Origin: Komagataeibacter saccharivorans
GTDB taxonomy: Bacteria > Pseudomonadota > Alphaproteobacteria > Acetobacterales > Acetobacteraceae
Assembly (NCBI RefSeq): GCF_003207825.1
Contig: NZ_NKTY01000016.1
Location: 1-64,000, forward strand
Length of the DNA stretch: 64,000 bases
Direction: 5' to 3'
Positions 1 through 64,000 of this stretch are shown here, one piece after another. Within the stretch, counting starts at the first letter, position 1. The number at the start of each line of letters is the position of its first letter. Under the pieces are notes generated by a model. The model searched no databases, was not told the origin of the DNA, and was given only the letters and a program-made list of their open reading frames with translations. The position numbers and the translations under genes are program-made.

Positions 1-40
1 GGGCGGGAGGGTTGATCTGGCCGTAAAATGTCTGGGTCAT
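1..40 (-). CDS. Start of an unidentified gene (partial)
   Basis: On the minus strand an ATG at position 40 opens a frame reading MTQTFYGQINPPA before the window ends. A purine-rich GAGAGA lies just upstream as a possible ribosome binding site. It follows the TonB-dependent receptor gene on the same strand with a gap of about 140 bases, so it may be the third gene of that transport operon. Thirteen residues are too few to name a family. Confidence 0.45.
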   Translation of the reverse strand, partial: MTQTFYGQINPPA

Positions 41-178
41 CCGAAACGTCTCTCAAAAAGTCCGATAAAAGTGGTCATCGCGCGCAGGGCTTCGTCCGTA
101 TCCGCATGGGCCGGGGAAGGGGGCGCGCGATCATGGCGGTGCCCGATGGTGGGGGCGGCCATGTATTCCGGTTACAAA

Positions 179-2524
179 TCAGTAGGTGCAGTTGATGCGC
201 GCGCCCACAAAGCGCGGGTTCCCCGGAATGACGGAATAGAATGTGGACTGCGTGCCACCGGACAGCCAGTAATGCCGGTCGGCAAGGTTCTGGCCATATA
301 CGGTTACGGACCAGTGCTGCTGGGGGGCGGAGAATGTCAGGAAGCTGTTGACCAGAAAATATGCGGGCGCGCGGTAATATCCGCCATAGCCGATATACTG
401 TGGCTGGGTCTGCGCGCCACGGTAACTGTAATCGACATCGAACGTCATGCGGTAATTGCGCAACAGTTTCCATGTATATGTTGCGGCGCCACTAAGGGTC
501 AGGTTGGCCAGCCCCATGCCCGCACCGTTGTAATTGGTGTTCACCGCCGTCCATTGCCCGGTCGCATTATACAGATCGGTGGTGGCGGATTTGTTGACGC
601 CCTGGTACTGGCTGTACACGCCATGCTGGTAGCCGAAGTTCTGTGACAGGGTCATGCCCCGGAACGGGCGGACCATGGCGTTGAATTCCGCACCGTAAAT
701 ATAGGAACGCGGCGCGTTTACATATGTGCCTTCCGTGCCGTACTGCGGCACCACGATCGTTCCCAGAAGCTGCTGGTCACGATAGTCATAGTAAAAACCG
801 GCGGCATTGAAACGGATGCGGTCATTCATGAAGGATGTCTTGAAGCCGCCTTCATAACTCAGCACCTGTTCAGGCTTGAAGGGGCGTAGCTGCGCGGCAA
901 CGCTGGTCATGTTTGCCGAAAAACCGCCCGGTTTGAAACCACGACGGAAATCGACATAGGTCATGATGTCGTGCGTGATCTGGTATTCCAGCCCCACCCG
1001 ACCCGAAAACTGGTTGGCAAGCGCGCCGCTGGACCCGAATGACTGGACCCTGGGCGCGCCCGTGCCCTCATAGGTCGTGCCCACCAGGTCAATAAGCTGG
1101 CGATCATCCGATTCATGGCTGATCGCGCCAATCAGGCGCAACCCGCGAACCAGCCGGTATGAAAGCTGGGCATACTGGTTGAAGGTCTGCTCGTCCTGCC
1201 CATAAGCTGTTTTGTAGAAGTATTTGCCGTTATCGCTCGATGCATAGCGGTCGGACATGTCATACCAGAAATTGTCATTCGTCCGGCCACGGTTATAGTA
1301 CATGCCCACCGCCCATTGCAGCCGGTCCGCCGCATTACTGGATTCCAGCTTTATTTCCTGCGAGAAGAAATTGGTCTGGTTATTACGGTACATGTTGCCA
1401 TAAGCCAGCGCGGTATTGGTCTGGTCCGACAGTTCATGTTCGTCCAGCATCTCGTACGCGCTGGTTGAACTCAGCTTTCCCCACGTGAAATCCTTGGTGA
1501 AATGGATGTTCACGCCCCATGACAGGTTGTTTTCACGCGGCTTCTGGTTGGCCGGGTTCACCCCGATGGCATTGGCGAACTGTTTGCTCAGGCCCCAGTT
1601 CGTCTGCATCAGGTCGGTGCTGGCGGGTACGCCATAACTGTTCACCATGACCGCGCCCCCGGGGGCGTCGGACTGGTCGGTGCTCCAGTGTCCACCCACG
1701 TCCAGGCGGGTGGTGTCGTCAATCTGCCATTTCAGCTTGCCACGCAGCGCACCGATATCCGCATTCCCGTAACCGGCACCCTGACTGTTATGCTGGAATC
1801 CCCCGCCCGTCATGGACATGCCCGAAATCCGGTATGAAACCGAACGCGATATCGGGCCGGATACGAAACCTTCCACGCGGTTACGGCCGTAACTGGCGAT
1901 GTCTTCCGTAACGCCCGCGTGGAACTGGGGCGTGGGGTCCGCCGTATGGAAATTGATCTCGCCCCCGGTGGTGGTCATGCCATGGGTGAAGCCGGACTGC
2001 CCCGGATTTACCGACACGTTGTCCATGTCGTACATGATGGCCGATGTCATGACCGTAACGGGCAGGGCGACACCATCGACATACGGCATGACCGACGGGA
2101 TGTTGTTCTGCGTCAGGTCCGCCATGCCCACCCCGCGCAGCACGAAATTCAGGCCCGCGGACCCGTTGGATGGCTGTATGCTCAGGTTCGGCGCCACGCG
2201 GATCAGGTCTGTCATGGCGCGCACGTTCCGCTCCACCAGTTCCTTGCCCGAAATATGGGTGGCGGAATCAGGCACATGCTGTTCGCGGCGGAACTGCACG
2301 GCACGCGCGGCGCTGACCTTTATGCTTTCGGGCGCGGCATGGGGTACGGCGGCATGATCTTTCGCCATGCCCTGCCCGGATGCCTGATGGACATGCGCCC
2401 TGGCGGGCTTCTGCGCCACCACGGGCGTTGCCGCAGCAAGGGAGGAGACCTGCATCATCGCGGCACAGGAAACCGATGCCGTAAGACCCAGATGCAGTTT
2501 GACGAAGAATGGACGGGACGACAT
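179..2524 (-). CDS. TonB-dependent outer-membrane receptor
   Basis: A 781-residue TonB-dependent receptor that would import a ligand across the outer membrane using TonB energy. The first 38 or so residues form a signal peptide ending near VVAQ. A plug domain follows (about residues 85-200, with VLRGVG and PYVDGV segments), then a long beta-barrel rich in aromatic residues that ends in the aromatic CTY typical of an outer-membrane insertion signal. A GAGG motif precedes the ATG at 2524. It lies 85 bases downstream of a dicarboxylate-type carrier on the same strand, so the pair probably handles the same small organic substrate or its metal complex. The ligand cannot be read from the sequence; the plug resembles receptors annotated for siderophores and for organic ligands alike. 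Confidence 0.93.
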   Translation of the reverse strand: MSSRPFFVKLHLGLTASVSCAAMMQVSSLAAATPVVAQKPARAHVHQASGQGMAKDHAAVPHAAPESIKVSAARAVQFRREQHVPDSATHISGKELVERNVRAMTDLIRVAPNLSIQPSNGSAGLNFVLRGVGMADLTQNNIPSVMPYVDGVALPVTVMTSAIMYDMDNVSVNPGQSGFTHGMTTTGGEINFHTADPTPQFHAGVTEDIASYGRNRVEGFVSGPISRSVSYRISGMSMTGGGFQHNSQGAGYGNADIGALRGKLKWQIDDTTRLDVGGHWSTDQSDAPGGAVMVNSYGVPASTDLMQTNWGLSKQFANAIGVNPANQKPRENNLSWGVNIHFTKDFTWGKLSSTSAYEMLDEHELSDQTNTALAYGNMYRNNQTNFFSQEIKLESSNAADRLQWAVGMYYNRGRTNDNFWYDMSDRYASSDNGKYFYKTAYGQDEQTFNQYAQLSYRLVRGLRLIGAISHESDDRQLIDLVGTTYEGTGAPRVQSFGSSGALANQFSGRVGLEYQITHDIMTYVDFRRGFKPGGFSANMTSVAAQLRPFKPEQVLSYEGGFKTSFMNDRIRFNAAGFYYDYRDQQLLGTIVVPQYGTEGTYVNAPRSYIYGAEFNAMVRPFRGMTLSQNFGYQHGVYSQYQGVNKSATTDLYNATGQWTAVNTNYNGAGMGLANLTLSGAATYTWKLLRNYRMTFDVDYSYRGAQTQPQYIGYGGYYRAPAYFLVNSFLTFSAPQQHWSVTVYGQNLADRHYWLSGGTQSTFYSVIPGNPRFVGARINCTY

Positions 2525-2609
2525 GAAGAACCTCGTCTGGTAACGTTAGGTGTTTTCCACACAGATTTAAGAAATACAGATTTCAGCCTGAACTTATATT
2601 TTAACTGTT

Positions 2610-3878
2610 CTACTGCCCCGACCGCGCCGAACGCAGGACACGTTGGGCCGTGGCCACATCCAGCCGGCCTTCCCATTTCGCGACAGCAATGGTTGCGATG
2701 CAGTTGCCCATGACATTGCCCAGCGCCCGCGCAATGCCGATAAACCAGTCCACCGCAACCAGAAGCACCAGCCCGACAGGCGGGATTTCCGGCACGACCG
2801 CCAGCGTTGCGGCAAGAATGACAATCGCCACCCCCGGCACGCCATGCGCGCCTTTCGATGTGACGAGGGCGGTACCCGTAACCAGGAATATCTGTGTCCA
2901 GGTCAGGTGAACCCCCGATGCCTGGGCCAGAAAGAGAACCGCAAGCCCCAGATAGATGGAAAGCGCATCAAGGTTGAAGGAATATCCCGTCGGGATGACA
3001 AGCCCCACGACTTCGCGCGGTATGCCGATGGCGGCCAGCTTTTCCATGATCTGTGGCAGCACCGCATCGGATGACGTGGTTGCCAGAACAACCGTCAGTT
3101 CCGTGCGCAGGTACCAGATGAAGGAAAAGATGCTGATGCCACACAGCCGCAGCAGCAGCCCGAGCCCGACCAGAACGAACACTGCAACCAGCGCCGAATA
3201 CAGCGCGACAAACACCCCAAGCTGCCCGAGGGAGCCTGCGCCGAAATGACCGACGGTATAGGCGATCGCCCCCAGAACCCCGATCGGGGCCACCCGGATG
3301 ACCATGCCCATTATGCGAAACAGGACAGCCGCGACTGAATCAATCAGCGCCGCCGCCGGTTTTCCCTGTTCCCCGGCCATGGACAGCCCGCAGCCGAACA
3401 GGATCGCAAATACAAGAACCTGCAGCACATCGTTATGCACAAACGCGCTGAGGGGATTCTGGGGCACGAGATGTAAAAGGAAACCCACCAGACCATCATG
3501 GCGCAGGGTCGCCGCACTGTCCCCGAACTGGCCGGGCAGGCTTTGTGTCAGCGCGCCAGCATCGATATTCATCCCGGCCCCCGGCTGGAATATCGCCGCC
3601 GCCGCCACACCAAGGCACAGGGCGATGGTGGTTGTGACTTCAAAATAGACCAGCGCCTTCAGGCCAATCCGCCCCACCGTGCGCAGGTTGCCCGCCCCGG
3701 CGATGCCCTGCACCACCACGCAGAAAACAAGCGGCCCCACAAGCATGGCGATCAGCCTCAAGAACAGGTCGCTCAGCGGTTTAAGCGACACCGCGATACC
3801 CGGCGTCGCAAGGCCCAACGTGACGCCAAGCACGGTCGCCAGCACGATCTGGAAAAACAGCGATCGGCAAAAACGCAT
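2610..3878 (-). CDS. DctA-like dicarboxylate/amino acid:cation symporter
   Basis: A 422-residue inner-membrane carrier of the DAACS family (DctA/GltP type), which couples uptake of C4-dicarboxylates or acidic amino acids to H+ or Na+. Visible hallmarks are many hydrophobic helices, the serine-rich SSDAVLPQ loop, the PTGYSFNLDALSIYL stretch matching the DctA signature, and VDWFIGIARALGNVMGN near the C-terminus. The frame is open further upstream, but the ATG at 3878 puts MRFCRSLFFQ directly before the first helix as in the family. The gene is divergent from a GntR/FCD regulator and is followed by a TonB-dependent receptor, so it is probably the regulated transporter of this locus. The exact substrate is unknown. 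Confidence 0.9.
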   Translation of the reverse strand: MRFCRSLFFQIVLATVLGVTLGLATPGIAVSLKPLSDLFLRLIAMLVGPLVFCVVVQGIAGAGNLRTVGRIGLKALVYFEVTTTIALCLGVAAAAIFQPGAGMNIDAGALTQSLPGQFGDSAATLRHDGLVGFLLHLVPQNPLSAFVHNDVLQVLVFAILFGCGLSMAGEQGKPAAALIDSVAAVLFRIMGMVIRVAPIGVLGAIAYTVGHFGAGSLGQLGVFVALYSALVAVFVLVGLGLLLRLCGISIFSFIWYLRTELTVVLATTSSDAVLPQIMEKLAAIGIPREVVGLVIPTGYSFNLDALSIYLGLAVLFLAQASGVHLTWTQIFLVTGTALVTSKGAHGVPGVAIVILAATLAVVPEIPPVGLVLLVAVDWFIGIARALGNVMGNCIATIAVAKWEGRLDVATAQRVLRSARSGQ

Positions 3879-4260
3879 TTCGTTACACTCTATACCTTTC
3901 CAGATACCGGGGATTTCCTGCCAGCATCCTTGAACACCAAATGGTCTATCAGGAAACAACCATAACGAATACGATCTTGCATACAAGATGTAATGCACAC
4001 CGAAACGAGCGCATGTGCGCAGCCGAAACGGTTACGGAAACAGGAATCAGGGGGTGCTGGTATCGGTTTTGCGCATATAAACCGTTTTTCATCATATACT
4101 TATGTGAAATAAAGCCGGTCCTGCGCCGTTTTGCGTTTTTTGTGTTCTGTTGCCGTTATGAAACACCATGCCCGCGGTGGCGCTGGCCCGCGGTGGCCGG
4201 AAACCGGCTGGCACATTGATTGCGTTGCCAAACCCTGTCCGCTTGCGCATACTCACTGGT
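3879..4260. promoter_or_regulatory. Divergent control region between carrier and GntR regulator
   Basis: This 382-base gap separates the minus-strand carrier and receptor genes from the plus-strand regulator. It is more AT-rich than its surroundings and holds a perfect palindrome, ATCTTG-CATA-CAAGAT, at 3974-3989. That sequence has the shape of operators bound by FadR/VanR-type GntR proteins (CTTGTATACAAG-like). It sits about 96 bases upstream of the carrier ATG, where it could control the carrier promoter. No protein-coding gene is supported in the gap. Confidence 0.7.
3974..3989. promoter_or_regulatory. Palindromic GntR/FCD operator candidate
   Basis: ATCTTG, four bases CATA, then CAAGAT: a perfect inverted repeat with the TTGNATACAA core seen in operators of FCD-type GntR regulators. 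The neighbouring gene encodes exactly such a regulator. A second, less perfect copy overlaps the regulator's own start codon at 4255-4269. Confidence 0.65.
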
Positions 4261-4269
4261 ATGCAAGAG
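4255..4269. promoter_or_regulatory. Second GntR operator-like site over the regulator start
   Basis: ACTGGTATGCAAGAG matches the inverse-orientation copy of the 3974-3989 palindrome at 12 of 15 positions. It covers the ATG at 4261, so binding here could block expression of the regulator itself. This is a pattern match by eye, not a measured site. Confidence 0.4.
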
Positions 4270-4950
4270 CAAGACAAAACGGCTGACAGAAATCCTCACA
4301 TCATCGAGGATCGCATCATCCGGGCGGCCCTGTCGGGTCATATCGCCCCGGGGGAGCGGCTGGGCGAAAAAGATCTTTCCCAGATTTTCAATGTCTCCCG
4401 CACGCTTGTCCGGGAAGCCATGATGCGCCTGCAGGCCCGTGGCATTGTCGAAGTCTCGCCCCGCCGGGGATGGTTCGTCATCGAGCCATCCGTGGAGGAG
4501 GCACGCCACACGATCGATGCCCGGCGCGCGCTGGAGGTGGGGATGCTCGTCACCATCCATGACATCCAGCCCGCGCAGATCCGTACATTGCGCGAGCATG
4601 TCCTGTCGGAACAGCAGGCACTTGCATCGGGCGACCGCGCGCAGCGCAGCTATCTTCTGGGCCATTTCCATGTCTGCCTTGCCGAAACCCTTGGCAATCC
4701 CGTGATCGGCTCCCTGTTGCAGGACCTGACGACACGCACGGTGCTGATTGCGGCCCTGTATCAATCCACCCATGACGCGCACGAATCATGCTGCGAACAT
4801 GGCCAGATCATTGATGCGCTGGAAAAGGGAGACCCGACGGAAGCCGCGCGGTTGATGGATGTCCACCTGCGCCATGTCGAAAAGGCCCTGAACTACCGCC
4901 ACGTCGCAAACCGGCTGGAACATCTGAAGGCTGCCCTTCAGGGGATCTGA
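4261..4950 (+). CDS. GntR-family regulator with FCD domain
   Basis: A 229-residue transcription regulator. The N-terminal winged helix (about residues 12-75) contains GERLGEKDLSQIFNVSRTLVREAMMRL, the GntR recognition region, and EVSPRRGWFV at the wing. The rest is an all-helical FCD ligand-binding domain with family-type histidines (HFHVCLAETLGN and HLRHVEKAL) that in relatives bind a metal and a carboxylate ligand. The frame is open from 4168, but the ATG at 4261 places the HTH at the usual distance from the N-terminus. It is divergent from the DctA-like carrier and receptor, and the operator-like sites suggest that it represses them and itself. A glutathione transferase follows on the same strand. 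Confidence 0.88.
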   Translation: MQEQDKTADRNPHIIEDRIIRAALSGHIAPGERLGEKDLSQIFNVSRTLVREAMMRLQARGIVEVSPRRGWFVIEPSVEEARHTIDARRALEVGMLVTIHDIQPAQIRTLREHVLSEQQALASGDRAQRSYLLGHFHVCLAETLGNPVIGSLLQDLTTRTVLIAALYQSTHDAHESCCEHGQIIDALEKGDPTEAARLMDVHLRHVEKALNYRHVANRLEHLKAALQGI

Positions 4951-5097
4951 TTGCGACCGGCCGCATCCGTGTCGGGGACAGCATGCGCAGGCATGGCGGA
5001 ATGTTGTCCGTGGGGCAGGGGTGTTCGCCGTGATGAACACTTCCTATTTGCAGGTCCATGTGCTTCCCTTCACGCGCCTTAACCAAAGGACGGAACG

Positions 5098-5706
5098 ATG
5101 AAGCTTTATTATGCTCCGGGTGCGTGTTCCCTTGCCTCGCACATCATTCTTGTTGAAACGGGATTGCCCTACAGTCTGGAACAGGTGGACCTGAAGGCCA
5201 AGACAACAGCCGACGGGCGCGATTACCTGAAGATCAACCCGCGTGGCGCCGTGCCCGCGCTGGAGATTTCGCCCGGCGTCGTCCTTACGCAGAACGTGGC
5301 GGTGCTGCCCTATATCGGCAGCCGGTCGGAAAACCCGGCGTTCAGGCCCGCGCCGCATTCGCTGGAACATGCCCGCCTGCTGGAAGCGCTTGGCTTCTGC
5401 GAGGATGTGCATTCAGCCTTCGGTCCCCTGTTTGCCCCCGACCTGCCCGATGTCATGCGCGAGCGGATACTGGCGCTCATTACCCGGCGGATGAAGCAGG
5501 TCGAAGCCATCCTGACGGCGGGTGAAAACGGCCATCTCCTGCCCGCAGGCTTTACGCAGGCCGATGCGCTGCTGGCGGTGATCCTGAGCTGGGCGCCCCA
5601 TGTCAACGTGGATCTTTCCGCCTACCCCCGCGCATGTGCGCTGCGCGACCGGGTTTTTGCCCGTCCCGCCGCCCGCAAGGCCATGACGGAAGAAGGGCTG
5701 GCCTGA
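5098..5706 (+). CDS. Beta-class glutathione S-transferase
   Basis: A 202-residue cytosolic glutathione transferase. The thioredoxin-like N-terminal domain begins MKLYYAPGACSLASH, with the cysteine at residue 10 that defines the bacterial beta class, and continues to the glutathione-binding NPRGAVPALE segment. The C-terminal half is the helical substrate domain, ending near VFARPAARKAMTEEGL. AAAGGA lies seven bases before the ATG. It lies about 150 bases downstream of the GntR gene and may share its regulation. The substrate is not evident; detoxification or an isomerase role are both possible for this class. Confidence 0.9.
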   Translation: MKLYYAPGACSLASHIILVETGLPYSLEQVDLKAKTTADGRDYLKINPRGAVPALEISPGVVLTQNVAVLPYIGSRSENPAFRPAPHSLEHARLLEALGFCEDVHSAFGPLFAPDLPDVMRERILALITRRMKQVEAILTAGENGHLLPAGFTQADALLAVILSWAPHVNVDLSAYPRACALRDRVFARPAARKAMTEEGLA

Positions 5707-6302
5707 CCCCACGCGCCGCAGGATTCATGCCGCTTGCTGATAATAAAACGTTCCTGATGCCGCCTTTTTTCATAAGGGCGGCATTGGTGAATACTGTCTG
5801 AAAAACGCACGATCAGGAAGCACGCAGGCTTCCGAAGCGGTTTTTTATGAAGGTGTCTGAAACACCTGTAGTCAGTGCGTATCTGTCCTGGGAAGAAACC
5901 ATACCCTTAATCAATTACCTATCTGCCCGCACAATCAGGCAGGTCAGTATCGGGAGATGGGTCTGCCTGATAAATCTTCCAGTCATTTCCGTCACGCTGT
6001 AACCGGGCACATATGCAAGTGGCCCACCAGCCTCTTGTGGAACAGGCATGCGGAGTTGAATGGCCGAATTATTCCGGCCTGTCCTTACTTCCTTGACCGT
6101 CATAAAAGAGGTCCGGCATGAATCAGAATACTGCGTATGGGTGAATAATCCCCGTCTCCAGTAAAATCACCGTACGTCCCGGATTTACAGGCGTGAATGA
6201 TCTGTTTCATGCCTGCTTACTGGATCAGTAACCCGCTGTCAGATGAAGCCGGACAGGATGGGCCTTGAGTTCAGCCCGCCCTGAGTATGCCGTCACATGG
6301 GA
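5707..6302. other. Intergenic stretch without a supported gene
   Basis: About 600 bases between the glutathione transferase and mucR. The only clear structure is an inverted repeat, ATGCCGCC at 5757-5764 and GGCGGCAT at 5777-5784, with a 12-base spacer that begins with six Ts. It may fold at the end of the transferase mRNA, although no T-run follows it. No convincing short gene is seen. Confidence 0.6.
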
Positions 6303-6956
6303 TCAGGATGATTTTGCCTTGCCGCGCGATGGGGCCTTGCGCGCCGGGCGTGGTCTGGCCGGGGCGGGTGCCGTCCGGGCGGCGGCGCGGCGGGATGGTT
6401 TGGACGCGGGCTTTGCGGGGGTCGCTTCGTCGGGTTCGGCCTTGGCAGGTTCGGTCCGGGCGGCGGCCTGCGTAGCAGCGGGGGCTGCCGTATCCGGCGC
6501 AGGGGGTTCGGGCGCGGATGCGGGTGTTGCGGAATGGGGGACGATCCTGCGGCCCAGACCGGTTTCCCGCGCCACGTCAGCCCGCTTTTTCGCGTAATCG
6601 GGGGCGACCAGCGGATAATCACCCGGCAGGCCCCATTTCGCGCGGTACTGCGCGGGGGTCATATGGTAATTCGTCATCAGGTGACGGCGCAGCATCTTGA
6701 GCTTCCGCCCGTCCTCCAGACAGACGATATGATCGGGAAAGACCGACTGGTCCACCGGCACGGCGGGCGGCTGCACCCGGTGGGCGGGTTCCGGTGCGGG
6801 TTGTGGCGCTATTTCGCGTATTGCGGCGTAAACATCGCGGATGAAGGCGGGAACATCCGCCGTAGGCACGGATGTATTGGTATTGCCAAGATGCGCCGCA
6901 ACAATATCGGTCATGGCCATGATGATGGCGGGGGACATGTCATCTGACTGTTCCAT
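6303..6956 (-). CDS. mucR: MucR/Ros-family transcriptional regulator
   Basis: A 217-residue protein of the Ros/MucR family, small zinc-finger regulators that act much like H-NS on AT-rich promoters in alphaproteobacteria. The core (about residues 75-140) holds IVCLEDGRKLKMLRRHLMTNYHMTPAQYRAKWGLPGDYPLVAPDYA, with the zinc-finger histidines and the conserved YRAKWGLP turn. The N-terminus (SPAIIMAMTDIVAAHLGN) matches the family oligomerisation region. The C-terminal 70 residues are an unusually long Ala/Pro/Lys/Arg-rich tail that probably adds nonspecific DNA affinity. The 5' region is AT-rich (about 7160-7225), which fits autoregulation. Confidence 0.93.
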   Translation of the reverse strand: MEQSDDMSPAIIMAMTDIVAAHLGNTNTSVPTADVPAFIRDVYAAIREIAPQPAPEPAHRVQPPAVPVDQSVFPDHIVCLEDGRKLKMLRRHLMTNYHMTPAQYRAKWGLPGDYPLVAPDYAKKRADVARETGLGRRIVPHSATPASAPEPPAPDTAAPAATQAAARTEPAKAEPDEATPAKPASKPSRRAAARTAPAPARPRPARKAPSRGKAKSS

Positions 6957-7576
6957 AATACGGCCCTTCCTGAAATGGTGATGGTTTAAATTGAAACAAC
7001 AGCGCGACCGCAGCGGAGTTTCTTTTTGGCGTGACAGAATATCACGTCATAACGCAGTCCCGCCGGGTCATGACCTTCCGGCTTTATTTCCTGCCCGCGC
7101 CGCGGGATCAGGGGGAATGCAGCCGCGCAAAAGATGGGGCGGGCGCAGGGCGGTTTTTCTGTAACGATAAATAAAATTCATAAAAACCATAAAAAGACGC
7201 GATTAATACTTTATTCATTTCATGAAGCCCTCCCCCCCGATCCGCCGCGCGGGCGATACGGAAACCCGGCATGGGCAGGGTGCAGGGCAGGGACCGTATT
7301 ATTTCACGCCATGTCGTGCCCGGTAACAATATGCCACATTCCCCTGCATAGAACGGTTTGATAAACGCGACGTTATGCCCCCGGGCACGCAGCCCGCTGC
7401 CCTGGGGGCAGATGACCATGACTTCAGCCCCGCTGGGGGCTTCGATACCCCGGCACGGCAGGAAAGATCACCACGGGCCGGGATCAGGGGCATCCCTGCA
7501 TCCGGGTGTGCGTAGATATTACAGGAAATACAATCTCTCACCAGGCAGTATAACAAACCTGTCCAGGAGAAAATCC
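6957..7576. promoter_or_regulatory. AT-rich intergenic region upstream of mucR
   Basis: About 620 bases between the divergent mucR and glycosyltransferase genes. A strongly AT-rich tract at about 7160-7225 stands out from the GC-rich surroundings and is the kind of sequence MucR proteins bind. The frame of the downstream glycosyltransferase is open through part of this region, but nothing there resembles a protein domain. Confidence 0.5.
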
Positions 7577-8596
7577 ATGGATACAACTGCATCACCAAAA
7601 GTAACCGTCATCATCCCGGTATGGAATGGCGGCGACTTCATCGGCAATGCCATCGCATCGGTTCTGGCGCAGACACTGGGCGATTTCGAACTGATCGTGG
7701 TTGATGACGCCTCGACCGACAATACGGTCGATGTGGTCGGCGCGATCCACGATCAGGACGCGCGCGTCACTGTGCTCCACCAGCCTGAGCGCATGGGGGT
7801 TTCCGCCGCGCGGAACCGGGGGCTGGACATGGCGCGTGGCGCGTTCGTCGCGGTGCTGGATGCTGACGACGTATGGCTGCCGCAGCGACTGGCGATTATG
7901 GTGGACGTGCTGGAGCAGCATGGCGTCGATCTGGTGGCGGACCAGCAGACACTGGTTGAATTCGGCACCGGGCGCACACTTGGCCTGACCATGCGCGATG
8001 CGTGGATGCAGGGCGGGGCGGATATTCCGCTGTCCGATTTCGTGCTGATGGACTGGCCCGGACGCAAGGACACCCGCAATATCGGGCTGATAAAGGCGGT
8101 GATGCGCCGCAGCACCATCGAACGCGCGGGCGTGCGCTATGATGAAACGGTCCATCTGGGCGAAGACTTCCTGTTCTATGCCTGCCTGCTGGTTTCCGGG
8201 GCGCGGATGCGGTTCGTTTCCACGCCGCTTTACGCCTACTCGGTCCGCACGCATTCCCTGTCGCAACTGACCACGCCCACGACCGGGCAGATAGAGGTCA
8301 ACCGCCTGCTGCGTGAATGGCTGTGCGCGCATGGGCGGCAGCGCGCGGATTATGCGCGGGTGCGGATGATTCTGGATTACCGGGAAAAGGCGCTGTGGCT
8401 TCAGTATCTGCTATGGTCGTTGCAGACGCGGCATTTCCTGCTGGCGCTGCGCACGCTGCCGCGCATCGGCATTGATGTGTGTTTCCTGTGGGTCATGGAT
8501 TTCGTGCGCCGGAAACTGCATCTGGTCCAGAGCGATTTCAACCCTGCGATCATCGGGAAAATCGAGCGCCGCATGCCCCTGTGCCGACCGCCGTAA
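7577..8596 (+). CDS. Family 2 glycosyltransferase
   Basis: A 339-residue GT2 (GT-A fold) enzyme that transfers a sugar from a nucleotide donor to an envelope or exopolysaccharide acceptor. Residues about 8-110 carry the nucleotide-binding hallmarks VTVIIPVWNGGDFIGNAI, VVDDASTDNT, AARNRGLDMARG and the DxD-type motif DADDVW. The C-terminal part lacks long membrane helices, so it is probably a cytoplasmic or peripheral enzyme. The frame is open from 7358, but CCAGGAGA lies just before the ATG at 7577 and GT2 homology starts there. It stands alone and is followed by a hairpin terminator candidate at 8643-8667. Confidence 0.9.
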   Translation: MDTTASPKVTVIIPVWNGGDFIGNAIASVLAQTLGDFELIVVDDASTDNTVDVVGAIHDQDARVTVLHQPERMGVSAARNRGLDMARGAFVAVLDADDVWLPQRLAIMVDVLEQHGVDLVADQQTLVEFGTGRTLGLTMRDAWMQGGADIPLSDFVLMDWPGRKDTRNIGLIKAVMRRSTIERAGVRYDETVHLGEDFLFYACLLVSGARMRFVSTPLYAYSVRTHSLSQLTTPTTGQIEVNRLLREWLCAHGRQRADYARVRMILDYREKALWLQYLLWSLQTRHFLLALRTLPRIGIDVCFLWVMDFVRRKLHLVQSDFNPAIIGKIERRMPLCRPP

Positions 8597-9049
8597 ACGC
8601 CCGCTTTCGTGCCAGATCCCCGTCCGCCCATGCCCCTGCGCCCGGCCCGTGGGCGGACGGGCCGTTTCAGCGTCCCACCTGTCATCCCTGCCAGCAATCT
8701 GCGTGCGGCGCCTGCCGTGCTACGGCACCGACCCACGGGCCCCTTCATCCCCGGCATCCTTCACACCGCGGGCGGGGGCCGTAGCCCGCCTGCGATGCGT
8801 TTCCCGTTACATGACGCCCCGTTTTCCCGTCCGCACCCAATCGTGAACGATCCCGCGCGACCCGTCGCCCGCGCGGGAATGCCGACCTGTCGCGCTGTCG
8901 AAATGACCGGGCGTGGACTGTTGCGTCCAAAGTCGGGGCGGGCTGAATGCTGTCTGCATGCGCAAAGGTACTTTTATATTATAAAATAGTGAGTTATTCG
9001 TTTCGAATTGGGGTGAGAAAATAGTCTTCCAGCCGACAGGAGTTTATGG
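8597..9049. other. Intergenic region with terminator and promoter-like tract
   Basis: About 450 bases after the glycosyltransferase. The left end holds a hairpin terminator candidate (8643-8667). The right end is AT-rich (about 8965-9030), fitting a promoter for the amine-oxidase operon, and AGGAG sits just before the operon start. Open frames here look like by-products of GC-rich composition. Confidence 0.5.
8643..8667 (+). terminator. Hairpin terminator after the GT2 gene
   Basis: CGGCCCGT at 8643-8650 pairs perfectly with ACGGGCCG at 8657-8664 across a six-base loop and is followed by TTTC. The T-run is short, so efficiency is uncertain. Confidence 0.5.
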
Positions 9050-10651
9050 ATGCCGGATACCGGACGCAGGGGTCTTCCTACACGCCGACAGCTTTTGACC
9101 CGTATCGGCGCGCTTGCGGGCAGTGCGGCGCTTTATCAGGCCATGACATCCCTCGGCCATGCGCAGGGAACCGACTTTAGCGGCCCACCCGTCCTGACCG
9201 GGGCGCGGCGGGGCACGCGCGTACTGGTGCTGGGGGCGGGACTTGCGGGCATGCTGGCGGCCCATGAACTGCGCAAGGCCGGATATCAGGTGCAGGTGCT
9301 GGAGTTTCAGGGCCGCAGCGGCGGGCGCAATATCAGCCTGCGCGGCGGCGACACCATTACCGAACTGGGCGGGGCCACGCAGAAGGTCGGCTTCGCGCCC
9401 GGCAACTACATCAATCCCGGCCCGTGGCGCATTCCCTACCACCATCAGGGGCTGCTGCATTACTGCCGGGAATTCGGCATCGAGCTTGAGCCGTTTGTGG
9501 AACTGAACCACAATTCATGGCTCCATTCCTCATCCGCCTTCAACGGCAGCCCGGTGCGGTATCGGGAGTTTTCTGCCGATTTCCACGGGTTCACGGCGGA
9601 ACTTCTGGCCAAGGCCATCGACCAGCACCGGCTGGATGACGTGGTTGGCGCGGATGAACACGAATACCTGCGCGCCGCCATGCGCGAATGGGGCAACCTT
9701 GATGCCTCCATGGCCTATCGCAAGGGCCGCCTGACATCGGAAACACGCGGGTATGAAAAGGCCGCCGGCGCCGGGCCGGACGGCGCCCCCGTGCCGTCCG
9801 GGCTGCTGGCGCGCAAGGACGTGATGCGTTCGGGGCTGTGGACGTGGATGGCCTTTCACGAACATCTTGACATGCAGACCACCATGTTCCAGCCCGTGGG
9901 CGGCATGGACATGATCGGCAGGGGGTTCACCCGGCAGGTGCATGACCTGATAACCCTGAACTGCCGCGTTTCGGCCATTCACCAGAATGACAGGGGCGTA
10001 AGCGTTACCTATGGCGACATGAACCACGGCGGCGTTGTGCGTGAGGCACAGGCCGATTACTGCGTATGCACCATTCCGCTGCCCGTCCTGTCGCAGCTTG
10101 ATGTGCAGGTCAGCCCGGCGATGCAGGCGGCCATCATGGCGGTGCCCTATGCGTCCTCCGTCAAGATGGGGCTGGAGTTCCGCCGCCGCTTCTGGGAGGA
10201 GGACGAACAGATCTATGGCGGCATTTCCTTCACCGATCAGCCGATCAGCCAGATTTCCTATCCCAGCCACGGCTACCTGTCGCGCGGGCCTGCGGTCCTG
10301 CTGGGGGGGTACATGTTCGGTCCCGCTGCCTATGATTTCGCGGGCATGACGCCCGCGCAGCGGCTGGAAGCGGCGCTGACGCAGGGGGAAGTGCTGCACC
10401 CCCGGCAGTACCGCAAGGAATTTTCCAACGGGATCAGCTTTGCCTGGAGCCGCACGCCATGGACCATGGGCTGCTGTTCCATGTGGAGCGAACAGGCCCG
10501 CAAGACACATTACAAGGCATTGTGCACCATGGATAACCGGGTGGTTCTGGCGGGCGAACATGCGTCCTATGTCGGGTGCTGGCAGGAAGGGGCGATCCTG
10601 TCCGCCCTGTCCGCCGTCACACAGCTACACCAGCGCGCGCAGGGGGCATGA
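9050..10651 (+). CDS. Tat-exported flavin amine oxidase / dehydrogenase
   Basis: A 533-residue FAD enzyme of the flavin monoamine oxidase / L-amino acid oxidase superfamily, which oxidises an amine or amino acid to an imine. The N-terminus has a twin-arginine signal (TRRQLLTRIGALAGSAAL, about residues 11-40), so it should be folded with FAD and exported to the periplasm. The Rossmann motif RVLVLGAGLAGMLAA starts near residue 60 and is followed by the GRSGGR motif; the C-terminal FAD-binding motif is VVLAGEHASYVGCWQEGAI. The ATG at 9050 follows CAGGAG. The stop overlaps the start of a cytochrome c gene (ATGA), and a RidA gene follows, suggesting cytochrome c as electron acceptor and RidA as imine hydrolase. 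The amine substrate is unknown. Confidence 0.92.
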   Translation: MPDTGRRGLPTRRQLLTRIGALAGSAALYQAMTSLGHAQGTDFSGPPVLTGARRGTRVLVLGAGLAGMLAAHELRKAGYQVQVLEFQGRSGGRNISLRGGDTITELGGATQKVGFAPGNYINPGPWRIPYHHQGLLHYCREFGIELEPFVELNHNSWLHSSSAFNGSPVRYREFSADFHGFTAELLAKAIDQHRLDDVVGADEHEYLRAAMREWGNLDASMAYRKGRLTSETRGYEKAAGAGPDGAPVPSGLLARKDVMRSGLWTWMAFHEHLDMQTTMFQPVGGMDMIGRGFTRQVHDLITLNCRVSAIHQNDRGVSVTYGDMNHGGVVREAQADYCVCTIPLPVLSQLDVQVSPAMQAAIMAVPYASSVKMGLEFRRRFWEEDEQIYGGISFTDQPISQISYPSHGYLSRGPAVLLGGYMFGPAAYDFAGMTPAQRLEAALTQGEVLHPRQYRKEFSNGISFAWSRTPWTMGCCSMWSEQARKTHYKALCTMDNRVVLAGEHASYVGCWQEGAILSALSAVTQLHQRAQGA

Positions 10652-11079
10652 TGATGATGCGCAGGACTGTTTTCGCGGGCGTCATGGCCGCCATGCTGCC
10701 GCTGGTGGCGGGCGTCGCCGCACACGCCGATACGGCCAGCGGGTTTTCAGGTCCCGTCCAGCCCCTCAATTCAGGGGAGGCGGTCTACCAGCATGTCTGT
10801 CAGGGCTGCCACATGCCCGATGGCCGGGGCGCGATGGGGGCCGGGGCGCGTTTCCCCGCCTTTGCCGACAATCCCAAACTGCAGAGCAGCGCCTACCCCG
10901 TCTATGTCGTCCTGAACGGGTATGGCGGCATGCCGTGGCTTGGCGGTATCCTCAATGACCAGCAGATTGCCGAAGTCGTCAATTACATCCGCACCCATTT
11001 CGGCAACCATTACACGGATGCCATCACCGCCCGGGACGTTGCGACCCAGCGCCCGCCCCACACCCCGGAAGAGGAATAA
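10648..11079 (+). CDS. Exported class I cytochrome c
   Basis: A 143-residue periplasmic c-type cytochrome. A signal peptide (about residues 1-27, ending AAHA) precedes a single haem c site CQGCH near residue 52; the GGMPWLGG segment supplies the likely axial methionine. The start overlaps the stop of the amine oxidase gene by four bases, and four ATG codons in a row open the frame, so the exact start within that run is uncertain. The coupling argues that it takes electrons from the flavoenzyme and passes them to the respiratory chain, as CycN does for nicotine oxidoreductase NicA2 in Pseudomonas. That role is inferred from context. Confidence 0.9.
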   Translation: MMMMRRTVFAGVMAAMLPLVAGVAAHADTASGFSGPVQPLNSGEAVYQHVCQGCHMPDGRGAMGAGARFPAFADNPKLQSSAYPVYVVLNGYGGMPWLGGILNDQQIAEVVNYIRTHFGNHYTDAITARDVATQRPPHTPEEE

Positions 11080-11083
11080 CGCC

Positions 11084-11605
11084 ATGCCCCGCCACACCAG
11101 AGCACTTGGCATCCTGACGCTTGTGTCCGCCATGGCCGCAGCACTGCCCGCAGCCCACGGCGCGGATGGCGTCGTGCGCCATCATGAGGGCAAGTTCCCC
11201 ATCGCGTCCGCCATCGAGGTACCGGCAGGGGCCACCACCATCTACCTTAGCGGCATGGGCGCGCCGGTGGTGGATGCGAAGGCCGACCCGCATTCCATCG
11301 CAGCCTATGGCGACACGCAGGCCCAGACGCGCGGCGCGCTGAAACGCATCGAGGACACGCTGAAAACCCTCGGCCTGACCATGGGCGACATCGTGCAGAT
11401 GCACATCTACATGGCGCAGGACCCCAGTCTGGGCAAACTGGATTTCGATGGCATGATGAAGGGCTATACCCAGTTCTTCGGCACGGCAGCGCAGCCGGAC
11501 CTGCCCACCCGTTCCGCCTTTGGCGTGGCCCATCTGGCCAATCCCGGCTGGCTGGTTGAAATAGAAGTCACCGCCGTCCGTCCGCCCGCGAAAAAGGCGG
11601 GCTGA
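11084..11605 (+). CDS. Exported RidA-family imine/enamine deaminase
   Basis: A 173-residue protein of the RidA (YjgF/UK114) family, which hydrolyses reactive imine and enamine intermediates. Residues 1-25 form a signal peptide ending PAAHGAD, so this member should act in the periplasm, whereas most RidA proteins are cytosolic. The core holds LSGMGAPV, TRGALKRIEDTLKTLGLTMGDIVQMHIYM and TRSAFGVAHL, where the arginine matches the catalytic residue, followed by LVEIEVTAV. It starts four bases after the cytochrome c stop codon. With the upstream flavin amine oxidase it would convert the imine product to a carbonyl compound plus ammonia. Confidence 0.9.
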   Translation: MPRHTRALGILTLVSAMAAALPAAHGADGVVRHHEGKFPIASAIEVPAGATTIYLSGMGAPVVDAKADPHSIAAYGDTQAQTRGALKRIEDTLKTLGLTMGDIVQMHIYMAQDPSLGKLDFDGMMKGYTQFFGTAAQPDLPTRSAFGVAHLANPGWLVEIEVTAVRPPAKKAG

Positions 11606-11791
11606 AACAGGGCGTTATTCCACCGGCCCATGCAGGCCGCCGCCATACGGGGCCGGTGACGCGGATGCAATCGCGGATGCCGCCATGGCGCATGGCTGCC
11701 TGTGGCATGGCGTAGGGCGGAAACGGGGCGTGCTTGCCGCGGGCGGGCGATGGGATCATCATCGCCGCGACAGAACCGTGGAGAGACAGAT

Positions 11792-12856
11792 ATGCCGACC
11801 CTGTTCACCCCCCTGAAGGTGGGCGCGCTGACGCTGCCCAACCGGATCATCATGGCCCCGCTGACCCGCCTGCGCGCGGGTGCGGGCCATATTCCCAACG
11901 ATCTCATGGCCACCTATTACGCCCAGCGCGCGCTGGCGGGGCTGATCCTGTCCGAAGCGACGCCCGTTACCCCGCAGGGTATCGGATATGAGGGCGTGCC
12001 GGGCATCTGGACGGCCGAACAGGCGGAAGGGTGGAAAAAGATCACATCCGCCGTGCATGAGGTGGGCGGGCGCATTTTCCTGCAACTATGGCATGTGGGG
12101 CGGATTTCGGACCCGTATTTCCTTGATGGCCAGCTTCCCGTGGCCCCCAGCGCCATCGCGGCGAAAGGCCATGTCAGCCTGCTGCGGCCAAAGCGCGATT
12201 ACGTCACCCCCCGCGCGCTGGAAACGGATGAAATACCCGGCATCGTCGCCGCCTTCCGCCGGGGCGCGGAACTGGCGCAGGTGGCCGGTTTCGATGGCGT
12301 GGAAATCCATGGGGCCAATGGCTACCTGCTGGACCAGTTCCTGCAGGATTCCACCAACCACCGCACCGACCGCTATGGCGGGTCGATTGAAAACCGCGCC
12401 CGGCTGATGCTGGAAGTGACCGACGCCGCCATTGACGTATGGGGCGCGGACCGTGTGGGCATGCACCTCTCGCCGCGCTGCGACCTGCATGACATGGGCG
12501 ATTCCAGCCCCGCCGCCACCTTTGGTCATGTCGCCACCGAACTGGGGCGGCGCGGCATCGCGTTCATCTGCGCGCGTGAAGCCGAAGGACCGGACAGCCT
12601 TGGCCCGCAGCTTAAAAAGCAGTTTGGCGGCGTGTATATCGCCAATGAACGCTTCACCGGCGCCAGTGCTGAAAAGGCGGTTGAGGAAGGCCGGGCCGAC
12701 GCCGTAGCCTTCGGTCAGGCATTCATCGCCAATCCCGACCTGCCCGAACGCCTGCGCGCGGGCGTGGACCTGACCCCGCCCGATCCATCCACCTTCTATA
12801 CCCACGGCCCGCAGGGATACGTGGATTATCCAACCGCAGGCGAATCAGGCGACTGA
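11792..12856 (+). CDS. nemA: Old Yellow Enzyme / N-ethylmaleimide reductase family
   Basis: A 354-residue FMN-dependent ene-reductase of the Old Yellow Enzyme family (NemA type), reducing activated double bonds in electrophiles with NAD(P)H. The TIM barrel starts FTPLKVGALTLPNRIIMAPLTRLRA. The substrate-binding motif HGANGYLLDQFLQDSTNHRTDRYGGS carries the His-x-x-Asn pair that orients the substrate carbonyl. AFGQAFIANPDLPERL near the end matches the phosphate-binding region. GAGAGACAG lies before the ATG at 11792. A MarR gene follows about 107 bases downstream, consistent with control by an electrophile- or phenol-sensing repressor. Confidence 0.93.
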   Translation: MPTLFTPLKVGALTLPNRIIMAPLTRLRAGAGHIPNDLMATYYAQRALAGLILSEATPVTPQGIGYEGVPGIWTAEQAEGWKKITSAVHEVGGRIFLQLWHVGRISDPYFLDGQLPVAPSAIAAKGHVSLLRPKRDYVTPRALETDEIPGIVAAFRRGAELAQVAGFDGVEIHGANGYLLDQFLQDSTNHRTDRYGGSIENRARLMLEVTDAAIDVWGADRVGMHLSPRCDLHDMGDSSPAATFGHVATELGRRGIAFICAREAEGPDSLGPQLKKQFGGVYIANERFTGASAEKAVEEGRADAVAFGQAFIANPDLPERLRAGVDLTPPDPSTFYTHGPQGYVDYPTAGESGD

Positions 12857-12871
12857 CGGCCCGGCCCGGTG

Positions 12872-12901
12872 CCATGGCCCGCCCGCCGGGGCGGGCCATG
12901 G
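12872..12901 (+). terminator. Long GC hairpin after the Old Yellow Enzyme gene
   Basis: CCATGGCCCGCC at 12872-12883 pairs perfectly with GGCGGGCCATGG at 12890-12901 around a six-base loop. It lies 16 bases after the stop codon. No T-run follows, so it is a terminator or an mRNA-stabilising hairpin. Confidence 0.5.
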
Positions 12902-12962
12902 GTGCCCCCGTATCAATATATTAACCTAAACTGATAAGTTATCCTTCACATGCGGGCGCTGC

Positions 12963-13427
12963 ATGTGCCATCATCACGGCATGGACACGCACACACCCCA
13001 CGGTGCCCGCGCCGCCCGCGTGGCGGAGGACCTGCGCCTGCTGGTCGGAAAGCTCAAGCGCCGCCTGCGTGAGCAGTCCGACGGGGGCGACCTGACCCCA
13101 TCGCAGACAGCGGTGCTGCTGCGGCTGGAAAAACATGGCCCCGCCACCGCGTCCGCCCTCGCGCGGGCCGAAGCCATGCGCCCGCAATCCATGGGGCGGA
13201 TCATCACGGTGCTGGAATCCCATGGCCTGATCGCGGGCACGCCGGACCCCGCTGACGGGCGGCAGACCCTGCTGGCGCTGACCGATACATGCCGCGAATG
13301 GCTGGCCAGGGGCCGTGCCGCGCGTCAGGACTGGCTGTGTACCGCCATCACCACACATCTTGACGCGCATGAGCAGGACGAACTGCTTGCCGCCGTGGCC
13401 CTGCTGCGGCGCGTAATCGGGGAGTGA
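12963..13427 (+). CDS. MarR-family transcriptional regulator
   Basis: A 154-residue MarR-type winged-helix repressor. The HTH is visible as LTPSQTAVLLRLEKHGPATASALARAEAMRPQSMGRIITVLESHGLI (about residues 43-90), followed by the wing (PDPADGRQTLLALT). Terminal helices would form the dimer. Either the ATG at 12963 or the one at 12981 could start it; neither has a clear ribosome binding site. The AT-rich stretch upstream (about 12911-12950) contains TATCA and TGATA in inverted orientation as a possible operator. Neighbouring Old Yellow Enzyme and hydrolase/exporter genes are plausible targets. Confidence 0.87.
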   Translation: MCHHHGMDTHTPHGARAARVAEDLRLLVGKLKRRLREQSDGGDLTPSQTAVLLRLEKHGPATASALARAEAMRPQSMGRIITVLESHGLIAGTPDPADGRQTLLALTDTCREWLARGRAARQDWLCTAITTHLDAHEQDELLAAVALLRRVIGE

Positions 13428-13473
13428 CGGCCCGCGCCATCCCCCGCCACCCCTTATCCAAGCCGAGGCCCGC

Positions 13474-14046
13474 ATGACCATAACCACACTGGACCCCAAA
13501 ACGGCCCTGATCGTCATTGACATGCAGAAGGGGATTGTCGATCTGCCGCTGGTCCATCCCATCAAGCCGATCATCGAACGCACGCAGGACCTGCTGAACA
13601 CGTTCCGCGCGCGCGGCCTGCCTGTCGTGCTGGCGCGGGTGGTGGGCACCGCGCCGGGGCGCACCGAAAGCCCGCGCTTCGACCCCGATGGCGTGCCCGA
13701 CGACTTTGCCGATCTGATCCCGGCCCTGAACCAGCAGTCCAGCGACATCGTATGCGCCAAGCGGTCATGGGGGGCGTTCGCCACCACGGACCTGGAATCC
13801 CGGCTGAAGGGCATGGGGGTGACGCAGGTGGTCGTGATCGGCGTCGCCACCGCTACGGGGGTGGAGGCCACGGCGCGACAGGCCTATGAAGCGGGCTTCA
13901 ACGTCACCCTTGCATCCGACGTGATGACCGACATCCGCGAGGAAGCGCATGATTACAGCCTGAAGCACGTCTTTCCCCGGCTGGGGGAAGTCGGCACCAC
14001 GTCCGACATCATCGGCATGATGGGCCGCGAAAAGCGGGGGCAGTGA
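13474..14046 (+). CDS. Isochorismatase-like hydrolase (Gly at the nucleophile position)
   Basis: A 190-residue protein of the cysteine hydrolase/isochorismatase superfamily. The first catalytic-triad element is the aspartate of LIVIDMQKGIVD, and the lysine is in CAKRSWGAF. At the position where amidases of this family carry the nucleophilic cysteine, the segment reads GVATATGVEATARQAYEAG, with glycine instead. That matches true isochorismatases and a known non-cysteine branch, so thiol-based amide hydrolysis is unlikely. The stop codon overlaps the GTG start of an MFS exporter, so the two are translationally coupled. The substrate is unknown. Confidence 0.87.
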   Translation: MTITTLDPKTALIVIDMQKGIVDLPLVHPIKPIIERTQDLLNTFRARGLPVVLARVVGTAPGRTESPRFDPDGVPDDFADLIPALNQQSSDIVCAKRSWGAFATTDLESRLKGMGVTQVVVIGVATATGVEATARQAYEAGFNVTLASDVMTDIREEAHDYSLKHVFPRLGEVGTTSDIIGMMGREKRGQ

Positions 14047-15266
14047 ACCCCACGCGGCCGGGCGGCATCTGGCGGCCCTTCGGGCATTTCAATTACCGGC
14101 TGTGGGCGGCGGGCGCGCTGGTGTCCAATATCGGGACATGGGTGCAGCGCACGGCGCAGGACTGGCTGGTGCTGACCGAACTGTCACGCCACAGCGCATC
14201 GGCGGTGGGCGTGGTCATGGCGTTGCAGTTCGGCCCGCAGCTTGTCCTGCTGCCATGGACCGGGGTTGCCGCCGACCGTTATGACCAGCGCAGGCTGCTT
14301 ATGCTGACACAGGCGGCCATGGGCGGGCTGGCGCTGGTTCTGGGCGTGCTGACGCTCATGCATGTGGTGCGGTTGTGGGAGGTGTGCGTTTTCGCCGCCC
14401 TGTTCGGTTCGGCTGCGGCATTTGATTCGCCCGCGCGGCAGACTTTCGTGGGTGAACTGGTGGGGGATGCGGACCTGCCCGCCGCCGTGGCGGTCAATTC
14501 CATGTCGTTCAATGGCGCGCGGATGATCGGCCCCGCCATATGCGGGCTGCTGATCGCGTGGGTGGGGACGGGATGGGCGTTCATGCTCAATGGCGTGTCG
14601 TTCATCGCCGTCCTGATGTCCCTGCGGCTGCTGCGCCGGGGCGACCTGCGGGCCAAGCCGCGCACCCCGCGCGGACGCGGCGCGTTCATGCAGGGGCTGC
14701 GCTATGTCTGGGGGCGTCACGACCTGCGCAGCGTGCTGGTGATGCTGTTCCTGATCGGGACGTTCGGGCTGAACTTTCCCATTTTCATCTCCACCATGGC
14801 GGTCAAGGTGTTTCATGCCGATGCGCGGCAGTACGGGATGCTGTCCTCCATCATGGCGGCGGGGACGTTCGCCGGGGCGTTCCTGAGCGCACGCAGCACG
14901 CGCGACCGTTTCGGGTCCCTGCTGTGGGGGGCGGTGATTTTTGGCATCGGCTGCACGCTGGCGGCGTGCGCGCCGACCTACTGGACATTTGCGGCCGCCC
15001 TGATGGTGATCGGGGTTGCGACGCTGCTGTTCACCAGCACGTCCAACAGCCTTATGCAGCTTGCGACCGAACCGGCCATGCGCGGGCGGGTGATGGCGCT
15101 GCGCGTGGGCATTGCGCTGGGTGGCACGCCCGTTGGCGCGCCCTTCGTGGGATGGGTGGCGGACAGCTTCGGCGCGCGCGCGGCATTGATGGTGGGGGCG
15201 GCATCAGGCTTCGGCGCGGCACTGATCGGCTGGCGCGCCCGGCATGCAGCCGCCACCCGTAATTAG
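14043..15266 (+). CDS. MFS transporter (EntS-like efflux type)
   Basis: A 407-residue major facilitator with about twelve hydrophobic helices. Features are NIGTWVQRTAQDWLV in helix 1, the cytoplasmic loop GVAADRYDQRRLLM (motif A-like) and FDSPARQTFVGELV, a signature of the branch that includes the enterobactin exporter EntS. A GTG start at 14043 overlaps the hydrolase stop codon by four bases. The branch usually exports small organic molecules by proton antiport. With the adjacent isochorismatase-like enzyme and MarR repressor it could form a detoxification or metabolite-export unit. It is convergent with the next gene across a hairpin at 15297-15321. Confidence 0.9.
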   Translation: MNPTRPGGIWRPFGHFNYRLWAAGALVSNIGTWVQRTAQDWLVLTELSRHSASAVGVVMALQFGPQLVLLPWTGVAADRYDQRRLLMLTQAAMGGLALVLGVLTLMHVVRLWEVCVFAALFGSAAAFDSPARQTFVGELVGDADLPAAVAVNSMSFNGARMIGPAICGLLIAWVGTGWAFMLNGVSFIAVLMSLRLLRRGDLRAKPRTPRGRGAFMQGLRYVWGRHDLRSVLVMLFLIGTFGLNFPIFISTMAVKVFHADARQYGMLSSIMAAGTFAGAFLSARSTRDRFGSLLWGAVIFGIGCTLAACAPTYWTFAAALMVIGVATLLFTSTSNSLMQLATEPAMRGRVMALRVGIALGGTPVGAPFVGWVADSFGARAALMVGAASGFGAALIGWRARHAAATRN

Positions 15267-15296
15267 GGCAACACCCGGCGACTTCACAAAACACCA

Positions 15297-15321
15297 CCCG
15301 CGCCCATAAGGCGGGCGCGGG
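15297..15321. terminator. Bidirectional hairpin between convergent genes
   Basis: CCCGCGCC at 15297-15304 and GGCGCGGG at 15314-15321 form a GC stem between the ends of the MFS gene and the convergent dioxygenase-like gene. No strong T-run is present on either side. Confidence 0.45.
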
Positions 15322-15327
15322 CAGGGA

Positions 15328-15756
15328 TCAGATTTCCGCCGCCGGGTCGGGCTGCGTGTTGACCTCGCCAGCCCCGTCGGCTTCGTCGGCATGATCGGGC
15401 AGGCGATCGGACAGCAGGGCGCGGGGGCGGCCGATCCACAGCCCGTCGCACAGATGGTCGCGGCGGGGATTGCGCGTATTGGGATGGATCAGGATGTTCA
15501 GCCCGCCATGGTTGAGCATGAGCCACGGCACAAGCGCCGCGAATACCGGCGTGGCGAAGGCGATCTGGTACATGGGGGCCACATGCGGGCCGACCGGCAC
15601 GTCATGCCACCGCCCCAGCCGGACGGGAAAACGCGCGGCGATCAGGTCGCGCAGGCGGGTGGCCGTGGCGCGGCCCGTGGCGTCATCGAAATAGACATGG
15701 GCATGGTAGCTGGCGATTTCGGCCACGCGGCGGGGGGATGGGCTGGCGTCAGTCAT
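15328..15756 (-). CDS. DOPA 4,5-dioxygenase-like protein
   Basis: A 142-residue protein of the DOPA 4,5-dioxygenase-like family, small vicinal-oxygen-chelate-type proteins first described for extradiol cleavage of DOPA. Metal-ligand-like motifs are [10 protein letters not shown] near the N-terminus and [14 protein letters not shown] further on. The ATG at 15756 is chosen because family homology starts with the YHAHVYF segment a few residues later. The frame is open a little further upstream. Bacterial members are common and mostly uncharacterised, so the catalytic role is tentative. It is the last clearly chromosomal gene before the prophage. Confidence 0.82.
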
Positions 15757-15988
15757 GGGGCGGGTCGGTTCCTGTAAGGGCGTGCGGCGGCGGCCATCGC
15801 GCATCGGTGGGCGTATAACGCGCGGCGGGGCGTGGGGGCTGTTTCAAAAAACGGTCAGGACAGCACACCGTCCGCCATGCCCGCCCGCGCGTATGATCCC
15901 GCCTGTATCCGGCCCCCCGGTCAATGCGCGCAGGCGAATGATGCCCTGACTGCGCCCGGAATGTGGCACGGGCAGGGCAGGGCGTGCA

Positions 15989-16957
15989 TTATTTCCACAC
16001 CCACTTGCCAACCACGCGGCCATTGATGACCAGATCGGCGGCGTCGACCTCATCCACGGGGTAGGTGGGATTGACGCTGATGATGCGGATGCGCGGCGGG
16101 CGGGAATTGGGCACCAGCATAAGCTGCTTCAGCACCACGCCCATGCCGTTCCACAGCACGTACACCCCGTCGGGCGAGGGCACGCGGTGGCCGGTATCGA
16201 CCAGCACGCGGTCGCCCGCCATGAATTCCGGCTCCATCGAATTGCCCGCCACGCGGATGATGGCAAGCCCGCCGGTATCGGGCAGGTAGTTGCGGATGAA
16301 ATCACGCGGGATGCGCCATGAATCCAGCGTGGGATGGCTTTCACCATCGCCGCAGGCCGTGTGATCCACGATCGCGCCCGCCCCGGCCTGTGGCGAGATG
16401 TCGTATTCATGCACCGTAACCGCCCCGTCATCATCATGCAGCGGCAGGGTGGCGCGTTCCGCCCGGCGGATGCTTTCGTTCAGGTCGGTTTCCCCCGGCA
16501 CGATGCCGCACAGCCCCCATATCTCCGCCGGGGCGATGGGCGGGTCGCCCCGGTCCGTCAGCAGCGGGACAAGGCGGCGGACCATGTCAACGGGAATGAA
16601 ATCCTTCTTCAGCTTGTTTTCATAGAAGGCGTAGCTGGAAAACTTCTCCCCCATGCCCAGATCGCGCGCCAGGCCGCGCACGGTATAGCCCGCGCGTTCA
16701 CGCAGCGCCTTCAGGCGCTGTGCTGCGGGACTGGCCCCCGATGCGCTGCTGCCGCGCAGCAGGTCGCTGGCGGTGCAGCCCAGAACGGCGGCCACCTTTT
16801 CCAGCCGGTCGCCGCCGGGGTGGCGCGACTTGCCGCGCAGGATGTCATGCACGTACGTCTCGTTCAGGCCGGCGCGCTCGGCCAGACGTTTCTTGTTCAG
16901 GTTGAGCAGCGCCATGCGGCGCTCGATCTCGGCTGCGGCGGGGGAGCGTGTATCCAT
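15989..16957 (-). CDS. Phage repressor: tandem HTH plus S24 (LexA-like) domain
   Basis: A 322-residue repressor, longer than lambda CI (about 237). It has a first XRE-type HTH (about residues 10-65, NKKRLAERAGLNETYVHDILRG), a second HTH-like segment (about 80-135, AQRLKALRERAGYTVRGLARDLG), and a C-terminal S24 peptidase domain. The Ser-Lys dyad is S240 in AGNSMEP and K277 in VVLKQL; AGAG near residue 191 is a candidate self-cleavage site. It probably keeps the prophage silent and cleaves itself after RecA activation. The ATG at 16957 abuts the first of three GGGA-N4-TCCC operators. It is divergent from the replication genes. Confidence 0.9.
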   Translation of the reverse strand: MDTRSPAAAEIERRMALLNLNKKRLAERAGLNETYVHDILRGKSRHPGGDRLEKVAAVLGCTASDLLRGSSASGASPAAQRLKALRERAGYTVRGLARDLGMGEKFSSYAFYENKLKKDFIPVDMVRRLVPLLTDRGDPPIAPAEIWGLCGIVPGETDLNESIRRAERATLPLHDDDGAVTVHEYDISPQAGAGAIVDHTACGDGESHPTLDSWRIPRDFIRNYLPDTGGLAIIRVAGNSMEPEFMAGDRVLVDTGHRVPSPDGVYVLWNGMGVVLKQLMLVPNSRPPRIRIISVNPTYPVDEVDAADLVINGRVVGKWVWK

Positions 16958-16960
16958 AAT

Positions 16961-17038
16961 GGGAACTGTCCCATAATCCGGCGTCATGCGGTAGAGGGGA
17001 CATATCCCATTACCGCTTGACATATTGGGAAATGTCCC
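16961..17038. promoter_or_regulatory. Three-operator lysogeny switch
   Basis: Three copies of GGGA-N4-TCCC lie between the divergent repressor and primase genes: GGGAACTGTCCC at 16961-16972, GGGACATATCCC at 16997-17008 and GGGAAATGTCCC at 17027-17038. The outer two have AT-rich flanks. A TTGACA box at 17017-17022 has the third site in its downstream spacer and a weak TATCTA-like element at 17040-17045, so repressor bound there would block rightward transcription. The first site lies directly before the repressor ATG, fitting autoregulation. Confidence 0.8.
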
Positions 17039-17052
17039 ATATCTATCCGGCC

Positions 17053-17901
17053 ATGCCCGCACGCCCTTCCACCCCCATCCCGCCCGACCTGCACCGCGTC
17101 GCGCGGCTGGGCTGGCATGTCTATCCCGTGCGGCGGGGGTCGCGCGCGGCGTGCTTCCGTGGCGCGGTGGATGCCGCCACATGCGATATGGACACCATCG
17201 CCACATGGTGCGCGCGCTGGCCCGGCTGTGGCTGGCGGGTGGTGACGGGACCATCGGGGCTGTTCGCGCTGGATGTGGACCGCCCGGGCACCCATGCCGC
17301 CGATGGGGTGGCGGCGCTGGCCGCCCTCGTGCGCCAGCACGGTCCGCTGCCCCCACGCCCGATGACGCGCACCGGCGGGTCGGGCGGGGCGGTGCTGTTT
17401 TTCCGCCATCGTGGCGAATCCCTGCGCGGGCAGTCCGGCTGCCCCGCCCCCGGTCTGGACCCGCACCGGGGGCGGCAGGCCGTCACCATCCCGCCCGCCA
17501 TCCATGCCGCAACGGGCGGGGCCTATACATGGCGCGTCCCGCCGTGGCAGGTGCCGCCGCCGCCAATCCCGTCATGGCTTGCCCGGCTGCTGGCCCCGAC
17601 CGATGATACCCTGCCGCCCCCGCCGCGCCGTGTGGACAGCGCGCGGGCGCAGGGGGCGCTGGTGCGCGCGCTGCATGCGGTATGCGACGCGCCCGCGGGC
17701 ACGGCCAATACCACGCTGAACGCCCGCGCCTACGCGCTGGGCCGATGGTGCGGGGCGGGTCTGCTGGATGTGGCCACGGCGCGCGACACGCTGTTACACG
17801 CGGCGGCGCGGCGGCATATTCCTGTAGCCGAGGCACGGGCCACGGTCCGCTCCGGCCTGAATGCGGGCCAGCGCAATCCGCGCATGCCGCTTCATGGGTA
17901 A
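17053..17901 (+). CDS. Bifunctional primase/polymerase (Prim-Pol) domain protein
   Basis: A 282-residue phage replication protein with an N-terminal primase-polymerase fold of the AEP superfamily. Evidence is WHVYPVRRGSRAACFRGAVDAAT, TWCARWPGCGWRVVTGPSGLFALDVDRPG with catalytic acidic residues, and PMTRTGGSGGAVLFFRH. The C-terminal third resembles the helical extension of phage and plasmid primases. The ATG at 17053 begins just downstream of the putative promoter, so the message would have little or no leader; an in-frame TTG at 17017 overlaps the -35 box and is unlikely to be used. It is the first rightward gene of the prophage and precedes a VapE-type helicase. Confidence 0.88.
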   Translation: MPARPSTPIPPDLHRVARLGWHVYPVRRGSRAACFRGAVDAATCDMDTIATWCARWPGCGWRVVTGPSGLFALDVDRPGTHAADGVAALAALVRQHGPLPPRPMTRTGGSGGAVLFFRHRGESLRGQSGCPAPGLDPHRGRQAVTIPPAIHAATGGAYTWRVPPWQVPPPPIPSWLARLLAPTDDTLPPPPRRVDSARAQGALVRALHAVCDAPAGTANTTLNARAYALGRWCGAGLLDVATARDTLLHAAARRHIPVAEARATVRSGLNAGQRNPRMPLHG

Positions 17902-17932
17902 TGCGTTCCGTGCGTGCGGGGCAAAACCCTGT

Positions 17933-17946
17933 CCTGACATGTCAGG
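17933..17946. repeat. CCTGACA-GTCAGG palindrome, copy 1
   Basis: CCTGACATGTCAGG is a perfect 14-base palindrome just after the primase gene. A near-identical copy, CCTGACAGGTCAGG, lies upstream of the capsid gene at 30937-30950. Both are outside genes within the prophage. Confidence 0.55.
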
Positions 17947-18407
17947 GGTTACAAAACCCGCGCCCCCGCATCCCCGATCCATGGCTGCCGCCACCCTGTT
18001 TCAGCCCGTGCGCCGCGCCGCGCGGCAATCCCTGCACCCGTGCGGATGGCTGCTGATACGGGCCTCTTTTTACCCGAAAGAGCGGACGCGCCCGCACCCC
18101 GGCGCAGCGCCCTGCCGCCCACAGGGGCGGTCCTGCACGTTCGGTCGGGTGATGGGGTGGACCGCTCTTCTGTTCAGAAAAGCAGCGACGGCGACATTCC
18201 GCCATGTCCGGCTCCGTGCCGGAGCGCAGCACCTGTCCCTGCCGCCAGACCGGCTGGTATCGCGCCATCCGCTCCTTACCCGCAAAAGCGGGCACGCCTG
18301 CATCCCGTCATGCCCGGCAATGCGCCGGACGGCAGCAGCTATCCTGCCGCCAGCGCAGCCCGTTTTCCGGGGCCTGCGGGATCGATCCTGTCCATTCTCC
18401 TTTCCGC

Positions 18408-18435
18408 CCGCGCAGATCCCATGGGATCTGCGCGG
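18408..18435. repeat. Perfect 28-base palindrome
   Basis: The half CCGCGCAGATCCCA is followed directly by its exact reverse complement TGGGATCTGCGCGG, with no spacer. It lies about 120 bases upstream of the VapE-type helicase start. A dimeric protein site or a cruciform-forming origin element is plausible. Confidence 0.7.
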
Positions 18436-18554
18436 TTCAGCAGGGTCGGGCATGACCGCATCATGTTCGACGCACCGTTTCCACAGCCTGCCTCAGCCAG
18501 CCTGTATGCCGGTCATGCGCCGTGGCGGGCGGTGTTACGGGCTGCCCGCCCGTC

Positions 18555-19889
18555 ATGATGACCGGCACAGCCAGCAAAGGCCCCGCCATGTATGACCGCA
18601 CACCCGCCATGCCATGGGGCATGCCTGCCATGGCGGCGACGCCACCGGCTGCGTGGATGGACCTGCTGGTGCGCGGGCCGCGCGGGGTTGCGCCGTCGCT
18701 CAGCAACTGTCTGGTGCTGCTGGGGCACGATCCCGCCCTGCGCGGGCTGGTGGCGTGGGACGAATTCGCCTGCCGCAGCATGGTCACGCGCGCGCCGCCC
18801 CCGGCCTTTGACGGCGCGCCCCCGCCGCCGGGTCCATATCCACGCGCGATGGACGACATGGATGTCGCGCTGGTGCAGGCGTACATGCAGCGTGCCTATG
18901 GCCTGCCGGTCAGTCGCGCCGTAGCCGAACAGGCCAGCCGCACCGCCGCAGGGCTGTGCCGCCGCCATCCGGTGCGCGAATGGCTCGATGGCCTGCGCTG
19001 GGATGGCACGCCGCGCCTTGCGACGTGGCTGCATCATGCGCTGGGCACGGTGGATGATGGCTACCATGCCGCCGTGGGCACGCGTTTCCTTGCCGCCAGC
19101 GTGCGCCGGGTGCGCGAACCGGGCTGCAAGTTCGATTACGTGCCGGTTCTGGAGGGGCCGCAGGGCATGGGCAAAAGCCGCCTTCTGGCCGCGCTGTTCA
19201 GCCCGCCCTGGTTCAAGGACGACCTGCCGCGCGATCTGGGCGACAAGGACGCGGCGCAGGGCCTGCTGGGGGTATGGTGCGTGGAGCTGGGGGAACTGCA
19301 GGCGCTGGGGCGCAGTTCCAGCCGGGACGCCAAGGCGTTTTTCAGCCGCCAGCAGGACCGGTACCGCCCCAGCTACGGCGCATTTGAAGTGACGCGCCCC
19401 CGGCAATGCGTGTTCGCAGGCACGACGAACGAGCGTGAATACCTGACTGATCCCACCGGCAACCGCCGCTACTGGCCCATTAGCTGCACCCGCGCGGATA
19501 TTGACTGGGTCGCGGCATGGCGCGAACAGTTATGGGCGGAAGCGGCGGCGCGTGAGGCCACGGCCCCGATCCCCCTGTGGCTGGAGGACGCGCATCTGCA
19601 CGCCGCCGCCCGGCAGGCGCAGGATACCCGCATGCACGAAGACCCGTGGCATGATCCCGTCAACGCATGGCTGCGCACCCGTGGCGCGGCCAGCGTGCGA
19701 ATGGCCGACGTGCTGCATATGGCGCTGGGCCTGCCGCGCGACCGGCAGAACCGGGCCAGCCAGAACCGTGCGGCCAGCGTATTGCGCGCGCTGGGCTGGA
19801 CACGGCGCAAGATCCGCAGCGGCACGGAGACATACTGGGCATGGTCAGCAGCGCCCGAGGGCGATGCAGGCCCGCAGCCGGGATCATGA
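18555..19889 (+). CDS. VapE-type (virulence-associated E) phage replicative helicase/ATPase
   Basis: A 444-residue protein of the virulence-associated E family, P-loop ATPases that act as replicative helicases in phages and phage satellites. The Walker A motif EGPQGMGKS is near residue 200. It is followed by KDAAQGLLGVWCVELGEL (Walker B region), KAFFSRQQDRYRPSYG, and the sensor-like FAGTTNEREYLTDPTGNRRYWPI. The N-terminal region WLDGLRWDGTPRLATWLHHALG is also typical. Two adjacent ATGs at 18555 and 18558 are the likeliest starts; 18588 is an alternative and none has a strong ribosome binding site. With the upstream primase it forms the replication module. Confidence 0.9.
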   Translation: MMTGTASKGPAMYDRTPAMPWGMPAMAATPPAAWMDLLVRGPRGVAPSLSNCLVLLGHDPALRGLVAWDEFACRSMVTRAPPPAFDGAPPPPGPYPRAMDDMDVALVQAYMQRAYGLPVSRAVAEQASRTAAGLCRRHPVREWLDGLRWDGTPRLATWLHHALGTVDDGYHAAVGTRFLAASVRRVREPGCKFDYVPVLEGPQGMGKSRLLAALFSPPWFKDDLPRDLGDKDAAQGLLGVWCVELGELQALGRSSSRDAKAFFSRQQDRYRPSYGAFEVTRPRQCVFAGTTNEREYLTDPTGNRRYWPISCTRADIDWVAAWREQLWAEAAAREATAPIPLWLEDAHLHAAARQAQDTRMHEDPWHDPVNAWLRTRGAASVRMADVLHMALGLPRDRQNRASQNRAASVLRALGWTRRKIRSGTETYWAWSAAPEGDAGPQPGS

Positions 19890-20523
19890 TGGCGGTGGGC
19901 GGTTGTGGCGTATCGGGGCCGTCACGCCTTCGATAGCGGAGTGACGGCAGGGCCTGACCGGCTCCCGCCCGCGACCACATGCCAGCGGACAGGCGGTGTT
20001 CCCCTGTGCCGTTCTGGTCAGTTTCCCGGTTTCCGGCGGCGCGGGCGTCTGTTCCCTCCGTTCCGCAGGGGTGCGGCCATATGTACGGGCTTCGATAACC
20101 CTGTATCCCAAAGGGGAGGGAACACAGGGAACATGCCCTGCCTTTCCGCACCACCACATGGCTACAAAGCGCCGCGCAACCGCCCCGGCGTTCTGCACGG
20201 TCATTTTCCGGGCACGCGATCCCCGCCAGCTCCGAACCCGTGCCGCCCGTGGGAACAGCCGCGCGCTACCATCCATGGTGTCCGGTCAGGTGACGGGCAG
20301 CCGTGCCCCTTTGTTGCACGACGCCGGCTGGCGCAGATGTCCCGGATACATGGCGGCAGGACGGCGTGCCGTTCAGTCAGGGCAGGGGTGGATATATCCC
20401 CTTCGGGCAAGGGACGTGGGGATTTCGGGCCGCCGTCCGGCGGGGCGATCGGGTACGGGACGCGCTGCCTGCATGACGAATCGTTAGAATGATCCTGTCG
20501 CACACCGTCGCACAGGAAATATC
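19890..20523. other. Gap between helicase and DUF6456-like gene
   Basis: About 630 bases. Frames of 160-195 codons are open on the plus strand, but their translations show no recognisable domain or start signal and look compositional. The right end contains a 10-base-phased direct repeat (20497-20514) just before the next gene. One or more small unknown phage genes cannot be excluded. Confidence 0.45.
20497..20514. repeat. GTCGCACA direct repeat, one helical turn apart
   Basis: GTCGCACA occurs at 20497-20504 and again at 20507-20514, a 10-base period, placing the two copies on the same DNA face. It overlaps the ribosome-binding region (CAGGA) of the gene starting at 20524. It could bind a regulator of this gene. 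Confidence 0.4.
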
Positions 20524-21108
20524 ATGGCCGTACCGCATAGCCGCACCCCCGTTGCCCCCACGCCCGCGCGCAATAACCCCGATGGCGTTCCCCACCGTAT
20601 TGCCGCCCTGCTGCGTGCGGACCGGCGGGCACGGCTGCTGGCGCGTGACATTGCAGCCGGGCTGAAGCCGGACATGGGCACGGACGGTCCCGCCGCCAGC
20701 GCCCGCGTGGTGGAAACTGTCCAGATCGACATGGCGCCGCGCACGCGTCCGCACACCGTGCGCCGGTTCAGTGATACCTGCACGCTGGACCGGCTGTTCC
20801 ACCGCGTCAACGCCGCCCTGACTGCCGACCAGCATGCGGCGGGCCTGCGTTTTCGGGCCTGCTGGCTGCGCAGCACGCGCCATGGCGGACTGGTGCAGCG
20901 CTACACGCCCCATACCGGCAGCGGGTCAGGCACCCTGGAGGAAACCGAGGCCAGCGTACACGCCCGCCGTGCAATAGATCGCGCGCTGTCCCTGCTGACA
21001 CCGGCCCGCGCCCGCGTTGTCTGTGCGGTATGCGGCATGGACGAAAATCCCGGCACCCGCATCCGCACGCTGCATATGGCGCTGGATATCCTGCACGAAC
21101 GGTGGTGA
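20524..21108 (+). CDS. DUF6456-like phage protein
   Basis: A 194-residue protein of unknown function. Its middle and end (LTADQHAAGLRFRACWLRS, ARRAIDRALSLLTPARARVVCAVCGMDENPGTR and LHMALDILHERW) follow the layout of DUF6456 proteins, alphaproteobacterial proteins with an AGxRFR helix, a VC(C/A)xxG turn and a terminal LxxALDxLxxxY helix. The match is by eye. The ATG at 20524 has AGGA seven bases upstream. Its position at the end of the early genes, before the structural genes, is where phages often keep a late-gene activator or antiterminator, but no DNA-binding motif is certain. Confidence 0.6.
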   Translation: MAVPHSRTPVAPTPARNNPDGVPHRIAALLRADRRARLLARDIAAGLKPDMGTDGPAASARVVETVQIDMAPRTRPHTVRRFSDTCTLDRLFHRVNAALTADQHAAGLRFRACWLRSTRHGGLVQRYTPHTGSGSGTLEETEASVHARRAIDRALSLLTPARARVVCAVCGMDENPGTRIRTLHMALDILHERW

Positions 21109-21470
21109 GGGCAGGGAGCGCGTGTGCCCCCATTGTCCATTGTCGGCTGCGTCCGTATCCGCGCACGGGTCTGGCGGTCATGCGGCAATGGCGTCATGGG
21201 ACGGAAATGTCATGACCTGTCTATGGCCTGCCTGCCACGCGGGCTATCGGCACGCACGCCGCCATCGCCCGGTATCCACGGAATCCCGATGACCTCAACC
21301 ACAACCAGCCATGCCCGTCTCTGCGTGCCCGCAGGGATTTCGGCAGTTATGCCATGGCATGGGATGTCGTGCCTGTGCTGGCTTCCGGGGCCGGTCATGG
21401 GGTCAGGATTGCACGGCTGCTGGCGTATCCGTCGTGGCGCCGATGCGGCGTGGCGTGGTATGGCAAGGGT
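21109..21470. other. Gap before the EamA transporter
   Basis: About 360 bases without a convincing gene. The frame of the downstream transporter is open from 21354, but hydrophobic, family-like sequence begins only at 21471. No clear terminator or promoter was seen. Confidence 0.4.
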
Positions 21471-22556
21471 ATGAACAGAACCGGTCTCTGCCTTGCCCTG
21501 CTGTCCGCCGTGCTGTTTGGCATCAGCACGCCCTTTGCCAAGCTGCTGCTGGGCGGCATGACGCCACAGATGGCGGCGGGGCTGCTGTATCTGGGTTCGG
21601 GAACCGGGCTTGCGCTGGTGCTGGCCGCGCGGCGGGCGCTGCGGCTGCCCACGCATGATGAAGCGCCCCTGACGCGCGCCGATGTGCCGTGCCTGCTGGC
21701 GGTGATTGCCAGTGGTGGCGTGGCGGGGCCGCTGCTGCTCATGATCGGGCTGGCGCGCACGGATGCGGCCAGTGCGTCGCTGCTGCTGAATCTGGAAAGC
21801 ATCGCGACGCTGCTGATTGCGTGGGTCGTGTTCCGTGAAAACGTGGATCGCAGGCTTATGCTGGGCGCGCTGGCCATCGTGCTGGGCGCGGGCGTGCTGT
21901 CGTGGCAGGGGCATGCGACGCTGGCCCCCGGCGCGCTGTATATCGCCGCCGCCTGCCTGTGCTGGGGGATCGACAATAACCTGAGCGGGCGGCTGTCGGC
22001 GGCTGACCCGGTGCGGATCGCCATGATAAAGGGCGTGGCGGCGGGCAGCGTGAACCTTCTGGTCGCGCTGCTGGTGCAGCGTGCGGGCCTGCCGGGGGCG
22101 GGGATTGCCGCCGGGGCCGCCGTGGTGGGCTTTCTGGGCTATGGCGTAAGTCTTGTGCTGTTCATGCTGGGCCTGCGCCACCTTGGGGCGGCGCGGACGG
22201 GGGCGTATTTTGCGCTGGCGCCCTTCATGGGGGCGGTCATGTCGCTGTTCGTATTCCATACGCATGATATTGCGCGCCTGCTGGTGGCCGGGGTGCTGAT
22301 GGGGATCGGGCTATGGCTGCACCTGACCGAACGCCATTCCCATTACCATGTGCATGAACCCATGGAGCACACCCATCGCCATACGCACGATGCCCACCAC
22401 CAGCACACCCATGGCCCCGACGACCCGCCGGGCGAACCGCATACCCACCGGCACGTCCATACCGAACTGGCGCACACCCACGCCCATTACCCGGACCTGC
22501 ACCATCGGCACGGTCACGATCATGACCATGAATCCGGGCATACCCATGCCGCGTAA
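21471..22556 (+). CDS. EamA/DMT-family transporter with histidine-rich tail
   Basis: A 361-residue inner-membrane protein of the drug/metabolite transporter superfamily, with two EamA repeats and about ten helices (MNRTGLCLALLSAVLFGISTPFAKLLLGG at the start). The C-terminal 70 or so residues are strikingly histidine-rich, with repeated HTH, HRH and HDHDHE units (roughly 40 per cent His), suggesting binding of Ni, Co, Zn or Cu on the cytoplasmic side. The ATG at 21471 is chosen because the first helix follows at once. The gene sits inside the prophage between replication and packaging genes and is not a phage function, so it is probably cargo expressed in the lysogen. The transported substrate is unknown. 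Confidence 0.87.
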   Translation: MNRTGLCLALLSAVLFGISTPFAKLLLGGMTPQMAAGLLYLGSGTGLALVLAARRALRLPTHDEAPLTRADVPCLLAVIASGGVAGPLLLMIGLARTDAASASLLLNLESIATLLIAWVVFRENVDRRLMLGALAIVLGAGVLSWQGHATLAPGALYIAAACLCWGIDNNLSGRLSAADPVRIAMIKGVAAGSVNLLVALLVQRAGLPGAGIAAGAAVVGFLGYGVSLVLFMLGLRHLGAARTGAYFALAPFMGAVMSLFVFHTHDIARLLVAGVLMGIGLWLHLTERHSHYHVHEPMEHTHRHTHDAHHQHTHGPDDPPGEPHTHRHVHTELAHTHAHYPDLHHRHGHDHDHESGHTHAA

Positions 22557-22757
22557 GGCCGGACGGGAAGGATGCCCGTAATCGCGCATCCGGCGCGCGA
22601 CGAGTGATGGATACGCCCATCGGCCTGTATGGGATGAAGGGCCGGCAGGTGCGGCATTGACCGCTGTAACGACCATGTCGGTCATGCCCGTGCAAGACGC
22701 AGGGATGGTTCCCGTAAATGACTTGCAGGCGGTATCTGTTGTTCTGGATGGTGCTTA

Positions 22758-23528
22758 TCAGTCCCTGAAAATACCGGATCTGTGCAACGCTTTTTCGAGG
22801 ATGTTCCGCATTTTGGTATCGGATGCCGCTTTCAGGTCGGAAAACTTTATTTTGCGGGGGTGGAACCTGTTTATCCCCTCCACATGGTCTTCAAACATCC
22901 GGGTGAATTCCTCCGGGTCCTGCCAGTTCAGCATGTTCAGGTCCCAGTACGCGTAATCCCACCATCTGATCTGAAGCATTTTTTCGATGATTCTATCATC
23001 AAACCGCATCTTTATTATTCTGGCCGGATTGCCGCCAACGATGGCGTAGGGGGGCACATCCTTCGTGACGACCGACCCGGCGGCCACGACCGCGCCGTCA
23101 TGAATTGTAATGCCGCCCTTGACCATGACCCTGGTGCCGATCCAGCAGTCATTACCAATGACTATTCTGCCATAATCCGTATCGAACGGCAGTATTTTCC
23201 AGTCCCTGCCGTGCTGATGCGCCAGTTCGCGGTAATAATCATCCGTCGTAACCGGGCTGGAGGTTACGAAATCGACCGGATGAATCTTGCTGAAATCGGT
23301 AAAGCCATGGGAAATGGACGAATACCTGCCCACGGATACATCCGCATAGATTTTTGAAAAGGAATAGGAAAACGCCCCGCACTGAAAAAGCGTATTGGTC
23401 TTGAACCAGGTATGGCTTTCTATTTCAGCCGATTCATTTTTGCATTGTATGAATATTTTTTTGTTATCGACATTGATATTGTTTTGTTCAAGAGCGTTTA
23501 TCAGTTCTTTATTTGAAATTATTTTCAT
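22758..23528 (-). CDS. CatB-like (XAT) hexapeptide O-acetyltransferase
   Basis: A 256-residue left-handed beta-helix acetyltransferase of the xenobiotic acetyltransferase / CatB type. Evidence is [12 protein letters not shown], the long [49 protein letters not shown] hexapeptide run, and [20 protein letters not shown], a family signature after the helix. It would transfer acetyl from acetyl-CoA to a sugar or small molecule. The first 60 codons and the upstream region are markedly AT-rich compared with the phage genes, a sign of separate acquisition. It is transcribed against the phage genes. O-acetylation of surface polysaccharide, which could alter phage receptors, is a reasonable guess; drug modification is also possible. 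Confidence 0.88.
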
Positions 23529-23891
23529 GCGATTGATCCCCCCTTATATCGCTCCGATACTGATTCTGCATGTAAAAAACTGTTCAATGATCTTTTTTCA
23601 TATAATAGTGAAACAAAATATAGAATTAAAATTTACACCATAAATATCCTGTTTTATCTATCATCCATGCACTTCTGTACATAAAATATCCCCATTTACT
23701 ACTGAATTCTGGTTATATATGCCATGCTGATACCTGTGTGATAACCAATGCCTGCCCTTTTTTGCAAAATCATGGCGGATACTTCCGCAGGGCGCGCGGA
23801 TTGACACCATCCCCGCCCCAAACCAACATGTGTGTCCGTAAAGGGCTGTTTCGGGTGCCGGGGCTGCCGGAGGACGCGAAAGGGTGGCGTG
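23529..23891. promoter_or_regulatory. AT-rich divergent intergenic region
   Basis: About 360 bases between the minus-strand acetyltransferase and the plus-strand gene at 23892. The left half (about 23530-23740) is strongly AT-rich and probably holds the acetyltransferase promoter. No gene is supported. Confidence 0.45.
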
Positions 23892-24941
23892 ATGGACTGG
23901 TACGAAGGCTGGCGTGAAGCGGATCTGCCATCATGGCTGGCGACGCCACGGCAGGATTTTGACCGTCTGGCCGCAGTACTCCTGCCCGAAGCGGGCAATC
24001 TGCTGGTAACGCAGGGGGTTTTTGCCCCGCTTGGCGCGGTGCTGGACCAGCGTGGCGGCATCGAACGGGTGGATAATCCGCCCGACACGGCGGATGCGGA
24101 AGGCCAGCTTGCCCATGTGCAGGGCCTGCTGCGTGACAGGGTGCGTGCTGGCCCGCGCCGGGCGGCGGCATGTGTGGTCAACTGCACCGTCATCCTGCCC
24201 GGACAGAATGATCCGGGCACGGCGGCCATTGTCATGTGCGCCCATCGTGATGGCACGGCGGCGCAGATCGTGTTTCCCTATGGCTTCATCAACGGACAGG
24301 TGAAGTTCGACGCCCCGCTGCTGGAGGACGGGATACAGGACATTTTCCCGCCCATCCGGCTGCGGCCCTACGTCCGCAGCCATCCTGCGCGGGCGGCGGG
24401 CTATACCATTGGTGTTTTTGTGGTCCACGGCATTGACCGGGCCGAAGTGCTGCGCCGTTTTGCCATGACCGATAGCGGCGTGGCGGAGGATGCGCGCCCG
24501 GCCTGCCGCGCCGTGGCCTCACTGCCGGGGGGATGGACCGCGCTGTGGTGCAACAGCGCCGACGATGCCCGCGCCCACCTTGCCACCCTGCCGGAACGCG
24601 GGGCGGGGGCCACCATCGTCACCTCCTTTATCGACGAACCCGCCTATCGCAGCGCCGCCGCCTGTTACCGCGACGGGGTGGAAATCTGGTCCGTCACCCA
24701 TGATGGCGCGACAGGCCCGCATGACCTGAACGTAACCGGCACGCCGCCTGCGCAGTTGTCCGACATCATCGCGGATATGGAAAAGGAGGAGGCCGATTGC
24801 GGCTATCCGCCCGGCGCGATTGATTTCTGGTTCGACATTCCCGTCGCCCTTGTCCAGTGCGTAACCGGTTTCAGCTACTGCCAGATTGATGAAAACACGC
24901 CTGTTTTCAACAAGATAGTCGAAAACGACCTGCCTGCGTAA
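23892..24941 (+). CDS. Unknown protein in prophage cargo region
   Basis: A 349-residue soluble protein not assigned to a family. It begins MDWYEGWREADLPSWLATP and has no signal peptide or membrane helix. The middle contains LRPYVRSHPARAAGYTIGVFVVHGIDRAEVLRRF, and the last 90 residues (SVTHDGATGPHDLNVTGTPP to QLSDIIADMEKEEADCGYPPGAIDFWFDIPVALVQCVTGFSY) are rich in acidic and aromatic residues, a style often seen in immunity-type or effector-associated proteins. That comparison is only an impression. The ATG at 23892 is favoured over an upstream start because the preceding residues are Cys/Arg-rich junk. It lies between an acetyltransferase and the terminase genes. Confidence 0.65.
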   Translation: MDWYEGWREADLPSWLATPRQDFDRLAAVLLPEAGNLLVTQGVFAPLGAVLDQRGGIERVDNPPDTADAEGQLAHVQGLLRDRVRAGPRRAAACVVNCTVILPGQNDPGTAAIVMCAHRDGTAAQIVFPYGFINGQVKFDAPLLEDGIQDIFPPIRLRPYVRSHPARAAGYTIGVFVVHGIDRAEVLRRFAMTDSGVAEDARPACRAVASLPGGWTALWCNSADDARAHLATLPERGAGATIVTSFIDEPAYRSAAACYRDGVEIWSVTHDGATGPHDLNVTGTPPAQLSDIIADMEKEEADCGYPPGAIDFWFDIPVALVQCVTGFSYCQIDENTPVFNKIVENDLPA

Positions 24942-25104
24942 GATATGGCGGCCCGTGGGCGCATGCGGCCCTGAAATACTGCGTACCGCGCGATGTATTT
25001 GCTGCCTGCATGGTTTTTCGACATAAGGATCACATCATGAGACAGCCGCGCCCGGTGGCCGCCAACGCGGTGCCGGGCGCTGGCGTTTACGGAGAAAACC
25101 CGCC

Positions 25105-25500
25105 ATGCCCCAGCACCCTGCCACGGCTGCGCGGCGGGGTGGCTACAGCCGGAAACTGGCCGAGGAAATCTGCATCCGTCTGGCGGACGGTCACAGCCTG
25201 CGCGCCATATGCGCGGATGCGGGCATGCCGCACCGGGCTACCGTGTTCCGCTGGCTGCGTGACAATGCCAGCTTCCGCGCCCTGTACGCCGCCGCGCGCG
25301 AAGCCGCCGCCGATACACTGGCCGAGGAAATCATAGCCATAGCCGACCACGCCACCGGCCGCGATGACGTGCCCGCCATCAAGCTGCGCATGGAAGCGCG
25401 CATGTGGGTCGCAACCCGCCTGCGTGCCCCCGCCGAACGCCGGGGGGAAGGCCAGCCCGCCATCACCGTCACGATCACGCCCGATGACGCAGCCCTTTAG
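25105..25500 (+). CDS. Terminase small subunit
   Basis: A 131-residue DNA-recognition subunit of the packaging motor. The N-terminal half holds an HTH (YSRKLAEEICIRLADGHSLRAICADAGMPHRATVFRWL, about residues 14-50) as in phage terminase small subunits that bind the packaging site. The rest is helical and would oligomerise. It starts the late region, and its end overlaps the large subunit gene by 17 bases in another frame, indicating coupled translation. ACGGAG precedes the start. Confidence 0.87.
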   Translation: MPQHPATAARRGGYSRKLAEEICIRLADGHSLRAICADAGMPHRATVFRWLRDNASFRALYAAAREAAADTLAEEIIAIADHATGRDDVPAIKLRMEARMWVATRLRAPAERRGEGQPAITVTITPDDAAL

Positions 25501-26800
25501 CCTGACCGCTGACCAGCACGCCGCCAACCGGCTGCTGGGCACGGATGTCACCCATATCCTGCTGCGGGGCGGGGCGCGGTCGGGCAAGACCTTCGTGCTG
25601 GTGCGCGCCGTTGTCATCCGCGCGCTGAAGGCGGCGGGGACGCGGCACGGCATTTTCCGCCACCGGCTGAACGCGCTGCGGGCGACGGTGGTGGCCGATA
25701 CGTTTCCCGCCGTCATGCGGCGGTGCTTTCCCACCATGGAATGGGCGCTGTCACGCACGGACTGGACGGTGGAACTGCCCAACGGCTCCACCATCGTATT
25801 CGGCGGACTGGATGATGAGGACCGGACAGAAAAGATACTGGGGCTGGAGTTTGCGACCGTTTACCTGAACGAAGCCAGCCAGATCACCTATGGCGCACGC
25901 AACATGCTGCTTACCCGTCTTGCGCAGAAATCACCGCTGGCGCTGAAGGAATATATCGACGCCAACCCGCCCACCACCGCCCACTGGCTGTATCGGGTGT
26001 TTGAACAGGGGGTGGAGCCGGTATCGGGCGCGCCGCTGCCCGGTCGGGACCGTTATGCCACCATGCGGCTCAACCCCGATGGCAACCGTGCCAACCTTTC
26101 GGCAGGGTATCTGGCGCAACTTGAGGCCCTGCCGGAACGCGAGCGCAGGCGCTTCATGTTTGGGGAATACCAGCAGGCGGTGGATGGTGCGCTGTGGCGG
26201 ATGGAGGATTTCCGCCGTGACGCCCCCGTAACCCCCGCCACGCGCCCCGCCGTGGCCGCACGGATGCGGCGCATTGTGGTGGCGGTCGATCCATCGGGCT
26301 GTAGCGGGGCGGAAGATACCCGGTCGGATGAAATCGGCATTGTCGTCTGCGGCGTGGACGGGACGGGTATGGGCCATGTGCTGGCCGACCTGTCCCGCCG
26401 CGACAGTCCGGCGGGCTGGGCGCGCACGGCGTTGCAGGCGCAGGCCGACTGGGGTGCCGAACGGATCGTGGCGGAACATAATTTTGGCGGCGCGCTGGTG
26501 GAAGCAACCCTGCGTGGCCTTAACCCCAACGCCGCCCTGCGCATGGTTACGGCCAGCCGGGGCAAGGCCGCGCGGGCCGAACCGGTTGCGGCGTTATATG
26601 AACAGGGGCGCGTCACCCACCACGGCGCCCTGTGTGTGCTGGAGGAGCAGTTATGCCAGTTTTCCGCCAGCGGCTATCACGGCGCCCGTTCGCCCGACCG
26701 GGCGGATGCGCTGGTCTGGGCATTGAGCGACCTGATGCTGTCCACCCCGCCGCCCGCGCCCGCGCGGTGGGTGCCGACGCGGTTCAATATCGGACGTTAG
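25484..26800 (+). CDS. Terminase large subunit
   Basis: A 438-residue packaging ATPase/nuclease that pumps DNA into the head and cuts concatemers. Walker A is LLRGGARSGKT (about residues 26-36) and the Walker B-like ATVYLNEAS follows. The C-terminal nuclease domain has IVVAVDPSGCSG and ERIVAEHNFGGALVEATLRG, with acidic residues in a RuvC/RNase H-like arrangement, and ends with YHGARSPDRADALVWAL, a typical terminase ending. The ATG at 25484 lies within the small subunit gene. Its stop shares four bases with the stop of the convergent glycosyltransferase gene, so the phage operon is interrupted here. Confidence 0.93.
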   Translation: MTQPFSLTADQHAANRLLGTDVTHILLRGGARSGKTFVLVRAVVIRALKAAGTRHGIFRHRLNALRATVVADTFPAVMRRCFPTMEWALSRTDWTVELPNGSTIVFGGLDDEDRTEKILGLEFATVYLNEASQITYGARNMLLTRLAQKSPLALKEYIDANPPTTAHWLYRVFEQGVEPVSGAPLPGRDRYATMRLNPDGNRANLSAGYLAQLEALPERERRRFMFGEYQQAVDGALWRMEDFRRDAPVTPATRPAVAARMRRIVVAVDPSGCSGAEDTRSDEIGIVVCGVDGTGMGHVLADLSRRDSPAGWARTALQAQADWGAERIVAEHNFGGALVEATLRGLNPNAALRMVTASRGKAARAEPVAALYEQGRVTHHGALCVLEEQLCQFSASGYHGARSPDRADALVWALSDLMLSTPPPAPARWVPTRFNIGR

Positions 26801-28017
26801 CGCCCGGTTGCGGACAGGCGGGACAGGTGGGCAAGGAAAGGCGTCATCCGTTCGATCTGCGCGGCGGGGGAGAAACGCTCCGCCTGACTGTGGCCACGCG
26901 CCACCATCTGCTGCCACTGCGCGGTGTCCGCCGTCATCCGGTCAAGGGCTGCGATCCCCTGCGTGATGTCGCCGGTGTCCAGGGGATCGACCAGCAGGGC
27001 GGCATCCCCCGCGATTTCGCCCGTGGCGCCGCCGCGCGATGTCAGGACGGGCACGCCAAGGGCCATGGCCTCGATGATCGGCAGGCCGAAGCCTTCGGCA
27101 AGGGAGGGGAACAGCAGGGCGTGCGCGTCGCGCAGCGTGCGCAGCAGGGATTCCCGGCTGCACCACGGGATGCGGATGATCTGCTGCCGGGGCGTGCGGG
27201 GGGTGAAATCGGGCTGGTCATCCCCGTCCGGCCCCATGATGACCAGCGGGCGGGCCGTGCCGCTAAGGGCATGCGCGGCCACAAGGCGTTCGATGTTCTT
27301 GCGCGCTTCCACCCGCCCGATGAACAGGAAACACCCGGCGGGGGCGATGGCGGGGGTGGCCTCCATCGCACGGCGTTCGACATCGGTGATGCTGACGGGC
27401 TGGTAGAGGTTGAATATCCTGTCGGCGGGAACGTGAAACATATCCACGATCTGCTGGCGCACCGTTTCGGAAACGGTGACCACCACATCCGCAAGGGCGA
27501 CCTGCCGGCGCAGCAGCTTTTCCATGAAGGTCCGGTCTATGCCGGTCAGTTCCGGGTGGGTCAGCGGGATCAGGTCATGGATCGTGACCACGTTGATCGC
27601 GTCATCCACCAGAAAGGGCAGGGGATATGTTGAATACATGATGGCGGGCGGCTGACCGCCACACAGCCGCAGCGGGCGCTTCCAGATGCGGAAATGCACA
27701 TTGGCCAGCCGGAACAGGTCCGGCACGAACCAGCATCTCTCCCCCGTATCCGGGCGCTGCCGCCTGCGTACCCGCGTGGGAAAGGGCAGCAGCGCGTGCA
27801 TGAAGCGCAGCACCTTGCGCGCGGGCGTGTTGGGCGGGGGAGCGGTGGCGTCTGGCGCGCGGTCCCACAGATAGGTCACATCGCAGCCCATCTGCGTAAA
27901 ACACTGGCGCATGCCCGTGGTGTAGGTCGCAACCCCGGTCCCGCCGGGACGCCCCGTATTGCGGCTGTCGAGCCAGATCCGCAGGGGCGATGTTGAACCC
28001 GGATCACGCAACACCAT
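26797..28017 (-). CDS. Family 1/4-type glycosyltransferase (cargo)
   Basis: A 406-residue GT-B fold glycosyltransferase. The C-terminal donor domain shows FLFIGRVEARKNIERLVAAH, the GPDG segment, and SLAEGFGLPIIEAMALGVPVLTSRGGATGEIAGDAALLVDP, the GT4 nucleotide-sugar signature with EGFGLPIIEA. The N-terminal part contains TIHDLIPLTHPELTG, common in mannosyl- and rhamnosyl-transferases. It lies on the opposite strand between the terminase and portal genes, where phages normally have no host-type gene. It probably decorates a surface polysaccharide, possibly changing phage adsorption in the lysogen; that role is inferred from location only. Confidence 0.9.
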   Translation of the reverse strand: MVLRDPGSTSPLRIWLDSRNTGRPGGTGVATYTTGMRQCFTQMGCDVTYLWDRAPDATAPPPNTPARKVLRFMHALLPFPTRVRRRQRPDTGERCWFVPDLFRLANVHFRIWKRPLRLCGGQPPAIMYSTYPLPFLVDDAINVVTIHDLIPLTHPELTGIDRTFMEKLLRRQVALADVVVTVSETVRQQIVDMFHVPADRIFNLYQPVSITDVERRAMEATPAIAPAGCFLFIGRVEARKNIERLVAAHALSGTARPLVIMGPDGDDQPDFTPRTPRQQIIRIPWCSRESLLRTLRDAHALLFPSLAEGFGLPIIEAMALGVPVLTSRGGATGEIAGDAALLVDPLDTGDITQGIAALDRMTADTAQWQQMVARGHSQAERFSPAAQIERMTPFLAHLSRLSATGR

Positions 28018-28104
28018 CAGCTTTCCCCATATTCATTGACGACGCGCCACAAGGCGGGTCCACCTATCCCATGAATAGCCGCCCCTGTCATGCCCACCCG
28101 CCCG

Positions 28105-28692
28105 TCAGGCCGGGACGGGGTGGAAATGGCGGGTAACATCCACCCGCGCACCGGGGGCAAGGCGCAGCAGCGGGATGCGGACATGGGCGAAGGCGGCGTT
28201 GACCAGCCCGTCGCGGTACTGGCGTTCGGGTCGGGCATGGGTGGCGTCATCCAGTTCAATGCCCAGCACCACCGCGCCGGTGCCTTCGTCCACCACCACG
28301 AAATCAATGGATTTGGATGCGATCTTGAAAAACGCCTGCCGGTTCAGGGTGCTATCCGGGCCGCGTGGCACGATGAAATCCGCCATGCGCACCTGCGGGC
28401 AGACATGATAGCCGCGCGGCACCTGCATGCGCAGCGTATCCAGCACCCGGCGTTCCCATACCGACAGCAGGGGCCGGGGCTGGTACAGCCGCACCGCCCA
28501 GTCGTAATCGGTCATGGATACGGGAACGCTGAACCCTGCATCGCCCGCAAGGTCGGGCGGGACGGGACGCGGGTGCCCGGGTGCGGGCGGCAGGGATGGC
28601 CGCCTGCGCCGCATCACCGCCACAACCGCCGCGATGGCCACAAAAGCCACCCCCAGCCGGATCGGTGTCAGGAACAGGGGACTGATATCCAT
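28105..28692 (-). CDS. Membrane-anchored DUF2726 protein
   Basis: A 195-residue protein with one N-terminal membrane helix (about residues 5-27) followed by a basic stretch and a DUF2726 domain. The domain shows RPLLSVWERRVLDTLRMQ, CPQVRMADFI, KIASKSIDFVVVDEGTGAVVLGIELDDATHARPERQYRDGLVNAAFAHVRIPLLRL. The IDFVV...GIELDD pattern is that of restriction-endonuclease-like folds, so a nuclease or DNA-binding role is possible but unproven. The ATG at 28692 places the helix at the N-terminus. It is oriented with the glycosyltransferase and against the phage genes. Confidence 0.8.
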   Translation of the reverse strand: MDISPLFLTPIRLGVAFVAIAAVVAVMRRRRPSLPPAPGHPRPVPPDLAGDAGFSVPVSMTDYDWAVRLYQPRPLLSVWERRVLDTLRMQVPRGYHVCPQVRMADFIVPRGPDSTLNRQAFFKIASKSIDFVVVDEGTGAVVLGIELDDATHARPERQYRDGLVNAAFAHVRIPLLRLAPGARVDVTRHFHPVPA

Positions 28693-28810
28693 TAATTTTT
28701 TCCTCCCCACGGGGGCCGTGTCGCATGGCGGCCTGTCTATCGCGCTTCCGCCGTGACCGCACCCCCCAGATCACACATCACCCCGCACGCCCTGATACCG
28801 GAGAGAGAGC

Positions 28811-30223
28811 ATGGACTGGCAGGAACTGAAAAAAACCTACCCGCGCGACCCGGACCTGCCGCCGCGCGCGCATGATCTTGCCGCACTGGGCCGGGTGCTG
28901 GCGGGCACGCAGTACGACGCCATCCCCAATCCCTTCGGCACCGAATATAACGGGGCGGGGGAATACATACCGCTGGCGCGGCGCAGGCCATCGGTGCGGA
29001 CCAATATGTGCCGCGCGGTGGTGGATGATGCGGTGTCGCTGCTGTTCGGGGCGTCGCACTGGCCCGCAACCGTGGCGTCCGATCCGGCGCTGCCTGCCAT
29101 CATGGCGCAGATGGCGGCGGAAACGGCGCTGCCCGCCCTGATGACACAGGCGGCGACGCGCGGCAGCGTGGGGTCGGTTGCCGTGCTGGTGGAAGCGGTG
29201 GACCGCCACCTGCGTTTTCAGGTGCATGATACGCTGTACCTGACCCCGCAATGGGATGCGGATGGCACGCTGGCCAGCGTTACCGAACGCTACAAGGTGA
29301 CGGGCGCCATCCTGCTGGCGCAGGGCTGGCCCATCGCGCCCGATGACATGGGCAGCGTGTTCTGGTGGCAGCGCGTATGGGACCGGGCGGACTGCCACGT
29401 TTACATCCCGCAGCGCGTCGATGCCGGGCCGCCCGCGCGGGTGGACGCCACGCGCGGCACGCATCACGGTCTGGGCTTCGTGCCGTGGGTGTGGATGGCC
29501 AACCTTGCCGCCCCCGGCGTGATGGACGGGCCATGCACGTTCGCGCCCGCCATCGATACGGTGATCGAATGCGATTACCTGCTGTCCCAGGCGGGACGGG
29601 GGCTGAAATACAGTGCCGATCCGCGCCTTGTCATCCGTGCGGGGGCGGACCCGTATGCCGATGGCACGCCTGCATCCAGCGGCGGGGCGGCGGCGGCGCT
29701 GACCCTGCCGCTGGATGGGGATGCCAAGCTGCTGGAAATCAACGGCGACGCCGCAGGGGCCATGCGTGACCATTACCGCGAACTGCGCGCCAGCGTGATG
29801 GAACAGATACACGGCAACCGCGCGCAGGCCGACAGCCTGTCCGCCCCCACGTCGGGCCGCGCGATGGAGATGCTGTACCAGCCCCTGCTGTGGCTGGCGG
29901 ACCGGATGCGCCTGTCCTATGGCGAATACGGGCTGCTGGCGCTGTATCGCATGGCGTGCCGTTTTTCGCAGGTGATCGCGGGCGGCATACGCATTGGCGG
30001 GGTGGATTACGCGGGGCTGGACCCTGCGGGCCTTGCGTTGCAGTGGCCGCCCTATTTCCCCGGCACGGAAGCCGAGCTTGCGCAACTGGCGCAGGGGCTG
30101 GGGGCGGCGGTGCAGGGTGGTTTCGTCTCACGCCAGACGGCCTGCGCCATTTTCGCCGCCCGTGCCGGGTGTCCCGCGCCCCATGCGGAATGGGCGCGCA
30201 TCGTGACCGAAAGCCAGACCTGA
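28811..30223 (+). CDS. Phage portal protein (SPP1 gp6 type)
   Basis: A 470-residue portal subunit, the ring through which DNA enters and leaves the head. The order and motifs match SPP1-gp6-like portals: NPFGTEYNGAGEYIPLARRRPSVRTNMCRAVVDDAVSLLFG near the N-terminus, the wing domain, then LRASVMEQIHGNRAQADSLSAPTSGRAMEMLYQPLLWLADRMR in the stem/clip region. GAGAGAGAG precedes the ATG. It follows the two cargo genes, 2.0 kb from the terminase, and precedes the scaffold and capsid. Confidence 0.88.
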   Translation: MDWQELKKTYPRDPDLPPRAHDLAALGRVLAGTQYDAIPNPFGTEYNGAGEYIPLARRRPSVRTNMCRAVVDDAVSLLFGASHWPATVASDPALPAIMAQMAAETALPALMTQAATRGSVGSVAVLVEAVDRHLRFQVHDTLYLTPQWDADGTLASVTERYKVTGAILLAQGWPIAPDDMGSVFWWQRVWDRADCHVYIPQRVDAGPPARVDATRGTHHGLGFVPWVWMANLAAPGVMDGPCTFAPAIDTVIECDYLLSQAGRGLKYSADPRLVIRAGADPYADGTPASSGGAAAALTLPLDGDAKLLEINGDAAGAMRDHYRELRASVMEQIHGNRAQADSLSAPTSGRAMEMLYQPLLWLADRMRLSYGEYGLLALYRMACRFSQVIAGGIRIGGVDYAGLDPAGLALQWPPYFPGTEAELAQLAQGLGAAVQGGFVSRQTACAIFAARAGCPAPHAEWARIVTESQT

Positions 30224-30252
30224 CCTTACCCTGAAAAAAACCGAGGTACGAC

Positions 30253-30753
30253 ATGACCCGATCCAGCGTTCCCCAGACCCCCGACATGGATACCCTGCGC
30301 CATGAACTGGCCGCCCTGCGCGCCGAACGGGATGAAGCCGTAAGCGCCCGCACCGCGCTGGAGGCCGACCTTGCCCGCAGCGCCGAACAGGCCAGCACGG
30401 CCCGCACCCGTGCCGATCGCGCCGTCATCCGCGCCGAAGCCCGCGCCCTTGCCGCCCGCATGGGGGCTGTGGAACCCGCCGATGTGGTGCGTCTGGTGGA
30501 CCTGTCGGGCGTGACGCTGGGCGATGACGGGCTGCCGCAGGGGCTGGACACGATCATGCAGGCCGCGCGTGAAAGCCGCGCCTACCTGTTCACCACGCCG
30601 CAGCCCGTATCGGGTGCGGCCACCGGCACCACCGCCGCAGGCCCCGCGCCGCGTGCGGGCGATCCCGCCCCGTTCGATGCCCGCACGGCTGGCGCGCGCG
30701 ATGTAAGGGCGGCAGCGGGTGCGGCGGGCCTGCGCTGGCCGGTGGCGAACTGA
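30253..30753 (+). CDS. Head scaffolding-type protein
   Basis: A 166-residue protein whose N-terminal third is a charged coiled coil (TLRHELAALRAERDEAVSARTALEADLARSAEQ), followed by AARMGAVEPADVVRLVDLSGVTLGDDGLPQGLDTIMQAARESRAYLF, which matches phage capsid scaffold / GP20-like proteins. The C-terminus is a flexible Ala/Pro stretch ending GLRWPVAN. It would guide capsid assembly and then leave the procapsid. GAGG precedes the ATG. Its place between portal and capsid genes supports the call. Confidence 0.78.
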   Translation: MTRSSVPQTPDMDTLRHELAALRAERDEAVSARTALEADLARSAEQASTARTRADRAVIRAEARALAARMGAVEPADVVRLVDLSGVTLGDDGLPQGLDTIMQAARESRAYLFTTPQPVSGAATGTTAAGPAPRAGDPAPFDARTAGARDVRAAAGAAGLRWPVAN

Positions 30754-30760
30754 AAAACCG

Positions 30761-30786
30761 TGCCGGTCCCGCCTGCGGGACCGGCA
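30761..30786. terminator. Hairpin directly after the scaffold gene
   Basis: TGCCGGTCCC at 30761-30770 pairs perfectly with GGGACCGGCA at 30777-30786. No T-run follows on the plus strand; on the minus strand the stem is followed by CGGTTTTT. It could stop transcription from the right or protect the scaffold mRNA 3' end. Confidence 0.45.
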
Positions 30787-30936
30787 GACCGGAACACGGC
30801 TGCAGGGGTCGGGATCGTTACGCAGGTATTGCGTGCCTGCCGCCATCAAGCCTGATTTACAGGACCGGAAGGCATGCGCGGGGGCGGCCCACTGGAACCG
30901 TCCCGCGTCTTTCGGTGTTGCTGAAGCCCTGCATGC

Positions 30937-30950
30937 CCTGACAGGTCAGG
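30937..30950. repeat. CCTGACA-GTCAGG palindrome, copy 2
   Basis: CCTGACAGGTCAGG differs from the palindrome at 17933-17946 by one base. It lies in the gap upstream of the capsid gene and just upstream of an AT-rich, promoter-like stretch (about 30966-31034). Confidence 0.55.
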
Positions 30951-31206
30951 ATGGAGGGGACAGCCGGATCATTACATATTCCGTGCCTGTATCGGCACTG
31001 ATATCCATATCATTATTGCGTAATACCACCTTTTACCCGTTCCGCGCCCGATGCTGCGCGGAACGGGCAAGGGGTCGTGCGTATCGTGCCCCTTATCTTC
31101 CAACCACCCCGGCCCCTACATGACGCCTGCCGTCATGGCCACCCCTGCCGCCGCCCGTGCAGTCCTGCATGGCGGCTTTTTTTGTTCTTTCAAGGAAATG
31201 AACTTC
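30951..31206 (+). promoter_or_regulatory. Structured leader of the major capsid gene
   Basis: The gap before the capsid gene is dense in secondary structure. A small stem, GTGCC/GGCAC, is at 30983-30998. A perfect 12-base stem, CCCGTTCCGCGC at 31036-31047 with GCGCGGAACGGG at 31056-31067, follows. The third is the terminator at 31150-31183, whose T-run ends about 23 bases before the capsid ATG. An AT-rich stretch at about 30966-31034 is the best promoter candidate, so capsid transcripts would have to pass the terminator. It could be an attenuated leader or a small RNA gene with the capsid transcribed by read-through. Confidence 0.55.
31150..31183 (+). terminator. Intrinsic terminator just upstream of the capsid gene
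   Basis: Outer stem GCCGCC at 31150-31155 with GGCGGC at 31171-31176, inner stem TGCAG/CTGCA, followed by seven Ts (31177-31183). This is the strongest intrinsic terminator seen in the prophage. AAGGA, the capsid ribosome binding site, begins only nine bases after the T-run. Confidence 0.75.
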
Positions 31207-32559
31207 ATGGCCATTGCCAATTTCCCCGCCGCCCTGCAGCCGGTCATCCAGCAGGGGTTCCTGTCGCGCGCGTTTCAGGATGCGCTGCAGTCGCGGCTGG
31301 GCTTCCGCTCCATCGCGGACCAGATGGAATTTCCCGCCCGCATCGGCCAGACCATTACCGATACCCGCGCGGGCCTGCTGCCGCCTGCGACCACGCCGCT
31401 CAACCCCACCGCCAATACCAGCTTCGACAACGGCATGACGCCCGCCGAATGGTCGGTGGAACAGTACACGCTGACCATCAACCAGTACGGCAACACCATG
31501 GACCTGAACCAGGTAACGGAAGGTGTCGGCATCGCCAACCAGTTCCTGGCCAACGCATCGCGCCTTGGCATCAATGCGCGGCAGACGCTGGACCGGCTGG
31601 CGCGCAATGCGCTGTTCGGCGGGGCGCAGAACGGGGTGGGCGGCTATCTGGGCGGCAATACGCGCGTCACCGCCACGCTGGGTTCGGCGGGGACGGACGT
31701 TGCGGTGGACGACATCCGGGGTTTCCAGAACATCCTTTCCGCCGAGGGGCAGGTGGTGTCCGTTGGCGCATCCGCCGGCATGACCGTCACCATCGGGGCA
31801 GGGTCCTATACGCTGGTGGGCGTGACGGCTGACGCCACCAATACATCCACCGCGCCGGAAGGGATTTCAGGCACGCTTACGCTGGGCGCCAGCGTATCGG
31901 TATCCAATGGCACGGCAGGCAATGCGGTGGTGGCCGCCACCGCCCCGCTGGTGCTGCGGCCCAATGCGCGCGCCACCACGGCGGCCCTTGCAACGGGCGA
32001 CCTGCTGACGGTGCAGTCGATCCTTGGCGCGCTGGCGGTGCTGCGTGACAACAACGTGCCCACGCCGGAAGGCGGCGTCTATCACTGCTATCTGGACAAT
32101 GCGCAGTTGCTTGGCCTGTTCCGTGATGACGACTTCAAGCTGCTGTATCGCGGGCAGTACGGGTCCGACACGTACCAGACCGGCCAGATCTTCGACCTGC
32201 TGGGCGTGCGCTTCATCCCCACGACGGAGGCCCCGCAGCAGGCATCGCTGGGGGCGGGGGCGATCCACCGCGCCATCATCTGCGGTCAGGGCGCGCTGAT
32301 CGAAGGCGATTACGCCAATATCGGCACGCATTACGCCCCGCTTCTGGATGGCGGCGAACTGACGGATGTGGAGGGCGTGTGCATGATCACCCGCCCGGCG
32401 CTGGACCGTCTGGCGCAGATCATCGCGCAGTCGTGGTCATGGATCGGTGGCTTCGCGCTGCCCACGGACCTGACCGCCAATACCACGGTCATTCCCACCG
32501 CCACCAACAGCTATCTCAAGCGCGGGGTGGTGATCGAAAGCCTTGGCGCGGGGGCCTGA
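31207..32559 (+). CDS. Major capsid protein (N4-gp56 type)
   Basis: A 450-residue capsid protein of the N4-gp56 family (HK97-like fold). Matches are MAIANFPAALQPVIQQGFLSRAF, EFPARIGQTITDTRAGLLPPATTPLNP, EQYTLTINQYGNTMDLNQV, and NARQTLDRLARNALFGG, then an inserted beta-rich domain (about residues 150-260) with many Thr/Val/Gly, and a return to the core at QSILGALAVLRDNNVPTPEGGVYHCYLDNAQLLGL. AAGGA ten bases upstream supports the ATG at 31207 rather than 31198. The gene is flanked by terminators at 31150-31183 and 32570-32601, so it forms its own transcription unit. Confidence 0.9.
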   Translation: MAIANFPAALQPVIQQGFLSRAFQDALQSRLGFRSIADQMEFPARIGQTITDTRAGLLPPATTPLNPTANTSFDNGMTPAEWSVEQYTLTINQYGNTMDLNQVTEGVGIANQFLANASRLGINARQTLDRLARNALFGGAQNGVGGYLGGNTRVTATLGSAGTDVAVDDIRGFQNILSAEGQVVSVGASAGMTVTIGAGSYTLVGVTADATNTSTAPEGISGTLTLGASVSVSNGTAGNAVVAATAPLVLRPNARATTAALATGDLLTVQSILGALAVLRDNNVPTPEGGVYHCYLDNAQLLGLFRDDDFKLLYRGQYGSDTYQTGQIFDLLGVRFIPTTEAPQQASLGAGAIHRAIICGQGALIEGDYANIGTHYAPLLDGGELTDVEGVCMITRPALDRLAQIIAQSWSWIGGFALPTDLTANTTVIPTATNSYLKRGVVIESLGAGA

Positions 32560-32569
32560 GGGGGCTGAC

Positions 32570-32601
32570 GGGGCGCGGGCGCGTTGCCCGCGCCCCTTTC
32601 T
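32570..32601 (+). terminator. Intrinsic terminator after the capsid gene
   Basis: GGGGCGCGGGC at 32570-32580 pairs perfectly with GCCCGCGCCCC at 32586-32596 around the loop GCGTT, followed by TTTCT. It lies ten bases after the capsid stop codon. Confidence 0.7.
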
Positions 32602-32690
32602 CCCGCCCGGCACGCAACCGGCCGGTGGGATGATCCTGCAATCCCGCATTCCCCCGCAAAACGGCGCTGACAGGAAACGGAGGCGACAGC

Positions 32691-33167
32691 ATGACAGACA
32701 CCCCCTGCGGCGCGGACACCACCACGCCGGTCTCATCCCCGCCCGCCACCTGCGCGCCGGTTGCGGTGCCGGTTGCCGGTGCCATGGCGGACACGCCACT
32801 GGTGGATACGGAACTGGCGCAGGCGCGGCGCTACATGGGTTATCCCGCCATGGGCGGACAGGATGGCGGCATGCAGTCATGGCGGTTTTTCCGCGTGTAC
32901 GGGTTCAATGAATGGCGGCTGCGTAACCTCGCACCCGAAGAATGTGCGCAGGCGCGCGCGTTCCTGACCCAGTGCCAGATGCTGGAAAGCGCGATCATGG
33001 CCGCCACCGCCAATCTTGATACCGACCGCGCCGCCGTGTGGACCCGCAACCGTAGCGAAGTGCCTGACCGCTTCATGCTGTACACGCGCTGGCGGGTGCA
33101 GTTGTGCAATTTCATGGGCGTGCCGCCGGGGCCGGGCCTGCGCGGGACGGGGGAAATCATCATCTGA
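32691..33167 (+). CDS. Putative head-completion / connector protein
   Basis: A 158-residue protein without a confident family match. The first 50 residues are Pro/Ala/Thr-rich and look unstructured; the rest is helical (ELAQARRYMGYPAMGG, FNEWRLRNLAPEECAQARAFLTQCQMLESAIMAATANL). CGGAGGCG precedes the ATG. Its stop overlaps the start of the next gene (TGATG). Position just after the capsid suggests a head-tail connector or neck role. Confidence 0.6.
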   Translation: MTDTPCGADTTTPVSSPPATCAPVAVPVAGAMADTPLVDTELAQARRYMGYPAMGGQDGGMQSWRFFRVYGFNEWRLRNLAPEECAQARAFLTQCQMLESAIMAATANLDTDRAAVWTRNRSEVPDRFMLYTRWRVQLCNFMGVPPGPGLRGTGEIII

Positions 33168-33817
33168 TGGACCAGACAGCCCTGAACAGCCTTGCCGCGC
33201 GTGGCTTCGCGCGCGCGGCCTGCCATGTGGGTGCGCCCGCCACGCAGTTCCGCCCCACCGATGCGCTCGCCCCCTGCGTCAGTCCTTATGCACGGGTCAT
33301 GGTGGCCTTCAGCACCGAGCGGGATTTCACTTTCTCCGGCCCGGCATTGTGGGATGTGCCGTTCGTGTACGCGCTGATGGATACGCGCGACGTGCGGGCG
33401 GGCGACATTCTTACCTGCGGCGCGGATACGGCCTTCATCGCCCGGTGCGTGCCCTTCCGGCCCCCCTTATGCGTGTTGTGCGGCACGACGATAACACTGA
33501 CCGGCACCACGGCGCAGGGGACGGATCAGGCCGATCCGGGCGGCTATGCCACATCGGGCGATGTCGGGGCGCAGGTGATATTTGCCACGGGCTGGCCCGC
33601 CATGATCCGCGCGGGCGGGGGCGCTACGGTGCCCGGACCGGTACAGCCCGGCGCGATCCATGGTGGCGGAATGGAAATGTTCGTGCCCGCCATTCCGGGC
33701 ATCATGGTGCAGCCCGCCATGTGGGTCACGGACGGGGACGGCACGCGCTACACCATCGGCGGCACGCATACAGGGCCGTGGGGCACACGCTGCCAGATCC
33801 AGCAGCAGCAGGTTTAG
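33167..33817 (+). CDS. Putative neck / head-tail joining protein
   Basis: A 216-residue protein of unknown family, predicted mostly beta. Recognisable stretches are AFSTERDFTFSGPALWDVPFVYALMDTRDVRAGDILTCG and MWVTDGDGTRYTIGGTHTGPWGTRCQI, the latter resembling small beta-barrel joining proteins. It starts inside the stop region of the previous gene, showing coupled translation. Its place between capsid and tail sheath fits a neck component. Confidence 0.55.
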   Translation: MDQTALNSLAARGFARAACHVGAPATQFRPTDALAPCVSPYARVMVAFSTERDFTFSGPALWDVPFVYALMDTRDVRAGDILTCGADTAFIARCVPFRPPLCVLCGTTITLTGTTAQGTDQADPGGYATSGDVGAQVIFATGWPAMIRAGGGATVPGPVQPGAIHGGGMEMFVPAIPGIMVQPAMWVTDGDGTRYTIGGTHTGPWGTRCQIQQQQV

Positions 33818-33967
33818 GCCCCGTCAGTCGGCCCCGGTGAAACGGGGCGGGCGGGGAACCGGCTTTTCCAACCTCTTGGCAGAACCGGCCCAAAACCGTG
33901 CCCGTCCATGACGGATGCGGGGCAGGGCGGCTGCCTATCCACCACAGGGAGCAGGAGCGGACAGGCC

Positions 33968-34840
33968 ATGGCCGATATCGCCACCATTTCCACCGCCATC
34001 GCAAGCGTGCTGGCCGCCGCCATCTGCCCCGATGGCACGACCGGCAGCGCCGTAACGGGGCGGCCCGTCATCATCCGCCGTGGCGGGCTGACGCAGGCCG
34101 ACCTTGGCGGCATGGTGCGGACAGTGCAGCAGGGGTGCGACTTCATCGGCATTGCCGACGTGCCGGATTCATGGGCGCGGCTGGATGAACCGCTGGGCCG
34201 CCCGTGGCGGATGGATACGGCATGCGCGCCCACGGCCACCATCGGGGCGACGGGCGTGACCGCCGTGGTCACGCTCACACCGGGGGTAGCGCCCTGCGGC
34301 ACGCTGGGGCTGCGGGTGACGGGCCTGCCCGGTTACAGCGGGGCCGCATGCGTGCTGCATGTCGCCACGGCGGACGATACGGCGGACAGCATCGCCGCGG
34401 CCCTTGCCGCACCGCTACCGGGCGCCATGGCGACGGGCGACGCCATCACCATACCGGGGGCGGCCAGCGTGCAGGCGCTGAATGCGGGGGTCGTGACCAC
34501 GCGCTGCATCGCGCGCAGGCAGGAACAGATGTTCATCATCACCACATGGTCCGCCACACCCGCCGCGCGTGACGCGCTGGGGCAGGCGGCAAGTGACGCG
34601 CTGGCCCTGAATGACTGGCTGACGGATGCGGACGGCTCCACCTTCCGTATCGAGGCGCGCGCCGCCAGCAATGACGACACCGCCATGAACCGCGGCCTTT
34701 TCTCGCGCCCCGCGCACTACCTGGTCACGTTCGATACGGATCTGACCCGTCCGGCCCCGGTCATGCTGGCGGGCGGCATCGGCCTGCCCGGCGGCGCGAT
34801 CGAAGGCGATGTGCTGCTGGGGCCTGCCGCCCCGGCCTGA
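33968..34840 (+). CDS. Putative tail terminator / neck protein
   Basis: A 290-residue protein. The N-terminus (ADIATISTAIASVLAAAICPDG) and QEQMFIITTWSATPAARDALGQAASDALALNDWLTDADGSTFRI resemble tail-completion or tail-terminator proteins found just upstream of sheath genes in contractile-tailed prophages. A middle segment (about residues 80-170) is beta-rich and may be an insertion. AGGAG ten bases before the ATG at 33968 decides the start over 33908. The exact family is unsure. Confidence 0.6.
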   Translation: MADIATISTAIASVLAAAICPDGTTGSAVTGRPVIIRRGGLTQADLGGMVRTVQQGCDFIGIADVPDSWARLDEPLGRPWRMDTACAPTATIGATGVTAVVTLTPGVAPCGTLGLRVTGLPGYSGAACVLHVATADDTADSIAAALAAPLPGAMATGDAITIPGAASVQALNAGVVTTRCIARRQEQMFIITTWSATPAARDALGQAASDALALNDWLTDADGSTFRIEARAASNDDTAMNRGLFSRPAHYLVTFDTDLTRPAPVMLAGGIGLPGGAIEGDVLLGPAAPA

Positions 34841-34903
34841 TCCGCCCACCACACCAAACCGGTTTCCACGCGGCATGCCGCGCAACAGGGAAAGACAGAC
34901 GCA

Positions 34904-36391
34904 ATGACCATCTACCAGTCCGGGCAGCTCAATACCAACAGCCTGAATGTGCCCGACCTGTATGTACAGATCCTCCAGCCACAGACGCTGGCGCTCAACG
35001 GTGTCGCCACCGGGCGCATCGGCATCGTCGGCACCGCTGCATGGGGGGCCGTGGCGACGCCCGTCATCGTGGGCGGCATGGGCGACTGTCTCGGCGCCTT
35101 TGGCCCCAGGCAGGCGATGGCAACCGACATCGGCACGGCGGTCAACATCGCGCTGCTGCAGGGCGCATCCGACTTTCGCTGCGTGCGGGTAAGCGACGGG
35201 ACGGACGCCGCCGCCACGGGCGAACTGGCGGGGGTTACACTGACCGCCATCCATACCGGCAGCGCGGGTAACGCCATTACCGCGACGCTGGTGCAGGATG
35301 CGATCATCACCACCGCCTATACCCTGAACATCAGCCATGCCGTGCTGGGCAGCCGCACCTATCGCGGCGCGACATGGACGGCGCTGGCCACGGCCCTTGC
35401 GGCCGATGGCGCTGCGCTGGTCCGCGCCACGGTTCCCGCCACAGTGCCGGTGCTGGCGGCGGGGTCCGTTATGCTTGCGGGCGGTGCGGATGGCGGTGTT
35501 CCGGCCACGGCGGCGTTCCTTGGCACCGACGGGGCCAGCCGCACCGGGATGTACGCCCTGCGCGGGCAGGGCTGCGCGCTGGGCCTGCTGCATGGGATCA
35601 GCGACAGCACGTCATGGACCACGCAGGCGGCCTTCGGGCTGGAGGAAGGCGTGTACATGATCGCCACCGGCCCCGCAGGCGACACGATCGCCAGTGCTGC
35701 GGCGCAGAAGGCGGCTGCCGGGGTGGACAGCTACGCCATCAAGCTGATGCTGGGTGACTGGCTGTGGTGGGATGACGACGCCAATGGCGACATGCTGGTG
35801 CCGCCGCAGGCCTTCGCTGCCGGTATCCTTGGCGGCCTGTCGCCCGAACAGTCCAGCCTGAACAAGCCGCTTTCGGGCGTGATCGGCAGCCAGAAGGCGG
35901 GACTGGTTTCCAGCGGTATGGCCGCGACCTATTCCACCGCCGAACTGTCCGCGCTGTTCGGCGCGGGGATCGACGTGATCTGCAATCCAGCGCCCGGCGG
36001 GGCCTACTGGGCGGTGCGCGGCGGGATCAATACATCGTCCGATGCCGACACGGCGGACGACACCTATACCCGCCTGACCAACTACATTGCCGAAACCATC
36101 AATGCGGGCATGGGCGCGTTCGTGGGTGAGGTCATCAGTCCCACGCTGTTTGGCGATATCCGCGCCGTGCTGCTGGGCACGCTGTCCGGCATGGCGGGCA
36201 GCGGCATCCTTGCGGACAGCACGTCGTATGCCGTGGTGTGCGACAGCACCAACAACCCGCAGTCGCGCACGGCGCTGGGTTATGTCCGCGCGGACGTGCA
36301 GGTGCGCTACCAGGGCATCAACCGCTTCTTCATCGTCAACCTTCAGGGCGGGGCGAGCGTGACCGTCGCCACCGGCACGTCCGCCACCTGA
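34904..36391 (+). CDS. Contractile tail sheath protein
   Basis: A 495-residue tail sheath subunit. It has the domain order of phage sheath proteins: N-terminal beta domain (PDLYVQILQPQTLALNGVATGRIGIVGTAAWG), an inserted domain, and a conserved C-terminal core with GGLSPEQSSLNKPLSGVIGSQK, ELSALFGAGIDVICNPAPGGAYWAVRGGINTSSD, YTRLTNYIAETINAGMGAFVGEVIS and YQGINRFFIVNLQGG. This shows that the prophage has a contractile (myovirus-type) tail. It is followed 75 bases later by the tube gene. Confidence 0.93.
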   Translation: MTIYQSGQLNTNSLNVPDLYVQILQPQTLALNGVATGRIGIVGTAAWGAVATPVIVGGMGDCLGAFGPRQAMATDIGTAVNIALLQGASDFRCVRVSDGTDAAATGELAGVTLTAIHTGSAGNAITATLVQDAIITTAYTLNISHAVLGSRTYRGATWTALATALAADGAALVRATVPATVPVLAAGSVMLAGGADGGVPATAAFLGTDGASRTGMYALRGQGCALGLLHGISDSTSWTTQAAFGLEEGVYMIATGPAGDTIASAAAQKAAAGVDSYAIKLMLGDWLWWDDDANGDMLVPPQAFAAGILGGLSPEQSSLNKPLSGVIGSQKAGLVSSGMAATYSTAELSALFGAGIDVICNPAPGGAYWAVRGGINTSSDADTADDTYTRLTNYIAETINAGMGAFVGEVISPTLFGDIRAVLLGTLSGMAGSGILADSTSYAVVCDSTNNPQSRTALGYVRADVQVRYQGINRFFIVNLQGGASVTVATGTSAT

Positions 36392-36466
36392 CGAAACGGG
36401 CTGCCGCCAACAGAAATACTTCACGGGCCGCCCGCCGGGTGGCCCATCTTCCTTACGGAGCGATGA

Positions 36467-36898
36467 ATGTCCGCCAAGCCTTTCAATATCGGCCGCGACT
36501 GCCGCGTGGTGCTGGTCTATAACGGCAGCCGCATCGACCTGCCCACCGTTACCGGGTTTCAGGCCCAGCAGCGCACCAGCGCGATTTCGTCCAGCCCGCT
36601 CAACGACATGCCCATGTTCTATGACGTGCCGAACGGCTGGAATGGCCACTTTTCCTTCCAGCGCGACAGTTCCGGCGCGGATGACCTGTTCGCCGCAATC
36701 GAAAGCGGGTTCTGGGCCGCGGGCACGGTGCTGCTGGGCAGCATTTACCAGTACGTGACCGAATGCGACGGATCGCTGAGCACGTATGAATATGTCGGCG
36801 CGTCGATCCAGTTGTCCGATGCGGGGCATTACCAGTCCGAAATGCTGGTCATGCAGGCCATAAGCTTCAACGCCCGCGCGCGCAACCGCGTTTCCTGA
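36467..36898 (+). CDS. Tail tube protein
   Basis: A 143-residue inner tube subunit, directly downstream of the sheath gene as in myoviruses. It starts MSAKPFNIGRDCRVVLVYNGSRIDLPTVTGFQAQQRTSAISSSPLNDMPMFYDVPNGWNG and ends with ISFNARARNRVS. The size and beta-rich pattern match phage tail tube proteins. ACGGAG lies just before the ATG. Confidence 0.82.
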   Translation: MSAKPFNIGRDCRVVLVYNGSRIDLPTVTGFQAQQRTSAISSSPLNDMPMFYDVPNGWNGHFSFQRDSSGADDLFAAIESGFWAAGTVLLGSIYQYVTECDGSLSTYEYVGASIQLSDAGHYQSEMLVMQAISFNARARNRVS

Positions 36899-36924
36899 TC
36901 CCGCCACGAACCGAAAGTCATGCC

Positions 36925-37236
36925 ATGACAGACAGAACAGTAAAGACCAGTGATGGCCGCACCATCACCTACCGCGAACGCGGGCCGGGGGACGTGCTGG
37001 CGTTGCTGGAACTTGGCCCGGCCACGCCATCGACGGCGTGGATGGAATACGCGCTGATGGTCACATCGGTCGAGGCGATCGACACCGTGCCCGTCATCCG
37101 CCCGCAGACGCGCGTGCAGCTTGAGCAGCTTGCCAACCAGATCGGCCATACGGGGATCGAGGCCCTGTCCACCGCCCTGTTTGGCGCGGACGGACAGGCG
37201 GCGGCGCAGGCCGAGGGCACAGCGGCAAAAAACTGA
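36925..37236 (+). CDS. Tail assembly chaperone (gpG-like, unshifted product)
   Basis: A 103-residue acidic protein located between tube and tape-measure genes, the place of the lambda gpG-type chaperone. It contains the segment GDVLALLELGPATPSTAWMEYALMVTSVEAIDTVPVIRPQTRVQLEQLANQIGHTGIEAL. It ends GTAAKN, with the slippery heptamer A AAA AAC as its last codons, immediately before TGA. It would coat the tape-measure protein during tail assembly. Confidence 0.85.
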   Translation: MTDRTVKTSDGRTITYRERGPGDVLALLELGPATPSTAWMEYALMVTSVEAIDTVPVIRPQTRVQLEQLANQIGHTGIEALSTALFGADGQAAAQAEGTAAKN

Positions 37237-37409
37237 GCCGGCACCCCGCCCTGATCGAGGTTGCGGCCCTGATCAGGAACGGGGTGCCGTGGGATGTCGC
37301 CATGGCCATGCCGCGCGTGCGGCGCATGGCGTTTCTTGTCGCGTTTGGGGAACTGGCAGGCGGGCGGTATGACTGGAACACCCAGCAATGGGAACAGCCC
37401 GATGGCTGA
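36925..37409 (+). CDS. Frameshifted tail chaperone (gpGT-like) via A AAA AAC slip
   Basis: A minus-one shift on A AAA AAC at 37227-37233 avoids the TGA at 37234-37236 and continues LSRHPALIEVAALIRNGVPWDVAMAMPRVRRMAFLVAFGELAGGRYDWNTQQWEQPDG to a stop at 37407-37409, giving about 161 residues. The heptamer is in the correct phase (gcA AAA AAC) for tandem slippage. The T extension has no start codon of its own and its composition is protein-like. This is the classic G/GT arrangement. The extension overlaps the start of the next gene by eight bases. Confidence 0.85.
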
Positions 37410-38796
37410 TTTTCCTTACATGACGGCAGTGCATGCGGTGCGGGTATCGGCACGGACCGGGCGGGTTACGGGGCTTGCGCGCGTTATGGCGCGTGGGGGC
37501 GGTGTGCCTGGTCGCGTCATCGCGCGACTGCGGAGCGGAACGGGCCTGACCGGCATGCTGGCGCGCATCATCCAGCGCATCGCCGCAGGGGGCGCGGGAC
37601 GGGTGGGGTTCATGCCGTTCATCCCGCGCCCCCATGGCGGGAAGGGGGATGATGGGGGCGTGATGACCGCCCTGCCACCCGCGCCGCCCATCGCAGCACT
37701 GGCCGCCAGCATTCCCCATACGCACCCGGTGGCCGGTGTGTCCCGCGTCGGGGCGCCTTTCCTTTTCCCCGTGCAGGGAAATGCGCGCACCGCACTTCCC
37801 GCCGCCGTCACGCCTGCCGCGCCGTCATTGTCGCGTGGCGGAAACGCTGCGGGCCCCGTCGTGCAGGATGGCGTGCAGCCCGTCGCGGCAATGCGCCATA
37901 TCCACCCGGTCTGGATGCCGAAGGCGCGGGAAGAAATGTCCGGTTACGGGAATATGCTGTCCCCTGCACCCCGTTTCGTGGCGCAGGGGGCTGTGATGGC
38001 CGGGCCAGTGTCCCGCCTGACGTCTGCCGTTCTCATGCCTGCCCGTGTGGTGGGGACCAACCTGCCCCATGATGTCGGTATAACAGGGGGCGGAACGGAT
38101 CGGGTGGCGGCCCCTGCGCTACCTGTCGCCACGGCTATTGCGGCGGGGACCACGGATGGCGGTGGTGCGTGGCTGCGCGCATCCGGTCCTGCTGCGCATG
38201 TGGTCATGCCACCCCGTATGGTGCGCCCGGCGGGGCATGGGGGGGATTATGCCCGTGCCGCCGGGCCTGTCGCTGCATGGGTTCAGGCCGGGCGGGATGT
38301 GCATGGAACGGTGGCGTTGCCGCCCGCGCGTGAACCGCGCAGCGGGCCGGTGATGACGCCGGTTTGTCGGCCATGGCTTCCATCGGGCGGCGCGCCTGTG
38401 GCAGGCGTGCCTTATGCCCCGGCGGGGTATCCGGTCCAGCAGGCCGTGTTCGTGCCCACGGGTGCGGGGACGGTCGGGTCGGTCGTGCCCCGCGTGCCCC
38501 GGCCTGGCGTGCCGCAGCCGGTCCGGTCAGGCTGGCCCGGGCAGGGCAGGCCGCCCTTCATCGCGCCCGCCGTCCCGGTTGCGCGTCGGGAAGGGGATGT
38601 TGCCCCCGTGGCGGCACGCAACATCCCGCCGCCCGCAATTCAGGTCACCATACCGGTAACGCTGGACCACCACGTACTGGGGCAGGCCGTCGCCCGTATC
38701 GACACCAGCCGCGCGCGGCATGAACACCGCGCCACCGGCACCGCGCCCGATGGCGTGCGCCATGCGCAGTTACCGGGCCGTTCCATCGGTCTGTAA
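37402..38796 (+). CDS. Tape-measure candidate, Pro/Gly-rich
   Basis: A 464-residue protein in the tape-measure position, between the G/GT chaperones and baseplate genes. It is unusual: it lacks the long alpha-helical repeats of tape measures and is instead rich in Pro, Gly, Ala, Val and Arg with many HP, PVAG and GxV units, and it has few acidic residues. The C-terminus (IQVTIPVTLDHHVLGQAVARIDTSRARHEH) resembles ends of phage minor tail proteins. If it sets tail length, the tail would be short. It might instead be a degenerate tape measure. The ATG at 37402 overlaps the end of the GT frame. Confidence 0.6.
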   Translation: MADFPYMTAVHAVRVSARTGRVTGLARVMARGGGVPGRVIARLRSGTGLTGMLARIIQRIAAGGAGRVGFMPFIPRPHGGKGDDGGVMTALPPAPPIAALAASIPHTHPVAGVSRVGAPFLFPVQGNARTALPAAVTPAAPSLSRGGNAAGPVVQDGVQPVAAMRHIHPVWMPKAREEMSGYGNMLSPAPRFVAQGAVMAGPVSRLTSAVLMPARVVGTNLPHDVGITGGGTDRVAAPALPVATAIAAGTTDGGGAWLRASGPAAHVVMPPRMVRPAGHGGDYARAAGPVAAWVQAGRDVHGTVALPPAREPRSGPVMTPVCRPWLPSGGAPVAGVPYAPAGYPVQQAVFVPTGAGTVGSVVPRVPRPGVPQPVRSGWPGQGRPPFIAPAVPVARREGDVAPVAARNIPPPAIQVTIPVTLDHHVLGQAVARIDTSRARHEHRATGTAPDGVRHAQLPGRSIGL

Positions 38797-38947
38797 CCAC
38801 CACCAGCACCCGTGGGCCGCATAAAGCGTCCTTCCCGCCTGCACGATCTGGCGTTAGACAGTAGCCATGATGGCATAGCCGCGTAAGGTGGTGCGGCGGG
38901 ATCATGCAACCGTAATACTGCACCGCGTCCGTGCAGCGGAAACCATC

Positions 38948-39865
38948 ATGTCCCTGACCCTTGAGAACACGGAAACCGCAATCGGTTCCATCGGGCGGCT
39001 GTGGGCGTCCGCCCCCGTCACCATTGGCGGCCTGACGCTGACCGGCATGGAAGTGCCACAGGTCATACGCGATGGCGGCACGCAGCAGGTCGCCATACAC
39101 CGCCTGCCCGGTGGCAACCGGATTATCGACGCGGTGGGGAACGATCCCGACCGGCTGGAACTGCAGGGCACCTTTGTCGGACCCACCGCCATCGAACGCG
39201 CCATGGTGCTCAAGCAGATGCGCATTGCGGGGGTACCCGTTGCCTTCGCCGGGGCGGGGCTGTCGCTTATGGTGCGTATTGTCCAGTACGCCTTCGATTA
39301 CGCGCATAAGGGCGTTGTGATCCCGTACCGGCTGGTACTGGAACAGCCGCCGCAGGTTGCGGCTGCATCCGGCGGTGTGTCCGGCCTGTCCGCGCTGGTG
39401 GGCAGTGATGCGGCATCGGCGCTGTCGGGCCTGAGCGGGACGCTGGCGGATGTGGCCAGTGTTGCGGGTGATGTGACCGGCCAGCTCGCCACCGTCATGG
39501 GGCAGGTGATGCCCATTGCGGACATGACCGGCGCGGGTGGCGTGTTCGCGGGCGTGCAGGACCAGCTTGGCATGGTCGGTGGCCTGTCGGGGGCGGGGGT
39601 CAATCTGGCCTCGGTCCCCGGCAGCGTGACCGGCGTGCTGTCCGGGCTGGAGGCGGCGGGCAGCGGACTGACCACCGCCATAAGCCAGACCGGGGCGAAT
39701 ATCGACGCAATCAGCCCGGACAATGCAGCCAGCCTGTCCACCCTGACCGCGAATGCCGCGCTGCATGCCACCGCCGCCACATCCGGCGCGCTGGTCAACC
39801 GGGCCTACGCCAACACCATAACCGCAACGGGCGGCGCACGGAACGGACCGCTCGTCACCGCGTAG
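38948..39865 (+). CDS. Tail/baseplate protein (DNA-circularisation-like N-domain)
   Basis: A 305-residue tail protein. The N-terminal 125 residues (IGGLTLTGMEVPQVIRDGGTQQVAIHRLPGGNRIIDAVGNDPDRLELQGTFVGPTAIERAMVLKQMRIAGVPV) resemble the N-terminal domain of Mu-type tail/DNA-circulation proteins and LysM-associated baseplate proteins. The C-terminal 180 residues are low-complexity Ala/Gly/Ser/Val helices. The ATG at 38948 starts the homologous part. It is followed by tail X and hub genes in the usual order. Confidence 0.65.
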   Translation: MSLTLENTETAIGSIGRLWASAPVTIGGLTLTGMEVPQVIRDGGTQQVAIHRLPGGNRIIDAVGNDPDRLELQGTFVGPTAIERAMVLKQMRIAGVPVAFAGAGLSLMVRIVQYAFDYAHKGVVIPYRLVLEQPPQVAAASGGVSGLSALVGSDAASALSGLSGTLADVASVAGDVTGQLATVMGQVMPIADMTGAGGVFAGVQDQLGMVGGLSGAGVNLASVPGSVTGVLSGLEAAGSGLTTAISQTGANIDAISPDNAASLSTLTANAALHATAATSGALVNRAYANTITATGGARNGPLVTA

Positions 39866-39882
39866 AGGCAGGATCATTTCCC

Positions 39883-40092
39883 ATGGCGAATACACTCAAG
39901 GTCACGGCGGCGGACATATCGCTTTATCATGTGGCCGCACGCCAGCTTGGCGATGCGACGCAGTGGTGGCGGATCGCGCGGCTGAATGGTCTGGATGATC
40001 CGGATCTGGGTGGTTTTGCAACGCCGGTGGTGCTGACGCTGCCGCCCGTTGACGCCACGCAGGACAGTGGGGTGGCGGGAGTATCGTCATGA
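39883..40092 (+). CDS. Tail protein X-like / LysM-like small protein
   Basis: A 69-residue protein with a LysM-like fold pattern (ISLYHVAARQLGDATQWWRIARLNGLDDPDLGGFATPVVLTLPP), typical of the small X protein that sits between tape-measure-related and hub genes in P2-like and Mu-like tails. Its stop overlaps the hub start (ATGA), so the two are coupled. Confidence 0.78.
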   Translation: MANTLKVTAADISLYHVAARQLGDATQWWRIARLNGLDDPDLGGFATPVVLTLPPVDATQDSGVAGVSS

Positions 40093-41252
40093 GCGAAAGC
40101 ATGACCGTAACCGCCAGCCGTGGCCATCCGCCGTGGCGCATGCCGCGCGCGCGGCTGCTGGTCAACGGGGCGACGCGGCCTGAAACCGGGCTGGAACGCT
40201 TCAGCCTTGCCCGCACGCGCTACAGCCGCGCCGACACGCTGGACCTGACGCTGGCGCTGGACCGGACGCAGGTGCCGGGCACCGGGCTGTGGTTCGACCT
40301 GGCAGACCCGGCGGCGGGCAGCGTTCTGTCCGAAATCGACATCGAACTGCAGATGCGTGACGAAGCGCAGTCCGGCGCGCAGTGGACCACCATGTTCCGT
40401 GGCCTTGTCGATCATGTCGCATTCAGCCCGGCGGAAACATCCGTCCATGTCCAGTGCCGCGACTATCTGGCGCGACTGCTGGACATGCGGGTTGTCGACG
40501 GGTGGATGAACATGACCGGGGCCGGGGTAGTCCGCGCCATGATCGCCGCAGCCGGGCTGACGCCGCAGGTCAGCATGGATGACGCGATGGTGGGACAGTT
40601 CTGGCAGGTCGAGCACAAGCGCGTATCCGCCGCCAGCCACTGCCGTTTCCAGACCGCGTTCGACCTTGCCAGCCATCTGGCCGTCCTGTCCGGCTGCGAC
40701 CTGTATGCTGATGGAACCACCATCATCTGCGCGCCCCGTCCGGCGGCGGACGCCACCAATACGCATCATCTGGACTATACCGATACGGGACCGGACAGCC
40801 CGGTTGCGATGGGGGCCAGCTTCCTGCGCTTCAGCCGGGATTACCAGATTGCGCGCGGCGTGATCGTACACGTCACGGCGTGGGACAGCAGGCAGCGTAC
40901 GCGGGTGGATTATTACTGGTCCGCCGCCGGTGGATCGCCCGCAAACCCCGGCGGCACCGGCACGCTGCACAGCTTCACCGCCCCCGGCGCGCGGCTGGAT
41001 GACGTCAAACGCATTGCGTGGTGCAAATATAACCAGATCGTGGCCCATGCCCGCACCGTAAGCGGCACCATACCGGGCCGCATCGCATTGCAGCCGCGCC
41101 AGTTCATGCAGGTCAGCGGCACGGGCACGACATGGGATGGCACGCTGGACATTGATGCGGTCGAGAGCAGCTTTTCGTGGGATGGCGGCTTTTCGCAGCA
41201 GCTTGTCCTGCGCCTGCGCGATGTGACGAAGGATGAGAACAGTGATGACTGA
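40089..41252 (+). CDS. Baseplate hub protein (gpD-like)
   Basis: A 387-residue hub protein of the late-control D / gp27-like family. It begins with a beta-domain (PRARLLVNGATRPETGLERFSLARTRYSRADTLDLTLALD) and has FRGLVDHVAFSPAETSVHVQCRDYLARLLDMRV, then FDLASHLAVLSGCDLYADGTTIICAPRP, all typical of the hub trimer that holds the spike. The start overlaps the X gene stop. The end overlaps the spike gene by eight bases. Confidence 0.85.
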   Translation: MSESMTVTASRGHPPWRMPRARLLVNGATRPETGLERFSLARTRYSRADTLDLTLALDRTQVPGTGLWFDLADPAAGSVLSEIDIELQMRDEAQSGAQWTTMFRGLVDHVAFSPAETSVHVQCRDYLARLLDMRVVDGWMNMTGAGVVRAMIAAAGLTPQVSMDDAMVGQFWQVEHKRVSAASHCRFQTAFDLASHLAVLSGCDLYADGTTIICAPRPAADATNTHHLDYTDTGPDSPVAMGASFLRFSRDYQIARGVIVHVTAWDSRQRTRVDYYWSAAGGSPANPGGTGTLHSFTAPGARLDDVKRIAWCKYNQIVAHARTVSGTIPGRIALQPRQFMQVSGTGTTWDGTLDIDAVESSFSWDGGFSQQLVLRLRDVTKDENSDD

Positions 41253-41922
41253 CCCGCGCATGATCGCCGCAGGCATGGCGCATGGGCTGGCGCAGCCCGG
41301 TTTCGGGCTGGTCAGCGCGGTGGACCCGGTCAACCACGCGGTCAAGGTCACGCTCCAGCCTTCGGGCGTGGAAAGCGGCTGGGTGCCCTATGGCGCGATG
41401 CAGGTGGGCAGCCTGCGCATCGCCTGCATGCCCGATACCGGTACGCATGTGCTTGTCACGCCCATCGAGGGCGACGCCGAACATGCGGTCATCGCCTGTC
41501 CGGTTTATGACGCGGCGATGATGCCGCCCCTTTCACCCGCCACGGGGCAGGTGGCCCAGCCGGGGGAAGTGCTGATCGTAAGCGGCTGCGCCCCGCCACC
41601 GGCGCAGGCTGGTGGCGTACCCGGTTCGCCGGGCCAGAACGCCCCGTGGTGGCACATGACGAAAACCGCGATCCATGCCGGGGCGGGGGATGCGACCGCA
41701 ACCCTGAACGCCAGCGGGCTGACATGGGCGGTAGGCGGCGTGACGATGGCGCTGACGGCGGATGGCCTGGCCATGCGCGGCGGCAGCATCACGACCGACC
41801 GGGACATGACGGCGCAGGGCACGGTTACGGGACAGGCGGACGTGAAGGCCGCAGGCATTTCGGGCCGCGAACATACCCACCCGGTCGGCAGCGCACCGGG
41901 TGTTACGGGCATGCCGCAATGA
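41245..41922 (+). CDS. Baseplate spike protein (gpV-like)
   Basis: A 225-residue spike/assembly protein V. The N-terminal OB-fold part (GLVSAVDPVNHAVKVTLQPSGVESGWVPYG, GTHVLVTPIEGDAEHAVIACPVYD) is followed by a beta-helical spike (ATLNASGLTWAVGGVTMALTADGLAMRGGSITTDRDMTAQGTVTGQADVKA) and a C-terminal REHTHPVG tip, where the HxH motif probably binds iron as in P2/phi92-type spikes. The ATG at 41245 is preferred over 41233 because AAGGA lies upstream at a workable distance. Confidence 0.85.
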   Translation: MTDPRMIAAGMAHGLAQPGFGLVSAVDPVNHAVKVTLQPSGVESGWVPYGAMQVGSLRIACMPDTGTHVLVTPIEGDAEHAVIACPVYDAAMMPPLSPATGQVAQPGEVLIVSGCAPPPAQAGGVPGSPGQNAPWWHMTKTAIHAGAGDATATLNASGLTWAVGGVTMALTADGLAMRGGSITTDRDMTAQGTVTGQADVKAAGISGREHTHPVGSAPGVTGMPQ

Positions 41923-41967
41923 TGCGGCGGCCCGTAACATATCATACACCACCATGGCGGGGCAGGA

Positions 41968-42330
41968 ATGAGTGCATTATCCCACATTGCGGGCGGTGAT
42001 CTGGCGCTGTCCGCCACGGGCGGCCTGTCCGTCGTAACAGGGGCGGAGCAGACAAGGCAGGCGCTGCTGCGCAGGCTTTGCACCAATCCCGGTGCGTATA
42101 TCTGGCAGCCCGGTTATGGCGCCGGACTGCCCGCGAAGGTTGGCGCGGTCATGGACGAAGCAGCCATCCGCGCGCTTGTGCTGGCCCAGACGCAGGCCGA
42201 AGCCGGGGTGGACCAGACACGGCCCGTAACGGTCACGCTGACCACACCGAAGGCCGGAGCCTGCCTGCTGGCCATATCCTACACCGACGCCACCACCGGC
42301 ACGGTGCAGGAACTGACGCTGACAGGCTGA
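41968..42330 (+). CDS. Baseplate wedge protein (gpW/gp25-like)
   Basis: A 120-residue gp25-like wedge protein with lysozyme-related fold. LSATGGLSVVTGAEQTRQALLRRLCTNPGAYIWQPGYGAGL is the family signature. GGCAGGA precedes the ATG. It normally precedes the J gene directly, but here a 1.5 kb interval with two non-phage genes separates them. Confidence 0.85.
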   Translation: MSALSHIAGGDLALSATGGLSVVTGAEQTRQALLRRLCTNPGAYIWQPGYGAGLPAKVGAVMDEAAIRALVLAQTQAEAGVDQTRPVTVTLTTPKAGACLLAISYTDATTGTVQELTLTG

Positions 42331-42359
42331 ACGCAGCGCGGATGGCTGTTCCGGCCAGT

Positions 42360-42665
42360 TTACGCGACGCGCAGCGTGACCTTGTGCAGTTCCTTTTGCA
42401 CGCTGGCGTCCGGGTGGCCGACATGGAAGGCTTCACCGGGCAGCAGGCGGATGTCGCTGATGCCGGACAGCGGCAGGACGCTCCATTCCCCGGTGGGGGG
42501 CACGCGTTTTTCGTGCGCGTCCTCGCCACGATAGATCAGGACCTGCGCCGTGCCGTCACGCTCGCCCAGCGCGTGGGGCGAACCGATGTAATTCCTGGCG
42601 CTGAAGGTAAAGCCGACCACGGTTTTTTTCTCGATGGCGTCACGAAGCGTCTTTTCAACGGACAT
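42360..42665 (-). CDS. Small WYL-like protein (cargo)
   Basis: A 101-residue protein on the strand opposite the phage operon. TLRDAIEKKTVVGFTFSARNYIGSPHALGERDGTAQVLIYRGE followed by GISDIRLLPGEAFH resembles a stand-alone WYL-type domain, a fold used for ligand or nucleic-acid sensing in regulators of defence and stress. The match is by eye. AAAGACATG-type spacing upstream gives no strong ribosome binding site. It is adjacent to an Hsp20 gene in the same interruption of the baseplate operon. Confidence 0.6.
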   Translation of the reverse strand: MSVEKTLRDAIEKKTVVGFTFSARNYIGSPHALGERDGTAQVLIYRGEDAHEKRVPPTGEWSVLPLSGISDIRLLPGEAFHVGHPDASVQKELHKVTLRVA

Positions 42666-42996
42666 GTCTTTTTCCCAATCTGCGCGACCCCGATGCGGGG
42701 TGCCGCGTGTTATAACGAGTCTGCCAGACTATATCCGTTCCGCCCGCGCATAGAAGCGGGCAGGGGCGTTTATTATTGCAATACTGACCTGCATTGCGCC
42801 GTTTCTGGATGTTGATGGCAGGTTGTGTGGTTTTCTTTGTTTCGGAACAGTAAAAGTCATTCCAGACCATAATGAAGCGCATGACAGGATTGATCTGCGT
42901 CACGGCGGGCGGGGATCGCTGGCCGCAGCATCCGTCATGCAGGGCGGATATGCCCCGGAATAGACCGCTCCGGTTATGTATTTTAGGAGAATGACC
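42666..42996. promoter_or_regulatory. Divergent gap between WYL-like and Hsp20 genes
   Basis: About 330 bases that should contain both promoters. It is more AT-rich than the phage genes. No heat-shock-type (sigma-32) promoter could be recognised with confidence. AGGAGA at 42985-42990 is the Hsp20 ribosome binding site. Confidence 0.4.
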
Positions 42997-43467
42997 ATGA
43001 TTGCGCGACCGACATTTGTTGCGACGCCAGTACGCACGGCCACGGCGCGGGTGGCGGACCCGTTTGCGGTGCTTCAGCGCCAGGTGGGCAGGCTGATTGA
43101 TGATTACCGCGCGCCCGATACCTTCGGTTCGGGCCGTATCGGGGCCACGGATATTACCGAGGACGCGGCAGGCTACCACATCTATATCGAAGTGCCCGGC
43201 TGTTCGGACAGGGACATCACGCTTAACGCCAGCAATGGCGTGCTGAGCATTTCGGGCGAGAAGAAAAGCCCGCTGGCCGAAAGCGACCACAAGCAGCACG
43301 TATCCACCCGCAGCTTCGGCGCCTTTGCCGAACATTTCAGCCTGCCCGAAGGCGTGGATGAGGACCGGATCACCGCCCGCATCAAGGATGGCGTGCTGCA
43401 TGTCACCCTGCCGCGCCGCGAACCGGCAAAGCCGAGCGAACGCAGGATCGAAATCCAGCCCGGCTGA
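42997..43467 (+). CDS. Hsp20 / alpha-crystallin small heat-shock protein (cargo)
   Basis: A 156-residue small heat-shock chaperone that holds unfolding proteins. The alpha-crystallin domain is clear: ATDITEDAAGYHIYIEVPGCSDRDITLNASNGVLSISGEKKS, RSFGAFAEHFSLPEGVDEDRITARIKDGVLHVTLPR. The N-terminal arm is MIARPTFVATPVRTATARVADPFAVLQRQVGRLI and the tail KPSERRIEIQP carries the IxI motif. AGGAGA six bases upstream picks the ATG at 42997 over 42991. It lies inside the baseplate operon and is not a phage structural gene. Confidence 0.92.
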   Translation: MIARPTFVATPVRTATARVADPFAVLQRQVGRLIDDYRAPDTFGSGRIGATDITEDAAGYHIYIEVPGCSDRDITLNASNGVLSISGEKKSPLAESDHKQHVSTRSFGAFAEHFSLPEGVDEDRITARIKDGVLHVTLPRREPAKPSERRIEIQPG

Positions 43468-43848
43468 CCGGCCTGCACGCTTCATATTTCTTAAGGGGCT
43501 GAAATGGCCCCGATCCGGTTTTACAGCCGCATGCCCCGTGCATGCGGCTGTATGCGTCTGGGGACAGGGATGCCGCACCCTGTTTCCCCCTTTTCCGCGC
43601 CCACCATGTCGTGCCTGTCCGCATGCCCGCCCGGCGGGGTGTGTTCCCGTGGCTTTTATGGGGCGTCCGTTCCCTGCGCGGTTCGGTCCGCCCCTGCGCT
43701 GGCCGTGGCCCGTCGGGGCCGTTTCATGCCGTAGCGCAATGCACGCATCAGCACTGGCGATGTCGCAGCCTGCGCCGGTATTGCGCGCCGTCAGCGCGTG
43801 TTTTCTGAAAAAACAGGATTAATCACCCTAACCAAGACGGAGGGCCGC
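43468..43848. other. Gap between Hsp20 and gpJ genes with hairpins
   Basis: About 380 bases without a convincing gene. GGGGC/GCCCC at 43495-43511 forms a small hairpin after Hsp20, and a perfect 12-base stem, TACAGCCGCATG at 43522-43533 with CATGCGGCTGTA at 43541-43552, follows. Neither has a strong T-run on the plus strand. The interval ends with CGGAGGG, the gpJ ribosome binding site. Confidence 0.45.
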
Positions 43849-44973
43849 GTGGCCATCACGTTCCAATCCTTCAAGACCACGCTGGGCAATATGGTGGCCA
43901 GCGCGCAGGGCGCGTGTCCCGCGCTGCTGGACCTGAATGTGGGGTCCGCCGGTCGCGCCATGCTGGAAGCGGTTGCGGGGCTGGGGCTGTGGTTCCAGTT
44001 CATCGCGCTGCAGATCCTATCCCGCACGCGGCTGGCGACATCCACCGGCGCGGACGTGGACAGTTTCGTGCAGGATTTCGGCCTGTCCCGCCTGCCGGGC
44101 ACCACCGCCACGGGCATGGTCACCTTCACATCCTTTTCCCCCGCCAGCCAGTCGGCCACCATCGCGGCTGGCGATACGGTCAAGACGGCATCCAGCCTTG
44201 TTTATGACGTGGTTGAAGACAGCACGAACCCGGCATGGTCAGCGGCGCAGAACGCTTATATCCGCCCCGCCGGGACAGCATCCATCACGGTGCCCGTGCA
44301 GTGCGAAACCACCGGCGCGGCGGGCAACGTGACGGCGGGGGCGGTCTGCCTGCTGGGCACGGCCATTTCCGGCATCGACACCGTCACCAACACCGCCGCC
44401 CTGACCAATGGTAGCGACGGCGAGACGGATGCAGCCCTGCGCACGCGGTTTGTCGCCTATATCAACAGCCGGTCCAAGGCCACGATGGCCGCGATCGAGA
44501 ACGCGGTGACGGATGTATCCGCCGACCTGATCTATCAGGTGGTGGAGAACATCGACACATCCGGCGCGGCGCTGCCGGGCAATGTGGTGGTATATGTCGA
44601 TGACGGGTCGGGCGATGTGGCCGATGCGGTCATCGTGCAGGTCTACACATCGGTCGATGCGGTGCGGCCCGCCGCCGTATCCGTTCAGGTGGTACGCCCC
44701 GATGTGGTGCGCCCGGCGGTGGCCATGACGGTCAGCGTGAACGGCACCGGCGACCTTGCCACGGTGGACGCCACGATCAGCACCAACATTGCAACCTACC
44801 TCAACGGTCTGGCTATCGGCGATGCCGCCAGCTATTCGCGCCTGATCCAGATCGCCTACGCCGCCAGCACATCCGTTACCAACGTGACCGGCGTGACGCT
44901 GGCCGGTGGCGTTGTGGACCTGCCTGCGACAACCGGCACGGCCTATCGGGCCGGGGCGGTGGATTTTGGCTGA
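43849..44973 (+). CDS. Baseplate protein J-like
   Basis: A 374-residue J-like baseplate wedge protein. It has FQSFKTTLGNMVASAQGACPALLDLNVGSAGRAMLEAVAGLGLWFQFIALQILSRTRLATSTGADVDSFVQDFGLSRLPGTTATGMVTF, the Baseplate_J opening, and the central GSDGETDAALRTRFVAYINSRSKATMAAIENAV signature. A GTG at 43849 preceded by CGGAGGG is the likely start; an upstream open stretch lacks a good start. The 3' end overlaps the gpI start. Confidence 0.88.
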   Translation: MAITFQSFKTTLGNMVASAQGACPALLDLNVGSAGRAMLEAVAGLGLWFQFIALQILSRTRLATSTGADVDSFVQDFGLSRLPGTTATGMVTFTSFSPASQSATIAAGDTVKTASSLVYDVVEDSTNPAWSAAQNAYIRPAGTASITVPVQCETTGAAGNVTAGAVCLLGTAISGIDTVTNTAALTNGSDGETDAALRTRFVAYINSRSKATMAAIENAVTDVSADLIYQVVENIDTSGAALPGNVVVYVDDGSGDVADAVIVQVYTSVDAVRPAAVSVQVVRPDVVRPAVAMTVSVNGTGDLATVDATISTNIATYLNGLAIGDAASYSRLIQIAYAASTSVTNVTGVTLAGGVVDLPATTGTAYRAGAVDFG

Positions 44974-45631
44974 TGTAACCCCCAATGGCTTCGCCCTGCG
45001 CATCCGCGCACTGCTGCCATCCGGCTGGTTCCCCGCGCCACCCGCCACGGGGCAGGTGGAGGCCGCACCCGTCCTCAATGCCGTGTTGCAGGGTTTCGGC
45101 AATCTGTCTGCGTGGGTGTGGGCCCTTCTTGCGGGCACGAATGACCAGACACGGCTTGCCAGCATGAGCGGGGCGTTTCTGGACATGTTCGCCGCCGACT
45201 TTTTCGGCACCACCCTGACCCGCGCCGCAGGCGAGGGTGATGACGCCCTGCGCACCCGCATTGAGGAAGCGCTGTTCCCCTCGCTGGGCACGCGGCCTGA
45301 TGTGGTGAATGTGCTGGCCGATGAACTCGGCACGGCCGGGCGCGTGATCGAGCCACGCAACGCCACCGACTGCAAGGGGCTGGGCAGCGTCACCAGCCCG
45401 GCCACCGGCGGGGGATATGGTTACGGGACACCGGGGCTGAGATACGGGTCGCGCCATGCCCCGTTCCGGCTTTTCGCCCAGTTGCCGACAGGGGACACGG
45501 ACGCACCGTCCCCACAGACGATGGCCAGGATTGCAGCGGTGCTGCCAGCGGGCACGATTGCATGGGTACAATGCACGCCTGTAGCGATAGAAGCTGAAGT
45601 CAATAATGATTTCGGTGGAGATATTTCATGA
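44966..45631 (+). CDS. Tail protein I-like
   Basis: A 221-residue protein following J, in the place of P2 gpI / DUF2313-type baseplate proteins. It reads ADVTPNGFALRIRALLPSGWFPAPP, then FGNLSAWVWALLAGTNDQTRLASMSGAFLDMFAADFFGTTLTRAAGEGDDALRTRIEEALFPSLGTRPDVVNVL, with features common to gpI-like wedge proteins. The start is a TTG at 44966 inside the end of the J gene. The stop shares ATGA with the start of the beta-helix spike gene. Confidence 0.72.
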   Translation: MADVTPNGFALRIRALLPSGWFPAPPATGQVEAAPVLNAVLQGFGNLSAWVWALLAGTNDQTRLASMSGAFLDMFAADFFGTTLTRAAGEGDDALRTRIEEALFPSLGTRPDVVNVLADELGTAGRVIEPRNATDCKGLGSVTSPATGGGYGYGTPGLRYGSRHAPFRLFAQLPTGDTDAPSPQTMARIAAVLPAGTIAWVQCTPVAIEAEVNNDFGGDIS

Positions 45632-47079
45632 GAAACGTTTTCCTTGCGACCGCCCTGTGCGCGCTGCCCGTTGCGGCCGGGGCGCAGTCCATGCCGGACT
45701 GGCAGTCCTATCAGGCGACGGGAAACCCCGGTGCGATGGTCCGTTCCGCCGGAACAGCGGACAGCGTTGCGGCATGAATGGGGAAAAAGGTCGATGTGAA
45801 TAGCGGCAGGATCAATGCGCCTGTCCTCAATGGCGGGAATGAAACCTTTGAACCAAAGGATATTCCGGGCGCCAGCGGCACCGCCATTCCCAACACGTTC
45901 TGGGTCGACAGGTATTACAGCCCGAAATCGTGGTTCATAACCGCGAATACGACATGGAACGTATGTGCATCGGGCTGCCCCTACACCAATCCGCTTGATG
46001 CGTGGAATGCGGCCCTGCATGCCACGTTCCTCAATGGCGCATGGCTTACGATCAGCATTGCGGACGGCACCTACAACATCAGCAACCAGTTCTTCACCAA
46101 CGTCACGCGGACACAGTCCGTGCAGGTTGTGGGGGACACCGCCAACCCGGCGAAGGTGGTGCTGAATTTCACGGGCACGAAGGGCACCAACACAGGGGGC
46201 TTCACGGCCTATGATGGCGGCAGGATCGGCCTGATAGACGGCGTGACCATTCAGGCCCCGACCGATGGCAGCGCATCGCTGGCGTCCACGGACCCGGCAG
46301 GACGGCATATCTGGAATTCGCAGAGCTACGGCGGCGGCATACAGGCATATGGCGGCGGGTCGAACATCCATGTCGGCAGCCATGTGGTGATCCGCAACTT
46401 CTACTATTCCATGGTGGCGGACAATAATGGCGTCCTCAACGCGCCCAACGGGGGTGTGACCATGTCCGTGGCGGGCGATGTCAACGCCATGGCGCGTGGC
46501 GGCGGCGTGATTGTATGCACGCCGTGTGCGGCAACCGATGCCAGCGATTACAGCTATCCCGCCATCACGCTGGGGTCCAATTACGATGCCGAACGCGGTG
46601 GCTCGCTTTACATCGACGGGTCCACCGGGTCGAAATCACTCGTATCGGGCGTTGTCGGCCTGACGGGCGGCCATATCTGGGCGCACAACATGACGCTGAG
46701 CGGCGCGCTGATCGCAACGCAGGGGCAGGGGGCGTGGATTACCGGCAATGCATCGGCCGAATTCAGCGGGTCGAACATTTCGGGCTACAATATCGGCGTC
46801 AATGCGGTTAACGGCGGCTATGCCAGCGTAGACAGCACCAGCATCCACAATAACAGGCTTGCTGGCATTACCGCCGATGGCGGGCGCGTGACGGGTGGTT
46901 CCGCAACCATCACGAACAACACGACATACGGCATACAGGCCCTGCATCAGGGTTCGGTCGTGCTGTTTGGCAGTTACGCCCGGATGAGCGGCAACGGGAC
47001 GAATTTTTCCGTGCAGCCCGCTGGCATCCAGAACGTGTCCGGCACGGCCTATTCGGCTTCCAGCATAGATGTCCAGTGA
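45628..47079 (+). pseudogene. Beta-helix tail spike with signal peptide, interrupted by in-frame TGA
   Basis: The ATG at 45628 overlaps the gpI stop and opens a 49-codon frame: MRNVFLATALCALPVAAGAQS (a Sec signal peptide with a likely AGA-QS cut), then a linker ending GTADSVAA. A TGA at 45775-45777 stops it, and the same frame continues at once with an ATG for 433 residues (GKKVDVNSGRINAP...). SVAAxMGKK resembles the SVAAR/K junction of phage spikes, so TGA probably replaces an Arg codon. The long part is a right-handed beta-helix (pectin-lyase-like) with repeated Gly/Asn/Ser rungs, like tail spikes that bind or cut polysaccharide. Reinitiation at 45778 could still make it, without the signal peptide. 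Confidence 0.75.
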
Positions 47080-47173
47080 CGTGATTGCGTGTGGAGGTGG
47101 CTGACCGCCGGTCATCCGCCCGCCCTGCTGGCACATCTGTTCGCGCACCATATTTGTGAAAGGCTTCGAGGTA

Positions 47174-48943
47174 ATGGATAGGCAGATCGTGTACCCTGCC
47201 CAGATTCCGATGGACAGTGACCAGTTGAATGCCCAGCGTAACGCATATGTTGGCATGGGGCATCTGGCTGGCATGGCGTATGGTCAGGCCACTGTCGCGG
47301 CGTCCGGCTTCGCCTGCGCACCGGGAACTGGTCTGGCGCTGATCATGGCGCCCGGATCGCTGATTGCGCCGGGTGTTGTCGATGCGTCGTCTTACGGCAC
47401 GCTGGCGGCAGTCCCGAGTACGCTCGTGCGCCAGTATGTCAGCCGCGACCCGGTCACGCTGGATGTGCCGGGGGCCGGGGCTGCCCATACCGTGTATGTC
47501 ACCCCCGTTACGCAGGATGCGGACGATACGGTGCTGCCGTTCTACAATGCGGCAAACCCGTCCGTGACCTATGCGGGGTCGGATAACAGCGGGGCCACTG
47601 CGCCCACCGTGCGGCAGGATCTGGCGCAGCTGGGGATTGGCGCATCCGTTCCCTCTGGCGCATACCCGCTGTGGACCGTGACGGTGCCCGCGGGGGCTTC
47701 GGCCATTACGGCGGATATGCTTACGCAGGCGGTGGGCGCGCCGTTTTACGACACCATCCCGCAGCTACAGGCCGCCAAGCAGGACGCGCTTGGCTTCACC
47801 CCGGTCCAGCAGGGCGGCGGGCCGGATCAGACCGGCGACAAGGTCAGTCTGGGGCAGGACGCCAGCTATCCGGGGATAATGCGCGTCAGCGTCAACGGGG
47901 GTGATGCGGGCGGCCTGCTGTCGGGAACGTATGGCAAAAGCGCCCCCGACTACCAGATGCTGGGGCTTTACCAGCAGTCCACCACCGGGCGTCCGGTCGC
48001 GGTGTTCAATAACGGCACGACGACCGTTTACAATGGCATCGCCAACTACACCGACGTAACGGGCGAGGCATCCGCCCGGCAGGATGCCGATACGGCGATC
48101 CAGACAAACCTGACCACGGCGATCGGCAACCAGTCGGACATAAACTGCACCCTGTCGTCTGACATCAGTAACTGCGTTTCCGGGATATATGGAAAAGGGA
48201 CCAGCGATTACCAGATACTGGGTCTTTATTTCCAGACCAGCACGGGACGCCCCATTGCCGTATTCAGCAACGGCACGGCGAACGTGTTCAATGGCATTGC
48301 GAACTATACTGATGTCACCACGCTCCAGACCAACCTGACATCATTCCAGACACAGCAGGCCGATACGAACAGCGTATTCGCCAGCGGGATTGCATCGCGT
48401 GTCCCGACAAATGCTGAAAATGACGGGGTGAACGCGCCCATCACGCTGTTCAACTATTTCGTGGGCGACGGCACCCCGTGGGCCAGTGCGAACGGGGTCA
48501 GTTTCTCGCTGGTAAAAAGCGCGCCGGGGACGGGGTTCAACAAGGTCCTGAACATCAGCACCGATGGCGCGGGCAACCTTGTCGTGCCCGACGGTTCCGG
48601 CAGGACCAGCACATATGCCCCATGCAGTGCCGCGATAACATCGGGTACGGTGTCGGTTACGAAGATCGGTGATCTGGTTATCCAGACGTTTCAGGCCTCG
48701 ATCGCCAATCCGAATAATGGCGGCGCGGGCTGCGTGAGCGTTACCCTGCCGCAGGCCCTGACGCAGTCCATCCAGTTTTCAAAGGGCAATGCCCTTGGCG
48801 GGACGCAGGGCGGCACGCTGTGGATTCCGTCCGTCAATGTCGTTCCGTCCTCCCTTACCGAAGTCACCATTTACGCCGATAACCTGCAGGACCTGAACTG
48901 GACCGCCGCCGTCACGGTTCAGGTGCTGGTCATCGGTTCGTAG
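47174..48943 (+). CDS. Tail fibre protein
   Basis: A 589-residue tail fibre. The N-terminus MDRQIVYPAQIPMDSDQLNAQRNAYVGMGHLAGMAYG and the following beta-rich part (LIMAPGSLIAPGVVDASSYGTLAAV) resemble phage fibre base regions that attach to the baseplate. A tandem duplication of about 47 residues is visible (each unit: SGxYGKxxxDYQxLGLYxQxxTGRPxAVFxNGTxxVxNGIANYTDVT), roughly 47920-48060 and 48180-48320. The C-terminal 120 residues are a likely receptor-binding domain. AAAGG ten bases before the ATG at 47174 supports this start; a GTG at 47156 is an alternative. Confidence 0.85.
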   Translation: MDRQIVYPAQIPMDSDQLNAQRNAYVGMGHLAGMAYGQATVAASGFACAPGTGLALIMAPGSLIAPGVVDASSYGTLAAVPSTLVRQYVSRDPVTLDVPGAGAAHTVYVTPVTQDADDTVLPFYNAANPSVTYAGSDNSGATAPTVRQDLAQLGIGASVPSGAYPLWTVTVPAGASAITADMLTQAVGAPFYDTIPQLQAAKQDALGFTPVQQGGGPDQTGDKVSLGQDASYPGIMRVSVNGGDAGGLLSGTYGKSAPDYQMLGLYQQSTTGRPVAVFNNGTTTVYNGIANYTDVTGEASARQDADTAIQTNLTTAIGNQSDINCTLSSDISNCVSGIYGKGTSDYQILGLYFQTSTGRPIAVFSNGTANVFNGIANYTDVTTLQTNLTSFQTQQADTNSVFASGIASRVPTNAENDGVNAPITLFNYFVGDGTPWASANGVSFSLVKSAPGTGFNKVLNISTDGAGNLVVPDGSGRTSTYAPCSAAITSGTVSVTKIGDLVIQTFQASIANPNNGGAGCVSVTLPQALTQSIQFSKGNALGGTQGGTLWIPSVNVVPSSLTEVTIYADNLQDLNWTAAVTVQVLVIGS

Positions 48944-48961
48944 CAACTCAAGGAATATCCC

Positions 48962-49246
48962 ATGTCAGGAACGACCACGTCTGCCGGTAGTGCCGCCTCC
49001 GGGTACCAGAACTACATCCTCTACCGCACTGTCGCCAGAACCTATCAGCCCGCATCCTATATCGGACCGGACGGCAAGACGGTAACGCCCGCCGCCATTA
49101 CGGCGCAGCCCGTGGGCTATGTCGTGGCCACGCAGCTTCTGTCCAGCCTGTCGGGCATTACGGTGCCGGCCGGATTTGCCTATGCACCCGATGCGGCAGG
49201 CACATATCCCGTGGGCAGCACCTATACGCCGCCTGCCGCGTCCTGA
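48962..49246 (+). CDS. Small protein downstream of the fibre gene
   Basis: A 94-residue protein with no signal peptide or membrane helix: MSGTTTSAGSAASGYQNYILYRTVARTYQPASYIGPDGKTVTPAAITAQ, ending GSTYTPPAAS. No family was recognised. Its size and place right after the tail fibre suggest a fibre accessory or assembly protein. It is followed by a terminator-like hairpin at 49276-49298. Confidence 0.65.
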   Translation: MSGTTTSAGSAASGYQNYILYRTVARTYQPASYIGPDGKTVTPAAITAQPVGYVVATQLLSSLSGITVPAGFAYAPDAAGTYPVGSTYTPPAAS

Positions 49247-49275
49247 TCCCTTTTTGCCGATCCTGCGCCCGCCCG

Positions 49276-49298
49276 ACCGCCCCTGAGGCGGTTTTTTT
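49276..49298 (+). terminator. Terminator hairpin overlapping the next ribosome binding site
   Basis: ACCGCC at 49276-49281, loop CCTGA, GGCGGT at 49287-49292, followed by further Ts to 49298. The 3' side of loop and stem includes GAGGCGG, which lies about ten bases before the ATG at 49299. The hairpin could therefore both end tail transcripts and mask the start of the lysis gene. Confidence 0.65.
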
Positions 49299-49736
49299 AT
49301 GAGAAAAAACATGAGCGAAACCACCACAGTACCGCCGGTCGCCGCACCATCCATGCGCTGCGCCACGGTCGAGGATCTGGCGCGGGTGCGCGAACGGCTG
49401 GCGAAGGTCGAAGGCGGCCACGACAACCTGCGCGACGGGCTGAATGTGCTGTCCGTCCAGTTTTCCGACCTGCGGCGCGACCTGACCCGCTCCGTGGCTG
49501 ACAACGCGGCCCAGACCCGGCGCGAGGTCATGGCCCGCGTGGACGTGATGGCCGGAAACGCCGCCGAACGCGACACCGAAATATCAGGCCGCCTGTCCAG
49601 CATCGAAGGCGGCCTGAAGCTGACATCATGGATGACCATGACCTTCATCGTGCTGGCCACCGGCCTGCTGGGCTGGGGTCAGGTGGGCGATGCGGCATGG
49701 TCGTTGTGCCGCCGCGCTTTGGGCTACGGGCCATGA
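49299..49736 (+). CDS. XhlA-like holin-associated protein
   Basis: A 145-residue protein with a long coiled coil (ARVRERLAKVEGGHDNLRDGLNVLSVQFSDLRRDLTRSVADNAAQTRREVMARVDVMAGNAAERDTEISGRLSSIEGGLK) and one C-terminal membrane helix (about residues 110-133). The layout matches XhlA-type hemolysin/holin accessory proteins. The stop shares ATGA with the next gene, an endolysin candidate, which supports a lysis role. The start could also be the ATG at 49311. Confidence 0.7.
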   Translation: MRKNMSETTTVPPVAAPSMRCATVEDLARVRERLAKVEGGHDNLRDGLNVLSVQFSDLRRDLTRSVADNAAQTRREVMARVDVMAGNAAERDTEISGRLSSIEGGLKLTSWMTMTFIVLATGLLGWGQVGDAAWSLCRRALGYGP

Positions 49737-50224
49737 CCGGCCTGTGCCCCGTGCAGGTCCGGCGCGAGATCGTAACCCCCGTGCTGGAGCTGATCGGGCT
49801 GGGCGGTGATGCGGCGGCCAGCCTGCTGACCGGCACCGCGCTGGCCGAAACGGGCCTGGCGTATATCCGGCAGGTAACGGATGGCGGCCCCGGTCCCGCG
49901 CTGGGGCTGTGGCAGATGGAACCGTTCACCCATGACGACATCTGGGCGACATTCCTGCCCGCCCCACGGCTGGCGGGGCTGCGGCGTCACCTGCTGCTGC
50001 TGCGCGGGCAGTGGCCGGCGGGGGCGGCGCAGATGGCGTCCAACATGGCCTATGCCTGCGCCATGGCGCGCGTGAAGTATTACCGCGCGCCCGACCCGCT
50101 GCCCGCCGCCACCGATGCCGTGGCGATGTGCCGGACGTGGAAGCGTATCTACAACACCAGTCTGGGGGCAGGGGACGTGGACCCGCGACACGTCGCCCTG
50201 TTCCAGCAAGCCATCGGGACATGA
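49733..50224 (+). CDS. Endolysin-like protein (lytic transglycosylase type)
   Basis: A 163-residue protein with GLGGDAAASLLTGTALAETGLAYIRQVTDGGPGPALGLWQMEPFTHDDIWATFL, in which ALAETGL...LGLWQMEP follows the catalytic Glu and lysozyme-like pattern of phage lytic enzymes. The rest is helical, with MASNMAYACAMARVKYYRAPDPLP as in phage proteins of this type. It lacks a signal peptide, so release through a holin is expected. The start overlaps the XhlA-like gene by four bases. Confidence 0.75.
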   Translation: MTGLCPVQVRREIVTPVLELIGLGGDAAASLLTGTALAETGLAYIRQVTDGGPGPALGLWQMEPFTHDDIWATFLPAPRLAGLRRHLLLLRGQWPAGAAQMASNMAYACAMARVKYYRAPDPLPAATDAVAMCRTWKRIYNTSLGAGDVDPRHVALFQQAIGT

Positions 50225-50225
50225 C

Positions 50226-50594
50226 ATGAATACAACCGCCAGACTGGGCGGCCTTGGGGCCGTCTTCGCGCTGCTGCTGACCGAAGTGCCGGAGCAGTAC
50301 ACATTCTACGCCGCCATGCTCGTCATTGCCTGCGGCACCATCGCGGCCACGGTGCCGCCCCCTGTGGCGGGCGGCCGGTGGGCTGCGGTCTATCATGTCA
50401 TTTCGGCGATCGGGCTGAATATCGGCTGGGCCGAAAGCCGCCTGAAGCCGGGCGTATCGGGCATTCCCGTATCGCGGGGTGACGAAGCGGCGGCACGGCA
50501 GGCGGTGCATGATGCGGGCATACCCGTCCTGCCCGGACTCGGGCAGGCCGTCCGTTCGCCGGAGGCGGCGCGGGAACCACCGCTGGGCAGGTGA
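50226..50594 (+). CDS. Small membrane protein, holin candidate
   Basis: A 122-residue protein with two N-terminal membrane helices (about residues 5-20 and 25-43: ARLGGLGAVFALLLTE and TFYAAMLVIACGTIAATV) and a cytoplasmic or periplasmic helical tail. It starts right after the endolysin-like gene. Size and position fit a class II-type holin, but no family signature was recognised. Confidence 0.6.
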   Translation: MNTTARLGGLGAVFALLLTEVPEQYTFYAAMLVIACGTIAATVPPPVAGGRWAAVYHVISAIGLNIGWAESRLKPGVSGIPVSRGDEAAARQAVHDAGIPVLPGLGQAVRSPEAAREPPLGR

Positions 50595-50799
50595 CTGTGC
50601 GGGGAGAAGACCACCTGCCCAGACGGGGCTGCCAGCCGCGGGGGCTGACGCGGTCGGGACCCAGGTGGATGGCCGATAGCCCCGACCGTTCCCGCATGAA
50701 AGTCCCGTGGCGTAACACCCGTATGGCAGCGCCGAAACAGTGCCGTGCAAACAGTAACAAACCATCACCGCCCGACCGGCGGCCTTACCGGAGCGCCAG

Positions 50800-51369
50800 A
50801 TGAACCCTTCATCCCGGCGCGCTTTCCTGCGCGCATCATGTATCCTTGCCAGCGGCTTCCCGCTGGCGGCCTGTTCCACCACCACGACCGGCCACGTCAC
50901 CACCATCACCCTGAATGTCGCGGAAGTGGAGGATTACGGCACCGCCATCCTGTCCTTCGCCACCACGGCCCTGACCATTCCGTTCGTGGCGACGGCCATG
51001 GGTCCGGCCAGCGTGGCGCTGGCGGGCACGGTGATTGCGGGGCTGAAATCCGCACTGGACTCTTTTCGCACCGCGGCGGGGACCAGCACATCCGTCACCT
51101 GCGACAACAGCAGCGTGAAGGCGGCGTTTGACAGCCTGCTGTCCGATGTGACGCAGATCGATACGCTGGTGGTCCAGACCATTACCGCCGCATCCGTCAC
51201 CGCCACCGGTTCGGTCGCGTCCGATGCACGGACGGCGGCAGGGGCCGCAGCCACGCTGATCGCCCTGTTACGCGCCATGGCGGACAGCGCCACGGCCATG
51301 ACGCGTCCGCCCCCGCCGGAACGCGGCGCGATCGCCACCATCGACCGCTTTGTCGCAGGCCGGGCATGA
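50800..51369 (+). CDS. Phage-encoded lipoprotein
   Basis: A 189-residue exported lipoprotein. MNPSSRRAFLRASCILASGFPLAACS is a twin-arginine-type lipoprotein signal with lipobox LAAC. The mature part is Thr/Ala/Ser-rich with hydrophobic helices (SFATTALTIPFVATAMGPASVALAGTVIAGLKSALDS). A role in lysis (outer-membrane spanin-like) or superinfection exclusion is possible; the family is unknown. Its stop overlaps the start of a 44-residue membrane peptide. Confidence 0.75.
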   Translation: MNPSSRRAFLRASCILASGFPLAACSTTTTGHVTTITLNVAEVEDYGTAILSFATTALTIPFVATAMGPASVALAGTVIAGLKSALDSFRTAAGTSTSVTCDNSSVKAAFDSLLSDVTQIDTLVVQTITAASVTATGSVASDARTAAGAAATLIALLRAMADSATAMTRPPPPERGAIATIDRFVAGRA

Positions 51370-51500
51370 ACGGCTTCGCGGCGGGCGTGATGACGGGCGC
51401 GGGCGGCATGGTCGTGCTGATCGGGCTGCTGGTGATCGTGCCGATCCGGGTCCATGCCTGCCTTATGGCCGCGCGGCTGCGCGCACGCGGGCTGGAATAA
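51366..51500 (+). CDS. 44-residue membrane peptide
   Basis: A short frame reading MNGFAAGVMTGAGGMVVLIGLLVIVPIRVHACLMAARLRARGLE. It has one strong membrane helix and a basic tail. Its ATG overlaps the lipoprotein stop codon (ATGA), which argues that it is real and co-expressed. With the lipoprotein it could form a two-part lysis or envelope unit, but it is too short for homology. Confidence 0.6.
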   Translation: MNGFAAGVMTGAGGMVVLIGLLVIVPIRVHACLMAARLRARGLE

Positions 51501-51513
51501 GGCGCGCCGCCGC

Positions 51514-51699
51514 CTAGTAGCGCATGCGCATGAGGTCGGCCAGCGCGTCCAGCTTGTCCGCCAGTGCCGCGGTGCTTGAGCGCAGGGCGTCCGTAATTGC
51601 GCCGTCCTGGTCCATGGCGGTGGACAGGCGCTCCACGTCCGAACGGATTTCATCCAGCAGGGTGGCCCGCTCGGTCAGGATTCCGTCTTCGTCGCGCAT
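51514..51699 (-). CDS. Small coiled-coil protein
   Basis: A 61-residue minus-strand frame, MRDEDGILTERATLLDEIRSDVERLSTAMDQDGAITDALRSSTAALADKLDALADLMRMRY, with GGGGAG at a good distance before the ATG. It is all helical and heptad-like. No family is evident. It is divergent from the protease-like gene. Confidence 0.5.
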   Translation of the reverse strand: MRDEDGILTERATLLDEIRSDVERLSTAMDQDGAITDALRSSTAALADKLDALADLMRMRY

Positions 51700-51757
51700 G
51701 TGATTCTCCCCTTTTCGCATCCGTACCAACGATGCGCATATTTGCAGGGTTTCCACA

Positions 51758-52555
51758 ATGATACGCAGACTTGGCTGCCACCCGGCCCGGCCCCGTCCCG
51801 GTCAGCCGCGCCTTGCGGCCATGCGCGGCTTCATCGCCCGTCCGGCCCCGCCACGGCTTGACCGCAGCCGGATCGACCCGCGCCCGGCCATGCTGGGCAA
51901 TGACACGCTGGGCGACTGCACGGCGGCGGGCATTGGCAATCACCTGCACGCCACGGCGGCGCTGGCGGGGTTTTGCATTGGCGTCGATACGTCTGATGCG
52001 GTGCGGTTCTATGCCCGTTCCACCGGCTATGTGCCGGGCGATCCCGCCACGGATGGCGGGGGTGTCGAGGCTGATGTGCTGACCACGGCCCTGCGCGATG
52101 GCTACGCGCTGGCGGACCAGACGCTGTTTCCCCTGTGGGGCAGTGCCGATCCGTCCGACCTGAACGGGGTGCGCAACATCGCCGCCGGCCTGTCCGCCGC
52201 CTATCTGGGCGTGCAGCTTGCGCAGGCGGATATGTGGGAAGATGAAGCCGGCAACCTGTCCCCCGTATGGGATACGCACGGCCCGCCGGGCCACGGCGAC
52301 CCCACGCCGGGCAGCGCAGGCGGGCACTGCCTGCTGCTATGGGACTACGCGGGCACGGATGACACCGATCTTGTAACGCTGCTGACATGGGGCACCACGC
52401 AGAAGGCGACGTGGCGCTGGGTACGATCGCGCATCATGGAAGCGCATGGCCTGGCATGGCGGCAGTTACACGCGCCCGGAAGCCTGTATCCCGTGGGCGA
52501 TGACTGGGCGGCGCTGGTTGCGGCGAACGACGCCTATCTGGCCGGGACGGGATGA
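51758..52555 (+). CDS. Papain-like cysteine peptidase domain protein
   Basis: A 265-residue soluble protein with a papain-type pattern: MLGNDTLGDCTAAGIGNHLHATAAL places Cys at the start of a helix as the likely nucleophile, and GSAGGHCLLLWDY supplies the His about 160 residues later; TLLTWGTTQKATWRW may supply the Asn/Asp region. The N-terminus is basic. Such proteins occur near the lysis genes of alphaproteobacterial prophages with unknown role. It could process a structural protein or act on a host protein. The stop overlaps a nearby GTG, but the next gene more likely starts at 52609. Confidence 0.75.
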   Translation: MIRRLGCHPARPRPGQPRLAAMRGFIARPAPPRLDRSRIDPRPAMLGNDTLGDCTAAGIGNHLHATAALAGFCIGVDTSDAVRFYARSTGYVPGDPATDGGGVEADVLTTALRDGYALADQTLFPLWGSADPSDLNGVRNIAAGLSAAYLGVQLAQADMWEDEAGNLSPVWDTHGPPGHGDPTPGSAGGHCLLLWDYAGTDDTDLVTLLTWGTTQKATWRWVRSRIMEAHGLAWRQLHAPGSLYPVGDDWAALVAANDAYLAGTG

Positions 52556-52608
52556 GGTCCGTGCAGCCTTATCCGCTTTCTCCTTCCATTAAACAGGGAT
52601 CACGTTGC

Positions 52609-53241
52609 ATGCGTAATCGCCGGGGCAGCGCCGTTTCCATCATCTGTGTCCTGCTGGCCCTGTCGGGCTGCGGGGTGCATCCTGATGGCGTGCGGACCAC
52701 CATTCCCGCCGCCATGGCGGGTATCCAGTCCTCCCTCGCGCAGGCGGGGGTGGTGTCGGTATCGCATGCGGATGCGTGGACACCGCAGCAGGACGCCCGC
52801 TTCACCCGCAACGTGCAGGCCATCCAGTGCGCCCAGCACACGCCCGACCCGGTGGTGGGCACGATCGCCGGTGACGTGACGGTGCAGTTAAGCGGCACGT
52901 TCACGCAGGGTGGCCAGTTCAGCGTGGGGGCGACGCCTGCCGCGCCAACCGTGGCGTTTGGGGGCAATGCCACGCGCATGCGCGGCCAGACGCTGGGGGT
53001 CAGCGTATCCTATGCGCCGTTATCGGCCATGCCGGATATCGAAATGGGGCGGCAGATGGGGTATGAAACCGCGCTGCTGGGCCAGAACGATGCCATCCGC
53101 CATGCCGAAAGCACACGCCTGCTGGCCGGGCGTGACGCGCTGGCGGCGAAGGTGCGCGGGCTTGTTACCGGCTGGCGGGCAGGGGCCTGCGCTGCTTCCG
53201 CGCCCGAAGCGGCCTTTGTCGGGGGCAGGCGGGGCGGATAA
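52609..53241 (+). CDS. Phage-encoded lipoprotein 2
   Basis: A 210-residue lipoprotein: MRNRRGSAVSIICVLLALSGCG has a Sec/SPII signal with lipobox LSGC. The mature protein starts GVHPDGVRTTIPAAMAGIQSSLAQAG and has a beta-rich middle (GTIAGDVTVQLSGTFTQGGQFSVGATPAAPTVAFGGNATRMRG). No family was recognised. ACAGGGA lies about ten bases before the ATG. It is the last gene assigned to the prophage. Confidence 0.72.
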   Translation: MRNRRGSAVSIICVLLALSGCGVHPDGVRTTIPAAMAGIQSSLAQAGVVSVSHADAWTPQQDARFTRNVQAIQCAQHTPDPVVGTIAGDVTVQLSGTFTQGGQFSVGATPAAPTVAFGGNATRMRGQTLGVSVSYAPLSAMPDIEMGRQMGYETALLGQNDAIRHAESTRLLAGRDALAAKVRGLVTGWRAGACAASAPEAAFVGGRRGG

Positions 53242-53541
53242 GCTTCGTCCTGTTCAGCGCGGCGGGTGTCCTGTATGAACGGGCGGACGCCACGGGTGCG
53301 GACAGATCGGCTTTTTTTGATCGCCCGCTTTCACCCGCCGGTTTTTCCCGCCATGGAGGGAAAAAACCGCATGGCCGGGATCGACCGTTACGCATTGGTG
53401 TGCGAATTCGGGCCTGTGCCGGTTTCAGGCACGCGATGCATCCCCTATGGTCGCGGGCGGCAGAGTTGACACGAACAAGGCGTATCGGGGTTCCCATGCG
53501 GAACCGGGACGCCGTGCAAGCGGGTTTGGAGCATTATTGAA
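53242..53541. other. Right prophage boundary region
   Basis: About 300 bases between the last phage gene and ndh. It holds a hairpin, CGGTTTTTCCC and GGGAAAAAACCG with one unpaired base, at 53339-53369. No tRNA gene, integrase or recognisable att repeat shared with the left boundary (15757-15988) was found by eye. Confidence 0.5.
53339..53369. terminator. Hairpin at the right edge of the prophage
   Basis: CGGTTTTTCCC, an eight-base loop and GGGAAAAAACCG form a long, nearly perfect stem. It lies between the last phage gene and the chromosomal ndh gene and may insulate them. Confidence 0.45.
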
Positions 53542-54825
53542 ATGGCACAGAAGTTTCGGATCGTGATTGTTGGCGGTGGTGTGGCGGGGCTTGCGCTTGC
53601 CACGCGGCTGGGCAATTCGGTCGGACGCGCGGGGCGTGCGGAAATCACCCTGGTGGACAAAAGCTTCGCCCATGTATGGAAACCCATGCTGCACTGCTTC
53701 GCCGCAGGCACGGCCGCGAACGAAAATGACCGCATAAGCTTCATGTCGCAGGCCAGCCGCCACCATTTCGAGTTCTGGCCCGGCGAGATCACGGCAGTAG
53801 ACCGCAGCGCGAAAACGCTGGCCCTCGCCCCCATCCGCGACCCTGCGAACGGGGAACTGGTGGTTGATGCCCGCACGCTGGAATATGACGCGCTGGTACT
53901 GTGCATCGGCAGCCGGGCGAATGATTTCGGCACGCCCGGCGTTGCCGAACACTGCATGTTCATTGACAATCTGGTGGATGCGAACGGCTTTAACGACCGG
54001 TTCCGCATGGAACTGCTGCGCGCCTTCGCCAATCATCAGGCGCTGGATATCGCCATCGTGGGCGGGGGGGCGACCGGCACCCAGCTTGCCGCCGAACTGC
54101 ACAAGGCGCTGGATATCGCATCCCTGTACAGTTTTGGCGAAAAGCCGCCCAAGCTGCGCATCACCCTGCTGGAAGCAGGCCCACGCATCCTGCCTGCCTT
54201 CCCCGAGGCCGTGTCGGACGCGGCAGTCAGGCAGCTTGAGGCGATTGGCGTCAGTGTCCGCACATCCGCCATGGTCAGCGGCGCGGATGAAAACGGCTTT
54301 GTGCTGAAAGACGGCAGCCGCGTTCCCGCGACGCTGCGTGTATGGGCGGCGGGGGTCAAGGCCCCGGACGTGACCAGCCATTTCGGCGGGCTGAAACTGT
54401 CACGTTCCGGCCAGCTTGAAGTCCGTCCCACCCTGCAGGTGATGGAGGACGACAACGTCTTCGCCATGGGGGACTGCGCCTTCATCGCCGAAAAGCCCGT
54501 CGCCCCCACGGCGCAGGCCGCCCGCCAGCAGGCCCACCATCTGGCGCGCTACCTGCCACAGTGGATGAATGGCAAGCCGCTGCCTGCCTTCACCTTCCGC
54601 AACAAGGGCGCGGTCGTGGCGCTGGGTGATTATAATGGCTGGGGCACGTTCCCCGGTGGCACCGTGTTCGGCGGGGGCTGGCTGCATGGCCTGTCCGCGC
54701 GGATGGTTCACCTCATGCTGTATCGCCAGCATCAGTTTGAACTGTACGGGCCGGTGCGCGGCACGATTTCGTGCCTTGTGGACTGGCTGGACGTGTTTGT
54801 CCGCCCGTCCGTCCGGCTGGACTGA
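53542..54825 (+). CDS. ndh: Type II NADH dehydrogenase
   Basis: A 427-residue NDH-2 flavoprotein that passes electrons from NADH to ubiquinone without pumping protons, on the inner face of the membrane. Two Rossmann motifs are visible: FRIVIVGGGVAGLALATRL at the N-terminus for FAD, and LDIAIVGGGATGTQLAAELHKAL near residue 170 for NADH. VWAAGVKAPD and NVFAMGDCAF are the FAD-contact motifs; AARQQAHHLA matches the quinone-site region. The C-terminal helices would hold it on the membrane. NDH-2 enzymes are common in acetic acid bacteria. Confidence 0.93.
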   Translation: MAQKFRIVIVGGGVAGLALATRLGNSVGRAGRAEITLVDKSFAHVWKPMLHCFAAGTAANENDRISFMSQASRHHFEFWPGEITAVDRSAKTLALAPIRDPANGELVVDARTLEYDALVLCIGSRANDFGTPGVAEHCMFIDNLVDANGFNDRFRMELLRAFANHQALDIAIVGGGATGTQLAAELHKALDIASLYSFGEKPPKLRITLLEAGPRILPAFPEAVSDAAVRQLEAIGVSVRTSAMVSGADENGFVLKDGSRVPATLRVWAAGVKAPDVTSHFGGLKLSRSGQLEVRPTLQVMEDDNVFAMGDCAFIAEKPVAPTAQAARQQAHHLARYLPQWMNGKPLPAFTFRNKGAVVALGDYNGWGTFPGGTVFGGGWLHGLSARMVHLMLYRQHQFELYGPVRGTISCLVDWLDVFVRPSVRLD

Positions 54826-54908
54826 AACGGGACGCGGGCAACCACAGCGGATGCAGGCCTCCTGCCCATACAGGCGGGGGCCGCGTTCGGGGTATCGTAT
54901 CCTTCATC

Positions 54909-56603
54909 ATGAGCCGTATCAGGCACAGCCGCGCCCTGCGGACGGGCACGGCCATCCCTTTTCTGGCCGCAGCCATTGGCGTGGCCTACGGGGTGGCCGC
55001 GCGCGCCGCTGATGGCGTGCAGGTGGATGACAGACAGGCCACCACCACCGCGCCGGAAAACATCACGGTGCATGTGCGCCCGCGCCCGCCCATCCAGATC
55101 TATCCCCACGCCAATCCCATAGGCCAGCCCTACCGGCTGAGTGGCGCGGAAAACCGCAAGAACGGCCATCCCTATGACTGGGGCGTATTCAACCGCGACA
55201 ATGGCGAGGCCGCGGGCTTCGGCCCCATTGGCCGCTACGGCGTGGCCCCATGGGCGGAAGACTGGAGCAACCTGCGCGACCATCCCAAGCACGATGACCC
55301 GTTCGACGTGCTGAAATACATTCCCCTTACCCGTAGCGGGTCGGTCTGGATCAGCTTTTCGGGTGAGACGCGGGCGCGGAACTGGTTTGAAAGCCGCCCG
55401 ATGCTGGGTACGCAGAAACCATCGGATTCCGGCCGTTTCACCATACGCAACCTGTATGGGGCGGACCTGCATATCGGGCCGCATCTGCGGTTTTTCGGGC
55501 AACTGGTCAACGCGGATGCGGGCGGCTGGGGCGGGTATGGCTATGGTTCGACCTACCGCAAGCGACTGGACGCGCAGCAGGCCTTTGTCGAGACGCGATG
55601 GACCATGCTGGGGGCGAAAAGCGGCTTCATGTTTGGCCGCCAGCAGTTTCTCGATGCGCCGTCCTACATCATATATAACCGTGATACGCCCAGCGTGCCG
55701 CTTTCGTGGAACGGGTTCCGCGCCTACATGATCTGGTCGCGCATCCGTATCGACGGCTGGGACTTCGTGCAGACCTACGACAATGAACGCGCGATGTTTC
55801 ACGATACGGAAAACTACGCATCCCGGCTGTACGGTTTCAATGCGACATGGGCGCCGCCCGATTTCACCTTCATGGGGCAGAAGGGCTATTCCTTCGTCGA
55901 TGCGTTCTATATCGGCTACAAGCTGGCAGGGGCGGCGGGCGTGATCGCGGGGCCGGACGGGGCGGTTACGGGGTCGAACACGCGCAATACCTTTGGCACG
56001 CGCTGGCATGGCGTGGCGGGGCCGGTCGAATTCTCGCTTGGCGGCGTGTGGCAGGGCGGGGTGTTCCGTCCGGCGGCCACCAGCACGGCGCGCGGGGTCA
56101 GCGCATATGCCATCAACGCCACGCTGGGCTATCGGCTGCCCGATCCGGTGCTGCACAGCTTTGCCGGGATTCAGGCCGATGTCTATTCGGGCGGGGATGC
56201 CGCGCGGCGCAGTGGCGCGATCGGCACCTATACCGCGCCGTTCAGTCCACAGACCGGCTATCTCGACACCACCACTTACATGAACCCGTCCAACCTGATC
56301 GGCTTTGCGCCGCTGGTGCGCATCACGCCGTGCAGTTCGGTCAGCATCCAGTTGAAATACCCGCTGTTCTGGCGCGACAGCGTGCGCGACCCGATCTATC
56401 GCTCAACCGGGTATTACAGCTTCGCGCAGACATTCCATGGCCGGTTCATCGGCATGGCCCCGCAGGCATCCCTGGCATGGCAGATCAATACGCACCTGTC
56501 ATGGACGCAGTATGTCTCGCGCTTCATGACCTCACGCGGGCTGGACGCGGCGGGCGGGTCCAGCGGCACGTATTACCAGTCCAATTTCGCCTTCCGCTTC
56601 TGA
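54909..56603 (+). CDS. Alginate-export-family outer-membrane porin
   Basis: A 564-residue outer-membrane beta-barrel of the alginate export (AlgE-like) porin family. MSRIRHSRALRTGTAIPFLAAAIGVAYGVAARA is the signal peptide. The barrel shows ISFSGETRARNWFESRPM, TIRNLYGADLHIGPHLRFFGQLVNADAGG, FVETRWTMLGAKSGFMFGRQQFLDAPSYIIYNRD and SRLYGFNATWAPP, and ends in FAFRF with a terminal Phe. The family is used for uptake or export of anionic or small organic molecules; the solute is unknown. It follows ndh by about 80 bases on the same strand. Confidence 0.87.
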   Translation: MSRIRHSRALRTGTAIPFLAAAIGVAYGVAARAADGVQVDDRQATTTAPENITVHVRPRPPIQIYPHANPIGQPYRLSGAENRKNGHPYDWGVFNRDNGEAAGFGPIGRYGVAPWAEDWSNLRDHPKHDDPFDVLKYIPLTRSGSVWISFSGETRARNWFESRPMLGTQKPSDSGRFTIRNLYGADLHIGPHLRFFGQLVNADAGGWGGYGYGSTYRKRLDAQQAFVETRWTMLGAKSGFMFGRQQFLDAPSYIIYNRDTPSVPLSWNGFRAYMIWSRIRIDGWDFVQTYDNERAMFHDTENYASRLYGFNATWAPPDFTFMGQKGYSFVDAFYIGYKLAGAAGVIAGPDGAVTGSNTRNTFGTRWHGVAGPVEFSLGGVWQGGVFRPAATSTARGVSAYAINATLGYRLPDPVLHSFAGIQADVYSGGDAARRSGAIGTYTAPFSPQTGYLDTTTYMNPSNLIGFAPLVRITPCSSVSIQLKYPLFWRDSVRDPIYRSTGYYSFAQTFHGRFIGMAPQASLAWQINTHLSWTQYVSRFMTSRGLDAAGGSSGTYYQSNFAFRF

Positions 56604-56606
56604 TCG

Positions 56607-58202
56607 TCAGGGCCGGGCCGTCGTGGCGGATGGGGGCAGGTCGCGCGCGGCCAGCATGCTGCACAGGCGGCGGACAACATCATCCCACTGTCCCGCGCGA
56701 AGCTGGCGTATGATCCGCAGGTTGGGATACCACGGGCTGTCCGTCCGGCCTGAAAGCCACCGCCAGCAGTTGTCGAAACGGTCCAGCAGGATGACGGGAC
56801 ACCCCATCGCCCCCGCCAGATGGGCGATGGCCGTATCGACCGACACCACCACATCCAGCCCGGCGATCAGCGCGGCCGTGTCATCCATGTCGCGCACGCT
56901 TTCCATCGGGTCATACAGCCGCATGCCAGCGGGCATGTCGCGCATCTGCGTGGCATAGGTGCCCATCTGCAGGCTGACCAGATTGACCCCCGCCATGCCC
57001 GCCAGCGGCGCAAGCGCGCGCAGGGGGATGGAACGGCGACGGTCCATGGCGTGGGCCGCGGGCACGTCCGGGCGGCTGGCCCCGCCCCATACCAGTCCCA
57101 CGCGCAGGCCGTTGCCGGTGGGCAGGAACGGCGCCCAGTACTGCACCAGTGCCGGTTCGGCCCGCAGGTAGGGCACGCTGCGTCCCGCATGACCCGCTGT
57201 CCGGCGCAGCGCGCGCGGCAGGCTGAGGAACGGACAGTGCCAGTCATGGGCAGGCGGGGGGCGACGGTCATCAAACACGCGGCGGACACAGCACATGCGC
57301 CGGATCAGGCCATGCAGCGTAACGGGGGCCTGCACATAAACCCGCGCGCCCATATCCGCCAGCACCGGCACGAAGCGCAGCATCATGAGCATATCGCCCA
57401 GGCCCCCTTCGCGCGTGATCAGCACGCTACGCCCGCGCAGGTCTGCATCGGGCTCCAGAACGGGCAGCAGCCCCGCCGATGGCAGCCGCAGGCGACCGGG
57501 CAGGCGGTGCCGCCATTCATATTCATCCCACCCTTCATCCATCCGCCCGGTCTTGAGCAGGGTCAGCGCGTGGTTCATGCGTAGCTGCGGATCATCGGGG
57601 CGCAGCGCCAGCGCGCGGCCATGCGCCTCCAGCGCCGCATCCGTGCGGTTCCATGCCGCCAGCAGGTGCGCAAGGTTGGCATGCGTCATCGCGCTGTCGG
57701 GGTGGTGGTTGAGGATGTAGCGCAGCAGGTCATGGCCTGCGGCAAATTCCCCCTGTTCCATGAAACACACGGCCATGAGGTTGCCGGTGGTCAGTTGCGC
57801 GGGCGACAGGCTGAGGCCGTCCGCAAGCACCGCCTGCGCCTCTGCCGTTCTGCCGCGTTGCAGCAGCAGTTCGCCCAGCATGTCATGCGTGCGGATGTCG
57901 CGGCCCGCGCGCTGGCGCACGGCGCGCAGCACGGCTTCGGCTTCCTCCACCCGGTCATGCGGCAGCAGCAGGTCCAGCATGTCGCGTGCGGGGTGGCGCG
58001 CGCCGGGATTGGCATGGGCCTGACGGCACAGCAGCCGGGCGGCTTCATGCACGCGGTTGCAGCCCGCATGGGCATGGGCCAGCAGGATTTCCACGCGCGG
58101 GCCGGGGGGACAGACCTCCAGCACGGCGCGGGCATGGGCGAACTGGCCCCGCCGCAGCAGGTCCAGCGCATGCGCAAGCGCGGTATCGGTCGGGACGGAC
58201 AT
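56607..58202 (-). CDS. TPR protein with C-terminal glycosyltransferase-9-like domain
   Basis: A 531-residue protein. Residues about 1-230 are tetratricopeptide repeats (AHALDLLRRGQFAHARAVLEV through AALEAHGRALALRPDDPQLRMNHAL). The C-terminal part resembles GT9/heptosyltransferase-like domains: LRGRSVLITREGGLGDMLMMLRFVPVLADMGARVYVQAP, GLRVGLVWGG and the late VDTAIAHLAGAMGCPVILLDRFDNCWRWL. Such TPR-GT fusions are frequent in acetic acid bacteria and probably add sugars to proteins or polysaccharide. The gene ends four bases from the convergent porin stop. Confidence 0.88.
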   Translation of the reverse strand: MSVPTDTALAHALDLLRRGQFAHARAVLEVCPPGPRVEILLAHAHAGCNRVHEAARLLCRQAHANPGARHPARDMLDLLLPHDRVEEAEAVLRAVRQRAGRDIRTHDMLGELLLQRGRTAEAQAVLADGLSLSPAQLTTGNLMAVCFMEQGEFAAGHDLLRYILNHHPDSAMTHANLAHLLAAWNRTDAALEAHGRALALRPDDPQLRMNHALTLLKTGRMDEGWDEYEWRHRLPGRLRLPSAGLLPVLEPDADLRGRSVLITREGGLGDMLMMLRFVPVLADMGARVYVQAPVTLHGLIRRMCCVRRVFDDRRPPPAHDWHCPFLSLPRALRRTAGHAGRSVPYLRAEPALVQYWAPFLPTGNGLRVGLVWGGASRPDVPAAHAMDRRRSIPLRALAPLAGMAGVNLVSLQMGTYATQMRDMPAGMRLYDPMESVRDMDDTAALIAGLDVVVSVDTAIAHLAGAMGCPVILLDRFDNCWRWLSGRTDSPWYPNLRIIRQLRAGQWDDVVRRLCSMLAARDLPPSATTARP

Positions 58203-58222
58203 GGTGGCTCCTGCCTGCGGGT

Positions 58223-59614
58223 TCAGGCCAGCGCGGGTGGCAGCATCTTGCCGGGGTTGAGGATGTTATACGGGTCCAGCGCATGCTTGATCGCATGCAT
58301 GACGCCAAGGGCGGGCGCGCCGTGTTCGGCTTCCATGAACTCGATCTTGCCGGTGCCGATGCCATGTTCCCCGCTGCATGACCCGCCCAGCGCCAGCGCG
58401 CGGCGCACGATGCGGCGGTCCAGTTCCAGCGCGCGTTCGTATCCGCCTTCCTCCGGCGGGACGAGGATGACGGTATGGAAATTGCCATCCCCCACATGCC
58501 CCACGATCGGCGCGCACAGGCCGGATCTGCCGATATCCTCCTTCACGCCGGTCATGAGTTCGGTCAGGGCGGATATGGGCACGATGGCATCCGTCGCCAG
58601 CCCGTGATGGCCGGGACGGTAGGCAAGGGCCGCCCAGTAGGCGGCGTGGCGGGCTTTCCACAGGCGGGTGCGCTCTTCCTGGCTTTCGCTCCATGTAAAG
58701 CCGAGGCCCGCATTGTCGCCCGCGATTTCCTCCACCATTGCAATCTGTTCGCGCACGCTGGCGGGGGACCCCTGAAATTCAAAGAACAGCGTTGTCAGCC
58801 GCTGGTAGCCTTCCAGCGCGGAATAGCGGATGCACGCATCCATCTGCACATCGTCCAGCAGTTCAAGCCGGCCAATGGGCACGCCCATCTGCATGATCGC
58901 AACCGCCGTGCGCACCGCGTCATCCAGCGTGGGAAACTGGCACACGGCGGCGGCCATGGTTTCGGGAATGCCATGCAGGCGAAGCTGGATTTCGGTTATG
59001 ACGCCCAGTGTGCCTTCCGAACCGACCAGCAGCCCGGTCAGGTCGTAGCCGGTGGAGGATTTACGCACCCGTCCCCCGGTATCAACCACCGTTCCGTCCG
59101 CCATGACGGCGCGCAGGCCCATGACGTTTTCGCGCATCGTGCCGTAGCGCACCGCCGCCGTGCCCGATGCGCGGGTGGCGCACATGCCGCCGATCGTTGC
59201 TTCCCCGCCCGGATCGACGGGAAAGAACAGTCCCATGTCGCGCAGATGCGCATTGAGCGCCTGCCGCGTCACACCAGCCTGCACGCGGCAGTCCAGATCA
59301 TCGGCATTGACCTGGAGTATGTCGGTCATCTGCGACAGGTCGAGGCTGATCGCGCCGGGCGGCGGGGTAACATGCCCTTCAACCGACGTGCCCGCGCCGA
59401 AGGGGACCAGCGGCACCCGATGGGCATGGCACTGCGCCACGATGGCGGAGACTTCCTGCGTCGTGCGGGCGAACAGTACCGCTTCGGGCATGTTGGCGCG
59501 CATCCAGCCTTCGCCGTGGCTGTGCTGGGTACGGATGGAATCATTATGCGTAATCCGCTCGCCCAGCAGGGGCGTAAGGGCGGCAATGACCTGTTGCAGG
59601 GGGGAATGGGTCAT
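58223..59614 (-). CDS. FAD-linked 2-hydroxyacid (D-lactate/glycolate) dehydrogenase
   Basis: A 463-residue flavoprotein of the GlcD/DLD family, oxidising D-lactate or a related 2-hydroxyacid. The N-terminal FAD-binding type 4 domain has LVPFGAGTSVEGHV and PGGEATIGGMCATRASGTAAVRYGTMRENVMGL. The C-terminal FAD-oxidase domain ends with HVGDGNFHTVILVP and SGEHGIGTGKIEFM, which carry metal- and substrate-binding residues. The ATG at 59614 is preferred over a TTG at 59632. It lies just upstream of, and on the same strand as, the TPR-glycosyltransferase gene. Confidence 0.92.
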   Translation of the reverse strand: MTHSPLQQVIAALTPLLGERITHNDSIRTQHSHGEGWMRANMPEAVLFARTTQEVSAIVAQCHAHRVPLVPFGAGTSVEGHVTPPPGAISLDLSQMTDILQVNADDLDCRVQAGVTRQALNAHLRDMGLFFPVDPGGEATIGGMCATRASGTAAVRYGTMRENVMGLRAVMADGTVVDTGGRVRKSSTGYDLTGLLVGSEGTLGVITEIQLRLHGIPETMAAAVCQFPTLDDAVRTAVAIMQMGVPIGRLELLDDVQMDACIRYSALEGYQRLTTLFFEFQGSPASVREQIAMVEEIAGDNAGLGFTWSESQEERTRLWKARHAAYWAALAYRPGHHGLATDAIVPISALTELMTGVKEDIGRSGLCAPIVGHVGDGNFHTVILVPPEEGGYERALELDRRIVRRALALGGSCSGEHGIGTGKIEFMEAEHGAPALGVMHAIKHALDPYNILNPGKMLPPALA

Positions 59615-59978
59615 GGTGGGCAGTTCTTCCAAATGGCATGCGGCAAGGCGCGGCGCAGTTTAACGGCCACGCCCCTGACGTCTAGGGGCCGTGACGGGGC
59701 GGGTGCCCTGCGGGCGGAAAGAGACGCTGCACGGCCATTTATACATTATTAATAGTTATTTAAAAACAACGCGATTTTCCGTGATATTTTATTGACCGGC
59801 CAGCCGGTTCTCCCTATATCCGAAAGGAACTGGTCCGGCCCATGCGGCACAATTCAAGGCATATGACCGCATGCCACGGACCACATCAAATCACGGACGG
59901 GATCTGTATTTTTCTCCCGCACGGTCCCATCACAGATGGTCCGACGCCGGATCATTAACCCGAGGAAGGTGGCCTGCC

Positions 59979-60521
59979 ATGAAACCCGGTTCCCTTGCAC
60001 TGGCCCTGCTGCTGGCCACAGTCCCGGTACCGCTTGCTTCCGCCAGCATGGCCGCCGGATCGCTGCCACAGATAGGCGATGCCAGCGTCAAACCCGTAAC
60101 CGCCCCCTATGGCCCGGCGGAAGGCGCGCAGCAGGCAGTGGACGCGGCCTTCGCGCTTGCACGCCAGACGGGACGCAGGGTGCTGCTGGATTTCGGGGCC
60201 AACTGGTGCCCGGACTGCCGCATATTCGCGGGCGTGCTGACACAGCCGGATGTGGCGCCATGGATCGAAAAGAACTTCGTGGTCGTTCCCATAAACGTCA
60301 ACCGTGACAAAAACGCGCCACGCAATGGGGAACGCTACAACAGCAATGCGGACATCGCGCGGAAATATGGCGTGGTTATCGAAGCCATTCCGGCGGTTCT
60401 GGTCTTCACCCCCGATGGACAGCTTGTGAACCGGGACGATGCCCTCGTACTGGGTGACGCCCGCAGCCTGACGCCGCAGGCCATGATCAACCAGCTTGAT
60501 AAATGGGCGCCGCCTTCCTGA
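59979..60521 (+). CDS. Exported thioredoxin-like protein
   Basis: A 180-residue thioredoxin-fold protein with an N-terminal signal peptide (MKPGSLALALLLATVPVPLASASMAAG), so it should act in the periplasm. The active site WCPDC is near residue 75, in DFGANWCPDCRIFAGVL, followed by VINVNRD-type residues and the cis-proline loop AIPAVLVFTPDGQ. CGAGGAAGG before the ATG at 59979 selects this start. Roles in thiol/disulphide exchange or cytochrome maturation are possible. Confidence 0.88.
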   Translation: MKPGSLALALLLATVPVPLASASMAAGSLPQIGDASVKPVTAPYGPAEGAQQAVDAAFALARQTGRRVLLDFGANWCPDCRIFAGVLTQPDVAPWIEKNFVVVPINVNRDKNAPRNGERYNSNADIARKYGVVIEAIPAVLVFTPDGQLVNRDDALVLGDARSLTPQAMINQLDKWAPPS

Positions 60522-61157
60522 TCCGCCGATAGGCAGCCCGGTATCTGCAGTGGCCTGACCGAAAATAAATTGGGGAATTTCGGTCAGTTATGATTCATGT
60601 GCCTGCGACATCCTGATGAAATCATGATGGGCTGGACCGAGATTGCCCCTGCGCCGTATCGCCACGACGAATTGAAATATGCGAGTGACATCCATGACAC
60701 GGGCCGTTATCGGCACACCGAACTGTGGCGTATCGTCGAGACCATTCTTTATATTATCACGATCGAAAGACAATGACGATAACTGCTCCGGCCATTTTCC
60801 CATCCTTTAACCACAATGCAGGGATATTTTAGTAGTTGGATTATGGAGCGCGGCTTTCTTCGCTCAGTCTGTGTCGTCGCCTCGACGTGACCGTCGGGAC
60901 GACTGTTTCATCTTCATGCGCATGACTGCTCATCATCCATATCTGCATAGTCATACGGAAAATTACTTATGTGACTTTTCAATTCAGAATTTAACAAATA
61001 ATATGATAAGTAAATACAAATTTCTCGATGTATAAATATTGTATATCCATAGTTACTAATAATTTATTACATTTAAATACTATAAAATAAAAAATATTCT
61101 TGCATATATTGAATTATATTATATCCATTGCATAAGTATAGAAATGGAGCGTAAATT
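60522..61157. other. Left part of the AT-rich island
   Basis: About 640 bases. Composition changes from GC-rich to very AT-rich near 60830-60960. A 71-codon minus-strand frame at 60588-60803 has a weak LysR C-terminus-like look but no start or support. The AT-rich right half probably carries the promoter of the gene at 61158. Confidence 0.5.
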
Positions 61158-61835
61158 GTGAAATTATACGAAAATAGTAAAGAATGGATTGAAATATCTT
61201 ATGATAGATATCCCAAAGCACGTAAGAAAACAGATGAATTTATTTCCGATTTAGACAATGAAATGAAGAAAAGATTAGATAATTCCAGCCAACCATATAA
61301 TATATCTAATGGCGGAATGTTTTTCCTAATTGCGTTCGCTATTTCCGCATGGGCACTTGATCAAGATTTGGATTGGTATAGTGATGAAATTCAGAAAATA
61401 GAAAATCTAAAAACATACATTTTCGACGGAACCGCCAGTTTGCTTTTTCTGGAAATAATTAGAACATTTCCATTAAATATATTTTTCAAAGAGATCGTAT
61501 ATTTAAACAAATTAAATTATTTGTGGAATGAAATAGTTATTGAAAATATTAGTGATTTCGATGCCCTGGAAAGGGTAGAAAAATTCATTTCCTCTGTTAG
61601 AGTATATAATATAAAAAGAAATTCAATAATAATAAGATTGAATATAATTTCAGAAATTATGTTTTTATTTATTCAAGTGATCTGTGTCTGCGTTATTGCT
61701 TTGGGTGGATTTCATTTGTGGTCAGAAAAGCATGTGTATGAAACCAGAAGAGAGGCGATAGAAAAACGAGAGAAATTACATAAAGAATGCCTATTTATTC
61801 AGTGCAGATCAGGACAGATGAAATCATCAAACTGA
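61158..61835 (+). CDS. AT-rich membrane protein of unknown function
   Basis: A 225-residue protein with two strong membrane helices (about residues 52-66 and 170-187), a weaker hydrophobic stretch near 92-108, and charged, Lys/Glu-rich N- and C-terminal regions. The GTG at 61158 is preceded by GGAG. Base and codon use (AAA, ATA, TTA-rich) are unlike every neighbour except the acetyltransferase of the prophage, pointing to recent transfer. No family was recognised. Two membrane helices with cytoplasmic coil-like ends are common among small defence or toxin effectors, but nothing specific supports that here. Confidence 0.75.
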   Translation: MKLYENSKEWIEISYDRYPKARKKTDEFISDLDNEMKKRLDNSSQPYNISNGGMFFLIAFAISAWALDQDLDWYSDEIQKIENLKTYIFDGTASLLFLEIIRTFPLNIFFKEIVYLNKLNYLWNEIVIENISDFDALERVEKFISSVRVYNIKRNSIIIRLNIISEIMFLFIQVICVCVIALGGFHLWSEKHVYETRREAIEKREKLHKECLFIQCRSGQMKSSN

Positions 61836-62176
61836 ATGGCGGTTGAGAATTCACAGGTCCGCATGGTGGGAAACCTGTAAATGCCCCATTTTTATTATTT
61901 ACAAAGACGGACAAAGTGGATCAGACCGCTTCCCCCTACTCATAGAATGCACCGTGTGGATGATTGCCGCCTGTTCAATATGAACTACAGCGGGTTTTAG
62001 CAGAGCAATGCGCCGGAAGAACATGGTCTGAAAAAAACGATATTTCAGGATAATGATGGCATTTCAAGATAGTTTATTTCAATATCATAAAACATAAATG
62101 ATCGGTTTATTATTATTTTCAATAAATTATCTGGTTCGCCCTAGGGCCTGTTAGATCTTGAAATTCTTCCCATATT
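61836..62176. other. Gap after the AT-rich membrane protein gene
   Basis: About 340 AT-rich bases without a supported gene. Its right end joins an IS remnant that begins near 62150 with GGGCCTGTTAGAT, which has the look of an insertion-sequence end. Confidence 0.45.
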
Positions 62177-62332
62177 GTGAGGATAGAAGAAGGAGACGGA
62201 ACAGGCACTTTTACGGATGAGACGTGGGCGATCTGGAAACCTCTGATTGAGGCGGTTCGCCCGCGGGGCAAGACGCCGCCACATAATCTGCGGCGCACGA
62301 TAGCAGCATTTTCACCCAAGCTGGTGTCGTAA
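62150..62332 (+). mobile_element. Remnant of an IS5-type insertion sequence
   Basis: An IS-end-like sequence (about 62150-62175) is followed by a frame (62177-62332) reading TFTDETWAIWKPLIEAVRPRGKTPPHNLRRTIAAF, the N-terminal part of an IS5-family transposase. The frame then passes into SPKLVS and stops; the DDE catalytic domain and the right end are missing. It marks a past insertion at the edge of the AT-rich island. Confidence 0.65.
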
Positions 62333-62334
62333 TC

Positions 62335-62709
62335 TTAATCAGGGGTCAGACCCAGATGCTGTTCCAGCAGGGCGACATTGCGCAGGTTGGCCTTGAACGC
62401 GACATCGAATACATCGCCCACCACCGGCACCAGATCGGCTGCGGTCTCCACCGCGACATTGGCCAGCATGCGCCCCAGCACCGCGCCGCGTACCCCCAGT
62501 TTCCAGCTTTTCCATACGATATAGAGCGACGGCAGCAGCATCACCGTCGTCCCGCCTACCGGCAGCAGCCCGATCAGCGCATCAAGCCCCCAGCGGGCTT
62601 TCGTGCCGGGTATGCGGAAGGCGGCGTCCAGCACCGTGGCAAGCTGGCGCAGGCGCTGCACTTCCCGGTGGATATGGGCGCGATCGGCATGTGGGGGCAT
62701 GGTTTTCAT
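62335..62709 (-). CDS. DUF4112 membrane protein
   Basis: A 124-residue protein matching DUF4112: LATVLDAAFRIPGTKARWGLDALIGLLPVGGTTVMLLPSLYIVWKSWKLGVRGAVLGRMLANVAVETAADLVPVVGDVFDVAFKANLRN contains the conserved GLD..IGLLPVGG and VPVVGDVFDVAFKAN motifs with two to three hydrophobic helices. Function is unknown. The start is either the ATG at 62709 or the one at 62700. It ends next to the IS remnant. Confidence 0.88.
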   Translation of the reverse strand: MKTMPPHADRAHIHREVQRLRQLATVLDAAFRIPGTKARWGLDALIGLLPVGGTTVMLLPSLYIVWKSWKLGVRGAVLGRMLANVAVETAADLVPVVGDVFDVAFKANLRNVALLEQHLGLTPD

Positions 62710-62768
62710 ACCCTTGATTATGGGATGGGGCAGGGGCCGTTACAATGTGCCCGCTACGGCTGGCGTGG

Positions 62769-63089
62769 TCAGGGGGGCGGGTCGCCATCGGGCGTGGATT
62801 TGCGGTCGATATGGCCCATGTCGCGTTCGGGCGCGATCACGTCGCGCACGCGCTGCTTGAGTTCCTTGGGGCCGGGAAAGCCGCCGTCGCGCTTGCGTTC
62901 CCACACCACATGACCGTCAACCGTGATTTCAAAACATCCACCATCGCCCGGCACAAGGGTCACGCCCCCCAGTTCCATGCCGAAGGTGGAAAGCAGTTCC
63001 TGCGCCATCCACGCCGCACGCAGCAGCCAGTTGCAGCGCGTGCAGTACAGGATGGATATCTGGGGGCGGGGCGTGTTTTCCTGCGTCAT
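62769..63089 (-). CDS. SelT/SelW/SelH (Rdx) family thioredoxin-like protein
   Basis: A 106-residue Rdx-family protein with a thioredoxin-like fold. The redox motif is CTRC in ILYCTRCNWLLRAAWMAQELLSTF; GGVTLVPGDGGCFEITVDGHVVWERKRDGGFPGPKELKQRVRDVI completes the domain. Cysteine stands where vertebrate members have selenocysteine. The family is implicated in redox defence, which fits the catalase gene next to it. Confidence 0.9.
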   Translation of the reverse strand: MTQENTPRPQISILYCTRCNWLLRAAWMAQELLSTFGMELGGVTLVPGDGGCFEITVDGHVVWERKRDGGFPGPKELKQRVRDVIAPERDMGHIDRKSTPDGDPPP

Positions 63090-63194
63090 GGATCAGCTTC
63101 TTGCGATGGTCCCGGACCGGGCGGGAGCGCCCGGCAGCCCGCATTGTGGGGAGGAATGCCGCACGGATGCAAGAGCCACCGGGTAAGGGTCAGC

Positions 63195-64000
63195 TCAGAT
63201 GCTATGAACCCGCCCTTCGCGTGCCCACAGGCGCAGCGCGCCGCAGGTCTGGATGAACGTATCCGCATCCGATGCGGATTCCAGCGCGATCACCCCTTCA
63301 TCACGCATTTTGGGGTGCAGGCCCGCCGCCGCCAGAAGCAGTTCGGCGGCATCGTTATGGGCGATGAACTTGGCATGGGCGAAGGCATCCGCGATGAAGT
63401 CGCGCATCGTCGCCTCATGCCGCAGGGCGTTGGCGCCTTCCACCGTGGGCAGCAGGGCCACCGCGTCATACAGGACCGACGGGCCGCCATTGATGCGCTG
63501 CTGCGCCACAAGCGGGTTGCCCGCGCTGTCCTTCAGTCCGCCCACGGTCGGCGCGATCAGTTCCACGGTGCCATCCACCGCCGCCACGGCATCCTGTAGC
63601 GCGCCAAGCAGTTCATGATCCACGCCATTGGTAATCACGATACCCAGCTTGCGGCCCGTAAAACTGCCTGGGCCGTTTTCAAGGATGCTCAGCGCGGGTG
63701 AGGGTTCCAGCCCGGCCACGACCGGGCGGGCGGCCTGCGCCGGGGCGGGCAGGGGCGACAGGCCCAGTCCCTTTGCCACCGCTTCGGCCAGGTCCTTGTC
63801 CACATGCAGCAGGTGGCTGACCATGCGCGCGCGGATGGCGGGGGTTTCGACCTTGCTCAGTTCAAATATGAACGCATCGCGCATGTGGGTCTGTTCCACC
63901 GGCGTCTGGCTGATAAAGAACTGGCGGGCCTGACTGTAGTGATCGGCGAAGGATTCCGAACGCTGGCGCAGCTTGGGGCCGGACACGTCCGCGGCGAAGG
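63195..64000 (-). CDS. katE: Large-subunit catalase (KatE type), C-terminal part
   Basis: The C-terminal 268 or so residues of a large-subunit monofunctional catalase; the gene continues beyond position 64000. FADHYSQARQFFISQTPVEQTHMRDAFIFELSKVETPAIRARMVSHLLHVDKDLAEAVAKGLGL is the end of the catalase core and helical region. SILENGPGSFTGRKLGIVITNGVDHELLGALQDAVAAVDGTVELIAPTVGG begins the flavodoxin/GATase-like domain that marks HPII-type enzymes. It degrades hydrogen peroxide produced during oxidative metabolism. Confidence 0.93.
   Translation of the reverse strand, partial: FAADVSGPKLRQRSESFADHYSQARQFFISQTPVEQTHMRDAFIFELSKVETPAIRARMVSHLLHVDKDLAEAVAKGLGLSPLPAPAQAARPVVAGLEPSPALSILENGPGSFTGRKLGIVITNGVDHELLGALQDAVAAVDGTVELIAPTVGGLKDSAGNPLVAQQRINGGPSVLYDAVALLPTVEGANALRHEATMRDFIADAFAHAKFIAHNDAAELLLAAAGLHPKMRDEGVIALESASDADTFIQTCGALRLWAREGRVHSI

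Follow-up and report, generated by a model that had tools for sequence, protein, structure and literature searches.

We ask why a spike-type gene in the tail block of a prophage from Komagataeibacter saccharivorans should begin with a Sec signal peptide, when the accepted picture is of tailspikes produced and mounted within the cell, and whether the TGA codon that interrupts its reading frame is damage or a switch. The gene lies in a 64,000-nucleotide stretch of DNA (hereafter the window; it is contig C21 in a draft genome of 3.35 Mb and 107 contigs). We favour, at a probability of about one half, the reading that the intact gene encodes a phage-borne, exported, polysaccharide-acting protein of spike type that is released around lysis, and that this gene is broken in the window strain.

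Position of the leader gene in the tail block

The prophage is P2-like, and its tail block carries, in order on the forward strand, gpJ (43798-44973), gpI (44966-45631), the leader gene and a tail-fibre gene (47174-48943). The gpI gene uses a TTG start and encodes a baseplate-like protein (phrog_26379 match, E 2.9e-29), and the leaderless fibre gene shares 60% identity with its phiKX1 counterpart across 370 aa. The earlier note had placed the leader gene at 45628-47079, with its start overlapping the gpI stop and a TGA followed by ATG in the same frame, and these positions proved exact. Its ATG (45628-45630) overlaps the gpI stop (45629-45631), and a likely ribosome-binding site, GGTGGAG (45614-45620), lies inside the gpI codons for NDFGGDI. 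GGTGGAG or GGCGGAG is also found upstream of the starts of two relatives, L102 from K. europaeus and L111, a third prophage whose protein is 75% identical. The 49 codons before the TGA (45775-45777) begin MRNVFLATALCALPVAAGAQS and specify a positive N-region, a hydrophobic core and a likely cleavage site between AGA and QS, so that residues 1-19 (45628-45684) form a predicted Sec signal peptide by a rule-based score. An N-terminal module, P-W-SY-xTGNP-...-GKKxD-..-G (45685-45852), comes next; it is common to other spike-slot proteins with and without a leader and is broken here by the stop. After the TGA, the frame continues from the adjoining ATG (45778-45780) for 433 aa, ends at the stop codon 47077-47079 and contains the predicted right-handed beta-helix domain (about residues 101-483, 45928-47079; AlphaFold2 model mb8031a86d6e1, alignment A6 and fold matches). 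Upstream, between a gp25-like gene and gpJ, an Hsp20-like small heat-shock protein gene was recognised by eye at 42976-43467; it also occurs in the tail block of the sister prophage L110 and is likely a cargo gene.

The gpI stop and the fibre ATG overlap by 1 bp at about 33 other junctions from Komagataeibacter prophages, and the induced phages phiKX1 and phiKX2 show the same overlap. Among the junctions compared, the leader gene occurs only in the window, its two sisters and L111. Since gpI directly abuts the fibre gene elsewhere, we regard the leader gene as an accessory cassette. The junction in L155 holds a different, leaderless insert of 430 residues that is fibre-like (MTGITIPQLPDGATLDDTDLLEIV...), indicating that the junction is an accessory slot. 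The G+C content of the cassette is about 60-61%, versus 65% in gpI and the N-terminal half of the fibre gene. Comparison of junctions also reveals that gpI of the window (within 44966-45631) ends in a C-terminal extension, CTPVAIEAEVNNDFGGDIS, in place of the DVE[NT]xx end seen in relatives that have no cassette.

Origin of the in-frame TGA

Two sister prophages from IMG/VR, 98.7% and 99.0% identical to the window in DNA over 6.9-9.3 kb, were used for allele comparison. Both carry 483 uninterrupted codons of the same length and register, with Trp at the window TGA codon; the window copy is interrupted and the sister copies are open. At the TGA-ATG site, L111 reads Trp then Leu and L102 reads Trp then Ile. 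The earlier note had proposed an Arg codon turned into TGA, and this has to be corrected, as the lost codon is Trp in all readable close alleles. A profile built from relatives matches the two halves of the window gene as a single match of 474 positions with one TGA inside. Together with the sisters being open throughout, this match indicates that the frame common to both sides of the TGA is not due to chance. Between the two sisters there are 11 synonymous differences and none that alters an amino acid, indicating that selection acts there on the entire frame, leader included.

It had also been suggested that the stop is a programmed switch, stop and restart giving a short cytoplasmic form for the virion and read-through giving the exported form. 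An in-frame ATG does stand directly after the TGA, and restart there is physically possible. However, no other allele has the stop, L111 and L102 lack the Met, and no Shine-Dalgarno sequence was found before the ATG at 45778. A product restarted at this codon would also have no leader, and only the second half of the conserved N-terminal module would remain in it. We consider such a switch very improbable. An intact window gene with a sequencing or assembly error at the TGA is quite unlikely too: among the neighbouring genes compared between the window and its sisters in this draft assembly of 107 contigs, the stop difference is confined to the leader gene, but it is a plain substitution at a site with no homopolymer, and the many other differences from the sisters mark the window as a distinct strain. 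From these comparisons, we conclude that the TGA is probably a recent nonsense change that breaks the window copy, an assembly error being less likely. Full-length protein could still arise in trace amounts if near-cognate tRNA-Trp reads through the UGA. In Acetobacteraceae bacterium ESL0709, the homologue (L105/L022) is divided among several frames, which indicates that the leader gene has been lost more than once.

Predicted fold, cysteines and relatives

No Pfam or PHROGs family was assigned to the window protein, and a search of solved-structure sequences with it gave a chance match only. Used alone as a query, it had no match when genome contigs, phages and plasmids were scanned for close relatives; homologues came from profile and family-wide searches. 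A single-sequence AlphaFold2 model reached a pLDDT of 34, and a model based on an alignment of eight sequences was used instead. In the latter, a right-handed beta-helix spans residues 101-466, mostly with pLDDT above 80, and residues 1-100, including the N-terminal module, have low pLDDT. The beta-helix claimed in the earlier note, a call that Pfam alone does not make for this protein, is thus upheld by the model. The closest folds are the C-5 epimerases AlgE6 and AlgE4 (Z 32, 2.5 A over 315 residues), and AlgG, inulin lyases, RbmB and several tailspikes score Z 25-28. A Foldseek list is headed by GH87 glucanases. Fold likeness alone does not prove enzyme activity, and the residues invariant in alignment A6, D265, D284, R290, D307 and E322, could not be matched to a known catalytic site, a point against our reading.

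Two kinds of known protein are comparable in fold. The first, represented by AlgE4/AlgE6 (Z about 32, 315 residues), AlgG, the RbmB lyase and GH87 glucanase, is alike in fold and includes several exported or periplasmic enzymes. These differ from the window protein in sequence (about 10-16% identity) and in that the window gene is prophage-encoded. The second comprises the tailspikes of P22, Sf6 and Dettilon and TSP2/TSP3 of CBA120, which are alike in their beta-helix fold (Z 25-28 for several), tail-gene neighbourhood and modular N-terminus. They are synthesised and assembled in the cytoplasm and are not known to have a Sec leader; the leader gene departs from this trait of beta-helix tailspikes, as its family has a conserved Sec-type leader. 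As for the earlier term "spike", what stands is the beta-helix fold and the position in the tail block between gpI and the fibre gene; spike identity itself we infer from them.

Five relatives lie outside prophages; in K. oboediens and K. intermedius they belong to capsule loci and have ABC2_membrane, Capsule_synth and WavE genes as neighbours. A tree intermixes the phage and host copies: well-supported branches force at least three label changes, and some long branches are unsure. This mixing suggests that the domain probably moved between phages and hosts. The capsule-locus relatives and the enzyme-like fold lead us to favour a protein acting on polysaccharide, although relatives in host loci could serve another function, which counts against our reading. 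Sequence alone cannot tell a decoy from a cutting role.

Four cysteines, C113, C117, C297 and C300, are invariant from Komagataeibacter to Sphingomonas in alignment A6. L111 and L102 each have two more, C382 and C404, where the window type has Ser at both positions; their spacing of 22 residues would correspond to about one helix turn. When cysteines were counted after the predicted leader, an even number was found in 20 of 25 leader-bearing and 3 of 7 leaderless proteins, sets that include related proteins, so that the counts are not independent. The mature cysteines fit an oxidising compartment and appear compatible with disulfide bonds.

Export leader, N-terminal module and destination of the protein

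The earlier note had claimed a Sec signal and had named relatives without such an extension beforehand as the finding that would speak against it. The opposite was seen, a Sec-type leader being present in every readable homologue (L102, L103, L104, L105, L106-L108, L023, L024 and L174). In the window, n-, h- and c-regions are recognisable, with a core hydropathy of 2.56, a charge of +1 and small residues at -3/-1 (rule-based score). By the same kind of score, core hydropathy is 1.5-3.1 in leader-bearing proteins versus 0.4-1.5 in leaderless controls. Among L110, L111 and L102, the leaders are 30-50% identical and the bodies 77-80%, and charge, hydrophobic core and small cut-site residues are kept in L111 and L102 despite this divergence. 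To judge from these alignments, a leader that diverges while charge, core and cut site stay is the pattern of working signal peptides. The leader is conserved as a signal, and export of the intact protein is therefore probable.

These features bear on the possibility that the leader is unused and the protein an ordinary tailspike assembled in the cytoplasm, with a hydrophobic N-terminus that aids docking. Its spike-slot position, its fold like that of the P22, Sf6 and Dettilon tailspikes and the existence of leaderless versions of the module would all suit such a protein. Nevertheless, signal features are conserved while the leader sequence is not, cysteines are paired, L091 has a lipobox-type leader, and host-locus members carry leaders too. 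We regard an unused leader as unlikely.

A post-leader module, P-W-SY-xTGNP-DIV-S-V-G-K-D-GQ, was detected in about 27 of 397 sampled Acetobacteraceae genomes, the weakest matches being uncertain. It precedes many different bodies, and some copies have a leader while others begin at the module itself. Leaderless copies lie in tail blocks (L085, L086, L088 and L090) or after lysozyme (L092). Leader copies follow gpI (the window and L083) or lysozyme (L020, L082 and L176), or lie in head-tail blocks of the P22-like kind (L101; in L108 the leader comes with a different linker), where the spike slot adjoins head-tail adaptor and head-closure genes. L093 and L176 each hold a leader copy immediately preceded by the remnant of a leaderless start, which suggests that the leader module was swapped in. 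Leader-bearing genes of a second tail-block family were also seen (L090 2583-4406 and L091 3874-5541), with the N-terminal motif GGA.S.S..HAPGT.LD.Q...W.Q.I.

Leader-bearing genes also occur in the mitomycin-induced Acetobacter phage phiAX1, whose spike slot contains two of them: one has a match to the module (E 1.4e-5), and the gene after it encodes a Glyco_hydro_66 protein. The latter, PhiAX1_450 (L181 7089-9014, LC644973.1), is annotated from 7194; read from the in-frame ATG at 7089 instead, it gains a clear signal peptide. The same pair of module gene and GH66 gene is found in L089, the GH66 proteins being 46% identical. PhiAX1_450 is alike in being a leader-bearing gene of polysaccharidase type in the spike slot and differs from the window protein in its catalytic domain; judged by its sequence and position, it counts for the exported, polysaccharide-acting reading. 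Separately, phiAO1, another mitomycin-induced Acetobacter phage (L184 30552-33014, LC644971.1), has a late protein of 820 residues with a leader-like N-terminus. Particles of phiKX1 and phiAX1 were mitomycin-induced and are predicted to be incomplete (PMC8566455). In phiAP1, the one phage shown to infect in that study, the genes after gpI include no leader-bearing spike-type protein.

Prophage copies in Komagataeibacter and Asaia combine leader and module, and five host-locus copies have a leader and no module. This presence in phage copies and absence from five host copies supports the strongest rival to our reading, a virion spike that passes through the periplasm: the protein would be exported, disulfide-bonded, trimerised outside the cytoplasm and joined to released particles after lysis by the module. 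The sharing of the module with leaderless tail-module proteins hints at virion attachment and thus argues against our reading, and the P22-like prophages L101 and L108 hold a leader-bearing protein in the spike slot. On the other side, the window lineage has a separate leaderless fibre gene, and L024, an EPS-locus copy, retains a module-like region. We know of no tailed phage that assembles spikes via the periplasm, which also counts against this route. We hold it possible, though short of probable. A broader version, which we advance with somewhat greater doubt, is that spikes of prophages in Acetobacteraceae, and of one Sphingomonas prophage at least, are Sec-exported, disulfide-bonded outside and attached to virions only after lysis, so that the same protein could be both free depolymerase and spike.

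For the exported, polysaccharide-acting protein that we favour, sequence, homology, position, conservation and predicted fold suggest the following course. An accessory cassette would have entered a P2-like prophage at the junction of gpI and the tail-fibre gene. The intact product of the cassette, of 483 residues with a cleavable Sec leader, a short spike-slot module and a right-handed beta-helix, would be produced late, alongside the tail proteins, and sent to the periplasm, where it would fold with disulfides. Released at or before lysis, it may bind or cut surface polysaccharide (capsule or other EPS), so that progeny leave more easily or the lysogen surface is altered. In the window strain, with the Trp codon changed to TGA, the exported form would be lost except for possible read-through.

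A functional Sec leader is known from another late phage protein, the endolysin Lys44 of Oenococcus phage fOg44 (PMC6116005); Lys44 differs in that it attacks the cell wall for lysis and is not spike-type. Our search of open-access literature returned no description of Sec leaders on tailspikes, and this silence is weak evidence of novelty. Within Acetobacteraceae, export signals on spike-slot proteins are recurrent by sequence prediction, and leaders can be overlooked when start sites are annotated, as happened in phiAX1. The recurrence of conserved leaders across several phage types and genera suggests that some phages send spike-slot proteins out first. This would imply either that secreted phage polysaccharidases form a widespread class concealed by "tail" annotations or that there is a new assembly route, and both readings are testable with inducible prophages of vinegar bacteria.
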